DNA of 64,000 nt from Clusia tigrina (lineage: Eukaryota > Arthropoda > Insecta > Diptera > Clusiidae). The DNA lies in contig OV050030.1 of NCBI GenBank assembly GCA_920105625.2, positions 97,977,152 through 98,041,151 on the forward strand, in the 5' to 3' direction. The stretch's first letter is position 1. The number at the start of each line of letters is the position of its first letter. Positions 1-64,000 of this stretch are shown here, one piece after another. A model generated the notes under the pieces. That model had not been told where the DNA came from. It saw only the letters and a program-made list of their open reading frames with translations, and ran no database searches. A program made the position numbers and the translations under genes.

Positions 1-1335
1 TTATGTAAATTATGTAGAAAAAATAAAAATAAAAATATAACTATAAAGAAACTCTATTTTTAAAAAAGTGGCCTTTTAAGACGAGATGTAATCATCCTGT
101 GAAGCAGATTCCTTGCTAGTTCGTTAAGATGACACTGAAGTTTGGATTGGTATTTTATTTTTAATACTGCTAGTTCTGCTTCAACGTGTCCTATATTATG
201 TATCGGGCAGCCTCTGTAGTTAGCAGTATGATTCCCCCCACAATTGCTTCATTTTTTTGAATCCTTCTCACTTTTGTTCAGCTTGCATTCCTTTGATGGA
301 TGGAAGTCGACACACGCAACGCATACAGTACGTAGGGTGCAGTACGATTTCCAATGACCTTACCCCTGACAGTTTGTGCATTGTATTCGGCCTTTTCGTT
401 TGTGAGGCTCCTCGACTATTATTCTACGATGCATTATATATCGTAAGTTGTCAATGGGGTGGGTTTCATTTTGTTTTAATTTAATATTCCCTGGTTCTAG
501 TTCTATTCTGAAGAGTGGTTGCGGAATTTTTTCCCTATTCCATATATTAAAAACATATTTTGCATATTTTTAGTTCTATAGGGTCTATTTCAGGTTCTAT
601 ACATTTAATAACAACTGTCAACTCTTTGCTACTCTTTATTTGAAACGTGTAGTATTTTTTTTTTAATTTTCAAGGAAAGAAACATCTGCGCGATAGTTTT
701 TTTCCAAATAAATTTGAATTTTTGTTTCTTGTATTTTACCCTTCAACAGCGGGACCACATGAAAATTATTTTTACCAATCAAGCTGGCAACACTGTCTAT
801 TAATAAGCAACTGCGTTCCCGCAAGTAAATTGGTGGCGGTTTGAATGCAATACTCTTAGTTGGTTCAGACTCTGCACTATCGCTTAATAGAACAAAACGG
901 TTGTTGTTTAGGGTATCTGTATTAGTTTTAACAAGTTTTCTGCCTTGGCAAGCGGGCTGCGTTTTCGTTTTATTGTTATGTATCGATCAACACCTGTTTG
1001 TGTGTTTATGTTTGGTTTTGCACACTGTATTTCTATAGTTTTATTTGCAACATTGGTAATTGATTTGTGTTGCAGGAGATGCTGTTGAATTTGGAGAGGC
1101 ATATTGTCCACTCCAAGAGAGCTGTAAGTTTGCTGGCATATTTAGCGCAGTCGAGTCTTCTTGAGAATCTGTGCCTATTTTTTTTGTTGTGCAAAGAGCA
1201 ATGTTGTTTTGCTTCTGTGTGTTTAATAGTTTTAATGGTGTGAGTGTGACTAGCTTAGAAGTTTGAGCGTGCTCAGTGCTTACGCGCGGGTGAGACATCG
1301 ATCTCTCGCTTGTGGCGGTGAGTGTCGAATGCTCA
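1..1335 (-). mobile_element. jockey-like non-LTR retrotransposon J0, 5' part (ORF1 and 5' UTR)
   Basis: This is the 5' portion of a jockey-type LINE-like element on the minus strand; its ORF2 would lie left of the window. The minus strand from about 470 down to 180 encodes a row of zinc knuckles ending in a NHTANYRGC box, the same box seen in J2 (24290) and J5 (62690). The stretch 1040-1330 resembles the 5' UTR of J2 at 25190-25620, including the GTGCTTAC and ATCGAT blocks, so I place the element 5' end near 1320-1335. The reading frame is broken by several stops. No target duplication can be checked because the other end is outside the window. Confidence 0.72.
90..720 (-). pseudogene. broken jockey-type ORF1 (gag-like, zinc knuckles)
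   Basis: ORF1 of jockey elements makes an RNA-binding protein that packages the element RNA. Reading the minus strand I see CTNCQG-x-GH...C, then CVACVDFHPSKEC, then CGGNHTANYRGC, which are three CCHC-like knuckles in the usual jockey order. In-frame stops interrupt the first knuckle and the linker, so no full protein can be made. The region between the knuckles and the 5' UTR is too degenerate to place the start codon. J2 and J5 carry related but clearly different copies. Confidence is good for the knuckle region and low for the ends. Confidence 0.65.
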
Positions 1336-1705
1336 TGTAAATTGTTTTTGTTTATGTTTATTTTTTTTCCTTCTTTTGTTGTTGTTTTTTGTTTGGAACC
1401 ACTAATTTGTAATTTTTGTGTGTGATTTAATTAATTGTTTCGGCTTGCCCATAAAGACTAGCCACTAAAAAATGTTTACCACTTTAATGCTAAACTTTAC
1501 ACTCGTAGATATTTTTTTATTTTTTATTTTTCATATATTAAAAAGAAAAAAGATCTACACAATGACCGGAGATTTGAACACCGACATTCTACTTGAAGTG
1601 CGAACTTGAATCATATTGACAAAGTGAATGATACATAAAGCCCCTGTTAAGAGTGGGAATTCTTTTATTCCACCTTACTTAAGCTGGGTCCTGGTAGATA
1701 CACAT
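1336..1705. other. AT-rich stretch, no gene recognised
   Basis: T-rich runs and short ORFs only. No repeat ends, tRNA or coding similarity recognised. Part of it may belong to the LTR of BEL-1, whose left boundary I could not fix. Confidence 0.4.
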
Positions 1706-1852
1706 CCTAGGTGCAAAACCAAGACTAATATTGAATGAATATACTGGTGCTTATAACCAGAACTTCGATAATTATGTGGGAAGTAGCCTAGGTAAAAAAC
1801 CAAGACTATTGTTGAGTGAAGGTACTAGTCCATATAACCAGACCTCCGGAAT
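1706..1852. repeat. two imperfect 66-bp direct repeats, period 81
   Basis: A block starting CCTAGGTGCAAAACCAAGAC at 1706 recurs from 1787 as CCTAGGTAAAAAACCAAGAC. Both copies continue through a TATAACCAGA motif and a pyrimidine-CG ending. By eye they are about three quarters identical. They may be an internal duplication of the BEL-1 LTR or of unknown DNA. Confidence 0.75.
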
Positions 1853-2111
1853 GACCAACTAAATAAAAACTCGTTGATAGGTTTCAAAGAACTGATACAT
1901 ATTTAATAATTTCACTTAATTTATACAATTAAAATTTAGCCGTTATTGCTTATTTAGATATTTTACGTATATAATAAAACATAAACAAGTAATATAAAGG
2001 TAATGCAAAAAACTACAATTAATGTGCACAAAGTGCTGATGCACGTGAAAATTCGTTGTCAGCGATTTGCGCTGTCGTTGGCCGGTTGTTGACTTCGTTT
2101 AGAATGCAACA
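1853..2111 (-). repeat. probable 3' LTR segment of BEL-1 (left boundary unresolved)
   Basis: On the minus strand the BEL-1 pol frame ends in a purine-rich tract (GAGGGGGAGAA, 2112-2122), the expected polypurine tract. It is followed at once by TGTTGCATTC, a typical LTR start with TG. The LTR therefore begins at 2111 and runs leftward. I could not find its CA end or a partner LTR, because the 5' end of BEL-1 is missing. Confidence 0.5.
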
Positions 2112-2560
2112 TTCTCCCCCTCGTTGAACAGCGGTTCAACATTTACAGTAAAGATTGTTTCGCCGGGTGTCGACAGAATTTGTGATTCACTGATATTCAG
2201 TCTCTTCCATGGTGTTATTGCCAAGCAGAGTAGTAGACCTGTGATTACGGTGCCTATATCACTTAGTCGACATTTTTTCGACGGTGCTGCAGGCGCGGAT
2301 TCTTGCTGCGCCTCGGAAATGGGTTCTATTGGGAGTTTGGCAAAACGGTGTATCGGTCTCTTTAACGTGTTGTTCATAGTACGGATGTCTGCAACACGAA
2401 CATAGCGATCTTCGCCATTATATACCTTAGTTATACGTCCCAGAGGCCACTGACGAACGGGTGTGTTGTCTTCCTTAATTTAGACCAGCCTTCCAAGTTC
2501 AATGTTCTTCTGGGGTTGTTTCCATTTTGTTTTCTATTGCAGTTCACTCAGGTATTCCTT
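2099..2560 (-). pseudogene. BEL-1 pol C-terminal domain (DUF5641) plus membrane segment
   Basis: The minus strand reads FWHRWTKEYL, then VRQWPLGRITKVYNGEDRYVR and VADIRT, the DUF5641 domain that closes BEL/Pao integrases. An open 92-codon stretch (2377-2099) follows, with a hydrophobic segment VITGLLLCLAI that looks like a membrane anchor. It ends just at the polypurine tract. No env domain follows, unlike BEL-2. A stop codon lies within the DUF5641 part. Confidence 0.72.
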
Positions 2561-2594
2561 AGTCCATCTGTGCCAGAATTTCTGCTTGATGCTT

Positions 2595-2879
2595 TTAACC
2601 AGCGTTTGCCAAAAGAAAGCAAGCTGCTGCCACGGTGTCGATGGAGGCAGTCATGGGATCTCCGATTAGTTGAATAAAGCGTGCTACATAGGCTGTGATC
2701 CTTTGGAGTTTAGGAAATGAGTTCCTATGGTTGATGTTGCTTATGATGTGGTCTCCGCAAGATTGGGCCACGTTCAAGGTAACCGTTCTTTTTCGTTCTT
2801 CATTGCAGTCAGATTCCGGTTTGTAAGGCATAGACCATGTTGCTTCTGAGCTACGAAGAAATAATGGACCATAGAACAA
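2595..2879 (-). pseudogene. BEL-1 linker between RNase H and integrase
   Basis: Minus-strand segment with MFYGPLFLRSSEATWS and HRNSFPKLQRITAYVARFI. These correspond to MWFYGPLFLYGP and HRNSWTHLQQVTAYALRFI in BEL-2, just ahead of the integrase zinc domain. The frame then runs into 2590-2480, which already reads as the pol C-terminal domain (FWHRWTKEYLSELQ). The zinc-binding and catalytic core of the integrase are absent, a deletion of roughly a kilobase by comparison with normal BEL pol. Confidence 0.72.
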
Positions 2880-3060
2880 TAACGTGCAGTTCTTAAATTT
2901 GGATGGAGTAATTCCACGGGATAGAATATCGGCTGGATTTTCTTTCGATCTGACGTGTCATCATTGTTGAGGTAAGCTGGGATTTTGTATGGTTGCTATA
3001 CGGTTGGCAACGAAGGTTTGATACGATGACGATATGGAATTGATCCATGCCAGTACAATT

Positions 3061-3666
3061 TCAGAGTCTGAACAGAAGAACGTAGGATTCTCTCGCCGCT
3101 GTTCTTCTTTTTTTTACTCGATTTACTAGCTCAGCCGTTAACATAGCCGCACAGAGTTCTAGTCTTGGAATTTTGGTAGACTTGACTGGTGCAACCTTGG
3201 ATTTGGCGCAAGGTAGTCGTACAAGTACTACGTTGTCCTCTGTAACTGAACGAACGTAAACTGCACCGCCGTACGCCCGTTCAGAAGCATCAGCGAAGGC
3301 ATGCATCTGAACAAATTTCGGCACGTGTTTCCCAAAGGCATGTATTTGTACATCAATTTTGTCCAATTCAGTTAGTTCATCTCGAAAACGGAGCCATCGT
3401 GTGTGTAGGTCCATTGGTAATGCTGCATCCCAATCTAACTTTAATGTCGAAAGTTGCTGCAGAAATAGTTTTGTCGATACGAGTACTGGTCCCATAAACC
3501 CAAGGGGATTAAAAAGACGCGAAATGTCCGAGGATACAATCCTTTTAGTAATCCTTGTTGTATCGGAACAATTTGTTTTGACCCGGAGGCTATCATTTAC
3601 TGGAATCCATGACAATCCTAGTGTTTTAATGTGGTCGTCGGAGTCTATATCGGAGTCAAACTGCAT
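3061..3666 (-). pseudogene. BEL-1 RT connection and RNase H (Peptidase_A17/RT-RH region)
   Basis: A 201-codon open minus-strand segment. It holds LGLSWIPVNDSLRVKTN, then RITKRIVSSDISRLFNPLGF, the strongly conserved RT connection of BEL/Pao pol. Further on come MHAFADASERAYGGAVYVR, with the RNase H catalytic aspartate in ADAS, and IPRLELCAAMLTAELV, with the glutamate. BEL-2 has the same blocks (HAFADASEQAYGAVIYAR; LPRLELCAARLAAQLL). This is the best preserved part of BEL-1. The frame ends where the RNase H should continue. Confidence 0.82.
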
Positions 3667-3679
3667 TGCTCGATCTGCC

Positions 3680-4110
3680 AGTGGTATCTCCTGCGCACCA
3701 TTTTCTCAGTTTGAAGGCACCTTTGGCGAGTAGTTGCTGGAGTTGAGTTTGAGCAAAAATGGCTTCTGTTAGGCTATTGCATCCTGTCATGACAACATCC
3801 ACATATAAATCCCTTTGAATGATTACAGCAGCGACTGGATGGTTGATCTTTTCATCTTGGGCGAGTTGTTACAGGAATTTTGTAGCCAAATAAGGTGCTG
3901 ATGTTGTTCCATATGTTACAATATTTAGCTAATAGAACTGAAGTGGTAAAGTAGGTTCAGTTCTCCAAGCAATTAATTGAAGATTTCGATCCTGGTCGTT
4001 GATTAGGATCTGACCTCTTTTCTATATCTGCTGTGAAAACGAATCTGGGTAATCGAAAGCGCAGTAATATGGTGAATAGATCGTTCTGAATTGTTGGACC
4101 AGTAGCTAGC
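3680..4110 (-). pseudogene. BEL-1 reverse transcriptase palm, broken
   Basis: The minus strand encodes FTADIEK followed by NIVTYGTTSAPYLATK and then DLYVDVVMTG. These match the BEL RT blocks FTADIEKMYRQI, TVTYGVTSAPYLP and FYVDDVMSG seen in BEL-2A at 17215-17475. The catalytic box is YVDV instead of YVDD (second aspartate changed, about 3795-3806), and there are stops and frameshifts. The protein cannot be active. Confidence 0.7.
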
Positions 4111-4113
4111 ACG

Positions 4114-4317
4114 TCATTCTTGAATTCTTGAATTATTAGTATTTGAAGCTGGAGAGGGTTGGGTTATGGCTCTTTCAAAGTGTAGCATAGTATTATGCTT
4201 TTTGGAGCACTTCCGGCATCCACTTGAAACGCAGTTTGAGATCGAGTACCCTGGCTTGAGGCAGTTGATGCAGAGATTATGACGTTTCACTTGTTGCAGC
4301 TGCTTGTTAGGGTTCAA
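4114..4317 (-). pseudogene. BEL-1 gag zinc-knuckle segment
   Basis: Short open minus-strand segment with CINCLKPGYSISNC followed by CRKCSKKHNTMLHFE, the paired CCHC/CCH knuckles that precede the protease in BEL/Pao gag-pol. In BEL-2 the same place reads CANCMKNGHTSKTC then CTKCNKKHNSLVHFD. The usual histidine of the first knuckle is replaced (GYSISNC). Frame breaks lie on both sides, and the protease domain expected between this segment and the RT is not recognisable and seems deleted. Confidence 0.75.
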
Positions 4318-4509
4318 ATTGCTAAAGTCCTTACATGCGTAGAGAGGATGGTTACTTCCACAAAGCGTTCCACGATATTTCTTGCAAGTAGTGTACTTGC
4401 TTTGCTGATTGATTTGCCTCCTAAAGCCTCTAGAGCTTTGAAGCGTGATTGCAGGAGGCTTAGGAAATCCTTGAATGATTGGTGTTCCCGTTGCTTAGCT
4501 AGCGATTGC

Positions 4510-5365
4510 TCATACAGTGTCTGCGAAGCCTTGTCCAAATTCTTTATACATATGAACAATAGAATTGGATTCCAGTGTCAATTCCGATGTTTTGTAATCC
4601 CAATACACTTCTTGGGTTGTGTCATGGAAACGCTTTAAACTGTCGGCTCCTTCTGCTACAACATTGGGTTGGTTGACAAGTTTACTTAGCAGTGCGTTTA
4701 CCAGCAGCCTAGTATTCTCATAGGGGACCTTTAGAATGCTCCAAGCTGTCAAGTAGTTTTCTTCTGTGGCTGGGAGGTGTTTTATCGGGCGCTCGGCTTC
4801 TCCTACTAAGTTAGACTTTAGGTAGAACAATTTCTGGCAGTTAGCTATCTTCTGTTTATGGATCATTTCATTAAAGAGGTCATGAAATTGTCTCCAATTC
4901 AAATAATTGCCATCGAATTTTGGCAAGGTTATCTTGGGCAGATGTATGGAATTGTTTGCTACCGGTGTTGATGTAACTTCTGCGTCCCACTCACTTAATA
5001 GCACCAGTGCAGACTGTACTTCTTCTTCCAGGGTTATATATTGGTGTGTATCATAACCCACAAGAGTAGGATCAGCCTCCAATTCCCATAGCTGATTGTT
5101 GATGGTTCCAATGTTGTAGTATGTTGCCTTTTTTGAATGAAAGGAACTGTTTCGACCGTCGATCCGTTTCGTCCATAGTGGAATTTAGTTGCCGCCGTAG
5201 TGTCCTGAACACTTCGGGTTGGCGTCGAATTAACCGCGTAGATTCGCTTAGTCGACGATTGGTTGATGAGTCTCGCTGCGGTTAGGTACCTGCTGAATAT
5301 GCCGTGTGCCCAGTAGCACCTATCTATTATGGCCGCAGGAGGACTACCTAACTTCTCCTCAATTG
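4510..5365 (-). pseudogene. BEL-1 gag (DUF1759-type capsid region)
   Basis: The gag domain of BEL/Pao elements forms the virus-like particle. The minus-strand frame at 5082-4510 carries LPKITLPKFDGNYLNWRQF, the hallmark of the DUF1759 gag domain, then KLFYLKSNLVGEAERPIKHL, both matching the order in BEL-2 gag. Upstream, 5365-5082 continues open as a chimeric frame with J1 reverse transcriptase (5034-5627), so the apparent 197-codon ORF there is two elements joined at about 5365. The start of gag is lost. Frame breaks separate it from the downstream knuckles. Confidence 0.78.
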
Positions 5366-5640
5366 AACTTGAATCGCTTGGAAAGTAATTTAATCGCAAT
5401 ATTCCATTAATGATATGCATTAGATGCTTGATTGCCATCTGGGGTAATTCCGCTATCAGTTTTGGTGTGAGTTTGTCTAGGCTAGGTGATTTGTTTGTAT
5501 TTAGTGCAGACATTTTTTTATTTAACAGATTTAGTGTAAAGTGAATAGAGTTGTGTGATACTGTAGTTGGTTGTTTGTATTGTATACTGCTATTACTGTT
5601 TATTATGGGTGTATTAGATGTCAACAATTTTTTAAATGTT
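5366..5640 (-). pseudogene. J1 reverse transcriptase N-terminal fragment
   Basis: Minus-strand segment with NTNKSPSLDKLTPKLIAELP and LMHIINGILRLNYFPS, the first conserved block of jockey-type reverse transcriptases (the KSPGxDGLT block). The frame then passes into BEL-1 sequence. The palm with the catalytic aspartates is absent from the window, so this is a dead fragment. Confidence 0.75.
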
Positions 5641-6660
5641 GTGCAAATGAATTAGCTTACTCCGAGTCCCTTCGAGTAATCAACTTGCTTTGTTGCTGTA
5701 AGGTTCTGAAGATAGGTTTGGAAGCACTTTTCTTTATCGTTAACTAGAGTATTTTTTTTACCTTTTTGAACAATCTTTAAGCTGTTTTCTAAAGCTGGGT
5801 GATCTGCAGATTTGTCAGTCCCTCTTTATCTTCCTCGTTTCTTTGCTAAGATTTTCTACCATGTGTTATTGATGCTGGTAGCAGGGGTTGAAATTATAAC
5901 AGCTTCAGTTATAACGCTCACGAAATTTTCAATTACTATGTCGATTTCTTTCTCAGTTACTTATTTTTTGTACCTCAGCCAATATTTTTATTTGGGAGGT
6001 ATACTGGTGGTGCTACCATAACTGCTATAATATTAAGGAATACAATTGAAGGAGAGTGATCTGAAGATAAGTCAAATGAACCTACGCATTTTATTTGAGC
6101 TCTTTTTATGCTTTTAGCTAATCCCAAATCAATCAAGTCTGGAATTTAATACCGGATGATATAAAATCAAGGTTTGCGTTGAATAGTGTAGATAGCAATT
6201 TCCTGCCGCTTGGCGTTATAAGTCTAGAGGCTCAATGTATATGTTTGGCATTGTAGTCACCTGCCGCAATGAACTACTTTCTAAGAGTATTGGAAAAGTG
6301 TGCGAATTGTTCTTTTGTCATTTTGAACCTTGGGGGATAGTATATTGCTGAAATATTTATTTTTGGTGGGCTTTCAATAACGATAGATATTGCGCGCATA
6401 TATTGTTCTGTGTATTCTTGCAATGCATAGTGCTTACTTATAGTTTTTACCATTACTGTACCGACTCGTGCTTTCCCACTTGGATGTTTAGTGTCGTATA
6501 CTCGTATGTAGTAGCCATTTATTCTAAAATTATTAAATTAAATTGAGTAAGCTGTGTCTCAGCAATTAACATGACGTCTATTTGATAGTTTATGAGGAAG
6601 GATTCTAGTTCGTATTTATGTTTGCAAGTTAAGATATGAGTTTTCATATCTTTATATTAT
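5641..6660 (-). pseudogene. J1 endonuclease (APE-type), broken
   Basis: The endonuclease of jockey elements nicks the target DNA for target-primed reverse transcription. On the minus strand I can follow, across several frames, ESPPKINISAIYYPPRF, KMTKEQFAHF, AAGDYNAKH and SGRKLLSTLF, the core APE-type blocks in the right order. The GDYNAKH block carries a conserved catalytic Asp/Asn pair. Stops and frame changes run throughout. J5 carries the homologous box CGDYNAKHHYWDTR at about 63290. Confidence 0.7.
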
Positions 6661-6881
6661 TTAGCATATTTTGTGCCTTATTTTGATTATTTCATTCCCA
6701 CGATTCCAATCATTTGTGCTGACACTGTGTATACGATTAATGTAATTAGAATCCATTTCTCCGGCATATTTGTGCAGTAACTGCAATTCTGCTGCGACTG
6801 CAGCAGGCTTCATTATATTTCTTCATGGTTACTGTGACTGAATTGCTTTTAGATTTGAAGTGGCATTCAAAGGAGATAGTA

Positions 6882-8135
6882 CGAGATTTGTTCAAAAAGT
6901 AATGCAAATACGGATATTCGATTTTCGATATTTTTGTGGCGTTATGTTGGTACTCATGACCCTCACTTATGTTGACAATCTCGGCCATTTTGTTGTCAGT
7001 TTTTGACAGCTATTGTGTGTGGACGTGGTTTAGCTTGTCTTCGATTTTTGTCTATCCCGAAAAATGTAGCAAAGAATTTGTATCAAATTTTGTGTGAAAA
7101 ACAACATAAACATGCGCGGAAGTATTCCGAATGTTGACTGTTGCGTACGGCGAAGCTACTTTGGACAAAAGCAACGTTTATCGGTGGTACAAAATGTTTT
7201 CAGAGGGCCGAGAAGATGTGAGCGACGAAGAGCGTTCCGAACCACGGGCACGTCAACAACAGACGAAAACATTGATGAAGTAAAGAAACTAGTATTGGCC
7301 AATCGGCGAATCACTCAAAGAAAAGTTGCTGGGGACCTAAATATATCGATTGGCTCGTGTCATTCAATTATCACCAAAAGTTTGGGTATGAGGCGGATCG
7401 CAGCTAAATTCGTACCAAAATTTCTCAATTTCTACCAAAAACAGCATCGCATTAACATTGCTCAGGAGCTGTTGGAATCTGTCCGTGACGACACAAATTT
7501 GCTGCAGAGAGTCATAACTGGTGACGAATCATGGGTCTATGGTAATGACGTAGACACCAAAGCTCAATAATCCCAATGAAAGCTGACGCATGAGCCAAGA
7601 CCGAAAAAAGCACGCCAAGTTCGGTCGAATGTGAAGGTTTTGCTAACAGTTTCCTTTGATTGCAGGGGCGTGGTGCATTATGAATCCTTGCCGTAGAGTA
7701 GAACGGTAAATAAGGAATATTATCTTCAAGTAAAGCAATCCGCCAGAGACGCCCGGATTTGTTCAAGAACAAAAATTGGCCTTTGCATCATGATAATGCC
7801 CCTGCTCACACAACGTTACTTGTGTGCGAATTTTTGGCCGAAAACAACACTAATGCCGCTGCCACCGTATTCCCCAGAAATGGCCCAATGTGACTTTTTC
7901 TTGTTCCCGAAATAGAAAAGGCCCCAGAAAGGACGACGCTACGCCACGATTGAGGAGATAAAGACGGAATCGAAGAAGGAGCTGAACAAGATCACAAAAA
8001 ATGATTTTTCAAAATGCTTCGAGGATTGGAAAAATCGTTATGACAAATGTATAATGTCTGATGTGGAGTACTTTGAAGGAGACAAAATAGATAATAATGA
8101 ATAAACAAATAATTCTTGCAAAAACATGAAATTCG
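6882..8135 (+). mobile_element. mariner-1 (Tc1/mariner), decayed, inserted in J1
   Basis: The left end CGAGATTTGTTCAAAAAG (6882) follows a TA and resembles the ends of mariner-2 (CGAGGTKTGATCAAAA). The uninterrupted J2 copy at 23995-24010 reads GATAGTATATAATTTGAAG, and J1 reads GATAGTA, then the transposon, then AAATTTGAAG, so J2 shows the empty site. The right inverted repeat has decayed (ends near ATTCG, 8131-8135) and the right TA is changed. Length is about 1.25 kb, normal for mariner. Confidence 0.88.
7060..8104 (+). pseudogene. mariner-1 transposase, broken
   Basis: Mariner transposases cut and paste the element at TA sites using a DD34D triad. The longest open piece (7094-7570) contains TSTTDENIDEVKKLVLANRR and ISIGSCHSII (DNA-binding half), then TGDESWVYGND (first catalytic D). 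It stops at TAA 7568-7570, where the sister element has a CAA/TCA context. In other frames further on I see HHDNAPAHT (second D, about 7785) and YSPEMAQCDFF (third D region, about 7870), then FEDWKNRYDKC and EYFEGDKI near the end. At least one stop and several frameshifts make it inactive. Confidence 0.85.
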
Positions 8136-8210
8136 AAATTTGAAGTGTAAAAGAATAATTAAATATATATTTTTTGAGTCAATGTGAAATAAATAATTTT
8201 ACTTGGGGCA

Positions 8211-8799
8211 CAACAAGGATCCTTCAGAGAAAAAGATATAGAACTAGCTTAATCCTTGATACCAAAATGACATAGTTCATACATCCTTTGAGGATCAATC
8301 CAAATAAACAACAAGTATCTTACATAAAGGAGAAAAGTGAAACTATCTTTTAAGAAACACAACACTCTCTATCATGTCCATACTGGAACTCTACGACACT
8401 GACCGTAGATCTGCGTTCATTTTAACCACATCAGATCTAAAATATTCCCAAACTTAAACCCTTCAAATTCATAAAAATTCGTGCACTGCGATACTATATG
8501 TAAATTCTACAACTTTTGTCATCAAACAAATATTTTAAACTTTAATTAGTATATAAGCGTTAATTAATATATGCAAGCTGAAGGTCCTGGCAGCTAGTAA
8601 TAATTAAGTTATTGATCTTCAAGTAATAGTACTTCAAAACATAAAAACAGACAATAGGCTCTTCATATATTTATAACCGGTATTAACCCGTCATTATCTA
8701 ATATTTTGTTTTCTCTACCACCTAATGATTTGCCTAATTCCTTGGCGAAGGCTGATGAAGTCTAGCAATTTAAAAAACCATCTATTAATCACAGCAGTA
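8211..8799. other. unassigned DNA between J1 and gypsy-1 gag
   Basis: AT-rich with no long ORF. It could hold the 5' LTR and leader of gypsy-1, but I find no matching copy near 23780 and no clear TG/AG...CA/CT ends. Left undetermined. Confidence 0.35.
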
Positions 8800-9197
8800 A
8801 AAACCATACCTGGCTCCGCTTCCGCAATCGAAATCAAAGGGATACTCGTAACAATACTTTCAACAATCGTCCTGTAGAACCCAAACTTGAACCAATGGAG
8901 ATGGGTAGTTCGGGCAACGTGGCCTATAAGCCCCCTCAACCAAATAACTTTAACTTTAATAATTTTTATCCGAAGTTTAATCCTGGTAATTTCAAACGTT
9001 ATCCACAAAGACAATTTAATAATTACACACAAGGAGTAAAAAGACAATTTTCCAAAAGTGGCCAAACAAGCCATCAACCTCAACAAAAAAACCAACGTAT
9101 CAATAACATCCAAGAGGAAGCTTTTTTAGACGAAGACATGGGCTCCCCTACGTACACAGAATATTACGATCAAGAGAAGGACGAGTCCAAATACTAA
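8800..9197 (+). pseudogene. gypsy-1 gag C-terminal fragment
   Basis: The open part 8895-9197 (100 codons) is rich in Asn, Gln, Pro and Phe, with repeated NFNF/NFY blocks and basic residues (FKRYPQRQFNNYTQG), ending in an acidic tail (DEDMGSPTYTEYYDQEKDES). Upstream, 8800-8894 continues in frame with RFRNRNQRDTRNNTFNNRP. Such Asn-rich basic tails close the gag of errantivirus-like gypsy elements, which often lack zinc knuckles. The capsid part is missing. Family identification rests mainly on position ahead of pol. Confidence 0.6.
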
Positions 9198-9429
9198 TCG
9201 ATATAAGAGCTACCAATTGCCACTGTCGGCCAGGCCTTCTGCATGGAAGAAAACCATTCATAATCAACAAACGAGTAAAAACATTGCATGGGTACTCTAT
9301 AATTACTCACTATTACGAAATTAAAGGTTTCGGATTATTTGAAAGATTTTATGAAATTAGCAACTTTGACTCTGACTTGAAAGAGTAAGCTATAATAGGA
9401 AAATTGAAAAACTATTTGTCAATAACGAT

Positions 9430-9809
9430 ATGATTCCAGCAGGAAAGCTGATTAATATCGAATATAACAACGGAACAAAAGAATTAATGTATACTAATGA
9501 AAATATATTACACAAATATAAAGGGCACCATGACGTTGAAAAGTTAAGAGTACTAAATATGAAAGTAGGTAATGAGATCCAAAAATCTCAAACATCGATA
9601 CTGTGTTACCCTTTCACACAGATGTCAAAGCCGAAATTCGTACAATTTCTGAAACCACTATATGGAGTAAGCAATACCCGCAACCCGCTTTCTGTAAATT
9701 CCTTTGTTCATAACGAAATAAGAAAATTATTAAATGACGGCATTATATGCCCAAGTAGGAGTCCTTATAATTCTCTAATTTTGGTGGTACCAAAAGAGGG
9801 TACTAACGA
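9430..9809 (+). pseudogene. gypsy-1 protease end and start of reverse transcriptase
   Basis: Open plus-strand frame containing VNSFVHNEIRKLLNDGIICP and SRSPYNSLILVVPKEGTND, the first RT block of Ty3/gypsy pol. After Asp of GTND the frame enters Transib DNA at 9815; the last codons of the longer open stretch (to 9873) are transposon sequence. The RT resumes at 12195 as GGTKKLRIVIDHKKINE, and removing the transposon plus one target duplication restores a continuous frame across the junction. Confidence 0.85.
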
Positions 9810-9814
9810 CGGCG

Positions 9815-9842
9815 CACTGTGGTGCCTCAGCGGAAAAAATAA
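9815..9842 (+). repeat. Transib left terminal repeat, 12-spacer signal-like
   Basis: Heptamer CACTGTG (9815-9821), a 12-bp spacer (9822-9833) and an A-rich nonamer AAAAAATAA (9834-9842). The layout matches a 12-RSS of V(D)J recombination, although A-runs are common in this AT-rich DNA. Confidence 0.8.
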
Positions 9843-10433
9843 AATTTTTCGAACATCTAATACTTATATATAGATGGATCAGGTGAATTAATAAATATTT
9901 GAATAAGCTGAATTCATAATTTTTTTTTTTTAAATTAATTTTTTTTGTCTACAAAATCGGAGACGGATGTCAGAATAAATTTTTTGAGCTGTAATTGTTA
10001 AAAAAAACTTGCTGAATTGAGCGATGAATTTGTCTGATACAATAATTCGAATTTATATTTTAGGGGCTTAGTATTAAAATGTAATACTTTCTTGACAGTT
10101 GAAAGAAAAAATTAATGAAATCGATCAAGTATTTCAGAAAATATAACCATTAGAAAGTTATGCTTTGAAAATGCCGGCCATCATACATTTGATGGACAAA
10201 CACTGTGTGTGCTACGTCTTGCTACTATAAAAACGTATATAGAAATTAAAGGTCGAAATGTGTTGTTTGGATTTCTGGAAAAAAATTTTGCAATATTTTG
10301 CTCTTAACGTAGTTAAAGCGATTTGAATGTCGAAAAGGCGATCTAAAAATCGTGCACAATGCATAAAAAACACGGCATACTTTTAGGATTATGCTAGTTA
10401 ATTGCCTCATAAATGTAAGTAATGTAAACAAAA
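9843..10433 (+). other. Transib 5' internal region, N-terminal transposase not recognisable
   Basis: AT-rich, many stops in all frames. The N-terminal half of the transposase should lie here but I cannot recognise it, so it is decayed or deleted. Confidence 0.5.
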
Positions 10434-11598
10434 TGTAAAAACAAAAACAACAATATTATTATATGCGATGGGTCATCTGGACATGCTGAATACCAGCAAA
10501 GTCTTCTTAGCGATGCAAGTGATGGAAATATTTATTTAGTTTCAATGGTACCGCTAACATTAAATTCAGAATGCAATAATGAATTTTGGCGAAACAATAG
10601 TCCATCGTCAACCCGATACTGCCGTCCGATTTCGTTCGAATTTGCCAAAGAAACGAAAGATAAAGTTGAAGAAGTAGCCGGAAAAATAAATTCCCAGATC
10701 GCTGCTTCGAAGCCCACACAGATATCTATCTATAATAGGGAAATAAATGTGAAGCATAACCTTCTGTTCACAATGATCGACGGTAAAACGGCTCAAATAG
10801 TCACACATACTCCTTCTGCAGCAGTATGTTACATTTGTGGTGCAAAACCAACAGAAATGAATAATTTGGAGCTGATTTTATCAAAAACAGTACAGGCAGA
10901 GGCATTTAAATTAGGGATATCATCTTTACATGCTAGGATAAAGTTTATGGAGTGCATACTTCATTTAGGATATAATTTGCCGTTTCAAAAGTGGGCTGCG
11001 ACTCTTGAAAATAAGCAAATTAAACAACAAAATAAAATTCGAATTCAGGAGCGTTTCAGAGAGAGATTGGGCTTACGAGTGGATGCTGTACAGCAAGGGA
11101 CTGGCACATCTAACAACGGGAACATGTCAAGGCGTTTTTTTTTCAAACCCTGAAATTGTGGCCGATATAACGGGAATAAAACACGAACTGATAGACCGAT
11201 TTAGAATTATCCTCCAAATACTAACATGTGGACAAAAAATTAATAGCGACAAATATAACACTTATGCAATGAATACAGCAAAGTTTTTTGTCGAGAATTA
11301 CAGCTGGTTTCATATGCCTGTAACTGTGCACAAGGTTCTTATACATGGCAAGCAAATTATGGATGCCGCAATACTTCCAATTGGAATGCTATCGGAGGAA
11401 GCCGAAGAAGCCCGGAATAAGGATTACAGAAAATTCAGGCTTATGTTTTCTAGAAAATGTGATCGAGTTTCAACAAATTCTGATGTTTTCCATCGACTGC
11501 TGGCAACTTCTGATCCGTATATCACTTCCATATGGCGACAACCAAATAAAAACACATTAGAATTAGATCCCATTGTCCAACAAATGATAGAGGACTAA
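10434..11598 (+). pseudogene. Transib transposase, RAG1-core-like C-terminal part, one frameshift
   Basis: The frame is open from about 10434 to 11153. It carries CDGSSGHAEYQ (10464 on), which matches the place of the first catalytic Asp in RAG1 (CDGMGD); SSTRYCRPISFEF; a CYICGA zinc-binding pair like RAG1 CTLC; SLHARIKFMECIL; and IRIQERFRERLGL with NNGNMSRRFF, like RAG1 KHLRKKMNLKP...NGNFARKL. The frame then shifts at a run of nine T (about 11134-11142) and continues (open 11005-11598) with KVLIHGKQIMDAAILPIGM. Last comes SEEAEEARNKDYRKFR, where the Glu three residues before NK (codon 11407-11409) matches the catalytic Glu of RAG1. I cannot assign the second catalytic Asp. A single indel in a homopolymer could be a sequencing error. 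Confidence 0.9.
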
Positions 11599-12150
11599 AA
11601 AAGCCTTTTGCTTTAACCATTTTTTGTTTTTTAAATAATTATACTGATGTTTGCGATAAACTTCCAACAAAAGTATATGGTTCGCATGAACTTGTTACAA
11701 GTTCGAATACCTGCACATAATTATCAATATAACAAAAAGTTTACCTAATTGTTCGCATTTTTTAAGCAAATGGTGTTCCTTAAAAATGTTTAAAAACTCA
11801 CAGAAAGTGGGCGTGATTGATTGATTGATTTAATAATAAATACCCTTTGTTTTTACCAATCTAAATTAGGTTTGATTGAGAATACCGAATTCAAAAATTT
11901 TAGATGTAAGGAAAATGGGCGTGGCAGTGATCCAATTTTTATCTAGATATATTTTTTTGGTTTCAAATAGGGGGCTCTACTATCCTACCAAATAGCATTA
12001 AGATCGAATGAGAATTGCGAGTTTTTGAAATTTCAGTTGTATGGCAGGTGGGCGTGGCAATGGTTTGATTTTGACAAAATTTTATAATTTTCTTAATGTG
12101 ATCAAAATTATCGTTTGTGCTAAAATTCATTGCTCTACGATTACTCCTTC
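11599..12150 (+). other. Transib 3' noncoding region with two diverged direct repeats
   Basis: No ORF of its own. Two related blocks (about 11874-11940 and 12007-12072, period about 133) each carry GAGAAT...GGGCGTGGCA; a third GTGGGCGTG lies at 11808. The ORF that starts at 12041 uses this DNA for its first about 50 codons, which are not RT. Confidence 0.6.
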
Positions 12151-12189
12151 TATTTTTTTCCAAAAAATGTATGGGGCGGCACCACTGTG
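12151..12189 (-). repeat. Transib right terminal repeat, 23-spacer signal-like
   Basis: On the minus strand: heptamer CACAGTG (12189-12183), identical to the consensus RSS heptamer, a 23-bp spacer (12182-12160) and an A-rich nonamer AAAAAAATA (12159-12151). Both ends share GG just before the A-run, which suggests the A-rich motif is homologous and its distance differs by 11 bp. Confidence 0.8.
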
Positions 12190-12194
12190 CGGCG

Positions 12195-12718
12195 GTACGA
12201 AAAAATTGCGTATAGTAATTGATCACAAAAAAATAAATGAACAAACAATATCGTACAAATATCCAATCCCACATTGTAATGTAATCTTATCCAACCTAGG
12301 AAAAGCAAAATACTTCTCCACTATAGACCGAGAATCTGGATTTCATCAAATTCTCATGAAACCAGAGGATATCGGAAATACTGCTTTCTCCGTGAATAAA
12401 GGAAAATATGAATTCATCCGACTACCATTCGGACTTAAATACGCGGCAGGCATCTTCCAGAGCGCAATGGACGATATTTTGAGAGACTATATCGGCGAAA
12501 TATGTTCAGATCATCTATCAAAAATAATTGGGACTTTAAAGAACGCTCATATGAAAAAATCGTTAGATAAGTCGAAATTTTACCAAACAGAAGTTGAATT
12601 ATTAGGCTATAGAAAAAGTTATAATATGATCAAAACTAACCCAATGAAAATAAAAACCATTCAGGTATATCCTTTGTCAACCACCTTGACACAACTAAGA
12701 AGCTTCTTAGACCCTTAA
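12195..12718 (+). pseudogene. gypsy-1 reverse transcriptase, active-site box deleted
   Basis: Plus-strand frame continuing from 9809: TKKLRIVIDHKKINE, YKYPIPHCNVILSNLGKAK, FSTIDRESGFHQI (first catalytic Asp region), KYEFIRLPFGLKYAAGIFQ. After DYIGEIC the expected YVDD segment is absent and the sequence jumps to DHLSKIIGTL and KSKFYQTEVELLGY. The polymerase cannot work. The frame ends at 12716-12718 within TLTQLRSFLDP, the start of the RT-RNase H connection. Confidence 0.85.
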
Positions 12719-12970
12719 TTCCACAGAAACAAATTATGCGACGAACGAGAAAGAGTCATACGCCATAGTGTGGGCCCTAAAATCACTACGGAACTATTTA
12801 TATGGCATATCGGATCTGGAGATTTATACGGATCATCAGCCCTTAACATTTGCTGTATCCACCAGAAATCCTAACAGGAACACAAAATGTAGTAGCTGAT
12901 GCTCTCTAGACAAATCCTAAATAAATTCAGTACGCAAAATTCCACAGAAAGAAGCGACAACTTCACCGTT
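12719..12970 (+). pseudogene. gypsy-1 RNase H remnant
   Basis: The plus strand encodes NEKESYAIVWALKSLRNYLY, LEIYTDHQPLTFAVSTRNPN and then, after a small break, VVADALSRQILNKF. These are the YAIVWAL, TDHQPLTF and ADALSR blocks of Ty3/gypsy RNase H and its C-terminal tether. The front part with the first catalytic Asp is deleted. Confidence 0.78.
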
Positions 12971-13199
12971 CTAGAAACTTCTAAACCTCTAAACGAAGTT
13001 AATCAACAAATCTTATTCAGCAGAGCCAATTTTACAATTCACAAGTCTATAACTCAATTTAACAGGATTCGACATATCATCGAGTATGACACGAGAGAGA
13101 ATTTAAAAACATCCTTATAGAATTTCCTCGACCAAATTTAGTAAAAGCAGTATATTGTACACCAGAAGACTTATACGAACTCAAATAAACAGTTAAAGG

Positions 13200-13600
13200 T
13201 GTTTTTAATAACAAATTTGCTTAAAAAAAAATTTTCCCTATTGATATTCCTAACCAAGATGACCAATAGGCTATAATTCAACAAACACACGTGAGAGCTC
13301 ACAGAAGTTGCAAAGAAAATCACAAACATGTGTACCAACAATATTACTGGCCAAAAATGTTAAGCCATTTTAAGGAATACATAAGACATTGTGAAGTTAG
13401 CAATAAAACCAAATACAATAGACATCCGCAGAAAATTGAAATCGGAGAGGCCTTGATTTCTAACAAGTAGGGGGAATTTCTCAACATAGATATCTTTTAC
13501 GCCCAAAGTCTTAAATTTATAACATGTATCGATGTCAAATCTAAATTCCTACCATCATGTTCCAATGGTAGAAACAATCTTATCTGGAATAATCTTATTA
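13200..13600 (+). pseudogene. gypsy-1 integrase remnant (zinc domain, start of core)
   Basis: The plus strand reads RAHRSCKENHKHVYQQYYWP, MLSHFKEYIRHCEVSNKTKYNRHP, then an in-frame stop, then FLNIDIFYAQSLKFITCIDVKSKF. This is the HHCC zinc domain (with one C changed to S) followed by the first part of the integrase core with the first acidic residue. The rest of the core is missing and 13600-13690 is unrecognised. Confidence 0.75.
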
Positions 13601-13689
13601 AATGACAACAATGGCTCAGTTGAAATACAAAATGGTCAAAACTAGACTCTTACAGGCAGCTTTCTCCTGAAATTTCAAAAGACCACTTT

Positions 13690-13843
13690 TAATAAATCCC
13701 AAATAGAGGAAGTGCTAATGCCTAGAAATGATAAAAGACTTGCAGTTAAGCAACGTTAGCGAGATAAACTCAATATCAACCAAAGGGAAATTTGAGTTCG
13801 CTATCAATTCAGTTCTGTCCGTCATATTAATATTCAGTGTGTC
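13690..13843 (+). pseudogene. gypsy-1 env C-terminal tail (probable)
   Basis: A short open stretch ends in a hydrophobic segment INSVLSVILIFSV just upstream of BEL-2A. It sits after the integrase, where errantivirus env is expected, and could be the membrane anchor of the envelope protein. The tail resumes at 23612 after BEL-2A. Nothing else of env is recognisable, so the call rests on position and hydrophobicity. Confidence 0.45.
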
Positions 13844-14346
13844 TGTTTGTACCTGCTCCAACGCAAAACTCCAATCAGCAATTCCCATCACCAATGCCCG
13901 CTCGTGAACGCAGAATAAGCAGTACACCCGACGAACGGATATACAGCGTGTGAAGCCTCATCAGCATTTCCGTACACGTGCGGGCTAAAGTATTAATTTG
14001 CCCTACGTACGCACAAACGCTGGTGCCTTGCACATAATTGCAGACACCACAAATATATTTATTTCTGTAGCATAATCAAAATTATAATATAAATTCAATC
14101 AATTTATAAATAAAAATTGAGATATACTTTTGAAGTCAACCATTCAACAGTGTTTTCTTTGTCGCCACTTTCAACCACAAGGTTAATTCAAAATTAATAC
14201 TTGATTATCCACAACACTCTTTCGGTACTGTACCCAAAGAGATATCAGACTTCAGTATTGCACTTGAAGTCATCATCATGATCCTTCGGTATTGCACCCA
14301 AGGAATCGGCAACCGATTAGTAAACCAACTAATCGGTATAGAAACA
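13844..14346 (+). repeat. BEL-2A 5' LTR
   Basis: 503 bp, TG...CA ends, matching 23104-23606 apart from about four substitutions in the last 130 bp (near 14216-14280). A TATAATATAAATT box and AATAAAAATT lie at about 14094-14118 and may serve as promoter and poly(A) signals. Confidence 0.95.
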
Positions 14347-14412
14347 TTTTGGAGGCCCCGGCGAGATAAGAACTCACGATCTCCTGTTTACCACAAGGCG
14401 AGATTCTGAAGG
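14347..14412 (+). other. BEL-2A leader with primer-binding-site position
   Basis: TTTTGGAGGCCCCGGCGAGAT follows the LTR in both BEL-2A and BEL-2B, so the primer-binding site probably starts at TGGAGGCC. I cannot name the primer tRNA. The BEL-2A leader is rearranged: GCGAGAT recurs at about 14398, and it lacks about 50 bp present in BEL-2B. Confidence 0.6.
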
Positions 14413-15477
14413 ATGGCGCATCACCACGAAACAATTGAGCAGTTGGACAAGTTGACCAGGGCACAGTATGAAGAGGGCTCGGCAATAGAGCAACTGGTGG
14501 GCAACTTTAAAAAGGACACACAAGACCGTAAAACCATCGAATATGCCAGTAAACGCATGAAGACTCTGAAGGAGGCATGGTCTACATTCGAACATCAACA
14601 TCATCTCGTACTCGAGCTAGACGAAGTTAATCATGAGTACTTCAAACAGGATTATAGAGGCAACGTAGCAAACCTCTACGACTGGCTGTTCACCAAATTA
14701 CAGCACATCATCAATGAGGAAGGAGAAAAGCGTAAAACGCCAGTGCAACTTGAAGTTCCCTTCCACGTCCATCAAGGAGGCTCTAACCGCAAGGACAGCA
14801 CACTGCGAACCAGCCATCAGGAAGGCGATGGACTCTTAGCCTTAGTACGGCAGCAAAAGGCGTTGGTGCGTGCAATTTCTCGAGTCATTGGGGATGTGCA
14901 CTCGGAAACTGATCAGTCACATCCACCAGTGTACTATGATATCAAAACGAAACTATTGATACGTTACCACGATAATCTGGTGCAAAATAACCAATGGATA
15001 TGGCAACGAACAAACCTGGCGGAAATTGATGGTTATGATGCGGACAAATTCTACGAGATCGAAGATGCGCTTCAAAACGTACTCATTAAGTTACGACAAC
15101 ATATTCCAGTCAGTACACCGAGCAACTCCACGCCAATCCACACCATACCACAGGCATTAAATGTGCATTTGCCTAAAGTTACCTTGCCAGTTTTTGACGG
15201 TAGCTATTCAACGTGGATACCATTTCGCGATTTGTATGTTAAGATGTTACATACTCAGCCAATAAGCAACACACAAAAAATGTTTTACTTGGCTGCCAAC
15301 GTACCCGGAGAAGCTAAAGCACTCATCGGTCACTTGCCAGCATTCGAGGAAAACTATGACGCAGCCTGGCAAATCTTGTGCGATAGGTTTAACAATAAAC
15401 GCAAATTGGTTAAAACTATCTATAGCAAGCTGTTTAATATAAAGAATGCTAGCAGTGAAATGGGCTCAACGCTTTAA
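14413..15477 (+). pseudogene. BEL-2A gag, N-terminal and DUF1759 part
   Basis: Opens with ATG at 14413 (ATGGCGCATCAC), also the start in BEL-2B. The 354-codon frame has a helical, charged N-terminus (EQLDKLTRAQYEEGS), then LPKVTLPVFDGSYSTWIPF and QKMFYLAANVPGEAKALIGHL, the conserved DUF1759 capsid region at about residues 254-310. The frame breaks at 15475-15477: compared with BEL-2B (CTTAAAACTTTACACG) this copy reads CTTTAAACTACGCG, a net loss of two bases. Gag continues in the next frame at 15446. Confidence 0.9.
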
Positions 15478-17281
15478 ACTACGCGATGCAGCCAAGGAAT
15501 GCATTTATGCGTTAAAAAGCCAAGGAGTTCCCGTAGATAGCTTCCACACAATTTTGGAGTATCTTTTATTGCAGAAGTTAGATAAAACGTCAAGATACGA
15601 GTATGAACTGACGCTAGATCAGCCTCAGGAGTTCCAACCCATTGACCGCCTATTGAAATTCTTAGAAAAACGTTTTCAATCATGTGAAGACCGAGAACCA
15701 CAACACAAAATTATCAAAAATAAATCGACAAACGCAAAATATCATTCAACGCTATTCTCAGCAACCAAGGCCGAAACGGGCTGCCTCGTATGCAAAGGCA
15801 ATCACCAACTTTTTGCATGCGCACAATTCTTGGCGAAAACGCCGCATCAGCGTTTTGATATAATTAAACAACACAAGTTATGTGCGAATTGTATGAAAAA
15901 TGGTCATACATCGAAAACTTGTTCAATGAGAGGATGCACCAAATGCAACAAGAAGCACAACTCACTAGTGCATTTTGATCAACAGCTAGCTAAGGGCCCA
16001 TCCAATAACTCGGGTCACTCCAGTCAGGGGTCATCTCAGACACTCACAACATCCGTAAGTGAGCCTACCGTGGAGTTACATAGCTATACCAGTGCCATAG
16101 AAAAACCACTCACCACTTCATTAGTGTCCCCGGTCAATGGTGCGGGCGTGAAACATGTGCTGTTGAGCACTGTCGTCTTAAAAGTAAATGACTTCCGTGG
16201 CAATGAATTTCAATGCCGTGCAATTTTGGACGGCGGTTCGCAGACAGACTACATTACGGACAGGTTGGCAAAGAAACTCGGATTACCAACACAATACAAT
16301 CCGCAGTACTTTGATGGAATTGGGGAAATTCAACAACGCGCTACTCACCGAGCCAACATTAAACTTGAGTCACGATTGACTAGTTACTCAGCCCGAATTG
16401 AAGTTGTCATACTGCCAAAAATTACACATCCACTGCCAACACAGAGTTTCGACGTGACAGCCTGGCCTATTCCTAAAAATATTCAATTGGCTGATCCGGA
16501 GTTTAATCAATCAGGTCCAATTGACATTTTTATAGGCAACGAATGTTATCTGGAATTGCTAGTAGTCGGCCAAATCAAATTGGGAACCGGGCTCCCCATA
16601 TTGCAAAACACCGTGTTCGGATCGGTGCTTGGTGGACACATCACAGTTCCATCAACAGCTGAGACTACGTTCTGCGGTATTAGAGTTACGAATGAAGATG
16701 AATCATTAACCCAACAGCTCGAGCGTTTCTGGCAGCTAGAAGAATTTGACACCAACAGCCCGCCGCTAACAGCGATAGAAAGAACTTGCGAAGCATTTTT
16801 CAACCAAATGGTGTGTCGAGCAGCGAACGGACAGTTCATTGTGCGCTTGCCTTTCGTTGATAACGCAAGCCCTCTTGGAGACTCGAAAGCTATCGCATTA
16901 CAACGCTTTTACGCCATCGAACGTAAATTGCAAAGAAACCCCGTCATCAAAATGCAGTATACGGCCTTCATGGAGGAATACCTGCGGCTAGGTCACATGG
17001 AAGAAGTTAGCAGAAGCATAAACCAACCCCACTACTTCTTACCTCACCACTGCGTTCTGAAGCCAGACAGCACCACCACAAAGTTGCGTGTCGTGTACGA
17101 CGCATCAATGAAGACGTCAACAAATGTATCATTGAACAATGTGCTACTACCAGGTCCAAAACTTCAAGAAGACTTATTTGCGGTTCTTTTGAGATTTCGA
17201 GTACGCAGATATGCTTTCACAGCGGACATCGAGAAAATGTACAGACAAATCATCGTGAACGAAGCTGACCGCAAGCATTAA
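15446..17281 (+). pseudogene. BEL-2A gag C-terminus, protease and start of RT
   Basis: A 611-codon open segment; homologous sequence starts just after 15477. Residues 113-125, 146-159 and 164-176 hold three zinc knuckles (CLVCKGNH..., CANCMKNGHTSKTC, CTKCNKKHNSLVH). Residues 235-280 hold the retropepsin-like protease with ILDGGSQTDYIT (DUF1758), catalytic Asp 262. From about residue 545 come VVYDASMKTS and FTADIEKMYRQI, the RT fingers and first catalytic Asp. The frame ends at TAA 17279-17281, and RT continues in the same frame right after it. BEL-2B has the identical stop. Confidence 0.9.
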
Positions 17282-18505
17282 CTAATCCTGTGGAGGAACA
17301 CGCCAAGCGAACCTCTGAAAAGTTACCAATTAAACACAGTGACTTATGGAGTCACATCGGCACCATATTTGCCGATAGAATGTCTACGCATATTAGCCAA
17401 GGAATATAGCACACAATATCCGCACGGCTCCAGATGCTTACAACAAGATTTTTATGTGGACGACGTTATGAGTGGACCCGCACGTTAGCAGAAGCCTTGC
17501 GCGTACAGGAGGAATTGAACTCCCTCACCAAGTCAGCAGGTTTTAAGTTGAGGAAATGGTGTGCGAGTAATAAAACACTGTTAACGAACCTCAACGCAGA
17601 GGATCGAGCAATTCAATTGAATTTTGACAACGACAATTTTACCATCACAACGCTTGGTTTAACGTGACAACCTGGAACTGATTACTTCCTAATAAGGACC
17701 AAATGGAGCACAACAGCCAAAATAACGAAACGCCAAGTACTGTCGGACATCGCGCATATTTTCGACCCATTAGGTTTTTTGTCACGAGTTGTGTCATGTG
17801 CAAAAATATTAATGAAATCGCTGTGGCGTCTAAAATTAAGCTGGGAGGAAGCACTCCCTATGGACTTGCATACCTTCTGGAGCCAGTTTAGAGAAAACAT
17901 CCAGGAACTTGAGAACTTGCAAATTCCACGCTACGTATTTCCAACTACAAAGGACAATGTGCATCAGAGGGAATTACACGCTTTTGCCGATGCATCCGAG
18001 CAGGCCTATGGCGCTGTTATTTATGCAAGGTCGATAAAAACAGATGGATCTGTGAGCGTTCAGCTGTTGTGTTCCAGATCAAAGACTACATCACCAAAAC
18101 AACAAACGCTCCCTCGGCTGGAGCTCTGTGCTGCACGGTTAGCAGCCCAGTTATTGGACAGGGTAAAACATATTTTACAATGGACAGGCGAATGCTTTCT
18201 GTGGTCTGACTCTGAAGTGACGCTAGCCTGGATCTCTGCCAGTTCGTTTTCCTATCACACCTTTGTGGCAAATCGATACAATACAAGAAGTAACGGTGAA
18301 GCAACAATGGCGTCACGCACCTACAGACAAAAACCCGGCAGACATGATCTCACGAGGCATCAACCCGGGTCAATTCAAACAACAAGGCATGTGGTTTTAT
18401 GGACCACTGTTTCTATACGGACCACCGTCATCGTGGCCAGCGGCATCAGCCAATTCAACCACAGAATTAGAGAAGAGACAGGTATATCTTACTACGTCAC
18501 AGATT
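17282..18505 (+). pseudogene. BEL-2A RT palm, connection and RNase H, broken
   Basis: After the stop the frame continues with TVTYGVTSAPYLP and FYVDDVMSG (YVDD codons start at 17453), so the active-site box is intact. A frameshift follows within about 25 bases (shared with BEL-2B). The next frame (17434-17667) runs LAEALRVQEELNSL to TTLGLT, then a private TGA where BEL-2B has TGG. The piece 17779-18513 carries HAFADASEQAYGAVIYAR and LPRLELCAARLAAQLL (RNase H). Around 18275 a private deletion shifts the frame. The non-LTR insertion starts at 18506. Confidence 0.88.
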
Positions 18506-20348
18506 CAGATTGATTGTAGGGTATAACACCCTTAAATATATCCAGGGGAATTTCCAGGGGAATTTTGATCTTTATTGAGTCTATGGATAACAGAAATCCT
18601 TACAGACTAGAGTTAATATGAAGTGAGTAAAAATACACATTAATAAGATTTAACATAATATATAAATTTAAAGTGACAGATAACATTGAAAACCAACCTT
18701 AGGATAAATTAACAATGAAATTCTTAAAAGTAAATTTAGACAATGAGAAATCAATACAATTATTAATTGACAATGAGTTACATAAAGACAATGCTCTAGT
18801 TAAAGGTTCACTTAGAGCATAGTTAGTACGATGACATTTAATAAAGAATAATTTAGGGAACCGCAACTGCCTCATAGGTATATTAAAATTTACAAGATTA
18901 AGTAAGGTGGGATCATCAATATTCCCAGCGATTATGTCGAAAATAAACATTATTGAATTAATCTTTCTTCTCGATTCAAGAGATTTCAATCCCATTAACA
19001 AACAACGAGCATTATACGACGGCATCATAACATTAAAACCAGTGGATTGTAACATATATTTGGTAGCAATTTTTTGTACTCTTTCCAATCTAGATGAATG
19101 AATCGCATATGATGGATTCCAAATCAGAGAAGCATATTCTAATCTTGATCTAACCAAGGATATATAGAGCGATTTTCTTGTATGCGGATCACTGAATTCA
19201 ACACTATTCCTCCGAACGAAAGCAAGAAGCGAATAAACTTTGGGCAAAATGAAGTTCAAGTGTTCGACAAAAGTAAACTTAGAGTCAAATATTACCCCTA
19301 AGTCACGGATAATGTCATGTTTTTGAAGTGGACAACCAGACATGCTATAAGTAGTTGCAATTACATTGTTACATTTACTAAACGTTGCACTAGAACATTT
19401 CCCAATATTTAAGCAGAAACCATTACACATACTCCATTCAACAACTTTATTAAGGTCAGATTGTAAAAAAACAAAATCAGCAATACTCTGAACTCGAACA
19501 AATAACTTTAAATCATCCGCATACAACAGAAATTTAGCATAAGAAAAACATTTACGAATATCATTAATATATAGTACAAAGAGCAAAGGCCCAAGAATAC
19601 TACCTTGCGGAACTCCAGAAGTAGCCATAAAGATATAGGAATTCGTGTTATTAATGGAAACATAACAACGTCTATAACATAGATACGATTTAATCCACTT
19701 CAAAAAAGCCGAATGGCAGCCCATTTTACCAAGTTTACTAATCAAGACAGAGTGCGAAACTACATCAAAAGCCTTTGAAAAATCAGTATATATGACATCC
19801 ACTTGATGTCCAAGTACAAAAGATGAGACACAATAGTTTGCAAAAAGTGCAAGATTAGTCACTGTTGACCTCCCAGAGACAAACCCATGTTGTTCAATAC
19901 AAATATGACGCTTAACTAAGAAATATAGTTTGAACTTAATGATAGACTCGAATAACTTTGAAACATTAGATAACTTAGAGATTGGACGATAATTGGACAC
20001 ATTATTTTTTACACCACTTTTAAAGGTAGGAGTAATAGAAGCAATTTTCCAGCAATCAATAAAAGTTCCAGACATTAATGATTTATTAAAAACTTGACAC
20101 AAAGGCAAAGCTAAGGCATTAGCACATTTAACCAGCAATATAGATGATAAACCATCAATATCAGCTTTTACGGAGATTTTCAAATCTACCAATGCATTTA
20201 AAACCTCCTCAACAGATATTGAAACCTCACCAATGTCTAAAAACTCATCTATATTATTAAGAATACATGAATTGTACCAAGAATCATCATTTGTGTAATT
20301 CGATTTAAAATAGTCAGCAAAGAGATCAACGGTGTCAGACAGACGAAA
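18506..20348 (-). mobile_element. 5'-truncated non-LTR retrotransposon inserted in BEL-2A
   Basis: AGATT occurs at 18501-18505 and 20349-20353, and BEL-2B at 58344-58353 (CAAAGATTCC) shows the empty site, so ends and duplication are clear. The element is on the minus strand, 1843 bp, starting inside ORF2. Its 3' end shows no poly(A) (short ATT/GATT-rich repeats instead), more like CR1/I-type tails than jockey. Being inside the young BEL-2A it is one of the youngest insertions in the window. Confidence 0.92.
18699..20347 (-). CDS. non-LTR reverse transcriptase (ORF2 C-terminal part), apparently uninterrupted
   Basis: Reverse transcriptase that copies the element RNA onto nicked target DNA. 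The minus-strand frame stays open from the truncation point (about 20347) to the stop at 18699; counting from codon 20192 gives 497 residues. Visible blocks: NYRPISKLSNVSKLFE (about 67), FVSGRSTVTNL (104), VIYTDFSKAFDVVSH (133, first catalytic Asp), SGVPQGSILGPLLFVLYINDI (192), FLLYADDLKLF (221, catalytic YADD) and DLGVIFDSKFTF. The endonuclease is missing because of 5' truncation, so it cannot transpose alone. Clade: CR1/I/jockey-like; I cannot choose. No own promoter is present. Confidence 0.9.
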
Positions 20349-21328
20349 AGATTTCGTCGTTTACTTCAATGATTGACCATCGAAATTCATGGACACATCT
20401 TCAACAAGTCACCGCATATGCACTTCGATTCATTAAAAATTGTCATAATGTGCCAGTTCAAACATCCATCGACCTCGACGCAGAAGAAATTAAAGGTGCT
20501 ACTCAGACTATAATCAAGGACCTGCAGAGACAAGCATTCAATCCTGAATATAAACTTCTCAAGCACAACAAACCAGTTGGAAGAGGGATGGGTGATCTTA
20601 CACTATTTCTGGATAAAGACGACATTATGCGGGTAGGAGGACGATTAGCAAATTCAGCCCTACCACATGAAGCAAAATATCAAGCCCTATTGCCATATCG
20701 GAGTGATATCACTAAAATATTGATGACACACATCCACATTGATAACAAGCATGTTGGCCCAGCAGGTCTAGTAGCAGCGACACGGGAAGCTTATTGGCCG
20801 GTTAATGCGAAAACAATAGCCAGATCAATCGTAAAATACTGTGTATCTTGCACTAAAGCTATGCCGAAGCCATTGCAGCAACTCATGGGACAGTTACCTG
20901 CATCGCGGGTTCAACAAAATAAACCTTTCACTCACGCTGGAGTCGATTTTTGTGGGCCATTTAAATTTCATTACAATCAAAGGGGAAAGACGCCACAAAA
21001 GTGTTATGTGGCGATATTTTGTTGCTTCGCCACTAAGGCCGTACACATTGAAGTGGTAAGCAACCTTACTACCAACGCCTTTATTGGAGCCTTGAAGAGG
21101 TTTATGAGCCGAAGAGGGAACTGCCGGCATCTGCATTGTGACAACGCGACGAATTTCGTAGGAGCACGAAATCAATTGAGACAGATTGCGGACATCATAC
21201 ACAACGTAGATACCACGCGAGTAGCGGAAATTCGAACTTCAACAGGCCTCACCAGAAGAGGCTTCCATTTACTCGCGCCATTACCCATGTCTCCCGAAAG
21301 TAATCCTATAAGCAGCCAGCTCCAGTAG
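20349..21328 (+). pseudogene. BEL-2A integrase, core truncated
   Basis: Open plus-strand segment 20369-21328 (319 codons). It begins in the linker (HRNSWTHLQQVTAYALRFI), then the zinc domain HIHIDNKHVG...CVSC, then the core with GVDFCGPF (first Asp) and HCDNATNFVGA (second Asp). After RVAEIRTSTGL the sequence no longer follows the family: the PPLAPHFGG block with the catalytic Glu and the DUF5641 domain are absent. The frame ends at 21326-21328 and env-like sequence begins. BEL-2B shares this join exactly, so the deletion predates both copies. Confidence 0.85.
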
Positions 21329-23103
21329 AAGAAGCCACAAATGTCAACGACGGCATAAGTCATACACCAGCTAAGCGAAGACGATCTGTGTCACCCTCGT
21401 CAGTATTGTTGCTATGCATATGCTTTCTAATTGCTCTAGTAGCAGGTGATGACCCCATTACAAAGATGCCTTTCAGAAGTCAAACAGGACCCTATTTCGA
21501 AAAAATGGGTCTGATTTACTTAACAACAACAGATTGGAATATAGTTGTGTATTACAATATGTCCCAATACTGGCTTGAGAACAACAACATAATACAAGGA
21601 ATAACAGCAATGCAGCAATAATTAATGGTACAATTAATTGTGAGAAAATTGTGGACCAGTTCCGTACTAAATGGCAGCTAGTCCAACAAGATGATGAGTA
21701 CTTACAATACGACGAACAAATCCATCGTCAACGGCGAGACGCTCCATTAGCAATTGTTAGAAGCTTGTCTAATGCGTTGTTTGGAATTTTGGACTCCAAC
21801 TATGCTAAAGAGATGTCTGCAACGATAAACGGCATATCCCGCAACGAAGAACATCTTCTGCACTTAATTCGAAACCAAACATCGGTAATTGACCCCACCA
21901 GCAATATTTTAAAGAAATCTGACGATCAAATTCAACAACTACACAAGCAAATAAAATATTTATATAGCCAGCAGGACAACTTCACAAAGTCAGAATCCCA
22001 CCATGCAATAGCCGAAATGTTTAATGCGATGACCGGTCGAGCACTTATGGCTATCCAGGACTACCAACGAAATCAAGAGTTCTTTTTAGATGTACTGACG
22101 GACACACATCCTCTTCTGCTGTATCCGTCTCAGCTGCAACAACAGCTGAGAGCAATCAAAGACCATCTCCCATCAACATTGCAAGTTCCCAGCAAGAATA
22201 CCATTGAAATCCTTAAACTCATCTCTGTGGAAGCACGCATCACATCAACTGAACTAATTAAGAACCGTTCGAATTGTTACACGTGACTCGACTACCTATA
22301 TTGGAAGGCACTGGAATTTTCATGTTGGAAGGGACAATCGAGTATATAGTCACTAATCTACATCGAGACAAATATTATTCGTTATCAGCAGGAGAATTGT
22401 CAACATGCACTGCATTCAGTTCTAATATGCATGTATGCAAGCAATTACATCCAACACATCGCATTACATCAACCAATCGACTATGTGAGATGGAAATATT
22501 ATGTCAAACTCCAAACCCAAAAAGCTGCAAGGTTCATCGCTCACATGACTCACCTCAATGGATTCCATTACTTAAAGAAAACTCATGGATCTACATCGCA
22601 CAACCAGCTCGTACAATCAGCGTCATCTGCGGTTCAGACATCCTTACAGAATTACTGGAGGGAATAGGAACCTTAACCTTGAGACAAGGATCCACCATAA
22701 GAGGTGAGTATACAGCCATAATGGCACATCGGACATACGTTTCAAAGGTCACCAGCACGATCATATCGAAAGTGAATCTAACTGAGTTGATCGCAGACTA
22801 TATGAAGGCTGCAACACACTCATTAGAACAACAGTTTAACTTGACGGACGATATTCAAGTACTACATGAACATGTGCAACAATTGCAAAACAATGAGCAA
22901 ATGGATCTACCACTTAAGAGCCGAGAAGTCCATCAGTTCAGCATCGGATATATCAGTTTGCTCATCACATTGATCTGTCTTATCTGGATCTCTTACCAGC
23001 GATATTCGAAGCAAAAGAGGCGACGAGCTCCAGATTTTCGAGTACGGGTTCGCGCACACAGCATTTAATTCGAAGTTGAGAATATGCTCAACAGGCGGGA
23101 GGA
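21329..23103 (+). pseudogene. BEL-2A envelope-like glycoprotein (baculovirus F-like), broken
   Basis: Env of LTR retrotransposons resembles viral fusion proteins and sits in the membrane. The frames 21388-21621, 21651-22286 and 22274-23068 together cover it. I see a hydrophobic signal-like N-terminus, a basic furin-like site RQRR, then a long helical region with SLSNALFGILD, cysteines in the second half, and a hydrophobic segment (ISLLITLICLIWIS) near the end. This resembles the Baculo_F family. Breaks: a private rearrangement at about 21615-21630, and a frameshift at about 22275-22286 shared with BEL-2B. A private 36-bp insertion at about 23042 changes the tail. It is not functional as written. 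Confidence 0.78.
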
Positions 23104-23606
23104 TGTTTGTACCTGCTCCAACGCAAAACTCCAATCAGCAATTCCCATCACCAATGCCCGCTCGTGAACGCAGAATAAGCAGTACACCCGACGAACGGAT
23201 ATACAGCGTGTGAAGCCTCATCAGCATTTCCGTACACGTGCGGGCTAAAGTATTAATTTGCCCTACGTACGCACAAACGCTGGTGCCTTGCACATAATTG
23301 CAGACACCACAAATATATTTATTTCTGTAGCATAATCAAAATTATAATATAAATTCAATCAATTTATAAATAAAAATTGAGATATACTTTTGAAGTCAAC
23401 CATTCAACAGTGTTTTCTTTGTCGCCACTTTCAACCACAAGGTTAATTCAAAATTAATACTTGATTATCCACAACATTCTTTCGGTACTGTACCCTAAGC
23501 GATATCAGACTTCAGTATTGCACTTGAAGTCATCATCACGATCCTTCGGTATTGCACCCAAGGAATCGGCAACCGATTAGTAAACCAACTAATCGGTATA
23601 GAAACA
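23104..23606 (+). repeat. BEL-2A 3' LTR
   Basis: 503 bp, preceded by a purine tract (AGGCGGGAGGA). About four differences from the 5' LTR. Followed by the target duplication GTGTC. Confidence 0.95.
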
Positions 23607-23780
23607 GTGTCCTTTATAATTTATAAACTTAAAACCAAAAACTATCCCAATTTAAAAATAACGACAGTAATTAATGAAGGACATCCGCCAAAAACTTCAG
23701 ATATCGATGAACTCTCCCTTCATGGGGCACGATGCGAATTCCGCAGTGTTTGTTCTTAGAAGAGGAGGATTTATTTTTTT
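23607..23780 (+). other. gypsy-1 3' end after BEL-2A
   Basis: GTGTC duplication, then 170 bp of gypsy-1 tail with an AGAAGAGGAGGATTTA purine tract at about 23759-23774 that could be its polypurine tract. The 3' LTR expected next is absent; jockey J2 begins at about 23781. Confidence 0.5.
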
Positions 23781-25620
23781 AGCATATTTTGCGTTATATT
23801 TTCATTCTTTCATTCCCACGATTCCTATCATTTGTGCTGACACTATGTGTACGATTAATGTAATTAGAATCCATTTTTCCGGCATATTTGCGGCGTAACT
23901 GCAATTCTGCTGCGACTGCTTCTTTATGTTTCTTCGTGGTTACTGCTAGTGAGTTGCTTTTATATTTAAAGTGGCATTCAAAGCAGATAGTATATAATTT
24001 GAAGTGTAAAATATAATTAAATAAATATATTTTTTTGAGTCAATGTGAAATATATCATTTAGCTTGCATTGGAATTCATTTATTTGCTAATATTGTCTGT
24101 AGGAGCCTGGTTTGGTTTTTCATGAGTTCCTGCATCATTAGCTGCATTGTATTCATGAATTGGGTTATTCCTTGCGTAAGGTTGTAAAATTTGTCTCAGT
24201 AGTAGTTTGGAACACTTCTAAGTTGTTAAAATTTCTGATCGTGGCCGATTTTATTTTTTGTTTTAAATTAGAGTACACTTGGCGCCCTCTGTAATTAGCA
24301 GTATGGTTCTCTCCACAGTTGCTACATATTTTAGCTTCTGGTTCTGATTTGTTGGCAGAGCAGTTAGATGTGGCGGTAAAATCTCCACATATAACGCAAA
24401 CTGATCGCAATGTGCAATAGGTTTTCGTATGGCCACACTCTTAGCAGTTTGCACATTGGACTGGACCTACTCACTTGTGCGGCTCCTCAACAGTGATTCC
24501 TGTATGTAACAGGTAGCGCAAGTCATAAATGGGATGTGTTTCTCTTCTTTTTAATTTTTTTGCATCAGGTTCAAGTACAATACGAAATAATGGTTGAGCA
24601 ATTTTGTCGCTACTTTTAATATTGTAAAGGGATTTTACATTAAATCCCTCCTCCGAGAGCGCATCTTTTAAATCGCATATGGTAACATCTGGTGCAATAT
24701 CTTTAATGACTACTACTGGTACTTTGCTACTTTTCAGCTTGTATGTGTAGTGAGACTTTTGATTGTCATCAAAGGAATTTACATCTTTACGATAGTTGCC
24801 TTGCTTATAAACTTGGATTTTAGTTTGTTGAATGTTGCCCTTTACCAGCGGTATGACGTGGAATTTTTTTAAACCTATGAGTTTTGTAATATCTTTATTT
24901 AATATGTTTGAGTTACGCTCTCTTATATATATTGGAGGTGGTTTCTGCTAAGACACAGTTATTTCAGGTTCCTCATTTTTTCAGTAAAGCATATCTATTA
25001 TATTTGTTTATTACCTCATTGTTTTATATGGTTTTATTATTTTTGAAGCATTATTAACAGATTTTTGTAGACTGCGCTTACGCTATATTATTTGTACTTA
25101 CCAATCTAGCCCTGTTTGAGTCTTAAGATTACTTGCCTTAAGATTTCTTGTCACCTTTTTGTTTCAGGAACATTCAAATCTTGCGGCAGAGTGACTGCAG
25201 CGTTATTGTGTTGATTTTGCTTACAAAAGTTTGCAGCAGCATTTTTGTTATTAGTGCTTTGTGTTGCTGGTGATTCAGCCACGCCTGGAGATGAACATTA
25301 TCAGCTCCAAGAGAGGCGAGAGGTGGAATTCATTAAATGCTCGGTCGAGGTTAGTCGAGTCGCATTTTTAAATCTGATTTTGATGGAGAGCTGTTTTGCA
25401 TTTGCGCGATTGTTATGGTTGTTGTTGTGAGCGCGTTTAAGATAGGAGCGTGTGATCAGTGCTTACCGTTTGCTGAGTCGGTTTGCTTAATTGCGCATGT
25501 TGCGGAGAACCGAGAGAGATTACCTCCGTTGTATTCGGAGTATTTGTTGGTTCATTACCTATTTGCTAATGCGAAGGTCGCGCAGGGATGATATATCGAT
25601 TTCGAACTTGTATCGGTGAG
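23781..25620 (-). mobile_element. jockey-like non-LTR retrotransposon J2, 5' half
   Basis: Minus-strand element: 5' UTR (25620 to about 25000), ORF1 (about 25000-24079) and the first bases of ORF2 (to 23781), where it meets gypsy-1. The segment 23781-24070 is about 88% identical to J1 (6661-6880 plus 8136-8207) and lacks the mariner. The rest of ORF2 is gone. No target duplication can be seen. Confidence 0.78.
24079..25000 (-). pseudogene. J2 ORF1 (gag-like, zinc knuckles)
   Basis: The minus strand reads VPVVVIKDIAPDVTICDLKDAL, LFRIVLEPDAKKLKRRETH and YDLRYLLHTGITVEEPH (the RNA-recognition-like region of jockey gag). Knuckles follow: CANC-x-ECGHTKTYC, CVICGDFTATSNC and CSNCGENHTANYRG. A Met/Gln-rich helix (MNTMQLMMQELMKNQTRLLQ) ends the protein near 24079, a normal jockey gag C-terminus. 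A stop replaces one residue in the first knuckle and another lies just upstream; the last Cys of the third knuckle is Arg (RGRQ). Otherwise the region is well kept. Confidence 0.8.
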
Positions 25621-25845
25621 CGAGTCAATATTTGCTTTTTTTACCTCTTTGGTTTTTCTGTATGTGAAATCAACTTTTTTGCTTACTATTATTTATTTTA
25701 ATATACACGAAAAGAAATGCATTAAGCCACTGAGAGAAACTATTTTTGCCATCACTTTGACTATTTATTGTTTAATTATTAAAATATTTTTTGCCAATTT
25801 TAAATGTAGCGGTTTAAGAACGTGTGTAAAATAAAAAATTTTTAA
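25621..25845. other. short spacer between J2 and J3
   Basis: AT-rich, nothing recognised. Confidence 0.4.
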
Positions 25846-26775
25846 ATGAATGTGCAAAACAAAACGACACCTGAATACGACCTAATCAACGAGAAAATGT
25901 TAAAAGAACTACCTATCTCTATAATAATATATAATATAAATATAATTCTTGCTATATTTAGACTAAATCATACAGCAGTCTCGTGGAAGATAGCTCAAAT
26001 AATAGCAATTCAGAAACCAATCAAAGACTCAAGCTCTTATCGATCTATCAACCTCTTTTCAATTGTTTCAAAGGTATTTGAAAAAATACTATGCTATCTA
26101 ATTGAACATACCTTCATACATCGCAAAGTTATTCCAATTCACCAGATCGGATTTAGAAGACATCATTCAACCGTCCAACAAGTCCACAGAATTGGAGTTA
26201 AAATTTTGGACGACATGGATACAAAAAAGTACTGAGTGGCGGTATTTTTGGACATTGCTAAAGCGTTTGATAGAGTTTGGCAAAAACGGCCTTTAAATAA
26301 AATGAACAGTACACTAACCTTAAACTCTTATAATTATTATTATTATTAAAAAGTTGTATCAGCAACAGGCACTTTTACATAAAATAAGACGATGAAAGTT
26401 CAGATATATTACAATTTATAGCGGGAGTGCGCCAAGTTAGTGTATTAGGACCACATTTATATCTAATATATAGTGCTGAGATTCCATTCCCCACAATACC
26501 AGGAACAATGATTGTTCTGTACTATTAATGGTGGAAAAATGGGATATACGAGTAGAAGTGAATAATAAGAAATCTGTTCAAGTTGTGTATACTAATAAAC
26601 AATCTGAGAATCTTCTAAAATGGAAGACGAACTAATGAAAATTCAACCCAAAATACCTTGGCATACTAATAATCAACGCCAAACTTACTTGGAGACAACA
26701 CATAAAAAGTAAACAATATGAACTAAGAATCATATTCTGACAATTATGTTGGTTACTAGGAAGAAGTTCCAAATG
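25846..26775 (+). mobile_element. jockey-like reverse transcriptase fragment J3, plus strand
   Basis: Only RT sequence is present, with no endonuclease and no 3' tail recognised. It lies head-to-head with J2 and tail-to-tail with the minus-strand non-LTR element starting at about 26900. A short AGT-repeat (26788-26803) lies just after it. Confidence 0.75.
25846..26775 (+). pseudogene. J3 reverse transcriptase, broken
   Basis: The open part 25846-26235 (129 codons) reads PEYDLINEKMLKELP, AVSWKIAQIIAIQKPIKDSS, YRSINLFSIVSKVFEKIL and HQIGFRRHHSTVQQVHRI, classic jockey RT blocks. Next, in other frames: FLDIAKAFDRVW (first Asp), GVRQVSVLGPHLYLIYSAEI and KYLGILINAKLTWRQHIKSK. The YADD box is not visible (TMIVLYY then a stop). 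There are at least four frame breaks. It is a dead copy from a family near J1/J2. Confidence 0.78.
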
Positions 26776-26939
26776 ATCACTAGTATAAGTAGTAGTAGTA
26801 GTAATAAGCTCTTTCTTTATAACTTTACAAAGAAATTTCCACAAAATTAATTTATTACGGAGAGCCTGAGATCGGCATGGTTTCAAGCTGTTTGCCATAG
26901 ATTAGTTTTTGTATCCTAATATATGTTTGTGCTAAAGAG

Positions 26940-27902
26940 TACGAGTTCTTTAAATCTTAAAATCTGCAAGAATATCTTTTCGATATTGTAATGAATTTAA
27001 TATATAGTTTGCCACAACCTTCCATCTTATAGGGCTATCTCCGTTTAAAATATCAATAATTTCTTCTGCATTTAACGATTTGTTTCTTAAATATACTACT
27101 GTTAATTCATTTAGTATTGGGCATCTTCCCATAAAATGAAGCAAGTCTTAATCTTCTCCCATATTGCACATAATGCACGTTGAGGTACTAGTGGTTCCCA
27201 GGTTAATAGAGTTTAACGGTAGCACATCACAGCGAGCTTTGAATATTGTTGTTATATAGTGTAGTGGCAGATTGTGCGAAAAATACATATTCCCTCCAGA
27301 AGGTCTTAGGAATCTATAAAATCTAGAGTTACTTGCACCAGCTTTCCGGCGTACTTCTTCAATAAGCTGAGTTTGCAGACTATGATGTAATAGCTTTGCT
27401 TGCGCACGCCACTATTTTTCTCTCATATTGTCCTCAATTCTTAAATTGAATTCAGATCTTAGTTTTTTTACTTCTCTTGTCCACATCAGATTTTTTCTAA
27501 GTAATGCTTTGGACAGCCTGTGTGGAAGTCTCTCCTCCTCATATAAGTACAACGTTTTGTAGATATATTGCAAGTGTAGATCAAAGAGTCTGAGAGACTT
27601 ATCACTCTCTTTAAAAAATATATTTGCAATTTGTTGACTTCCTCATGTAATGCATAACCCCAAACCTGTGCTGCGTATGCTTGTGTAGATCGACACAGTG
27701 CTTGAAATATTTTCCATTTAGTTGTTAGCGATAATTTATTTTTAATTAATAGATTTTGCCACGTAGCATTTATGCTATTTTTTGCTACCGTATTTCGTAC
27801 ATTGATGTGTTTCCCAAATATCATATTGAAGGTCCAGTTTTCTTTGGCCGATGGCCTGCCACCCTTGCGGAACACCATAATTTCAGATTTACTGCGATTA
27901 AC
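26940..27902 (-). pseudogene. NL-1 reverse transcriptase thumb and C-terminal zinc knuckle
   Basis: The open part (27926-27486) includes RSKSEIMVFRKGGRPSAKEN, KLSLTTKWKIFQALCRSTQA and YAAQVWGYALHEEVNKLQ, the RT thumb of insect non-LTR elements; its first few codons are gypsy-3 LTR. Downstream frames give CIMCNMGED...HFMGRCPILNEL and AEEIIDILNGDSPIRW, a C-terminal CCHC-like knuckle and tail. Stops between 27480 and 27140 break it. Confidence 0.78.
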
Positions 27903-28241
27903 AGTTATGTTCACGAGTAATAACAATTCATAGGAAATTATTTCACAAATAGTTCCAATGAATTGTCAAACAAATAATTCATAGGAAATTGTTTCAGAAA
28001 TAGTTCCAATGAATTGTTAAATAAATAATTCATAGGAAGTTGTTTCAAAAATAATCGAGAGCATTTCCCATGAAATACTCAAGAAAACAATTCTAAAGAA
28101 TTTGCTAAAATCAAATATAAAAAGGCAGCATTTGAAAACTGCGAGCTGACTAAAAACTTGGGAGTTGAAGAAGCAACATCAAATAAATCGTTGAAATAAA
28201 CTTGTAAAGATAAATTAAAATAAATTGTTTTAATGAACATA
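27903..28241 (+). repeat. gypsy-3 5' LTR, main part (last 11 bp at 40453-40463)
   Basis: Contains several copies of an AATTCATAGGAA / TTCCAATGAATT motif, so short inverted repeats are present. It is cut at 28241 by gypsy-2 and ends with AATACTTAACT at 40453-40463, followed by TGGCGACAAGG, the likely primer-binding site sharing the final T. Confidence 0.88.
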
Positions 28242-28707
28242 TGTCGTGAGTTAGAATCAAGCTACCTATGCGTAGTTGACTCACAGCAACGGCTCCTATT
28301 AAATTCATTAAGAGAGCACATATATTTAGGGTGCAAATATTGTAAATAGTAGTATTTACGCATTAATTATGATGTAAACTTTTAGGGTGTCAGAGTTCCG
28401 CAGTAAAGCTGACGAGGGGCATTTAGAATGCACCGACGACACTTTTACTTCAGTAGGTCAGTGGGCTTGACCAACTGACACCAAATAACAATTGCGTAAC
28501 TTGAATACCAGAAAGGTCAATACGTAGACTGTAATGTTTATTTGTAAATAGTATATAAGAACTAGTATTTTAAGAATAAAGCTGCTTGATGTTTTAAACC
28601 CAAAATAGTGCAGTGCTTATTTAAGAAAGTAAGTTAGGGTTACAGGTACACGCACAGGACAAGCAGCAAGAGGATGCTCCTGAGGACAACAGATACGGAC
28701 CCCAACA
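28242..28707 (+). repeat. gypsy-2 5' LTR
   Basis: Begins TGTCGTGAGTTAG, ends CCCCAACA; next comes CTTTGGCGCAGCC with the primer-binding site at TGGCGCAG, resembling the tRNA-Ser-type site of insect gypsy elements. Confidence 0.92.
28552..28580 (+). promoter_or_regulatory. gypsy-2 LTR TATA box and poly(A) signal
   Basis: TATATAA (28552-28558) and AATAAA (28575-28580) lie close together; the 3' LTR has both at 40293-40299 and 40316-40321. They fit an LTR promoter with a short R region. Confidence 0.6.
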
Positions 28708-29708
28708 CTTTGGCGCAGCCTGTCTAAAGGACCTATTGGAGGAACCTGCAACGAAAGTCAAAGGACCCAAGGGACAGAGGACCTTAAGAGAAATAAAATG
28801 GTGAGTAGAGTGTATTATAGCGTAATATAAGTAGATACTTCTGCGACCCTGAATTCGCCGTAGCGCTGGTCGAAGAAGTTGCAACATACAGGCGCGTTTG
28901 CGCTGTTGCACGCAGCTTTGAATGGCAACCATAAACCGTCAGTATGATCGGACGGTCTATGTATGTTCATCCTAGCTGTGAGGATTTTTTTTGTGGGGGA
29001 TTTGAATTTGTTTGTCGTGAGGGACATTTATATTGTTTATAAGGCCATGTAGTCTATATTGAGATATTTAAATTGTTTTTGTATTGTTTAACTTCTGATG
29101 TTCTAAATTTATGTTGTTTGAAAACAAACATAAAACGTTTGATTTAAATATTTGGCATTTTGAGCTTTGGGTATTAGGCAAAAATATTTCAAGAAGTGTT
29201 TACAACACGTGTTGTTGCATCAAAGTTCGTGTAGTTCCAAAACTACAATTTGCGTAGCAATGTTGAAGAAAACATTTAAATGCTATTATTACGTGGCGCA
29301 TACGTTACGGGTTTATTTTTAAATATGGATTCAAATTTCCGGGAATGAATCAAGACAGTGTTGCCTGTAAATCAAATTTTGGTTTTTACAAACATATGGC
29401 CTGTTCTATGGATATTTGGGAGTATTAAAAATGGTGAGAGGAAATCAAGGAAGTGTGAGGAAGTCAAGGACCAATTTGCACTGATAGAGGACTTAATGGA
29501 CGCCGGTGGACAGCGGATATGGAACTTTGTGATGGAAAACAAGTATAGCAGAATATGTATATAAAGATAGAATTACGGTGGAATGTTTTTTTAATAACTC
29601 TGTTTTTAATCATTAAGTAAGATAGAAAAAAATATTGGAACAAGTTTTAACAATTATTGGACTTTTATTTATAATTGGGATACACCATCTGTTTTGGCAT
29701 TTGGGATA
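28708..29708 (+). other. gypsy-2 leader with possible intron start
   Basis: After the primer-binding site the leader has an ATG immediately followed by GTGAGT (28798-28806), a good 5' splice site. The inverted related copy keeps ATG-GTGAGT at about 31773-31765 on the minus strand. The region 28800-29300 is the left arm of a long inverted repeat with 31190-31772. No ORF recognised. Confidence 0.55.
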
Positions 29709-29800
29709 TGACGAAAGAAGCGCAAGGATTACTGCTGATGCAGGAGCAAATTGGAGAAGCGATTGAAAAATTGGTCCGTAATTTTAAGAAAGACGACAGG
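29709..29800 (+). pseudogene. gypsy-2 gag start, cut after about 30 codons
   Basis: ATGACGAAAGAAGCG at 29709 opens a frame reading LLLMQEQIGEAIEKLVRNF, a plausible helical gag N-terminus. At about 29800 the sequence switches into the inverted fragment. The frame resumes only at 32116, in mid-gag, so about 250 residues are replaced. Confidence 0.6.
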
Positions 29801-30880
29801 TATCTCGATAAAAGCATCTCCTATCCTGCTCACAACGAAACAACGCCCTTTTGATTCCAAAATGGATGCGTATCTACTTCCTAACTCTTCCAATTTTCTC
29901 CTCCATGCACCACAGTTATCCCATACTATCCTCCCCCAAAATTACCGTGAATATCTTAACTAAACATCCTCGTACCACGTACGTGGCGATTGGCCTAGAT
30001 TCTCTAACTTTATTAAAACTTAATCTAAGTACTAGAATCATCACAGTTACCGAAATCAACACGCAATCAAAAATTTTTTCCCGGAGAGACTCTTGCTCCT
30101 CCGTATCTTGAACCATTGTTCTTACATTATTGTTCGTAGTATTGGAGACCCTCTCGCTCCTCCTTTTTCTGGACTGTAATTCCTACATTACCAATCACAC
30201 GTACCTCCGGCCTAACTGTTACTTCCTTTCTTTTGGCTTTCCAGTCTATTGGCTTCGACTGGACCGCAGGAAGTTTCCCTGGTTCCTTTGTTGGAACTGT
30301 CTATCTTTGCATTCCGCTGCCCGATGTCCCATGCGTCCACCTGAGAAGCTTTTCAACCCCTGTTGGGTGTTGCCTATCCTTTGTTCACTTCTAGAATTCC
30401 AATTTGGAATTCTCAGTGTTGAAAGGATCCCTTCCTTGGTTAATTCCTTCCGTTGAATTAACTCGTGGACTACTACCAATGCTGTCCCTTAAGGGTGGAG
30501 CCGGGCGCCTCGTCGCTGGCTGCCTTCTACACTGATTCCATTCAGTGTGTACTTGGCACTGTCTACTTGCCTCTTGACCATATGTTTGGCACTCCATACA
30601 ATACCTCTTGCCACAATCTATTTGCTTATTCACGGCATAGGGACCTCCACAGTTTGCTGCTCCTTCAGTATTTCTCTTAAACACGCCAGTCGCTTCCGTT
30701 TCCGCTTTTGCTCTCCTCCTCTTTTCCTAATCCCAAACCACTTTCCGTCCTTCAGCAAAAACGTTATATCCTTCAGTTGTCGCTCATCGCTTCCAGGTTC
30801 ATCTCCAACTTTTTTTTCTTTAAAATCAAAGAAAAAACAATTGTGATTGATTAAATTCTCACTAAACACGATTTCGTCTC
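29800..30880 (-). pseudogene. gag of the inverted fragment
   Basis: Minus-strand frames 30869-30630, 30684-30391 and 30479-30246 give a basic region (GGEQKRKRKRLACLREI), a Cys-bearing stretch (CGKRYCMECQ) and SSPRVNSTEGINQGRDPF, then WNSRSEQRIGNTQQGLKSF and GRMGHRAAECKDRQ, a zinc knuckle with its first Cys changed. The same words occur on the plus strand at 32140-32380. Several frameshifts; it also holds about 220 bp absent from the plus copy at 29900-30130. The plus-strand ORFs here (30130-30456, 30547-30846) are shadows. Confidence 0.78.
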
Positions 30881-32115
30881 TATTTTTTCTTAGTGTAATG
30901 CCGCGGAAATAAACTATTAGTATAATTACTAATATAAAAATTATACTTATACTAGTATAAAAATTCTACTTATATTAATAGTATAAAAAATTATACTTAA
31001 TTTATTACGCAACTATCGTAGGTAAATACTGATCATTTACAATATTTCTCCTAATTCTGAAGATGTTTTTGGTTTCATAAAATTGTTTCCAAAAATCTTC
31101 ATACCCAAAGAAAAATTTCACAGCAGAATCATACGCGTTTTCATTTCAGTACAATGATATGCTTAGCTGCTTCGTTTTTCGTTCGAAAAATTGCTTTAAC
31201 GTTGCTACGAAAATTGTAGTTTCGGAACTACACAAACTTTGATGCAACAACGCGTGTTGTCTGCAAATATTTTTCCCTAATACTCTAAGCTTATAGTGTC
31301 AAATATTTAAATCAAAGGTTTTATGTCTGTTTTCAAACAACATAAATTTAGAACATCTGAATTTAAATAATACAAAAACAATTTAAATGTCTCTCAAGGG
31401 TGGCATTAATTAACATTCCACCGTAAACTCTATCTTTATATACATTCGTATGCGCAACGTAATAAAAACATTTATATTCTTCCTAATACCCTAAGCTCAT
31501 GGTATTTACTTGTGTAAAAAAAAGTGAAAAAATGTGTATCCAAATATATCCCTAACGACAAACAAACATAAAACCCCTACAAAAAAATCCTCACAGCTAG
31601 GATGAACATACATAGACCGTCCGATCATACTGACGGTTTATGGTTGCAATTCAAAGCTGCGTGCAACAGCGCAAACGTGCCTGTATGTTGCGACTTCTTT
31701 GACCAGCGCTACGGCGCCTTCAGGGTTGCAGAAGTATCTACTTAAATTACGCTAATATACACTACTCACCATATTTTTTTTCGATGACATCTTTTTCCTT
31801 AGGGTCCTTCGAATTCGTTGCAGGTTGGGGTCCTTCGAATTCGTTGCAGGATGCTTCCCTGCTTCAGGTTCCTTGCCCTGGGATTCCTCCAATAGGTCCC
31901 TTAGACCGGCTGCGCCAAAATGTTGGGGTGGTGTCCTTGCTTGTCGTCGAGCGACGTCCTGTCGCGGTTCGCTGGGCGCGTAGCTGAAAACTTTAAAACC
32001 ACTAGCTCTAAATGAGAACACACAGACACTTTCTGGTTTCAAGATAAAAATCACAAGAGCTTTATTCTTAAAATACTAGTTCTTATATACTATTTACAAT
32101 TTACAATTACAATAC
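29800..32115 (-). repeat. inverted 5' fragment of a gypsy-2 relative (LTR part, leader, gag, protease start)
   Basis: Read on the minus strand from 32115: the R-U5 part of an LTR (TAGTATATAAGAACTAG, AATAAAG...), CCCCAACA, TTTTGGCGCAGCC (primer-binding site), a leader ending in ATG-GTGAGT, then gag and the first protease codons, stopping at about 29800. The leader matches 28800-29300 and gag/protease matches 32130-32560, both in inverted orientation. Its U5 differs clearly from the gypsy-2 LTRs, so it comes from another subfamily. Junctions are accurate to about 10 bp. Confidence 0.88.
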
Positions 32116-32507
32116 CTCCCTTGAGGGACAGCAGGGGTAACTTCAGTAGTCCCCGAGTTAATTCAACAGAAGGAATTAACCAAGGAAGAAATCCTTTCAA
32201 AATTGGGAGTGGTCAACAGCAATCAAATTGGGATTCCAGAAGTGAACAAAGGATAAGCAAGACCAAACAGGGGTTAAGATGCTTCTGATGTGGACGAATG
32301 GGACATCGGGCAGCTGAATGCACGGATAAACAATCCCAACAAAGGAACCCGGGAAACTTTCATCGGCCCAGTCGAGGCCAGTAGACTGGAAAGCCAAAAG
32401 AAAGAAAGTAATAATTAGGCTGGAAGTACGGGTAAGTAGTAATGTAGAAACTACAGTCCAGGAGAAGGAGGAGCAAGAGGCTCTCCAATATCACGAAGAG
32501 TTAGGAA
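32116..32507 (+). pseudogene. gypsy-2 gag C-terminal part with zinc knuckle
   Basis: Plus-strand coding resumes with PPLRDSRGNFSSPRVNSTEG, SGQQQSNWDSRSEQRISKTK, then a stop in the knuckle (RCF-stop-CGRMGHRAAEC) at about 32286 and another in the linker (RGQ-stop) at about 32380. It leads directly into the protease frame at 32508. Confidence 0.75.
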
Positions 32508-33713
32508 GTGGATACGCGTCCATGTTGGGAACATTGCTTCGCTCTGAGCAGGATAGGTGATGCCTTCATCGAGATACCCTGCGAGGAAGCAGCGCGCGCA
32601 AAGCTAGTGCTATTAGTAGATTCAGGGGCGGACACTAGCCTCGTAGAATCTAGTGTTTTACGAAAGGGGCTAGACATTAATCAAATGGACGTAAGAATGC
32701 TTAACGGAGCGTTTGGAGGGTGCATTAGGACATTGGGGTCGCTCAGAATAGGGCACAGTGGAGTTAAGGGTATGAGTTTTAGAGTGCACGCAGTGGAAGT
32801 GGATAGGAAAGGTATCCCGGCTGATGGGATAATTGGCCGCGATAATCTTTGGAGACGCACCATACTGGATGCGCCTGATAAGCAGTTATCATTCTATGAT
32901 AATAATAAGAATAGAGTTCTTACTCTTCCATTAATGTCATGGCAGGAAGGAACCGTGACTAGGGTTAAGAAGTGTGGTATGGAGGTAATAAACGGAAGGT
33001 CAACCAGAGTAGTTACTATGTATGTAAATACGAAACTTAGGACTGTTGTTTTGCACAAGCAGCAGCTAGCGGACGTCGTATATATGGGAGAAACCATAAC
33101 GCACGTTGACAAGAGTAAGGTGTACGCTTGCGTACTCAAAGCATCGGCAAAGGACTACCTGATCGATGAGGATTTTAGGCCTAAGTTCACTAGTTATATA
33201 AGGAACGATAATTTTAAGGAACCGAGTTATAGATCGGTTAATCAGATTAAACAAGTTGATATAAGAAAAAGAATGGAGAGAGTGCTAGAATCACTGAAGT
33301 TAGACCCAAGCGTAAACTCAGAAGAGAAGGCATCAATAGAAGCCATTTGTACGTCATTCCATGACATATTTTTGCTGGAAGGAGACCAGTTGACATATAC
33401 ACCAGAGGTAGAGCATGAAATACCTACTAGGGTGGATCAACCACCAATTAACCAGAAACAATACAAATTGCCACAAGCTTACAAAGATGAGGTAAATAGG
33501 CAAGTGGAAGGAATGCTAAAAGATAATATAATTTCACCGAGTATCTCGCCTTGGAACTCACCAATAATTTTGGTAACAAAGAAGGGAGGTGCTCAGGGTC
33601 AAAAGAAGTGGAGAATGGTCGTCGATTTTAGGAAATTGAACGACGCCACTATTAAGCAGGTTTCCGATACCAAGGATAGAAGAGATTCTGGATCAATATT
33701 TTTCTACGCTTGA
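32508..33713 (+). pseudogene. gypsy-2 protease and start of RT
   Basis: A 401-codon open segment. Residues 34-45 hold LLVDSGADTSLV, the retropepsin active site, and about 104-112 hold ADGIIGRDNL. From residue about 300 comes the RT N-terminus: YKLPQAYKDEVNRQVEGML, IISPSISPWNSPIILVTKKG and [18 protein letters not shown]. The last 20 residues are out of frame: one base change near 33660-33680 turns the AYPLPRIEEIL-type block into another frame. The first ATG (32508) is only the first in the open stretch; the natural protein starts in gag. Confidence 0.88.
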
Positions 33714-34093
33714 TTTAGCGAGTGGCTACCACCAAGTTCTGGTGGATAACCAGGATAAGCAGAAAACCGCGTTCAGCACGGGTTTAGGGCATTATGAGTT
33801 TAATAGAATGCCGTTTGGATTAACAGGAGCACCGGCTACCTTCCAACGGCTAATGAACCATGTGCTAACAGGCTTGGGAAGAACTTGCAGCTTTATGGGA
33901 AGAACTTGCAGCAGCATTCGCAACGCTTGTGCAAGGTGCTCCAGAAATTACGAGAACACAATTTGAAATTGAACACGGAGAAGTGTCAATTTTTGCGAAG
34001 AGAGGTGGTTTATTTAGGCCATCGTTGCTCAGAGGCAGGAGCACTGCCTGACCCGCAGAAGGTGGAATGCGTTAGAAATTTAGCGGAGGACAA
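33714..34093 (+). pseudogene. gypsy-2 RT palm with active-site deletion
   Basis: The frame 33742-33966 reads [20 protein letters not shown] and [20 protein letters not shown]. Then GGGAAGAACTTGCAGC occurs twice (33876-33891 and 33897-33912); only the second belongs (YGKNLQQHS in the next frame). The YLDD block that should precede it is gone. The following frame, 33885-34097, gives [19 protein letters not shown] and VVYLGHRCSEAGALPDPQK. Polymerase activity is therefore lost. Confidence 0.85.
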
Positions 34094-34982
34094 GTGAACT
34101 ATTATAGAAAGTTAGTGGAAGGACTAGCCGGAATTGCTTTGCCCATTAATAAGTTGCTACGTAAAGAAGCAAAGTTCGAATGGACAGAGAGATGTCAGCA
34201 AGCATTCGAGAGGCTAAAGGAAATAATTAGCTCGCCACCAGTTTTGGCGTACCCCGACTTTGAGCAAACTTTTTTGTTGACCACTGATGCTAGCAATGAA
34301 GCATTAGGGGCAGTATTGTCACAAGGGGAAGTCGGTAATGACCGACCAATTGCATTCGCAAGCAGAGCGCTTAGCGATACAGAGAAAAGATACTCCACAA
34401 TAGAAAAGGAATTTCTAGCCATAGTATGGGCTACGAAGAATTTTAGGGCATATCTGCTAGGACGCCCATTTAAAATATACACTGATCATCAGCCGTTGAG
34501 AGGCATAGCCAATTTGAAAGACCAAACGTCTAGGCTAGCCAGGTTCAGACACAAATTGTCTGAGTATGATTTTGAAATCATATGCAAACCTGGGAAGAAG
34601 AATCTGAATGCGGACGCACTCAGCAGAGTACCGCAGGCACAGAAGGTATCAGTAGTGCAAACGAGGGCCAAAGCACGGTCAGATAAGGAGAAGGCCGAGA
34701 GAATTCAAGGGAATAAAATTGTTGCAACAAGAAATGTTAGCAATGCGGGTAACGCTGCTAATGAACAAGGAGCCAGTAGTGTGGAATGGCTGGAGGATAT
34801 AAAGGATATCCAGGCTGTGTTAAAGGGTTTCCATGATTCACCTCTAGGTGGACACCAGGGATTCTGGAAAACCCATGACAGAATTAGGCGAGTATACGGA
34901 TGGAAAGGTATGCTCAAAGACATAAAAAAGTATGTAGAGTTGCCCAAAGTGCCAGGCCAACAAAAGTTCGAGGCTAGCAAAG
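34094..34982 (+). pseudogene. gypsy-2 RNase H and damaged integrase zinc domain
   Basis: A 302-codon open segment: MNYYRKLVEGLAGIALPINK, LTTDASNEALGAVLSQGE (RNase H Asp 65), RYSTIEKEFLAIVWATKNFR (Glu), IYTDHQPLRGI and CKPGKKNLNADALSRVPQ. The integrase zinc domain follows with HDSPLGGHQGFWKTHDRIRR, but the CxxC pair is replaced by ELPKVPGQQ. The frame changes at about 34983-35002 into the integrase core. RNase H itself looks undamaged. Confidence 0.87.
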
Positions 34983-35846
34983 ATGCCAATGGTGTTAACT
35001 GACACACCAAAACAGCCATTTGATAAAGTTCATATGGATATTGTAGGTATTTTACCTGAGACAGTTTCAAGAAATAAATACATCTTGACGTTCCACGACG
35101 ATTTCTCAAAGTGTATGGCGTGCGCGGCTATACCCTATGCTGAAGCAAGAACGGTAGCCAAAGCATTCTTTGATGAAATTAAAGCACGATACAACATACC
35201 TAAGGTTTTGATAACTGACAATGGTTCAAATTTCGTATCGAAACTATTCTCAGAAATGTGTAAAATGCTGGAAATCAAGAAGTTGCATATAACACCATAT
35301 CATCCACAGGCGAATGGCTCATTGGAACGTAGTCATCGACCTCTGGCCGAGTACTTGCGCAGTTTTGCCAAGGAAGACGGCTCGAATTGGGATCAATGGT
35401 TGACCACTGCAATGCATGTACACAATAATACTGTGCATGTATCAACGAAGCAAACTCCGTTTAGGACGCTCTACGGGTTTGATTTCAACATGCCAGCAAA
35501 TTTGAAGCGCAAATGTGCGCCAGTGTACAATACTGATGACCCCAATAAAGTGCAAAAATATCAGCTACAGCGAGCGCACGAATTGGTTGGAGAAAACCAG
35601 GATTGTGCTAAACGGGTAGCCAGTCAAGCCTATAACAAGGTATTAAATCCAGTAATCTTTCACGTGGGTGATCAACTACTCATGAAGAATCAGGCTAGGA
35701 GAAACAAATTCTCACCTGTTTGGATAGGTCCGTATGTAGTAGCAGAAATCCGCAGCCCAGTTACAACAGTCGTAACGATTAAGGGCAAGAATAAAAAGCT
35801 ACATAATAATTTATTGAAATTGTTCCACATTAGACCACACAACTAA
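34983..35846 (+). CDS. gypsy-2 integrase core and C-terminal domain, open
   Basis: A 287-codon uninterrupted segment. The catalytic triad is complete: Asp19 (KVHMDIVG), Asp79 (LITDNGSNF), Glu115 (NGSLERSH), with 35 residues between the last two (DD35E). The C-terminal part has FHVGDQLLMKNQARRNKFSP and WIGPYVVAEI, the GPY/F domain of Ty3/gypsy integrases, and ends LLKLFHIRPHN. It lacks its zinc domain because the frame is broken upstream, and the ATG at 34983 is internal. This is the best kept gypsy domain in the window. Confidence 0.88.
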   Translation: MPMVLTDTPKQPFDKVHMDIVGILPETVSRNKYILTFHDDFSKCMACAAIPYAEARTVAKAFFDEIKARYNIPKVLITDNGSNFVSKLFSEMCKMLEIKKLHITPYHPQANGSLERSHRPLAEYLRSFAKEDGSNWDQWLTTAMHVHNNTVHVSTKQTPFRTLYGFDFNMPANLKRKCAPVYNTDDPNKVQKYQLQRAHELVGENQDCAKRVASQAYNKVLNPVIFHVGDQLLMKNQARRNKFSPVWIGPYVVAEIRSPVTTVVTIKGKNKKLHNNLLKLFHIRPHN

Positions 35847-36440
35847 AGACATGTGTTAGCAGTGTTTTACAAGTGTAAACACAAGAATAACAACGTAAAC
35901 ATGTACGTGTGTATATCAAATAAAAGACACAGCTCCGATTTTCAAAGTCAAGGCCAGTAGAAGTGTGCCACTTAAAATCGGGCGAGTAGAGTTGGCGTAC
36001 AGAAAATGTGCTTATTAGGCACTATGGCCGAACGAAGCACAGTAGAGAAAAACATTTTTTATATATTAAATAATAAGAAAAGGGTTCATTGGACACATTT
36101 TAAAAAATATAATTATAAGACAGTCGTGGGTAAGTAATTTAAACTGAACGTAGAGTATATACACACATATATACGACTGTTAATGAAGTGCAATATGATG
36201 CGTAAGTAGTAGCGCCGGCACCGTTGGTGAAGTAAGTATATATGTATATATGTGTATAATATACGGAATGAATGTACGAGCGTATATTTAAAGAAGTACG
36301 TATTCTAGTTATGAGGAATGGGTATGCACGTATGTATATTTTTGCAGATATTTACATACTGAAGCAGGCTTTATATTAATATACGAGTACATAGATTTTT
36401 TCGGTTTATCACGTAGTTAATTAGCGTATGGGGAATAGTA

Positions 36441-36481
<41 letters not shown>

Positions 36482-37150
36482 TTGAATTAGAACAGTATAT
36501 TTAGCTTACCATTACACATTAGGTAATAACTGTAGCAATTAATTTTAAACAATTGAAAGTGCCTGGAATGTATGTATGTATTCATATAATAGCAGGTTAC
36601 ATGTTGTAGGGAACTACACTTGTCAATGGATATATACATACCGGGCTAGTAGTAAAATTTAAATATATAGAATAATTAGATGCAATGAAAAATTGAGTCA
36701 TGCAATGGACAATGTTTTCACATAAACGGGCTTATCTTAAATATTCTGGTATATGTCAGGAGCAAAAGAATTTGCTCAGAATTGAAAAATTTAAAAAGAT
36801 ATATAATAAGAGAAATGATAAGAAAGGCATAATGAATTGTCTAAAGAAAAGAAAAAATAAATAAAAAATTTATCTTTTATATACTCGCTTATGTAAGATG
36901 GGCAACTAGTTTTGCCAAGAATTGATATATAAAAAATTTTTTTTGGGCGCCATATAATTTAATTACAAAATAATTGTTATGTATGAAGCAAATTGTTGTA
37001 AAATGTATATATTTGAGAAGGATTTAAACTTTTAATGCCGCTAACAATTGTAAGTAATGTATCATAGTTAATTAATAGTATATGTAAAGGAAATAGTTTT
37101 TGTTACTTGTTTATAGTTTGTTTGTTAAGACGTAGTAGATAAGCGATATA
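35847..37150 (+). other. gypsy-2 3' region, first part, noncoding
   Basis: AT-rich, no ORF above about 60 codons, no env. Many TATGTATA-like steps and one (TA)n tract. Its length before the LTR is unusual for mdg3/blastopia elements, which normally end soon after pol. Confidence 0.5.
36444..36475. repeat. (TA)16 microsatellite
   Basis: Uninterrupted TA dinucleotide run, 32 bp, inside the gypsy-2 3' region. Confidence 0.97.
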
Positions 37151-37152
37151 TA

Positions 37153-38473
37153 CGAGGTGTGATCAAAAGATAACCGTTATTTTCATCTTTTCGTGAGTTA
37201 CGTATGTTCGATGTTCGCATTTTTTTTTAATGTTGGTACACATGTCTGTTATATATGTTGGCAATACCAACCATTTTGGATTGTCAGTTTGTTTTTGACA
37301 GATAAAAAGGTTGGTCGTGTTTTTGTGTGCTCTTCGATTTTGTACTATTCGAAAAAAATGGATCAAAGAAACTGTATTCAGTTTTGTGTAAAAATGAAAT
37401 TAAATGCGCAAGGACATTTGAAATGTTGACTGTGGCCTTTGGCGAGTCTACTATGAGCAGAACACAAGTTCAATTGTGGTATAACCGGTTTAAGGAATGC
37501 CGAGAAGATGTCAATGACGATGCTCGTCCTGGTCGCCCGAGCACGTCAACAACCGATGAAAACATTGACGCAGTGAAGAAAATGATTTTGGATAATCGTC
37601 GAATCACTATCAGAGAGGTTGCTGATGATGTTGGCATATAGTTCGGCTCATGCCAAGCAATTTTTACTGATGTTTTAGGCATGAAACGTGCGGCAGCGAA
37701 AATTGTTCCAAAATTGCTAAATTTTGAGCAAAAACAACGTCGCATGGACATCGCACAGGAGCTGTTGAACATCGTCAACGACGATCCAGATTTCCTCAAA
37801 AAGATCATAACTGGTGACGAATCGTGGGTTTATGGCTATGACATTGAAACCAAAGCCCAATCATCCCAATGGAAACGTCCAGATGAGCCAAGACCGAAAA
37901 AAGCACGTCAAGTTCGGTCGAACGTAAAGGTTTTGCTGACAGTTTTCTTTGATTGCAATGACGTGGTGCAACATGAATTCTTGCCACAAGGTCGTACGGT
38001 CAACAAGGAATACTACCTTGAAGTTATGCGCCGTTTGCGAGAAGCAATTCGTCAGAAACGTCCAGAATTGTGGAAAACCCAATCATGGATTTTGCACCAT
38101 GATAACGCACCAGCTCACACATCGATGCTTGTGCGTAATTTTTTGGCCAAAAACAAAACCGTTATCATGCCTCAACCACCGTATTCACCGGACTTGGCCC
38201 CCGCTGACTTTTTCCTCTTTCCAAAACTGAAGACATTGATGAAAGGAAAGCGTTTTGCTACGATTGAGGAGATAAAAGAAAAATCGAAACAGGAGCTGTT
38301 GGCGATACCAAAAAAAGCGTTTCAGAAGTGTTTCGAGGATTGGAAAAAACGCTGGCATAAGTGTATTATATCTAAGGGGAATTACTTTAAAGGGGACAAG
38401 ATAGTTGTTGATGAATAAATAAATACTTTATTTTTTGATCACACAATAACGGTTATTTTTTGATCAAACCTCG
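37153..38473 (+). mobile_element. mariner-2, near-complete, 1321 bp
   Basis: The left end CGAGGTGTGATCAAAAGATA and the right end, read inward, CGAGGTTTGATCAAAAAATA form inverted repeats of about 29 bp with two mismatches. TA lies on both sides (37151-37152, 38474-38475). The element is in the gypsy-2 3' region, so it is younger than gypsy-2. It encodes one transposase with only two visible lesions. Confidence 0.95.
37358..38418 (+). pseudogene. mariner-2 transposase (DD34D), two lesions
   Basis: ATG at 37358 (MDQRNCIQFC) fits the family start. A frameshift of one base near 37385-37395 moves coding into the frame of 37327-37641, with TVAFGESTMSRTQVQLWYNR and GRPSTSTTDENIDAVKK (helix-turn-helix half). 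TAG at 37639-37641 interrupts DDVGI. After it the same frame is open to 38418 (245 codons from 37681). Residues there: TGDESWVYGYD (Asp46), HHDNAPAHTS (Asp141) and SPDLAPADFF (Asp176), that is DD34D. The protein ends YFKGDKIVVDE. The catalytic half looks intact; expression of the full protein does not. Confidence 0.93.
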
Positions 38474-38475
38474 TA

Positions 38476-39984
38476 CATAGATTTAAATCCAATTTACTGT
38501 TTACGTTAGGAAAAAAATTTAAAATTGAATGAATGTAATAGCTAGTAAGAATATTTAAAACTCGGCAAGTCCGATACATGATTAAGCGTATTGTTTTTAG
38601 ATATTAAGGCGTTGGCGAACAAACAAGGACATGTGGATGGTTCAATATGGTGCAGCATGAACCTGGAAGGGGCTTCCTGCAGCGTCAAAGGCACAGTAGG
38701 AGGTTAACCAACATCCAGGAGACCCATAGATGAAATGCAAGAGCAGCGAACAAAAATCTGACTGAATAAGAAGAAGTGAGAAGACGTGGAAGAAGGGTAA
38801 TCAGTAAGCAGCAAAATGATAATACGAAATTTGCAACGATTATGTCCAGAGATAATTTTTGGTTGGAAGAAAATGAAAACGAAATTAGTGAGAATTCATT
38901 TTTATATGAAAGAGTGGAAGAGCTTCCAACTTCCCATGTGCGAGATAACTACGATTTAAGCTTATGAAAAAATGGAGATGGTATCGGCTGAATACAATAG
39001 TCTCTATCTGACAAGTAAAAATCTAATAATACTTGAGTTTTATTGCTTAACTCACGAAATGGCATGAAAAACATTAACATGTACTTTGTCCATATAGAAA
39101 ATCCAACGTGTCTGCCATTATTACATATGGCAGTATGTATACTGTATTATTGTCTAGGAAGAGGAAGAGATAATTTTAGCCAAAACCCGAGGTTACACCA
39201 TAATTTTAGAGAGAAACGGTTACAGCAAAAATATCAGCCACAACTACCATCGTTCGGTTAGCATCGTAGAATATTCTCCTAGCGCAAAAAATCATTTTAA
39301 CCACGAAAAGATCAAGCACAACATAGCCAAGCTTTATCGTCTAAACTTCGTAACGATTTCTCCAATGAGAAAATATCCATTGTCACTGACTAAGCGAATA
39401 TCGAATATTTATTTTGACTTCGTCAGAAGCGCATCTAGTCGCACAAGCTTGCATCATCTTTTTACGTACCGGTCCAGAAAGAAGGGAGGGGTCTGCAGAG
39501 TTCATCAAGGGACTTCACTCCGACAACGACGGTCGTCAACTGGACCAGCAGGTAGCAGAGGGCGCAGTATAATATAAGGTTTTAGATATAGAATAGAATT
39601 GTGTTATTGTTTAGATGTTTGTACGAGTGTATACGCCAATGAGAAAAGAGTCAATGAAAAACCAAATTATAAAAAGGTGAATATAAAAAAAAAATGAATG
39701 ATAGATAAAAATAAGAAAAAAAAAACAAAAACAAAGTAAAGAAAAAAAAACAAAAGAAAGAAAACTACAAAAGAAAATAAAAGCTAGAGAAAAAAATATA
39801 TAAATGATAGAACCCAAATAAGGCGATTTTAAGGAAAAAATAAAACAAATTATATACGAGTATGTACGAGTATATGTACTATAGAGTTAAATAGATGCAC
39901 ATAATTGTTTACAGTGCAAGAAAAATATTGTAGAGATTTTATGGAAGTTAGTTGCACTAACTTCTTTCAGAAAGAGGGGAGGGA
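38476..39984 (+). other. gypsy-2 3' region, second part
   Basis: Short ORFs only (38776-38967, 39043-39261, 39365-39577) without recognised similarity; the second and third are basic with Gln/Arg-rich ends. An A-rich stretch lies at 39680-39810. AAAGAGGGGAGGGA (39971-39984) is the polypurine tract before the 3' LTR. Confidence 0.5.
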
Positions 39985-40448
39985 TGTTGTGAGTTAGAAT
40001 CAAGCTACCTACGCGTAGTTGACTCACAGCAACGGCTCCTATTAAATTCATTAAGAGAGCACATATTTTTAGGGTGCAATTTGTAAATAGTAGTATTTAC
40101 GCATTAATTATGATGTAAACTTTTAGGGTGTCACAGTTCCGAAGTCAATCTGACGAGGGGCATTTAGAATGCACCGACGACACTTTTACTTCAGTAGGTC
40201 AGTGGGCTTGACCAACTGACACCAAATAACAATTGCGTAACTGGAACACCAGAAAGGTCAATACGTAGACTGTAATGTTTATTTGTAAATAGTATATAAG
40301 AACTAGTATTTTAAGAATAAATCTGCTTGATGTTTTAAACCCAAAATAGTGCAGTGCTTATTTAAGAAAGTAAGTTAGGGTTACAGGTGCACGCGCAGGA
40401 TAAGCAGCAAGAGGATGCTCCTGAGGACAACAGATACGGACCCCAACA
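39985..40448 (+). repeat. gypsy-2 3' LTR
   Basis: 464 bp, begins TGTTGTGAGTTAG, ends CCCCAACA, followed by the CATA duplication and then the remainder of the gypsy-3 5' LTR. Confidence 0.93.
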
Positions 40449-40867
40449 CATAAATACTTAACTGGCGACAAGGATGGGATCCCGGCTATTCATATTGTGT
40501 TAAATATAAATAGTGTTTTTTTTAATACTTAACCGGGCAGTTCTCTAAAAATAAATATACTTAAATAAAAAATTACAACAATTAATACTAGAAAAATTAA
40601 CAAAAATATAATTGCAACTAAAAAATATGCAAATGAATAAAAATTATTAAATAAAATTATTTAAAGTACTTAAATAAATAATTACAACTATAAACAACAT
40701 TATACGCATACATCCCAACACAACTACAATAAAAGGAGCAGCAGCAACCACAACAACAGGATATAGTAAATATTAAAATGATGGTTTATGTAAATATTTT
40801 AATTTTAATTTAAATTTATGTAAATATTTTAATCTTGAATAAGTATTATTAAATATTATCTCTAATA

Positions 40868-41750
40868 ATGGAACCGAAAATTATGCTTGTGTCGCCATCA
40901 ACATCTATGACTGGACATTCTGTAACAACAGATCCCCTTAAGTATATAAATAATTTACCTGAGTTCAGAGGGAACTCAGATGAAATTCAAACTTTTTTCG
41001 AATTAATAGATAGGATTTATCCACTATTAGACACCTTTTACAACAATTCCCAATTACTTTTTTTGTATTTATTTAAGGGAAAATTAAAAGGAAAGCCAGG
41101 GAAATTATAGAAATTCATTATGATGCAAGATCCTGGAGGGAAATCAAAACAATCTTATATAACAATTTTGGAGATAGATCCACTTGTGAAGAACTATTTG
41201 ACGAACTCAGGGCATTAGTCTTTCGAAATACTAGCATTGGTTGTTATAATGAAATAACAAATAAATTAAGAAAAGTTAACAACAATACAATTTGTTCCTT
41301 AGGAAATAATCCAACAGCGTCGGAATTCCTAAAAAAGAAAAAAGGAGAACTGCTTTAAATATATTCAAAAATAAAATGCCTGAGCCAATGCGCACAATCC
41401 TTTTTTATATAAATCCTTCTATCTTGGAAGAAACAATGGATATTCTGCAATCGGCCGGATATGCTCATACAAGTGAGAATAAACCAAACCAACAGACAGT
41501 AAAGAAACATTTTTCTAAACAAGAATCTGGTCAGAATTATACACGTACACATAACAGTGCCCAGTAGAGACAATATAACAATAATAATCAATATCAATAG
41601 GGTAAATTTAGGAACTACAACCAATATAATAATCAGGGTCAACATTTTAACAATTCACAGCGGCAATACAGAAATTTTAATTACAATCAAAGACAACCAA
41701 TTACTAATAATAATAAAAATTTTGTATCACGACAATTAGCAGTAGAACCG
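40868..41750 (+). pseudogene. gypsy-3 gag, broken
   Basis: Starts at ATG 40868 with LPEFRGNSDEIQTFFELIDRI, the start of capsid in 17.6/297-like gag; the frame stops at 41110. Capsid-like wording continues in other frames (about 41100-41560; RNMP-type block near 41376 MPEPMRTILFYINPS, then LEETMDILQSAGYAH). A basic Asn/Gln/Tyr-rich tail follows at 41575-41700. No zinc knuckle is seen, as is usual for this group. Confidence 0.72.
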
Positions 41751-41778
41751 ATGCTAGCAAATATTGAACAAGAAGATC

Positions 41779-42283
41779 CTACAAATTTTCGGCATGCAGC
41801 CTCAAACAGAACTTACTATATATAGAAGTTAAATCCAATTTAGGAACATTAAAATTTATAATAGATACCGGTGCGACACATTCAATTATAAATCCCAATA
41901 TTTGTGATCCCAAGTGGAAAATACCAACTGATCCGATCCATCTAAAGACACTCCAACACTTTATTAAAATAACAGAAAAAGTATCCATACCCCTTTTTGA
42001 AGAATTAGGCGATCCCAATGAGAAAATAGACATGTTTATTTGCAAATTTCATGACGAGTATGACGGTATAATTGGCAATAATATATTAAAGCAGTTAAAA
42101 GCAATAATAAACTTTGAAAGAAATATTATTCAAATCGGTCATAAACAAATATGTATTCAATTTTTACCAAAAACTCAAAGTTTTAATTTTACAAAGAAAG
42201 GTATTTATGAAGTAGACATTCCAGATCAGGAAATGGAAGGTTTAGTATATACTACTGGCAAAACATCACAAGATAAAAAATAG
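41779..42283 (+). pseudogene. gypsy-3 protease region
   Basis: The plus strand reads LGTLKFIIDTGATHSIINP, with the catalytic DTGA at 41863-41874, then after frame changes IPLFEEL, YDGIIGNNILKQLKAIINF and a tail. This is the retropepsin fold in order (DTGA, then IIGxxIL). The open piece is 42032-42283. Stops block expression. Confidence 0.78.
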
Positions 42284-42539
42284 AAATTAAAGAAGGTATA
42301 TACGAAGTCTCTTATTATAAAATGAACACCATTGTAGAATAAAAAGATGCTAAGCCAAAAGAAATAATTTTCAATTGTAAACCAACCGTAACGATTTCAA
42401 ATGATAATTTCTATTTGAATGAATTTAAACAACAAAAAATTCTTTTTGATCAAATAAGACTAGACCATTTAAATCATGAAGAAAAATACTAATTAATTTC
42501 GGTCATTAAATAATTTTCAAAATTTTTTATAACGAAAAA

Positions 42540-43296
42540 TCAAATCTTAGTTTCACTAATGAAATAAAACACAGAATCCGAACTAAAGATCATACACCAA
42601 TAGCAGTCGAAACATATAGGTATCCTTATGTACACAAGGAGGAGGTAAAACGACAAATTCAAGAAATGATTAGTAGTAAAATTTAAGACCAAGCCAATCA
42701 CCATATTCAGCACCAGTATGGATAGTTCCTAAAAAGTTAGACGACAGCGGAAAACGTATATGGCGATTAGTGATAGACTACCGTAAATTAAATGAGGTAA
42801 CGATTGATGACAAATACCCTATTCCAATATGGATGAAATTTTAGAAAAACTGGGAATATGCCATTATTTCACTACTATAGATCTAGCAAAAGGTTTCCAC
42901 CAAATAGATATTGCGAAAGAAGATATTCATAAAACAGCATTTAGTGTAGAGGGCGGACATTAGGAATTTCTTCGAATGCCTTTTGGAGTCAAAACAGCCC
43001 CCGCCACATTCCAACGATTGATGAATAATGTATTAGGATATTACATTAATAAAATTTGCTTAGTGTATCTTGACGATATTATTTTCTCTACTTCATTGCA
43101 AGAGCATCTGGAGTCAGTTACGAAAATCTTTCAAATACTTAAAGAAACCAATCTAGAAGTCCAATTGGACAAATCGGAGTTTTTGAAACATGAAACCGAA
43201 TTTCTCGTACATATTGTTACTAATGAAGGCATAAAGCCTAATCCACAAAAGATAATCTGTGTACAAAATTTTTCACTACCAAAGTCAACAAAATAA
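42540..43296 (+). pseudogene. gypsy-3 reverse transcriptase, broken, active-site box kept
   Basis: Blocks in order: [96 protein letters not shown] and [16 protein letters not shown] (YLDD at residues 31-34 of the open segment 42976-43296). Lesions include a frameshift at about 42830 and TAG at 42961. The wording is very close to 17.6/297 elements. Confidence 0.85.
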
Positions 43297-43317
43297 ATTA
43301 AACAATTTCTTGGTTCG

Positions 43318-43860
43318 ATGGGCTGTTACCGAAAATTTATGAAAGATTACGCCAAAATTGCGAAACCAGTGACTAGATACTTGAAGAAAGGTATAAAATT
43401 GAATTTAGGGGATGTAGATTATTTGAATAGCTTTGAAACATTGAAACGACTATTAATAAATGATCCACTACTGAAATACCCAGATTTCGAAAAGCGATTC
43501 ACTTTGCAGACAGATGCAAGTGATCTAGCTCTTGGTGCCATATTATCTCAAGATGGCCATCCAATCTGCTACGCTTGCCGTACGTTAAACGACCATGAAC
43601 AAAATTATAGCACTATTGAAAAAGAGCTACTTACAATCGTTTGGGGAACCCAATATTTCGGCCGTATTTATTTGACAGACAATTCATAATAGAAACGGAT
43701 CACAGACCACTAGTTTGGCTCTTTTCGATAAAAGAACCAAATTCTAAATTAGTCAGATGGAGATTGCGACTGGCGGAGTTCAATTATGAAATTAGGTACA
43801 AAACAGTGGTAAAGAATGGTGACGCTGACGCACTTTCTCTCATTTTAATAAACCACAATG
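43318..43860 (+). pseudogene. gypsy-3 RNase H, broken
   Basis: The frame 43318-43689 has [37 protein letters not shown] (catalytic Asp), [20 protein letters not shown] (Glu) and ends by frameshift at [13 protein letters not shown]. The next frame from 43641 gives [13 protein letters not shown] and the tether GDADALS. The frameshift of about two bases near 43670 is the only clear break. Confidence 0.85.
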
Positions 43861-44989
43861 AAGTACAAGTAGTAGCTCCTATAATAATAGAGTCTAATTG
43901 CCAAATAAATATTTATAAAATTCAAATTATCTTAAACAAAACCAACTCGGGTTCCCTAAAAATAGAGAACTTAAATATTTTTAATTTAAAACGCAAAATA
44001 ATTTTTGCAAAGACATATGATGATGATACTATCATTATGTTAATTAAAAATCAATTTGAAAATAATAAAACTAACGCTATTTTAGTAGAAGATGAAGAAC
44101 TATACGAAAAATTTCAATTAATTATTGGACAAAACTTTAGAAATAATAGTAATAATAAATTTAAAATTGTAAGATGTAAAAACATCCTAAAAGACATCAC
44201 AGATGAGAATGAATTAAGTGAATATATAAAAACTGAACACCATAAAAACAACCATAGTGGAACAAACGAAAACTTTAATGAACTGAGAAATGAAATATAC
44301 CATCCAAAATTAATAACAAGAATTACGCAATACATTAATAGCTGCGATATATGTAACAAGCAAAAATATGACAGACGACCAGTAAAATACAAATTCAAGA
44401 GAACAGACACACCTGAAACCCCAAAAGAAATAGTTCACATAGATATATTCTATAGTTTAAATAAATCATTGTTTCTAACTTGCACAAGCAATTAAGATTT
44501 CGAACCGATCTTGGATCGAGTTTAAAAGCGCTTTTACGGAATATATTAGTACAGCAGGTCATTTTACAAGAATAATTGTAGACAGTGAACTAGGATTAAG
44601 CGTTGCCCTTATTGCAATTCCTTCAAAATGCGAATGAAATACACTATATATCAAATAGCAATCATAAATCTAATTCAGATATCGAACGACTACACAACAC
44701 AATAAACGAACACTTAAGACTTCTAAAACATGATCCTAACAAAGATATAGAAAGCGTAGAAGAGAAAATTTATAGAATCATTACTTACTATAATAACACT
44801 ATTTATACAAACACTGGACGAGAACCAATAGATTTTGTTAACGGAATAATTTGTCAAGGGGAATATCCCTTTATTAAAGAGAGAATTATAAAGGTTAAAC
44901 CAAAATCGAGAAGACGTAGACCTAACAACTGGACCGGTATTTTTAAAGAAGAAAGGAGAGGAAAGAACCATTCCAAATTTAAGAAATGA
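43861..44989 (+). pseudogene. gypsy-3 integrase, broken
   Basis: The frame 43641-44495 continues with HHKNNHSGTNENFNELRNEI and CDICNKQKYDRRP (HHCC zinc domain), then VHIDIFYSLNKS (first Asp). After a gap and frameshift the core goes on (VDSELGLS, about 44580; the expected second Asp is replaced by Glu). The segment 44603-44989 has SNSDIERLHNTINEHLRLL (catalytic Glu) and the basic C-terminus KPKSRRRRPNN. Stops at 44493 and around 44580 break it. Confidence 0.8.
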
Positions 44990-45285
44990 AATGTACATAG
45001 ATTAGATGACGATCATGTAGGTTCAATAAGAGAAAAATATTACAAAACACATTTAAAAAAGAACAAAAAAATTCAAGTAAATAATTAAGAAAATGAAAAA
45101 CAAAAATTATATAAATATTACAAACATACCTATGTTTATAAACAAAATACTACTGTATCGGTATATACCGAAAGAAAATTCATATTAATTATTATTATTA
45201 TAAACAGAATTATGAAAATGTAAAACAAAAAATTATATGTTAACAAATCACTCCCCTCGCCGGAGTCTCGGACCAAAGGTGGACG

Positions 45286-45672
45286 AGTTATGTATGAGTA
45301 TACGTATACGAGTAATAACAATTCATACGAAATTATGAATTCATACGTTCCTATAAATTTTCAAACAAATAATTCATAGGAAATTGTTTCAAAAATAATT
45401 CCTATGAATTATCAGACAAATAATTCCTATGAATTGTCAAATAAATAATTCATAGGAAATTGTTTCAAAAATAATAGAGAGCATTTCCCATGAAATACTC
45501 AAGAAAACAATTCTAAAGAATTTGCTAAAATCAAATATAAAAAGGCAGCATTTGAAGAGTACGAGTTGACTAAAAACTTGCGAGTTGAAGAAGCAACATC
45601 AAATAAATCGTTTAAATAAACTTGTAAAGATAAATTAAAATAAATTGTTGTAAAGAACATAAAAACTTAACT
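45286..45672 (+). repeat. gypsy-3 3' LTR
   Basis: 387 bp, uninterrupted. Longer than the 5' copy (about 350 bp) through small insertions near its start (TATACG repeats). Shares the AATTCATAGGAAATTG repeats and the conserved 3' part with the 5' LTR. Confidence 0.9.
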
Positions 45673-45678
45673 ATTAAC

Positions 45679-46020
45679 CTCCATATTACATTTCTGACAG
45701 GAGTTTCCTAGTTGGTATATCATATGCTGTAAGATTTCTGGATTATCAGTAACTTCACAATCTTTGTTGCTAGAGCCATGTGTGTAATTTATAAATTAGT
45801 TGACTTCTTGGTACTTTATCAAATGCCGCACTGAAGTATACGAAAGAGGCATTTGATAAACTTTCTTCTTCTCCTCAAATTTAAGCTCCACTATAGTCGT
45901 AAGTTTGTAAAAGTTATCGATCGTTGAGTATTGCCGTCTAAAGCCTGTTTGAAATTCGATCAGTATTTTGAAGTCTTCTGCCAATTCTGATATTCTATCA
46001 TTTAATACACCCATTAAATA
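45679..46020 (-). pseudogene. NL-1 reverse transcriptase fingers fragment
   Basis: Minus-strand frame with FKILIEFQTGFRRQYSTIDN and VELKFEEKKKVYQMPLSY. This matches the QxGFRxxxSTxDN block and the region just before the first catalytic Asp of insect non-LTR RTs. A frameshift then leads to the CNMEVN end at the gypsy-3 insertion. It is the upstream half of the protein whose downstream half is at 26940-27902. Confidence 0.8.
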
Positions 46021-46480
46021 TGTATATGTAGCAAAAAATTCACGGAGCGTCTAAAGAGCCATGAAAATCCTCAAATGTGGCAACTAACGAAAATGGAAAA
46101 TTTCCTACAAAGAAGACTAATGCGATTCGCACCCACAGAACTTCCACATATGTAGGTTTTAATATAATATCACACAGGTGTTTTGTTTTTTTTTTTATAT
46201 ATGTAGCAATAAATAATAAATTTTCTTTACTAAATAACACTGAAAAACATAGTGTAAATAAATTGGGGGGAAAAAAACAAATTAGAAATTCAATATTCCG
46301 TCGCCCGTACAATTCACCACTACTAACCGGTTCGAAGATAAAAAAAGTTAGAGAGTAGTATTTTTTTCTCTCTAATAAATTTGACACCTGTCAGATGACA
46401 GTATGGGAGTGTTGGTTAACAATAAATCAACATTTACAATCACGTTTTTTATTGCAATATTTTATAATTTTATTAAGTTT
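46021..46480. other. unassigned DNA between NL-1 and J4
   Basis: AT-rich with no recognised coding. ACAGGTGT (46175) and ACACCTGT (46385) form a short inverted pair but lack further matching or a target duplication. Confidence 0.4.
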
Positions 46481-46568
46481 CTATTTCAGAATTTACGAGT
46501 TATTAAATTCATTGGTTTAGGTCGCTTGAGTCGTCTCGGTTGCTCACTCTCCTTCATTGGTACCTGTT

Positions 46569-47455
46569 TTATCTCCAAATTTGACTGTATTGATAGTCGG
46601 TGTGTATGCTACATGTGCGGGTAATTTCTTGTACATTGTCAATGATTAGATCACTGTGAATAGGTTCATTGGGTATATACCATACACCATTGGTGATTAT
46701 GCGTAGTATTTTTGACTGTAGACATTGTAAGCTATTTAAGTTAGATCTATTTGTAGTATCATACATTTTTATTCCGCACCTCCACATAGGCATGATTATT
46801 GTCTTGTTGGTCAGGATTTTATTTTCTGTACGATGTGGCGACTGAAATGTCTTTATTTGGTCTCGGAATAGCAATAATTTCAGAAAATTTCCACGCAACT
46901 CGATAGCACTATGGCATTATAATTGCATTAAATAAATTGCTAATTTATGTAAGAGCATTTTCTTTTACAATTTTACCTGTAAGTCCATCATAACCGGGAG
47001 ATTATTTTTTAAATTTTTTGTTGATAGTAGTTTGTTTTGCTTTCTATATTTTTATTGTTGGTTGTGATATTAATTTCATTTATTTTGTCATTAATTTCAT
47101 TTGTAAATGTTTTTTGGAAGTAATCAGATTGGTTTTGTTTAAATTGCTTCGGCCAACATTTTGTTTGGAGTTTTGAGTGGCGGTTGATGTATTGGCGATT
47201 TTTTTTGTAGTTTTCACAACGAGTAGTTGTTAATCCTTGTGGATCGCAAATTCGTTTAGTACTTTTCTAGTTTGCTATCTGTTTCCCGTTTTAACACTGC
47301 TTTTAAATCTCGATTTAATTGCTTTAATATCTTTTTACCCACCCGTTACCGTGAGAGCTGCCGTCAGTCTCAGTTTCCTATTTTTCTGATGGTTTCGTTG
47401 ATTGCTGTGGAAATTTCGAACTGATAATTTTTGATTTTTCTTGCTGGTATAAAAC
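46569..47455 (-). pseudogene. J4 reverse transcriptase start and C-terminus, palm deleted
   Basis: The minus strand at about 47010-46930 has SPGYDGLTGKI (first RT block). The open segment 46898-46569 has TNKTIIMPMWRCGIKMYD, LQSKILRIITNGVWYIPNE and PIHSDLIIDNVQEI, the thumb of jockey RT. The palm with YADD is deleted at about 46900-46920. Dead fragment. Confidence 0.75.
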
Positions 47456-47470
47456 TACTTAATTACTTAC

Positions 47471-48479
47471 TTATGAGGCCGTTAACGGATTATAGCCGGC
47501 CTCAATAGCTCTCTCCAGGTGCCTCTTCATTGCACGCGCCTTCACCAATGACCTTCCTCTTCGTTGTCTTCCGCAGGCTTCCGCTTTAAACACTTTTTTC
47601 GCTGGAGCTTCTTCGTGAATACATACAACATGGCCTAGCCAACTCGATGTCAGCGTAGAGCTCATACTTTCAAATCCGGTAGTCATCGCTAGCACGAACT
47701 GGACCAAAGATTTTACGAAAAATGTTTCTCTCGAACAGCACACAAGTGCAGCTGCATCGGTCTGCGACATAGAGAAACACGGGTAGGAAGAGAGTCTTGT
47801 AGAGTGCCAGTTTTGTCGGTCGCGAGAGAGGGACTGAGCCCATAGTTACACTTATTAGCGAGCGTGATTATCGCTTAATCTCCAGGTGGGCATCGTTCTC
47901 AGTGTTAACGGCAGTGCCAAGGTATGTGAATTCCTTGACAACTTCGAAGTTACAGTTGTCCGCTGCAACATGGCATCCTAAACGCGGTTCATCCCTGCTT
48001 GTGGGCAACACATACTTCGTCTTGTTCTCGTTTACCGTCAAACCGCTTCCGTTGCTTCTTTTTCAATGGTGGAAAAGTGGCAGTAACATCTCATTTGCTA
48101 TGTGCAATGATTTCGATGTCACCTGCATATGCCACGAGCTGGACACGTTTGTAGAAAATAGTGCCATTCCGTTGTACACCGTCCCTTCGCAGCACCCCTT
48201 CCATAACAAAATTGAAGAAAAAAAAGGCCTCTCTTACTTTCTCTTCTCCCGATAGTTTTCTCGCTCGCGTGGCAGCCGACTGCAGCGTTTTTATGTATGC
48301 GGAGTTATCTCGCTTCAATAGCATCGCGACACTCCTGGTCATACCATTGATTTCCTGACGAGGGCTTGGAAAACCGGCATCATCGGGTGGGGAGTTAGGT
48401 TGAGTTAGTAGTTCAGAGAGGTGAGCGGAATAGACTTCGGCTACCGATTGAGATTGCAGCTTAGCGACGTCCAGATTTC
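47471..48479 (-). pseudogene. RTE-like RT and C-terminus, broken
   Basis: The frame 48342-48091 carries RGIxxL-type linker sequence and then VQLVAYAGDIEIIAHS, where the YADD active site has become YAGD. The frame 47770-47471 carries SSWLGHVVCIHEEAPAKKVF and QRRGRSLVKA, the C-terminal block WLGHVxRM...RRGRP of these elements. Much of RT is deleted. Confidence 0.75.
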
Positions 48480-48971
48480 ATTGCACACCAGTTCTTACCT
48501 TCTTTGAATTACACAGCCACAAGCGTGATTTGGCTGCAACAAAATAATGGTCTGAGACGACGTTGACTCCGCGGAATGTGCAGACATCTAGCAGGCTGGA
48601 AGCATGCCTTCCCTCGATCACAACGGGGAGACTCAGGGAGCTTTATGGATGTCGAGGTGTTGAAATCTGGTGCTACTAACCACAATGTTTCACGCCTCGG
48701 CGAAGTTGATCAGTCTTAGACCGTTGTTCGAGGAGGTGTCATGAAAGCTGAACTGACCGACAGTGCGGCCAAAGATTCCTCCTCGTCGGACCTTTGCGTT
48801 GAATTTCTCAAGGACAATCCTCACGTCGTGGATCAGACAGCGGTCGTATGCTTCCTCGAGTCTCGCATAGAAATCATCTTTGACAGGATCGTCCTTTTCC
48901 TCCGTCGGGGCATGCACGCAAATTAGGCTGATGCAGAAAAATCGAGCATTGACGGGGAGTCTTTCATTCAC
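48480..48971 (-). pseudogene. RTE-like endonuclease remnant
   Basis: The frame 48971-48690 reads FFCISLICVHAPTEEKDDPV, FYARLEEAYDRCLIHDVRIV, LEKFNAKVRRGGIFGRTVG and NGLRLINFAEA. The usual GDFNAKVG catalytic box is changed (EKFNAKVR). Downstream, GVNVVSDHYFVAAKSRL holds the final SDHY catalytic block at about 48560. Breaks lie between. It would have nicked target DNA. Confidence 0.8.
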
Positions 48972-49010
48972 GGTTGTGAAGCCGGAGACCTGATGACAGA
49001 ATTGTTTAGC

Positions 49011-49650
49011 TGGCTGTTCATCTTGGTTTTGATATTGTCGGTAGGTTGCTGATGATCAGTATCTGCTGGATACATGTTTTTTCTAAGTGATGGGTAACGT
49101 TTAATTTTAAGAACATTGTATACCATACACCCCTTGTGTTTTTCACTATATAACGCACATTTCATAGAATTGTTGTTGCTTCTTTGGACAATCGGACAAT
49201 TACTAGTTTTATATCTTCCAGCACATTTAGGATTTTTGGTCCAGAAGTTTCAAGTGAAGGCATATTTTTAGTAGTTCGTTCATTAGGGCAAAGACCTTTT
49301 TAAGTGTGGAAGCTCATTATTTGATTTATTTTTTAACTCTAGTGAAAAAAGAGGTAAAGGTTTTAGTGTTGGAGTCCAGTATGTTGTGAATGTTCTTTCA
49401 TAATTTCATCCTTATCAGTGGAATGATGCATACCTCTCGAGATTACATTCAATCCCCTTTGAGGTATAAATCTATAATATTGAGTATTTGTTTCATTTAA
49501 TAATTTAGTAATAACTGTGTAGTTGTTCGATTCCACTAGTTGGATTTTTTTTGTTCTTTAAAAGAATTTTCAATTCGAACTTGCATTTCAGGAGTAGATT
49601 TAATGCTTTAGTTAAGGCATTTATATTTTGTACATTTGTACCCAAATTGG
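49011..49650 (-). pseudogene. J4 ORF1 (gag-like) remnant
   Basis: The minus strand reads VISRGMHHSTDKDEIMKEHS, the GLHHSTD block of jockey gag, and later KHKGCMVYNVLKIKRYP, the end of the third knuckle region (J5 has NYRGCTVYKELQLK). The zinc knuckles between are lost or unreadable. Stops throughout. Confidence 0.65.
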
Positions 49651-50576
49651 TGGTGGCTTTGGGATAAGTAATTTAATTGATTGGCGTTCGTGATGTGACT
49701 CACTGTCATTTCTAATTTCTTCATTGTCATCATGAAGAGAGAGAGAGAGCGTCAAACATGTTCGACCTGATAGTTTGATGCTTTGCTTCAGACTGCTTTG
49801 ACATAGCAGGAATACTTAGCCAGTAAGTTAAGCTCAAGGCTTTTGATTTGTGCTGTGCGTTTTAGTTTTGCTTGCTTCTTGCCGGTGTTTGGCGCTTGGA
49901 CAGTTGTTTTGGGGGATTGTCGGGCACGTTCCTCACTATTAGCGTGTGCTGCTTCGCAAATGAAAATTAAACATAAATATTATAAATAACACATTCCCAT
50001 TGACTAGACCAGAGGACATATTAGACAAATTAGGCAGGGCTTCAAATTTCATATGACAAGTTCTTTTCATCAAATAAAGTTACAAACAATATCAAGATCG
50101 ATTACAGCATTTTCAACCAATTCAGGGCATTTTTAATTTAAAAGGCTCTCTTTTGGTTTAAAAATTGCTTCCAATAAATTCCAAAGAATGCTAACAATTG
50201 TTTTAGCTGAACTAAACAATGAAGCATTTTATTATATGGATGACATAAATGTGTTTGTTTGTAGCTTAAAATATCATAGCGATAATTTATCACTCGTATT
50301 TGAAATATTAATTAAAAAAATCTAATTTCAAGTCGAATGTAAATAAATGTCACTTTTTCACACCAGAAGTTCATTATGTAGGACACTTGATAACACAACA
50401 TGGAGTACAAACAGATCCAGCAAAATATTATGTAATTAATCTTAAATCTACGCCCAAAAAATAAGATAAAGTTCGTAAATTTATAGCATTTTTCATCTAT
50501 TACAGAAGATTTATTGCAAACCTTGGAGATACTATGAAATGTCTTAATAATTTACTAAAGAAAAATACAAAGTTTA

Positions 50577-50790
50577 TTATCATTATTATACCTTAACCTT
50601 ACACCATAATTAATAATGAGTGGCAAGGTATTGGGGGAATGACTACTAGCTACAGAGGCTTTCGACTCGAAGAGAAAAAGATTTTATAGAAAGAAGCATT
50701 TTTGAGACCAAGACCGTGGCAGGTTTAGAACGTGCGACCCTCTGGGTGTGAGAGTAGAATGCTTACCACTAGACCACAGAGGGTGGCTAT
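50577..50790 (-). mobile_element. tRNA-derived SINE, 214 bp
   Basis: Flanked by AAAGTTTA (50569-50576 and 50791-50798); removing it restores the gypsy-4 RT frame (KNTKFNWTLE). On the minus strand the head reads like a tRNA: CTCTGTGGTCTAGTGGTAAG with an A-box TGGTCTAGTGG (50776-50766) and a B-box GTTCTAAACC (50731-50722), 34 bp apart. The body is unrelated to tRNA and the 3' tail is AATAATGATAA-like. RNA polymerase III would transcribe it, and a partner LINE would supply RT. Confidence 0.88.
50722..50776 (-). promoter_or_regulatory. SINE internal Pol III promoter (A-box and B-box)
   Basis: A-box TGGTCTAGTGG fits TRGYNNANNNG; B-box GTTCTAAACC fits GTTCNANNC. Spacing and order are those of type 2 Pol III promoters. 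Confidence 0.78.
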
Positions 50791-51245
50791 AAAGTTTAAT
50801 TGGACACTAGAGTGTGATACAGCCTTCAATAAATTAAAATCCAATTTTATAAGTATATCAATATTACAATATCCTGATTTGAAGAAACCTTTAATTAGCA
50901 ACAGCCTCGTCAAATTATGCGTTAGGAGCTGCAATTTCGCAAGGCGAAATAGGCGAAGACCTATAAATGTCATATGCAAGCAAGTCACTCCAATATCATT
51001 ATCTGCACAAACCAATAATAGAAAAAGAATTACTTGCAATGCACACTTTTTGTAAACATTAACTCTACGGCAATGAATTCATAGTAGTCAGAGAGCTCTA
51101 GTATCTTTACTTACCCATACAAATCCATACTCAAAATTAGCAAGCAATATAATAGATTTGTCTGACTATAACTTCAAAATCATTTATAAAAAAGGGAAAA
51201 TATACACAGCTTATACGCTTTCACGCATTCCGATTTTTTTAAAAT

Positions 51246-51440
51246 AGTTGTTGGATATTAAATCGGCTTTTTGAAGCTAACAACCATTTATAATATCTTA
51301 AAAACTTTAAAATTTTCTAATTTTGTTAATTACGTCCTAATATTAAATTTAAATTGTTTTTTGGATGCCATATATGGTTTATTTTTCATGTTGAACAATA
51401 TAATTTTTTTCGATCCTTACTTTCGATTTTCTTCCTAGGA
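51246..51440. other. unassigned AT-rich spacer
   Basis: Nothing recognised. Confidence 0.4.
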
Positions 51441-51441
51441 T

Positions 51442-51640
51442 TCAGTCCAGATTTGCAACCTTTAATTTCTTTAGAGTAATTTTGTTTTCAATATGTTTCG
51501 TCCAAGTGAGCCTTCTCTCTAGCGACACACCCAGGTTTAGGTTTAGGTTGCAATGGCAGCAAAAAGCACACTCTGGCACAAATAATGGCCCATTGTGATA
51601 CCACGGATGGGGCGCTGCATATGTACTGACCACCTAAGTC
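51442..51640 (-). pseudogene. jockey RT thumb fragment
   Basis: The minus strand reads NLNLGVSLERRLTWTKHIEN and KITLKKLKVANL, the LGVxLDRRLTWxxHI block of jockey RT. It lies downstream of the RNase H of the next element, so it belongs to a different element. Confidence 0.65.
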
Positions 51641-51704
51641 GAGTATAGTTACCGCACAGGCGGCGAGCGCCTCTGCAGCATCTGAGGCATCACGACTTTA
51701 ATGA

Positions 51705-52180
51705 TTACAAATAGTGGAACCCGTCTGACACTTTGATAAATTTGGCTACGTCTCTAATCTTACAGATTACGAGCTTTGTCAGGCTGATCAAGAATGGAGC
51801 CCCGAAGATATGCAGTCGTCGTCTGCCTAAGGACGGACAATAACCACATTTCTTTGAAACCCAATTCACTGCGTGGTAAATTGCCATTGCTTCGGCCTGA
51901 AAAACTCTGCAATGGTCTGGGAGTCTAAGCGAGATGCCAAGGGCCAACTTGTTGGAGAAGATCCCGCTACCGACCCTGTCCACAAACCTAGAGCTTCCGT
52001 GTAGATGTCCAGAGTGTCATCGGTGATCCCTCTGTTTCTTATCCAGTCGTCTCGGGTTGGGAAAATTAAGTCGAATTTCCGATTAAGGTTGGAATTCAGA
52101 CAGACATTGTCAACAGAGCTTGGAGTAGGAAGTCGTGATTGTGGATACAAGCGCGTCGGAGGTCCGTCCTCGACCACCGT
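51705..52180 (-). pseudogene. LOA/I-like RNase H remnant
   Basis: Minus-strand segments: FPTRDDWIRNRGITDDTLDI (about 52075-52005), then DRVGSGIFSNKLALGISLRL and VFQAEAMAIYHAVNWV with the RNase H Glu in AEAMAI. The first catalytic Asp block (TDGS) has decayed (YTEALGLW-type wording in the shifted frame). Broken by frameshifts at about 51960. Confidence 0.75.
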
Positions 52181-52214
52181 TTGAGTGCGTTGAGTCTGGT
52201 AGCTGCCAGTTGGG

Positions 52215-52647
52215 CCTGTTGCTTTACCAAAACCTCAGAGGGCAGCCAGCATAGAAATGTAAACAAAGCCCTCGTATGGAGCTCTACGCTCCAGTGATTA
52301 ACAGAACTGCACTCCTTCTGAGTCTGTCAAGTGGGTTCAGGTTACAGGCTTTGAAAACAGCTCCGTACAGGAGGTCTGATTCAACTACAGATGTGTTGAG
52401 CCAGAGCATGATTTGTAGTTGTAGGCCTACTGCGCACTGCTCTCCAAGGGCACACAATGATAAATCCGCCTTCAATGGTGAGAAAGACAACAAGAGTGTA
52501 TTCCTTAAAGGCAAAAGATATATCTACCTGCGAAATGATCACGTGAAGCTCAGTTTCCACCGACTTGCCCTTGGTGTATGCATGTTGTGATTGACAGAGG
52601 TGGTTGACAGAGTCTTTGTGTGGAATCGTTCTTTCATTTACTCGCAA
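52215..52647 (-). pseudogene. LOA/I-like RT pieces
   Basis: The frame 52647-52381 reads SQHAYTKGKSVETELHVIIS and FKEYTLVVFLTIEGGF, where the catalytic Asp of the FLDIEGAF block is Thr. The frame 52514-52284 gives LWLNTSVVESDLLYGAVF, then LNPLDRLRRSAVLLITGALR and the TTPTSAL tail. The palm between is missing. Confidence 0.75.
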
Positions 52648-52680
52648 AGGTGTACATGTAATTTTCTTTAAAATGAAAAT

Positions 52681-53039
52681 TATTTGTGTACATTACGATT
52701 GCTTTAATTTCCACCAACATACTGCTTTAATTTTCCACCTACATACCCACATTTTTTTTTCTTTCAAATGCTGGTACAATTTATATGAAGCCAATTTTTA
52801 CTGGTTGGCGAGTCTTTTTGTTTCTCTTCGGCGTATCCCAAAGTCCCACTTATCCCCCCATCCGACCTAGGGGGACTTCCAAATACCGTACGGAACGGGT
52901 AACCGTCCGGACTGTCCTGAACTCGCGATCAGAACCACACAAATTTGATATGAATCATGAAAGCTACAGAATAACTAATCAACAATCAACTATTCAGATA
53001 TGACATTAAAAATGTTTTAATAACAAATAGAGGAGAAAA
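52681..53039. other. unassigned DNA
   Basis: A short ORF (52785-53003) has no recognised similarity. Nothing else seen. Confidence 0.35.
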
Positions 53040-53190
53040 AAATTTCGTTGTCGTCGGCTGTAGCGAGTGCCCTTTTCTTCTCGGTAAAGGGCTCGGGCGA
53101 GGAAGAAGAGTGTGTAAAATGTGTAGTGTATATTTGGAGTTGGTGCTGTGAGTCAACTATGCCCAGGTAGGTTGATTCTGTTTCACAACA
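53040..53190 (-). repeat. LTR fragment related to the gypsy-2 LTR
   Basis: The plus strand at 53143-53190 reads GCTGTGAGTCAACTATGCCC, then AGGTAGGTTGATTCTGTTTC and ACAACA. This closely matches the reverse complement of the first about 48 bp of the gypsy-2 LTR (TGTTGTGAGTTAGAATCAAG...). So an LTR of this family starts at 53190 and runs left; 53040-53140 is too diverged to align. Confidence 0.7.
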
Positions 53191-53643
53191 AATTCAAAGA
53201 ATGAAAATTATTTGAAAAACTCATAACATATCACGGACTTGGTCAGGCAGTGCATAATTAGATATACACATATTCATTCCAATGAGAATATATTTTGTAG
53301 ATGAAAGAATAGGAACAGATAAATCTATATTATTCAACAGCAAAGAAAGTATGGTTTGACTACTAAGCAATTTTACTACAAATCAAACATTAATCATGAC
53401 AATTTATCCGATGTTCGTATGGTGGAAGACTAAGGAATGGATTCCGTTTGAAAGAACGCAGAGCAAATAACAGAATGATTATAATAAGGATTTATAGTAA
53501 AGATTCCAGACGCTAGCGGCATGTTACAAAATTGGACGACAAGGCATATACTCGTATATTGATAAGGAAAAGGTCCCATGTAGAGGAAACCATATACTTA
53601 CATTAGTCAAGATTTACAGTCATCAAAGTTACAGCGCACCAAG
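53191..53643. other. unassigned DNA left of BEL-2B
   Basis: Short plus-strand open pieces without recognised similarity. It ends with ACAAT, the BEL-2B target. Confidence 0.4.
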
Positions 53644-53648
53644 ACAAT

Positions 53649-54151
53649 TATTTGTACCTAATCCAACGCAAAACTCCAATCAGCAATTCCCATCAACAAT
53701 GCCCGCTCGTGAACGCAGAATAAGCAGTACACCCGACGAACGGATATACAGCGTGTGAAGCCTCATCAGCATTTCCGTACACGTGCGTGCTAAAGTATTA
53801 ATTTGCCCTACGTACGCACAAACGCTGGTGCCTTGCACATAATTGCAGACACCACAAATATATTTATTTCTGTAGCATAATCAAAATTATAATATAAATT
53901 CAATCAATTTATAAATAAAAATTGAGATATACTTTTGAAGTCAACCATTCAACAGTGTTTTCTTTGTTGCCACTTTCAACCACAAGGTTAATTCAAAATT
54001 AATACTTGATTATCCACAACACTCTTTCGGTACTGTACCCAAAGAGATATCAGACTTCAGTATTGCACTTGAAGTCATCATCACGATCCTTCGGTATTGC
54101 ACCCAAGGAATCGGCAACCGATTAATAAACCAACTTATCGGTATATAAACA
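53649..54151 (+). repeat. BEL-2B 5' LTR
   Basis: Same length as the BEL-2A LTR; its first bases are TA instead of TG. Followed by TTTTGGAGGCCCCGGCG (primer-binding site position) and a 120-bp leader to the gag ATG at 54272. Confidence 0.93.
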
Positions 54152-54271
54152 TTTTGGAGGCCCCGGCGAGATACTGAAGGAAGACAACCAGAAGTACCTC
54201 AAGAAGGATATCCAGTGATATCATAAATCAGCACACAGAGTTTAAACGTTAAATCACCTTTAACATTCAGC

Positions 54272-55941
54272 ATGGCGCATCACCAAGAAACAATTGAGCA
54301 GTTGGACAAGTTGACCAGGGCACAGTATGAAGTGGGCTCGGCAATAGAGCAAATGGTGAGCAACTTTAAAAAGGATCCACAAGACCGTAAAACCATCGAA
54401 TATGCCAGTAAACGCATGAATACTCTGAAGGAGGCATGGTCTACGTTCGAACATCAACATCATCTCGTACTCGAGCTAGACGAAGCTAATCATGAGTATT
54501 TCAAACAGGATTATAGAGGCAACGTAGCAAACCTATACGACTGGCTGTTCACTAATTTACAGCACATCGTCAATGGGGAAGGAGAGAAGCGTAAAACGCC
54601 AATGCGACTTGAAATTCAATTCCACGTCCATCAAGGAGGCTCTAACCGCAAGGACAGCACACAGTGAACTAGCCATGAGGAAGGCGATGGACTCATAGCC
54701 CTAGTACGGCAGCAAAAGGCGTTGGTGCGTGCAATTTCTTGAGTTATTGGAGATGTGCACTGGGAAACTGATCAATCATATCCACCAGTGTACTATGATA
54801 TCAAAACGAAATTATTGACGATAATCTGGTGCAAAATAACCAATGGATATGGCAACGAACAAACCTGGCGGAAATTGATGGTTATGATGTGGACAAAATC
54901 TACGAGATCGAAGATGCAGTTCAAAACGTACTCATTAAGTTACGACAACATATCCCAGTCAGTACACCGAACAACTCCACCCCAATCAATACCATACCAC
55001 AGGCATTAAATGTGCATTTGCCTAAAGTTACCTTGCCAGTTTTTGACGGTAGGTATTCAACGTGGATACCATTTCGCGATTTGTATGTTAAGATGATACA
55101 TACTCAGCCAATAAGCAACACACAAAAAATGTTTGACTTGGCTGCCAACGTAACCAGAGAAGCTAAAGCGCTCATCGGTCACTTGCCAGCATGCGACGAA
55201 AACTATGACGCAGCCTGGCAAATCTTGTGCGATAGGTTTAACAATAAACGCAAATTGGTTAAAACTATCTATAGCAAGTTGTTTAGTATAAAGAATGCTA
55301 GCAGTGAAATGGGCTCAATGCTTAAAACTTTACACGATGCAGCCAAGGACTGCATTTACGCGTTAAAAAGCCAAGGACTTCCTGTCGATAGCTTCCACAC
55401 ATTTTTGGAGTATCTTTTATTGCAGAAGTTAGATAAAACGTCAAGATCCGAGTATGAACTGACGCTAGATCAGCCTAAGGAGTTCCAACCCATTGACCGC
55501 CTATTGAAATTCTTAGAAAAACGTTTTCAATCATGTGAAGACCGAGAACCACAACACAAAGTTATCAACAATAAATCGACAAACGTGAAGTATCATTCAA
55601 CGCTATTCTCAGCAACCAAGGCCGCAACGGGCTGCCTCGTATGCAAAGGCAATCACCAACTTTTAGCATGCGCACAATTCTTGGCAAAAACGCCGCATCA
55701 GCGTTTTGATATAATTAAACAACACAAGTTATGTGCGAATTGTATGAAAAATGGTCATACATCGAAAACTTGTTCAATGAGAGGATGCACGAAATCCAAC
55801 AAGAAGCACAACTCATTAGTGCATTTTGATCAACAGCTATCTAAGTGCCCATTTAATAACTCCGGTCAATCCAGTCAAGGGTCATCTCAGACACTCACAA
55901 CATTCGTAAGTGAGCCTACCGTGGAGTTACAGGTGCCATAG
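54272..55941 (+). pseudogene. BEL-2B gag, broken
   Basis: ATG 54272 opens the same gag as BEL-2A; a TGA at about 54665 (ACACAGTGA, where BEL-2A has CTGCGA) ends the first piece. A small deletion near 54815 shifts the frame. The piece 54829-55941 (370 codons) is then open through LPKVTLPVFDG and all three zinc knuckles (CLVCKGNH; CANCMKNGHTSKTC; CTKSNKKH, with one Cys changed to Ser). The frameshift present in BEL-2A at 15475 is absent here. Confidence 0.9.
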
Positions 55942-57122
55942 AAAAATCACTCACCACTTCATTAGTGTCCCCTGTCAATCGTGCGGGCGTGAATTATGTG
56001 TTGTTGAGCACTGTCGTCTTAAAAGTCAATGACTTTCGCGGCAATGAATTTCCATGCCGTGCAATTTTGGACGGCGGATCGCAGACAAACTACATTACGG
56101 ACAGGTTGGCAAAGAAGCTCGGATTACCAACACAATACAATCCGCAGTACTTTGATGGAATTGGGGAAATTCAACAACGCGCTTCTCATTAAGCCAACAT
56201 TAAACTTGAGTCATGATTGACTAGTTACTCAGCCCGAATTGAAGTTGTCATACTGCCAAAAATTACACATCCACTGCCAGCACAGAGTATCGACGTGACA
56301 GCCTGGCCTATTCCTGAAAATATTCAATTGGCTGATCCGGAGTTTAATCAATCAGGTCCAATTGACATTCTTAGAGGCAATGAATGTTATCTGGAATTGC
56401 TAGTAGTCGGCCAAAACAAATTGAGAACCGGACTCCCCATATTGCAAAACACCGTGTTCGGATGGGTGCTTGGTGGACACATCACAATTCCATCAACAGC
56501 TGAGACTACTTTCTGCGGTATTGGAATTACGAATGAAGATGAATCATTAACCCAACAGCTTGAGCGTTTCTGGCAGCTAGAAGAATTTGACACCAACAGC
56601 CCGCCGCTGACAGCAATAGAAGGAACTTGGGAAGCATTGTTCAACCAAACTGTGTGTCGAGCAGCGAACGGACAGTTCATTGTGCGCTTGCCTTTCGTTG
56701 ATAACGCAAGCCCTCTTGGAGACTCGAAAGCTATCGCATTACAACGCTTTTACGCCATCGAACGTAAATTGCAAAGAAACCCCGTCATCAAAATGCAGTA
56801 TACGGCCTTCATGGAGGAATACCTGCGGCTAGGTCACATGGAAGAAGTTAGCGGAAGCATAAACCAACCCCACTACTTCTTACCTCACCACTGCGTTCTG
56901 AAGCCAGACAGCACCACCACAAAGTTGCGTGTCGTGTACGACGCATCAATGAAGACGTCAACAAATGTATCATTGAACAATGTGCTACTACCAGGTCCAA
57001 AACTTCAAGAAGACTTATTTGCGGTTCTTTTGAGATTTCGAGTACGCAGATATGCTTTCACAGCGGACATCGAGAAAATGTACAGACAAATCATCGTGAA
57101 CGAAGCTGACCGCAAGCATTAA
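55942..57122 (+). pseudogene. BEL-2B protease and start of RT
   Basis: Protease: AILDGGSQTNYITDRLAKKL (open 55965-56192), stopped by a TAA at about 56190 and a TGA at about 56214. The piece 56217-57122 (301 codons) runs through the linker into VVYDASMKTS and FTADIEKMYRQI, and ends at TAA 57120-57122, the exact counterpart of the BEL-2A stop at 17279. Confidence 0.9.
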
Positions 57123-58340
57123 CTAATCCTGTGGAGGAACACGCCAAGCGAACCTCTGAAAAGTTACCAATTAAACACAGTGACTTATGGAGTCACATCG
57201 GCACCATATTTGCCGATAGAATGTCTACGCATATTAGCCAAGGAATATAGCACACAATATCCGCACGGCTCCAGATGCTTACAACAAGATTTTTATGTGG
57301 ACGACGTTATGAGTGGACCCGCACGTTAGCAGAAGCCTTGCGCGTACAGGAAGAATTGAACTCCCTCACCAAGTCAGCAGGTTTTAAGTTGAGGAAATGG
57401 TGTGCGAGTAATAAAACACTGTTAACGAACCTCAACGCAGAGGATCGAGCAATTCAATTGAATTTTGACAACGACAATTTTACCATCACAACGCTTGGTT
57501 TAACGTGGCAACCTGAGACTGATTACTTCCTAATAAGGACCAAATGGAGCACAACAGCCAAAATAACGAAACGCCAAGTACTGTCGGACATCGCGCATAT
57601 TTTCGACCCATTAGGTTTTTTGTCACCAGTTGTGTCATGTGCAAAAATATTAATGAAATCGCTGTGGCGTCTAAAATTAAGCTGGGAGGAAGCACTCCCT
57701 ATGGACTTGCATACCTTCTGGAGCCAGTTTAGAGAAAACATCCAGGAACTTGAGAACTTGCAAATTCCACGCTACGTATTTCCAACTACAAAGGACAATG
57801 TGCATCAGAGAGAATTACACGCTTTTGCCGATGCATCCGAGCAGGCCTATGGCGCTGTTATTTATGCAAGGTCGATAAAAACAGATGGATCTGTGAGCGT
57901 TCAGCTGTTGTGTTCCAGATCAAAGACTACATCACCAAAACAACAAACGCTCCCTCGGCTGGAGCTCTGTGCTGCACGGTTAGCAGCCCAGTTATTGGAC
58001 AGGGTAAAACATATTTTATAATGGACAGGCGAATGCTTTCTGTGGTCTGACTCTGAAGTGACGCTAGCCTGGATCTCTGCCAGTTCGTTTTCCTATCACA
58101 CCTTTGTGGCAAATCGAGTGGCAGCTATACAAGAAGTAACGGTGAAGCAACAATGGCGTCACGTACCTTCAGACAAAAACCCGGCAGACATGATCTCACG
58201 AGGCATCAACCCGGGTCAATTCAAACAACAAGGCATGTGGTTTTATGGACCACTGTTTCTATACGGACCACTGTCATCGTGGCCAGTGGCATAAGCCAAT
58301 TCAACCACAGAATTAGAGAAGAGACAGGTTTGTCTTACTA
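57123..58340 (+). pseudogene. BEL-2B RT palm, connection and RNase H
   Basis: YVDD is present at about 57294-57305, followed by the shared frameshift. The piece 57275-58021 (248 codons) is open through LTWQPETDYFLIRTKW, ITKRQVLSDIAHIFDPLGFL, HAFADASEQAYG and LPRLELCAARLAAQLL, and ends at a private TAA (58019-58021) where BEL-2A has CAA. The end of RNase H (FYGPLFLYGP) follows in another frame. Nearly identical to BEL-2A here. Confidence 0.9.
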
Positions 58341-59316
58341 CGTCAAAGATTCCGTCGTTTACTTCAATGATTGACCATCGAAATTCATGGACACATCTTC
58401 AACAAGTCACCGCATATGCACTTCGATTCATTAAAAATTGTCGTAATGTGCCTGTTCAAAAATCCATCGACCTCGACGCAGAAGAAATTAAAGGTGCTAC
58501 TCAGACTATAATCAAGGACCTGTAGAGACAAGCATTTAATCCTGAATATAAACTTCTCAAGCACAACAAACCAGTGGGAAGGGGGATGGGTGATCTTACA
58601 TTATTTCTGGATAAAAACGACATTATGCGGGTAGGAGGACGACTAGAAAATTCAGCCATACCACATGAAGCAAAATACCAAGCCGTATTGCCATATCGGA
58701 GTGATATCACTAAACTATTGATGACACACATCCACATTGATAACAAGCAGCGGGTCTAGTAGCAGCGACATCGGAAGCTTATTGGCCGGTTAATGCGAAA
58801 ACAATAGCTAGATCAATCGTAAAAAACTGTGTATCTTGCACTAAAGCTATGCCGAAACCATTGCATCAACTCATGGGACAGTTACCGGCAATACGGGTTC
58901 AACCAAATAAACCTTTCACTCACGCTGGAGTCGATTTTTGTGGGCCATTTAAATTTCATTACAATCAAAGGGGAAAGACGCCACAAAAGTGTTATGTGGC
59001 GATATTTTGTTGCTTCGCCACTAAGGCCGTACACATTGAAGTGGTAAGCAACCTTACTACCAACGCCTTTATTGGAGCCTTGAAGAGGTTTATGAGCCGA
59101 AGAGGGAACTGCCGGCATCTCCATTGTGACAACGCGACGAATTTCGTAGGAGCACGAAATCAATTGAGACAGATTGCGGACATCATACACAACGTAGATA
59201 CCACGCGAGTAGCGGAAATTCGAACTTCAACAGGCCTCACCAGAAGAGGCTTCCATTTACTCGCGCCATTACCCATGTCTCCCGAAAGTAATCCTATAAG
59301 CAGCCAGCTCCAGTAG
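58341..59316 (+). pseudogene. BEL-2B integrase, core truncated
   Basis: Same truncated integrase as BEL-2A. Private breaks: a TAG at about 58522 (BEL-2A: CAG) and a 10-bp deletion at about 58750 (ACAAGCAGCGGG), which removes part of the zinc domain. The core GVDFCGPF and HCDNATNFVGA is open in 58849-59316. The catalytic Glu and the C-terminal domain are missing. Confidence 0.87.
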
Positions 59317-61132
59317 AAGAAGCCACAAATGTCAACGACGGCATAAGTCATACACCAGCTAAGCGAAGACGATCTGTGTCACCCTCGTCAGTATTGTTGC
59401 TATGCATATGCTTTCTAATTGCTCTAGTAGCAGGTGATGACCCCATTACAAAGATGCCTTTCAGAAGTCAAACAGGACTCTATTTCGAAAAAATGGGTCT
59501 TACTTACTTAACAACAACAGATTGGAATATAGTTGTGTATTACAATATGTCCCAATACTGGCTTGAGAACAACAACATAATACAAGGAATAACAGCAATG
59601 CAGCGAGCGTGTTCACGTATCCAAAGCGGTACAATTAATTGTGAGAAAATTGTGGACCAGTTCCGTACTAAATGGCAGCTAGTCCAACAAGATGATGAGT
59701 ACTTACAATACGACGAACAAATCCATCGTCAACGGCGAGACGCTCCATTAGCAATTGTTAGAAGCTTGTCTAATGCGTTGTTTGGAATTTTGGACTCCAA
59801 CTATGCTAAAGAGATGTCTGCAACGATAAACGGCATATCCCGCAACGAAGAACATCTTCTGCACTTAATTCGAAACCAAACATCGGTAATTGACCCCACC
59901 AGCAATATTTTAAAGAAATCTGACGATCAAATTCAACAACTACACAAGCAAATAAAATATTTATATAGCCAGCAGGACAACTTCACAAAGTCAGAATCCC
60001 ACCATGCAATAGCCGAAATGTTTAATGCGATGACCGGTCGAGCACTTATGGCTATCCAGGACTACCAACGAAATCAAGAGTTCTTTTTAGATGTACTGAC
60101 GGACACACATCCTCTTCTGCTGTATCCGTCTCAGCTGCAACAACAGCTGAGAGCAATCAAAGACCATCTCCCATCAACATTGCAAGTTCCCAGCAAGAAT
60201 ACCATTGAAATCCTTAAACTCATCTCTGTGGAAGCACGCATCACATCAACTGAACTAATTAAGAACCGTTCGAATTGTTACACGTGACTCGACTACCTAT
60301 ATTGGGAGGCACTGGAATTTTCATGTTGGAAGGGACAATCGAGTATATAGTCACTAATCTACATCGAGACAAATATTATTCGTTATCAGCAGGAGAATTG
60401 TCAACATGCACTGCATTCAGTTCTAATATGCATGTATGCAAGCAATTACATCCAACACATCGCATTACATCAACCAATCGACTATGTGAGATGGAAATAT
60501 TATGTCAAACTCCAAACCCAAAAAGCTGCAAGGTTCATCGCTCACATGACTCACCTCAATGGATTCCATTACTTAAAGAAAACTCATGGATCTACATCGC
60601 ACAACCAGCTCGTACAATCAGCGTCATCTGCGGTTCAGACATCCTTACAGAATTACTGGAGGGAATAGGAACCTTAACCTTGAGACAAGGATCCACCATA
60701 AGAGGTGAGTATACAGCCATAATGGCACATCGGACATACGTTTCAAAGGTCACCAGCACGATCATATCGAAAGTGAATCTAACTGAGTTGATCGCAGACT
60801 ATATGAAGGCTGCAACACACTCATTAGAACAACAGTTTAACTTGACGGACGATATTCAAGTACTACATGAACATGTGCAACAATTGCAAAACAATGAGCA
60901 AATGGATCTACCACTTAAGAGCCGAAAAGTCCATCAGTTCAGCATCGGATATATCAGTTTGCTCATCACATTGATCTGTCTTATCTGGATCTCTTACCGC
61001 GATATTCGAAGCAAAAGAGGCGACGAGCTCCAGATTTTCGTTAAGAATATGCTCAACAGGCGGGAGGATGTTTGTACCTGCTCCAACGCAAAAGTGCAAT
61101 CAGCAATTCCCATTACCAATGCCCGCTCTTGA
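59317..61132 (+). pseudogene. BEL-2B envelope-like glycoprotein (F-like), two open halves
   Basis: The first half (59376-60287, 303 codons) is uninterrupted: a hydrophobic signal-like segment at residues 4-20, basic RQRR cleavage site at 118-121, then SLSNALFGILD and a long helical region, as in Baculo_F-type fusion proteins. The second half (60275-61132, 285 codons) has many Cys, a coiled region before residue 215, a membrane segment at 222-241 and a basic tail, and it runs into the 3' LTR. The halves are in different frames with the break at about 60275-60287, as in BEL-2A. Function cannot be inferred from this copy. Confidence 0.8.
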
Positions 61133-61534
61133 ACGCTGAATAAGCAGTACACCCGACGAACGGATATACAGCGTGTGAAGCCTCATCAGCATTTCCGTAC
61201 ACATGCGGCCTAAAGTATTAATTTGCCCTAAGTATGCACAAACGCTGGTGCCTTGCATCCTTCATCCATCATAATATAAATTCAATCAATTAATAAATAA
61301 AAATTGAGATATACTTTTGACGTCAAACATTCAACAGTGTTTTCCTTTGTCGCCAATTTCAACCACAAGGTTAATTCAAAATTACTACTTGATTAGCCAC
61401 AACACTCTTTCGGTACTGTACCCAAAGAGATATCAGACTTCAGTATTGCACTTAAAGTGATCATCACGATCCTTCGGTATTGCACCCAAGGAATCGGCAA
61501 TCGATTAGTAAACAAACTAATCGGTATATAAACA
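61069..61534 (+). repeat. BEL-2B 3' LTR, with internal deletion
   Basis: 466 bp; about 37 bp are replaced near 61256-61270 (TTGCATCCTTCATCC instead of TTGCACATAATTGCAG...). Further scattered substitutions compared with the 5' LTR. Followed by ACAAT. Confidence 0.92.
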
Positions 61535-61630
61535 ACAATAATGAAAAACCCTATAACATTTCCTGCTGAGCTTGATCAGCCAAGGCGAAGTCGCCCTCAA
61601 CCAAATGAGTAGTGTGCAAGCATAGAAATT

Positions 61631-62720
61631 ATGCCAGCTTCTCACCAACAACAGCAAACAACAGGTGTATTTAATATTATACTCCTGACTGCGGAACTGC
61701 CAGCAACAAGTTCCATATGTCTGAAAAATTTAAGAACAATAATTGCCTTGACTGGCCCTATAACCATTCCAAACAGCGTGATTACGACCATTGCTTCATC
61801 GAACAGTACAGCAACAACAACATCGGTTGTTTCTAGCATGATGAGAATGTCAATAAGCACGAACAATCCAAATCAAGATTTGTGCACAAAAAAATTTACT
61901 AAAACGAGACCCCGCAGGAACCAAAAGAAAAACAAGACCCATTACGAACAAAATTAGGTAATCAAAAGAAATCACCGACTAAAAGAACTCAAAACACTCT
62001 GAAACGCGCTAGATCGAGTCCAGAACCGGAAAATCAAACGAAATCCCAACAATCCAGGTTAGCCGACTACTGGCTGGATCCCTCTTCAAATTCGAACAGA
62101 TTTTCTATTTTCACCGAAAATAAAAATGACTGTAATAACCCGCACATTGAAGAACCTAAAGTTCCATAACCAATTCCAATCTATGTTTCTGGAGTAAACA
62201 ATGTGCAATCGCTATTGGAGCTACTACGTTCGATTGCAGATAAACAATATTAGTTGCAATTTTTGAAAGAAAATGAAGCCAAAATTCATCCAATGACCGC
62301 TGATAAATACAGAATTTTCAGCTCTTGTAGACAGAAATACTTATAAACCAAAATGTTTTCAAAGGCCTGCATCACACTACCCCAACAAACGAATTACGTG
62401 ATGATTTAAAACGGATGGGATTTGATGTCGCAAACGTATCAAACATTAAACAAAGAACAACAAAAAACCCACGCTCAATGTTTATGTAAATGTAAAACAA
62501 AATAAAAATAATACTGACTTATATAAAATCGAGAATGCACAATAAAATTAAATTAAAATTAAATCATAGTGCAAGATGCGTGAAAAACGCTGGCAGCCAT
62601 ACAACATTAGATTTCCAACGAAAGGATAGATCGCAAGAACCTAAATATATACTCTGTGGAGGGACCCATCCGGCCAATTATAGAGGATGTACAGTTTATA
62701 AAGAATTGCAGCTAAAGTAA
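61631..62720 (+). pseudogene. J5 ORF1 (gag-like), broken
   Basis: The piece 61631-61957 (108 codons) is a Ser/Thr/Asn-rich N-terminus ending in basic KTRPRRNQKKNKTHYEQN. Next, in other frames: QSRLADYWLDPSSNSNRFSI, PIPIYVSGVNNVQSLLELL and ADKYRIFSSC, the conserved core of jockey gag. The segment 62535-62720 has RCVKNAG and LCGGTHPANYRGCTVYKELQ (third knuckle). The first Cys of the second knuckle pair is changed. Multiple stops. Confidence 0.78.
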
Positions 62721-62950
62721 TTTCCTATACTTGGAGAGAAGGTCGTACACAAATCCAGTGTTATTATTTTACCACAAATTCAAGTTCCAGCAGGAAGCAC
62801 CTTCATGCAGGTGGTAAAAGAAAAAATGAATGTCCCATCAACCGAAAGTGTTGAATAAGAGCGAATTGAGGAATCTGAGCGAATTAAAGAGCATGCTTAA
62901 ATGCCTAATGGAGTGAAGAGCGCTCATCACTAAATTTCCATTAAATTGCA

Positions 62951-63540
62951 GTGTGGAATTCGGATGGGCTTTCGCAGCGAAGTAATGAAATCAAAACTTT
63001 TATTGTAGATAACAGCATTGACATTATGCTAATATCGGAGACTCACTTCACCAATAAAAGCTTCTTAAAAATTCACAAATGCAGCATATACCACATAAAT
63101 CAACCAGCAGACACTGCAACGTGGTGGCACCGCTATTATTATAAAATAAATATTAAACATACAGTGTAAGAAAAGTATGATAAACCTCATATACAAGCAA
63201 CTAGCATCTCTATCCAAGACCAACATGGCGAACTTATGCTTTCGAAACACCCGCAGTCCTATAGCAGACTAGGAGATAGATTCTTAGCCTGTGGTGACTA
63301 TAATGCCAAACATCACTATTGGGACACTAGGACTAGTAATCCAAAGGGAAAAGAACTATTAAAAACTATGAAAACTAATATTCTTATGCATGTTTCAACA
63401 GGGGAACCAACATACTGTCCATCTGTTAGAAAAAAGACCCATCTGTTAGAAATTGACTTTTGTGTGATGAAATTTGTTTCCAGAAACTGTGTCGAAGTGG
63501 CTTCATCTTTGGATTTTTGATCAGATCATTCCCCTATCAT
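62951..63540 (+). pseudogene. J5 endonuclease (APE-type), broken
   Basis: The segment 62951-63169 opens WNSDGLSQRSNEIKTFIVDN and IDIMLISETHFTNKS, the N-terminal block with the catalytic Glu (SETH). Then a frame change, and 63236-63520 carries ACGDYNAKHHYWDTRTSNPK (Asp/Asn pair) and EIDFCVMKF. SDHSPI follows after a stop at about 63519. The order and motifs fit the nickase that starts target-primed reverse transcription. Confidence 0.82.
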
Positions 63541-63545
63541 TAACT

Positions 63546-63601
63546 GTAACGTCCAATGTTATATGAATAAAACGTAACGTCCAATGTTCTATGAATAAAA
63601 T
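63546..63601. repeat. 28-bp tandem duplication in J5
   Basis: GTAACGTCCAATGTTATATG... (63546-63573) is repeated at 63574-63601 with few changes. It falls just after the endonuclease SDHSPI block. Confidence 0.9.
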
Positions 63602-64000
63602 CACCTACACTACACCATAAACGGACAAACTGATTTCAATTTAAAGACATTATTTGTGATACGTTATCTCTGGATATACCGCTCAAACCCCTAGCAGATA
63701 TTGCAAAAGCGGTCGAAAATCTAACAAAAATTATACAAAACGGTGCCGCTACTCTGAAACTTTAAGATAAACATATAAATTGCGCGATTAACGCAGTTAT
63801 TAAGGAGATGATAGGTGCAATCCGAAAGTTAAGAAAGCTGTGGCAAATTACGAGATATCCAGAAGACAAAAAAATCAAATGTATTAATAAGGCAGCAAAA
63901 GAACTTAGACATAAAAGCATGGTAATAGAAAATGATGAAATTCAGCACTATTTGTCGAATTTGTCAGCAACAGATGCCACGGAATATTCGTTATGGAAGG
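63602..64000 (+). pseudogene. J5 endonuclease-RT linker
   Basis: The plus strand reads PLKPLADIAKAVENLTKIIQ, a stop, then AINAVIKEMIGAIRKLRKLW and INKAAKELRHKSMVIENDEI, ending LSATDATEYSLWK. This is the helical linker between endonuclease and RT of jockey elements. One stop codon (TAA, about 63766) is seen. The RT lies beyond the window. Confidence 0.78.

Follow-up and report, generated by a model that had tools for sequence, protein, structure and literature searches.

V(D)J recombination demands one signal with a 12-bp spacer and one with a 23-bp spacer, and the origin of this demand is an old question. The initial annotation of the stretch of Clusia tigrina DNA analyzed here (64,000 nucleotides, hereafter the window) described a Transib element with a left end of CACTGTG, 12 bp and AAAAAATAA and a right end of CACAGTG, 23 bp and AAAAAAATA, and proposed that the family may carry asymmetric ends relevant to the origin of the 12/23 rule. 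Are these ends truly asymmetric, and do they bear on that origin? The answer that we consider fairly probable is that this is a defective cut-and-paste Transib whose transposase would join one 12-type and one 23-type end, in a layout probably reached apart from V(D)J recombination.

The window element and its close copies

The sequence bears out both ends as described (Table 1), including the GG ahead of the A-runs at the left and right ends and a right heptamer identical to the RSS consensus, CACAGTG. When the element and one CGGCG are removed, the flanks form a single retroelement pol frame, LVVPKEGTNDGGTKKLRIVIDHK; the right flank has an RVT_1 match, and the host site is a retroelement pol frame. 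The uninterrupted frame of this empty site fixes the element ends independently. The 12/23 layout of the ends is confirmed.

Table 1. Features of the family A element, in window positions
Feature	Position	Strand	Remarks
Transib element, family A	9815..12189	+	~870 bp short of full copies (~3.25 kb)
Left target-site duplication CGGCG	9810..9814		sequence read; flanks joined
Left heptamer CACTGTG	9815..9821	+	
Left 12-bp spacer GTGCCTCAGCGG	9822..9833	+	GG at its end; length 12 in 13/13 close left ends
Left box, 22 nt	9832..9853	+	nonamer-like AAAAAATAA at 9834-9842, then AATTTTTCGA
Junction where ~870 bp of full-length copies is absent	10464	+	element pieces 1-654 and 650-2375 are separated by ~870 bp in L010 and further copies
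Transposase remnant	10464..11598	+	aligned to the 473-residue query from its residue 160 onward; frame break near 11140
Right nonamer-like box AAAAAAATA	12151..12159	-	
Right 23-bp spacer GTGCCGCCCCATACATTTTTTGG	12160..12182	-	length 23 in 11/12 intact right ends
Right heptamer CACAGTG	12183..12189	-	
Right target-site duplication CGGCG	12190..12194		

The initial annotation also ascribed a RAG1-core-like transposase to the element. The homology holds: the transposase matches HzTransib (PDB 6pqn) with 351 bits and is homologous to the Transib/RAG1 core, its D-containing motifs WGCDG and MIDGK align with 6pqn, and a profile built from its relatives also found RAG1 chains. The window copy itself is a defective Transib without a working transposase frame, which is broken near 11140 and lacks, relative to longer copies, ~870 bp including the N-terminal part. 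The transposase pieces matched no Pfam family at its cut-off; PF26100 is carried by some public relatives. An IMG/VR scan with a single protein, able to detect close relatives only, gave no match. With a RAG1-like core, a 5-bp GC-rich duplication and CAC-heptamer ends, the element shows the features of the Transib superfamily, and its closeness to HzTransib suggests a place in Subgroup II of PMC9435367.

The host genome (G000, 1.21 Gb) holds ~12 close family A copies. In their alignment, the left spacer is 12 in all 13 left ends (window copy counted), with a changed heptamer in L012 and L016. The right spacer is 23 in 11 of the 12 intact right ends and 24 in L017; the right box of L018 has one substitution, and the right ends of L009 and L014 are lost. 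The same 5-mer stands on both flanks in 10 of 12 copies, the other two being those with lost right ends. A search of the host genome with the right-end pattern (up to 3 mismatches) gave 11 matches, every one already known. Equal spacers at both ends, for which the initial annotation had proposed to look in other copies, occur in none of the close family A copies with an intact right end.

Two copies, L015 (C2:120.62 Mb) and L017 (120.56 Mb), lie 58 kb apart in opposite orientation with common flanking 8-mers and a CGCCA duplication. They are probably a duplicated locus and not two insertions, and for this reason are not independent copies. Target duplications are frequently CGNCG, by an uncounted impression, near the CGCCG target of RAG strand transfer given in the available part of PMC11844651.

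Asymmetric and symmetric families in one genome

A protein search of the host genome gave at least 95 Transib matches (90 of 2544 candidates scored), many in open frames several hundred residues long, with a maximum of 714. The genome is crowded with Transib families, and 14 copies of one of them, K, have a stop-free 714-residue frame, suggesting recent activity.

Family ends were located by matching 5-bp duplications and heptamers. Besides A, four families are 12/23: B (e.g., L025, L028, L029 and L041), with a protein 62% identical to that of A, B2 (L023; 75% over 206 residues), D (L053/L054 and L059/L060; 44%) and T (L109/L110, and L112/L113 with 4 of 5 duplication letters; 43%). The left heptamer is CACTGTG in A, CACAGTG in B, CCCACTG in B2 and CACACTG in D and T, and the spacer letters also differ among the five; the left length is 12 in all of them.

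Six families (F2, J, M, K, H and L2) are symmetric, mostly ~23/23. F2 and its copy Q are 23/23, as is J, with 4 of 5 duplication letters matching (5 of 5 in its copy M2). M is 23/23 through an ATTAATT box, or 12/12, and thus symmetric under both readings. The two ends of K are nearly identical across 33 bp. H has ~23 at each end, with a weak left box and a matrix optimum of 22 on the right end. L2 shows no relative shift between its ends and no A-run, and the right end of F4, of the J kind, is without a box. These tallies omit N, G, Lf, S, P and H2, for which one end was found, and F1 and C, for which none was. Within the divergent set L023-L048, the stretches of L024, L027, L032, L033, L037, L040, L043, L046 and L047 yielded no left end, and those of L038, L039, L044, L045 and L046 no right end.

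Family E (L049/L050) is 14/23 or 22/23, because its long A-rich stretch allows the box to be placed either at 14, as ACAAAAATA, or at 22, as AAAAAAATC. On its left end the matrix is best at 14 and next best at 22, with 245 of 2000 shuffles equally good, and E was dropped as a clear second asymmetric family because of this ambiguity. At its left end E has GTGGCGCCCATAC, resembling the right ends in A, B and D, whereas GTATGGG, the reverse, stands at the right end of E.

How the two end types pair was followed with patterns that tolerate mismatches and no indels, so that the spacing is fixed in advance and other spacings are missed. The patterns found 84 B-type right ends, 23 B left ends and 68 B2 left ends, with 0 control matches; the two left-end lists have one place in common. 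Out of 174 distinct B/B2 ends, 126 pair facing inward within 8 kb, forming 63 left-right, 0 left-left and 0 right-right pairs, and 21 right and 27 left ends stay unpaired. For D, 13 left and 14 right ends give 12 pairs, all left-right, with 3 single ends. All 75 pattern-found pairs (B/B2 and D) have one 12 and one 23, within the spacing that the patterns fix. Founder inheritance explains at least part of this one-of-each pairing, without any rule, and the pairing is therefore weak evidence for a rule. With 32 of the 63 B/B2 pairs at 962-1220 bp and 46 below 2 kb, most appear to be non-autonomous, too short for a whole transposase gene. The 84 right ends against 23 B left ends had first hinted at 23/23 elements among the B copies; these were ruled out by the second left-end type, B2, with its spacer of 12. 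In L105, L106 and L107, a ~143-bp tandem duplication, ~82-85% identical, lies just inside the B-type right end, and L107/L108 is a ~1.2-kb non-autonomous copy holding a ~2.6-kb insert.

The left A-run could be mere local AT-richness, as the initial annotation itself had asked, leaving a heptamer without a second site at an accidental spacing of 12 bp. Judged from the single family A copy, the A-run is indeed weak evidence: in dinucleotide shuffles of families taken singly, 90 of 2000 for A, 116 for B, 38 for B2 and 1 for D score as well as the left box somewhere. Its place in other families raises it above chance. A matrix built from the right ends of other families is best on the left ends at spacer 12 (A, B and D) or at 11 and then 12 (B2), and the spacing of 12 is kept in A, B, B2, D and T despite differing spacer letters. 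Along the left end of J, the summed matches to the 22-nt left boxes of A, B, B2 and D are highest at spacer 23 (63 of 88 letters), a value that 0 of 5000 dinucleotide shuffles attained. Against H the peak is also at 23 (54 of 88 letters; 12 of 5000 shuffles as high), and the T left box matches J in 19 of 22 letters at spacer 23, the next best being 10. Against F2, K, M and L2 the boxes showed no homology (600, 4041, 2724 and 1791 of 5000 shuffles as high, respectively). AT-richness alone was rejected on the shuffles and the box shift to J, and we regard it as highly improbable. By this letter comparison, A, B, B2, D and T have after 12 bp the left box that J and H have after 23 bp, a difference of 11 bp, which is about one turn of the DNA helix. 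The view that the A-rich motifs are conserved sites whose spacers differ by 11 bp holds over copies and families.

Another possibility is a two-part left site, in which the protein reads the second half, AATTTTTCGA, whose A-run is inverted and lies at about +28 to +37, so that both ends would be ~23 and differ in A-run direction. That half is conserved in A, B and partly D, near a +23 spacing. However, for the four left ends of the 12 type the right-end matrix gives only -12.6 to -18.8 when placed at spacer 23 (one strand scored), and in J the entire box, including the second half, is shifted 11 bp inward, which makes this reading unlikely.

Transposase tree and the linker between GRP and core

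Fifteen host-genome proteins gave the 12/23 grouping a support of only 57/12; it became firm after 24 to 26 further proteins were joined. The larger tree has 41 transposases, comprising the 15, T, HzTransib and 24 public proteins hand-picked among 120 listed of 752 found. In this tree, a branch supported by 100/98 and recovered in 200 of 200 bootstrap trees groups A, B, D and T (B2 is unplaced), and the same branch has 97/93 and 98% of bootstrap trees without the N-terminal columns. H (23/23), P0043 and P0069 are its sister; HzTransib, J, K, M, F2, L2 and E lie outside. Joining E to the 12/23 group is disfavored (AU p 0.0116, for a group named after tree inspection). These trees unite in one clade all the 12/23 families that they include (A, B, D and T). 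The T transposase (L111) is very near P0035, P0036 and, from Heliothis virescens, P0034, and horizontal transfer is possible.

According to PMC9435367, RAG1 and Transib have a conserved GRP motif in their nonamer-binding domain. The Transib GRP aligns with that of RAG1 and is invariant in 20 Transib proteins, a sample chosen among proteins with GRP; family A has GRK instead. We measured the linker as the residues counted from GRP to a conserved anchor near QY in the core. In the host genome, the short linkers are A 61, D 61, T 57, E 60 and B ~58, and the longer ones are J at least 89, L2 ~91, F2 at least 78, M at least 76 and K at least 75. For H, a GRP 368 bp upstream of the coding stretch implies ~92 residues; as 368 is not divisible by 3, the H sequence involves an indel or error at some point. 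RAG1 has 86 residues, as read off the alignment. At the linker, each of 9 copies of E falls 32 residues short of P0059.

A survey on a quick tree of 94 rows extended these counts. GRP or the anchor was missed by the rule in 46 public proteins among the 120 listed (out of 752), which stay unmeasured; P0078, P0090, P0114 and H were labeled long by other means, and the short labels of A, B, D, T and E were set by hand. The linker is 53-63 residues in 36 of 36 labeled rows of the 12/23 clade, long in 17 of 17 labeled rows of the sister clade and long in 40 of 47 labeled rows outside the 12/23 clade. Its state changes three times on the tree, and two rows are discordant: P0047, with a linker of 66 within a long group, and P0068, with 92 beside the short E group. 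In these alignments, the linker of the 12/23 clade is ~30 residues shorter than in the sister clade and RAG1, and the short state is probably derived, because the sister clade, most outside rows and RAG1 are long. The association between linker and spacer comprises one clear change in the tree, the second short lineage, E, having an ambiguous left end. Linker length is no general cause of 12/23, because RAG1 pairs 12 and 23 with a long linker.

Each end in A, B, B2, D and T consists of heptamer, spacer and A-rich box, with the 12-bp spacer on the left, upstream of the transposase gene, and the 23-bp spacer on the right. We propose that the A-boxes would be bound by the GRP-bearing N-terminal domain, and that the cut would be positioned by heptamer contacts. 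In the ancestor of the 12/23 clade, the left spacer may have been shortened by one helical turn, and the ~30 residues between the N-terminal domain and the core may have been lost together with this turn. Such an arrangement would work like V(D)J 12/23 pairing, probably with a separate origin. More generally, end spacer and A-box domain tether may evolve together, with ~30 residues lost alongside the 11-bp shortening of the 5' end in the 12/23 clade and perhaps again in E; this broader idea is tentative, and we rate it somewhat below even. If it is true, 12/23 pairing in Transib evolved out of 23/23 on one or more occasions, independently of RAG and through a protein change that has no counterpart in RAG.

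The trees are midpoint-rooted, so that the direction from 23 to 12 is inferred with the root unfixed, which leaves room for the opposite change, from 12 to 23. The unfixed root is also compatible with ancestral 12/23 Transib ends, directly related to the V(D)J 12/23 signals, from which the 23/23 families would be secondary. The GRP region common to Transib and RAG1 fits this account, as does the report that Subgroup I Transibs, nearer RAG1L, are all asymmetric (PMC9435367). Yet the 12/23 families form one short-linker clade, whereas RAG1 and 40 of the 47 outside rows are long, and a left spacer of 23 occurs in H and J, in separate parts of the tree. We consider common ancestry quite improbable, and the comparison suggests convergence of the Transib and RAG 12/23 layouts instead. 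The bearing on the 12/23 rule that the initial annotation proposed is thus kept in part: the asymmetry is real, but the H and J boxes at 23 and the short linkers against the 86 residues of RAG1 point more to parallel evolution.

Comparison with known systems

The 12/23 and 23/23 Transibs stand side by side in one genome, some of them with long open reading frames. The T and J left boxes, with 19 of 22 letters at two spacings, make the change from 23/23 to 12/23 swappable and measurable. What the comparison of copies and relatives contributes is 12/23 across a clade, apparently derived from 23/23 by one helical turn, together with a shortened protein tether. In open-licence papers, supplements and figures being outside the scope, we found neither the 11-bp shift of a common box nor the linker correlation in print.

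Asymmetric ends as such are no new kind; 12/23 Transib ends are already known, and the element is ordinary for its kind. The interpretation in the initial annotation is, as a whole, partly supported. The available part of PMC8355894 attributes 12/23 (+/-1) ends to Transib5 of D. melanogaster and to Transib2, N1, N2 and N3 of A. gambiae, taken from Kapitonov and Jurka 2005, and proposes Transib 12/23 ends as the source of the V(D)J signals. By this published description alone, these elements are like the window family, with heptamer and nonamer-like 12/23 ends. In PMC9435367, Subgroup I Transibs are all asymmetric and Subgroup II includes asymmetric and symmetric ones, and PMC8289069, in its available part, describes most Transib families as symmetric. 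HzTransib of H. zea (PDB 6pqn and five further entries) belongs to the same superfamily and has a homologous core; unlike family A, it has symmetric ends (PMC8289069, same part) and lies outside the 12/23 clade.

ProtoRAG and other RAGL transposons share with family A the 5-bp duplications, the CAC ends and two-part asymmetric ends. They differ in that ProtoRAG has a spacing of 27/31 and GCCATCTTG as second element, according to the same portion of PMC8289069.

The V(D)J signals with RAG1/RAG2 resemble family A in CACAGTG, the 12 and 23 spacers, an A-rich second box and the aligned GRP region. In contrast to the V(D)J nonamer, ACAAAAACC, the family A boxes, AAAAAATAA and AAAAAAATA, are not nonamers of that kind; Transib is without RAG2, as stated in the available part of PMC11844651; and the RAG1 linker has 86 residues against 57-61 in the 12/23 Transibs here. 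The Transib and RAG versions of 12/23 may be parallel solutions.
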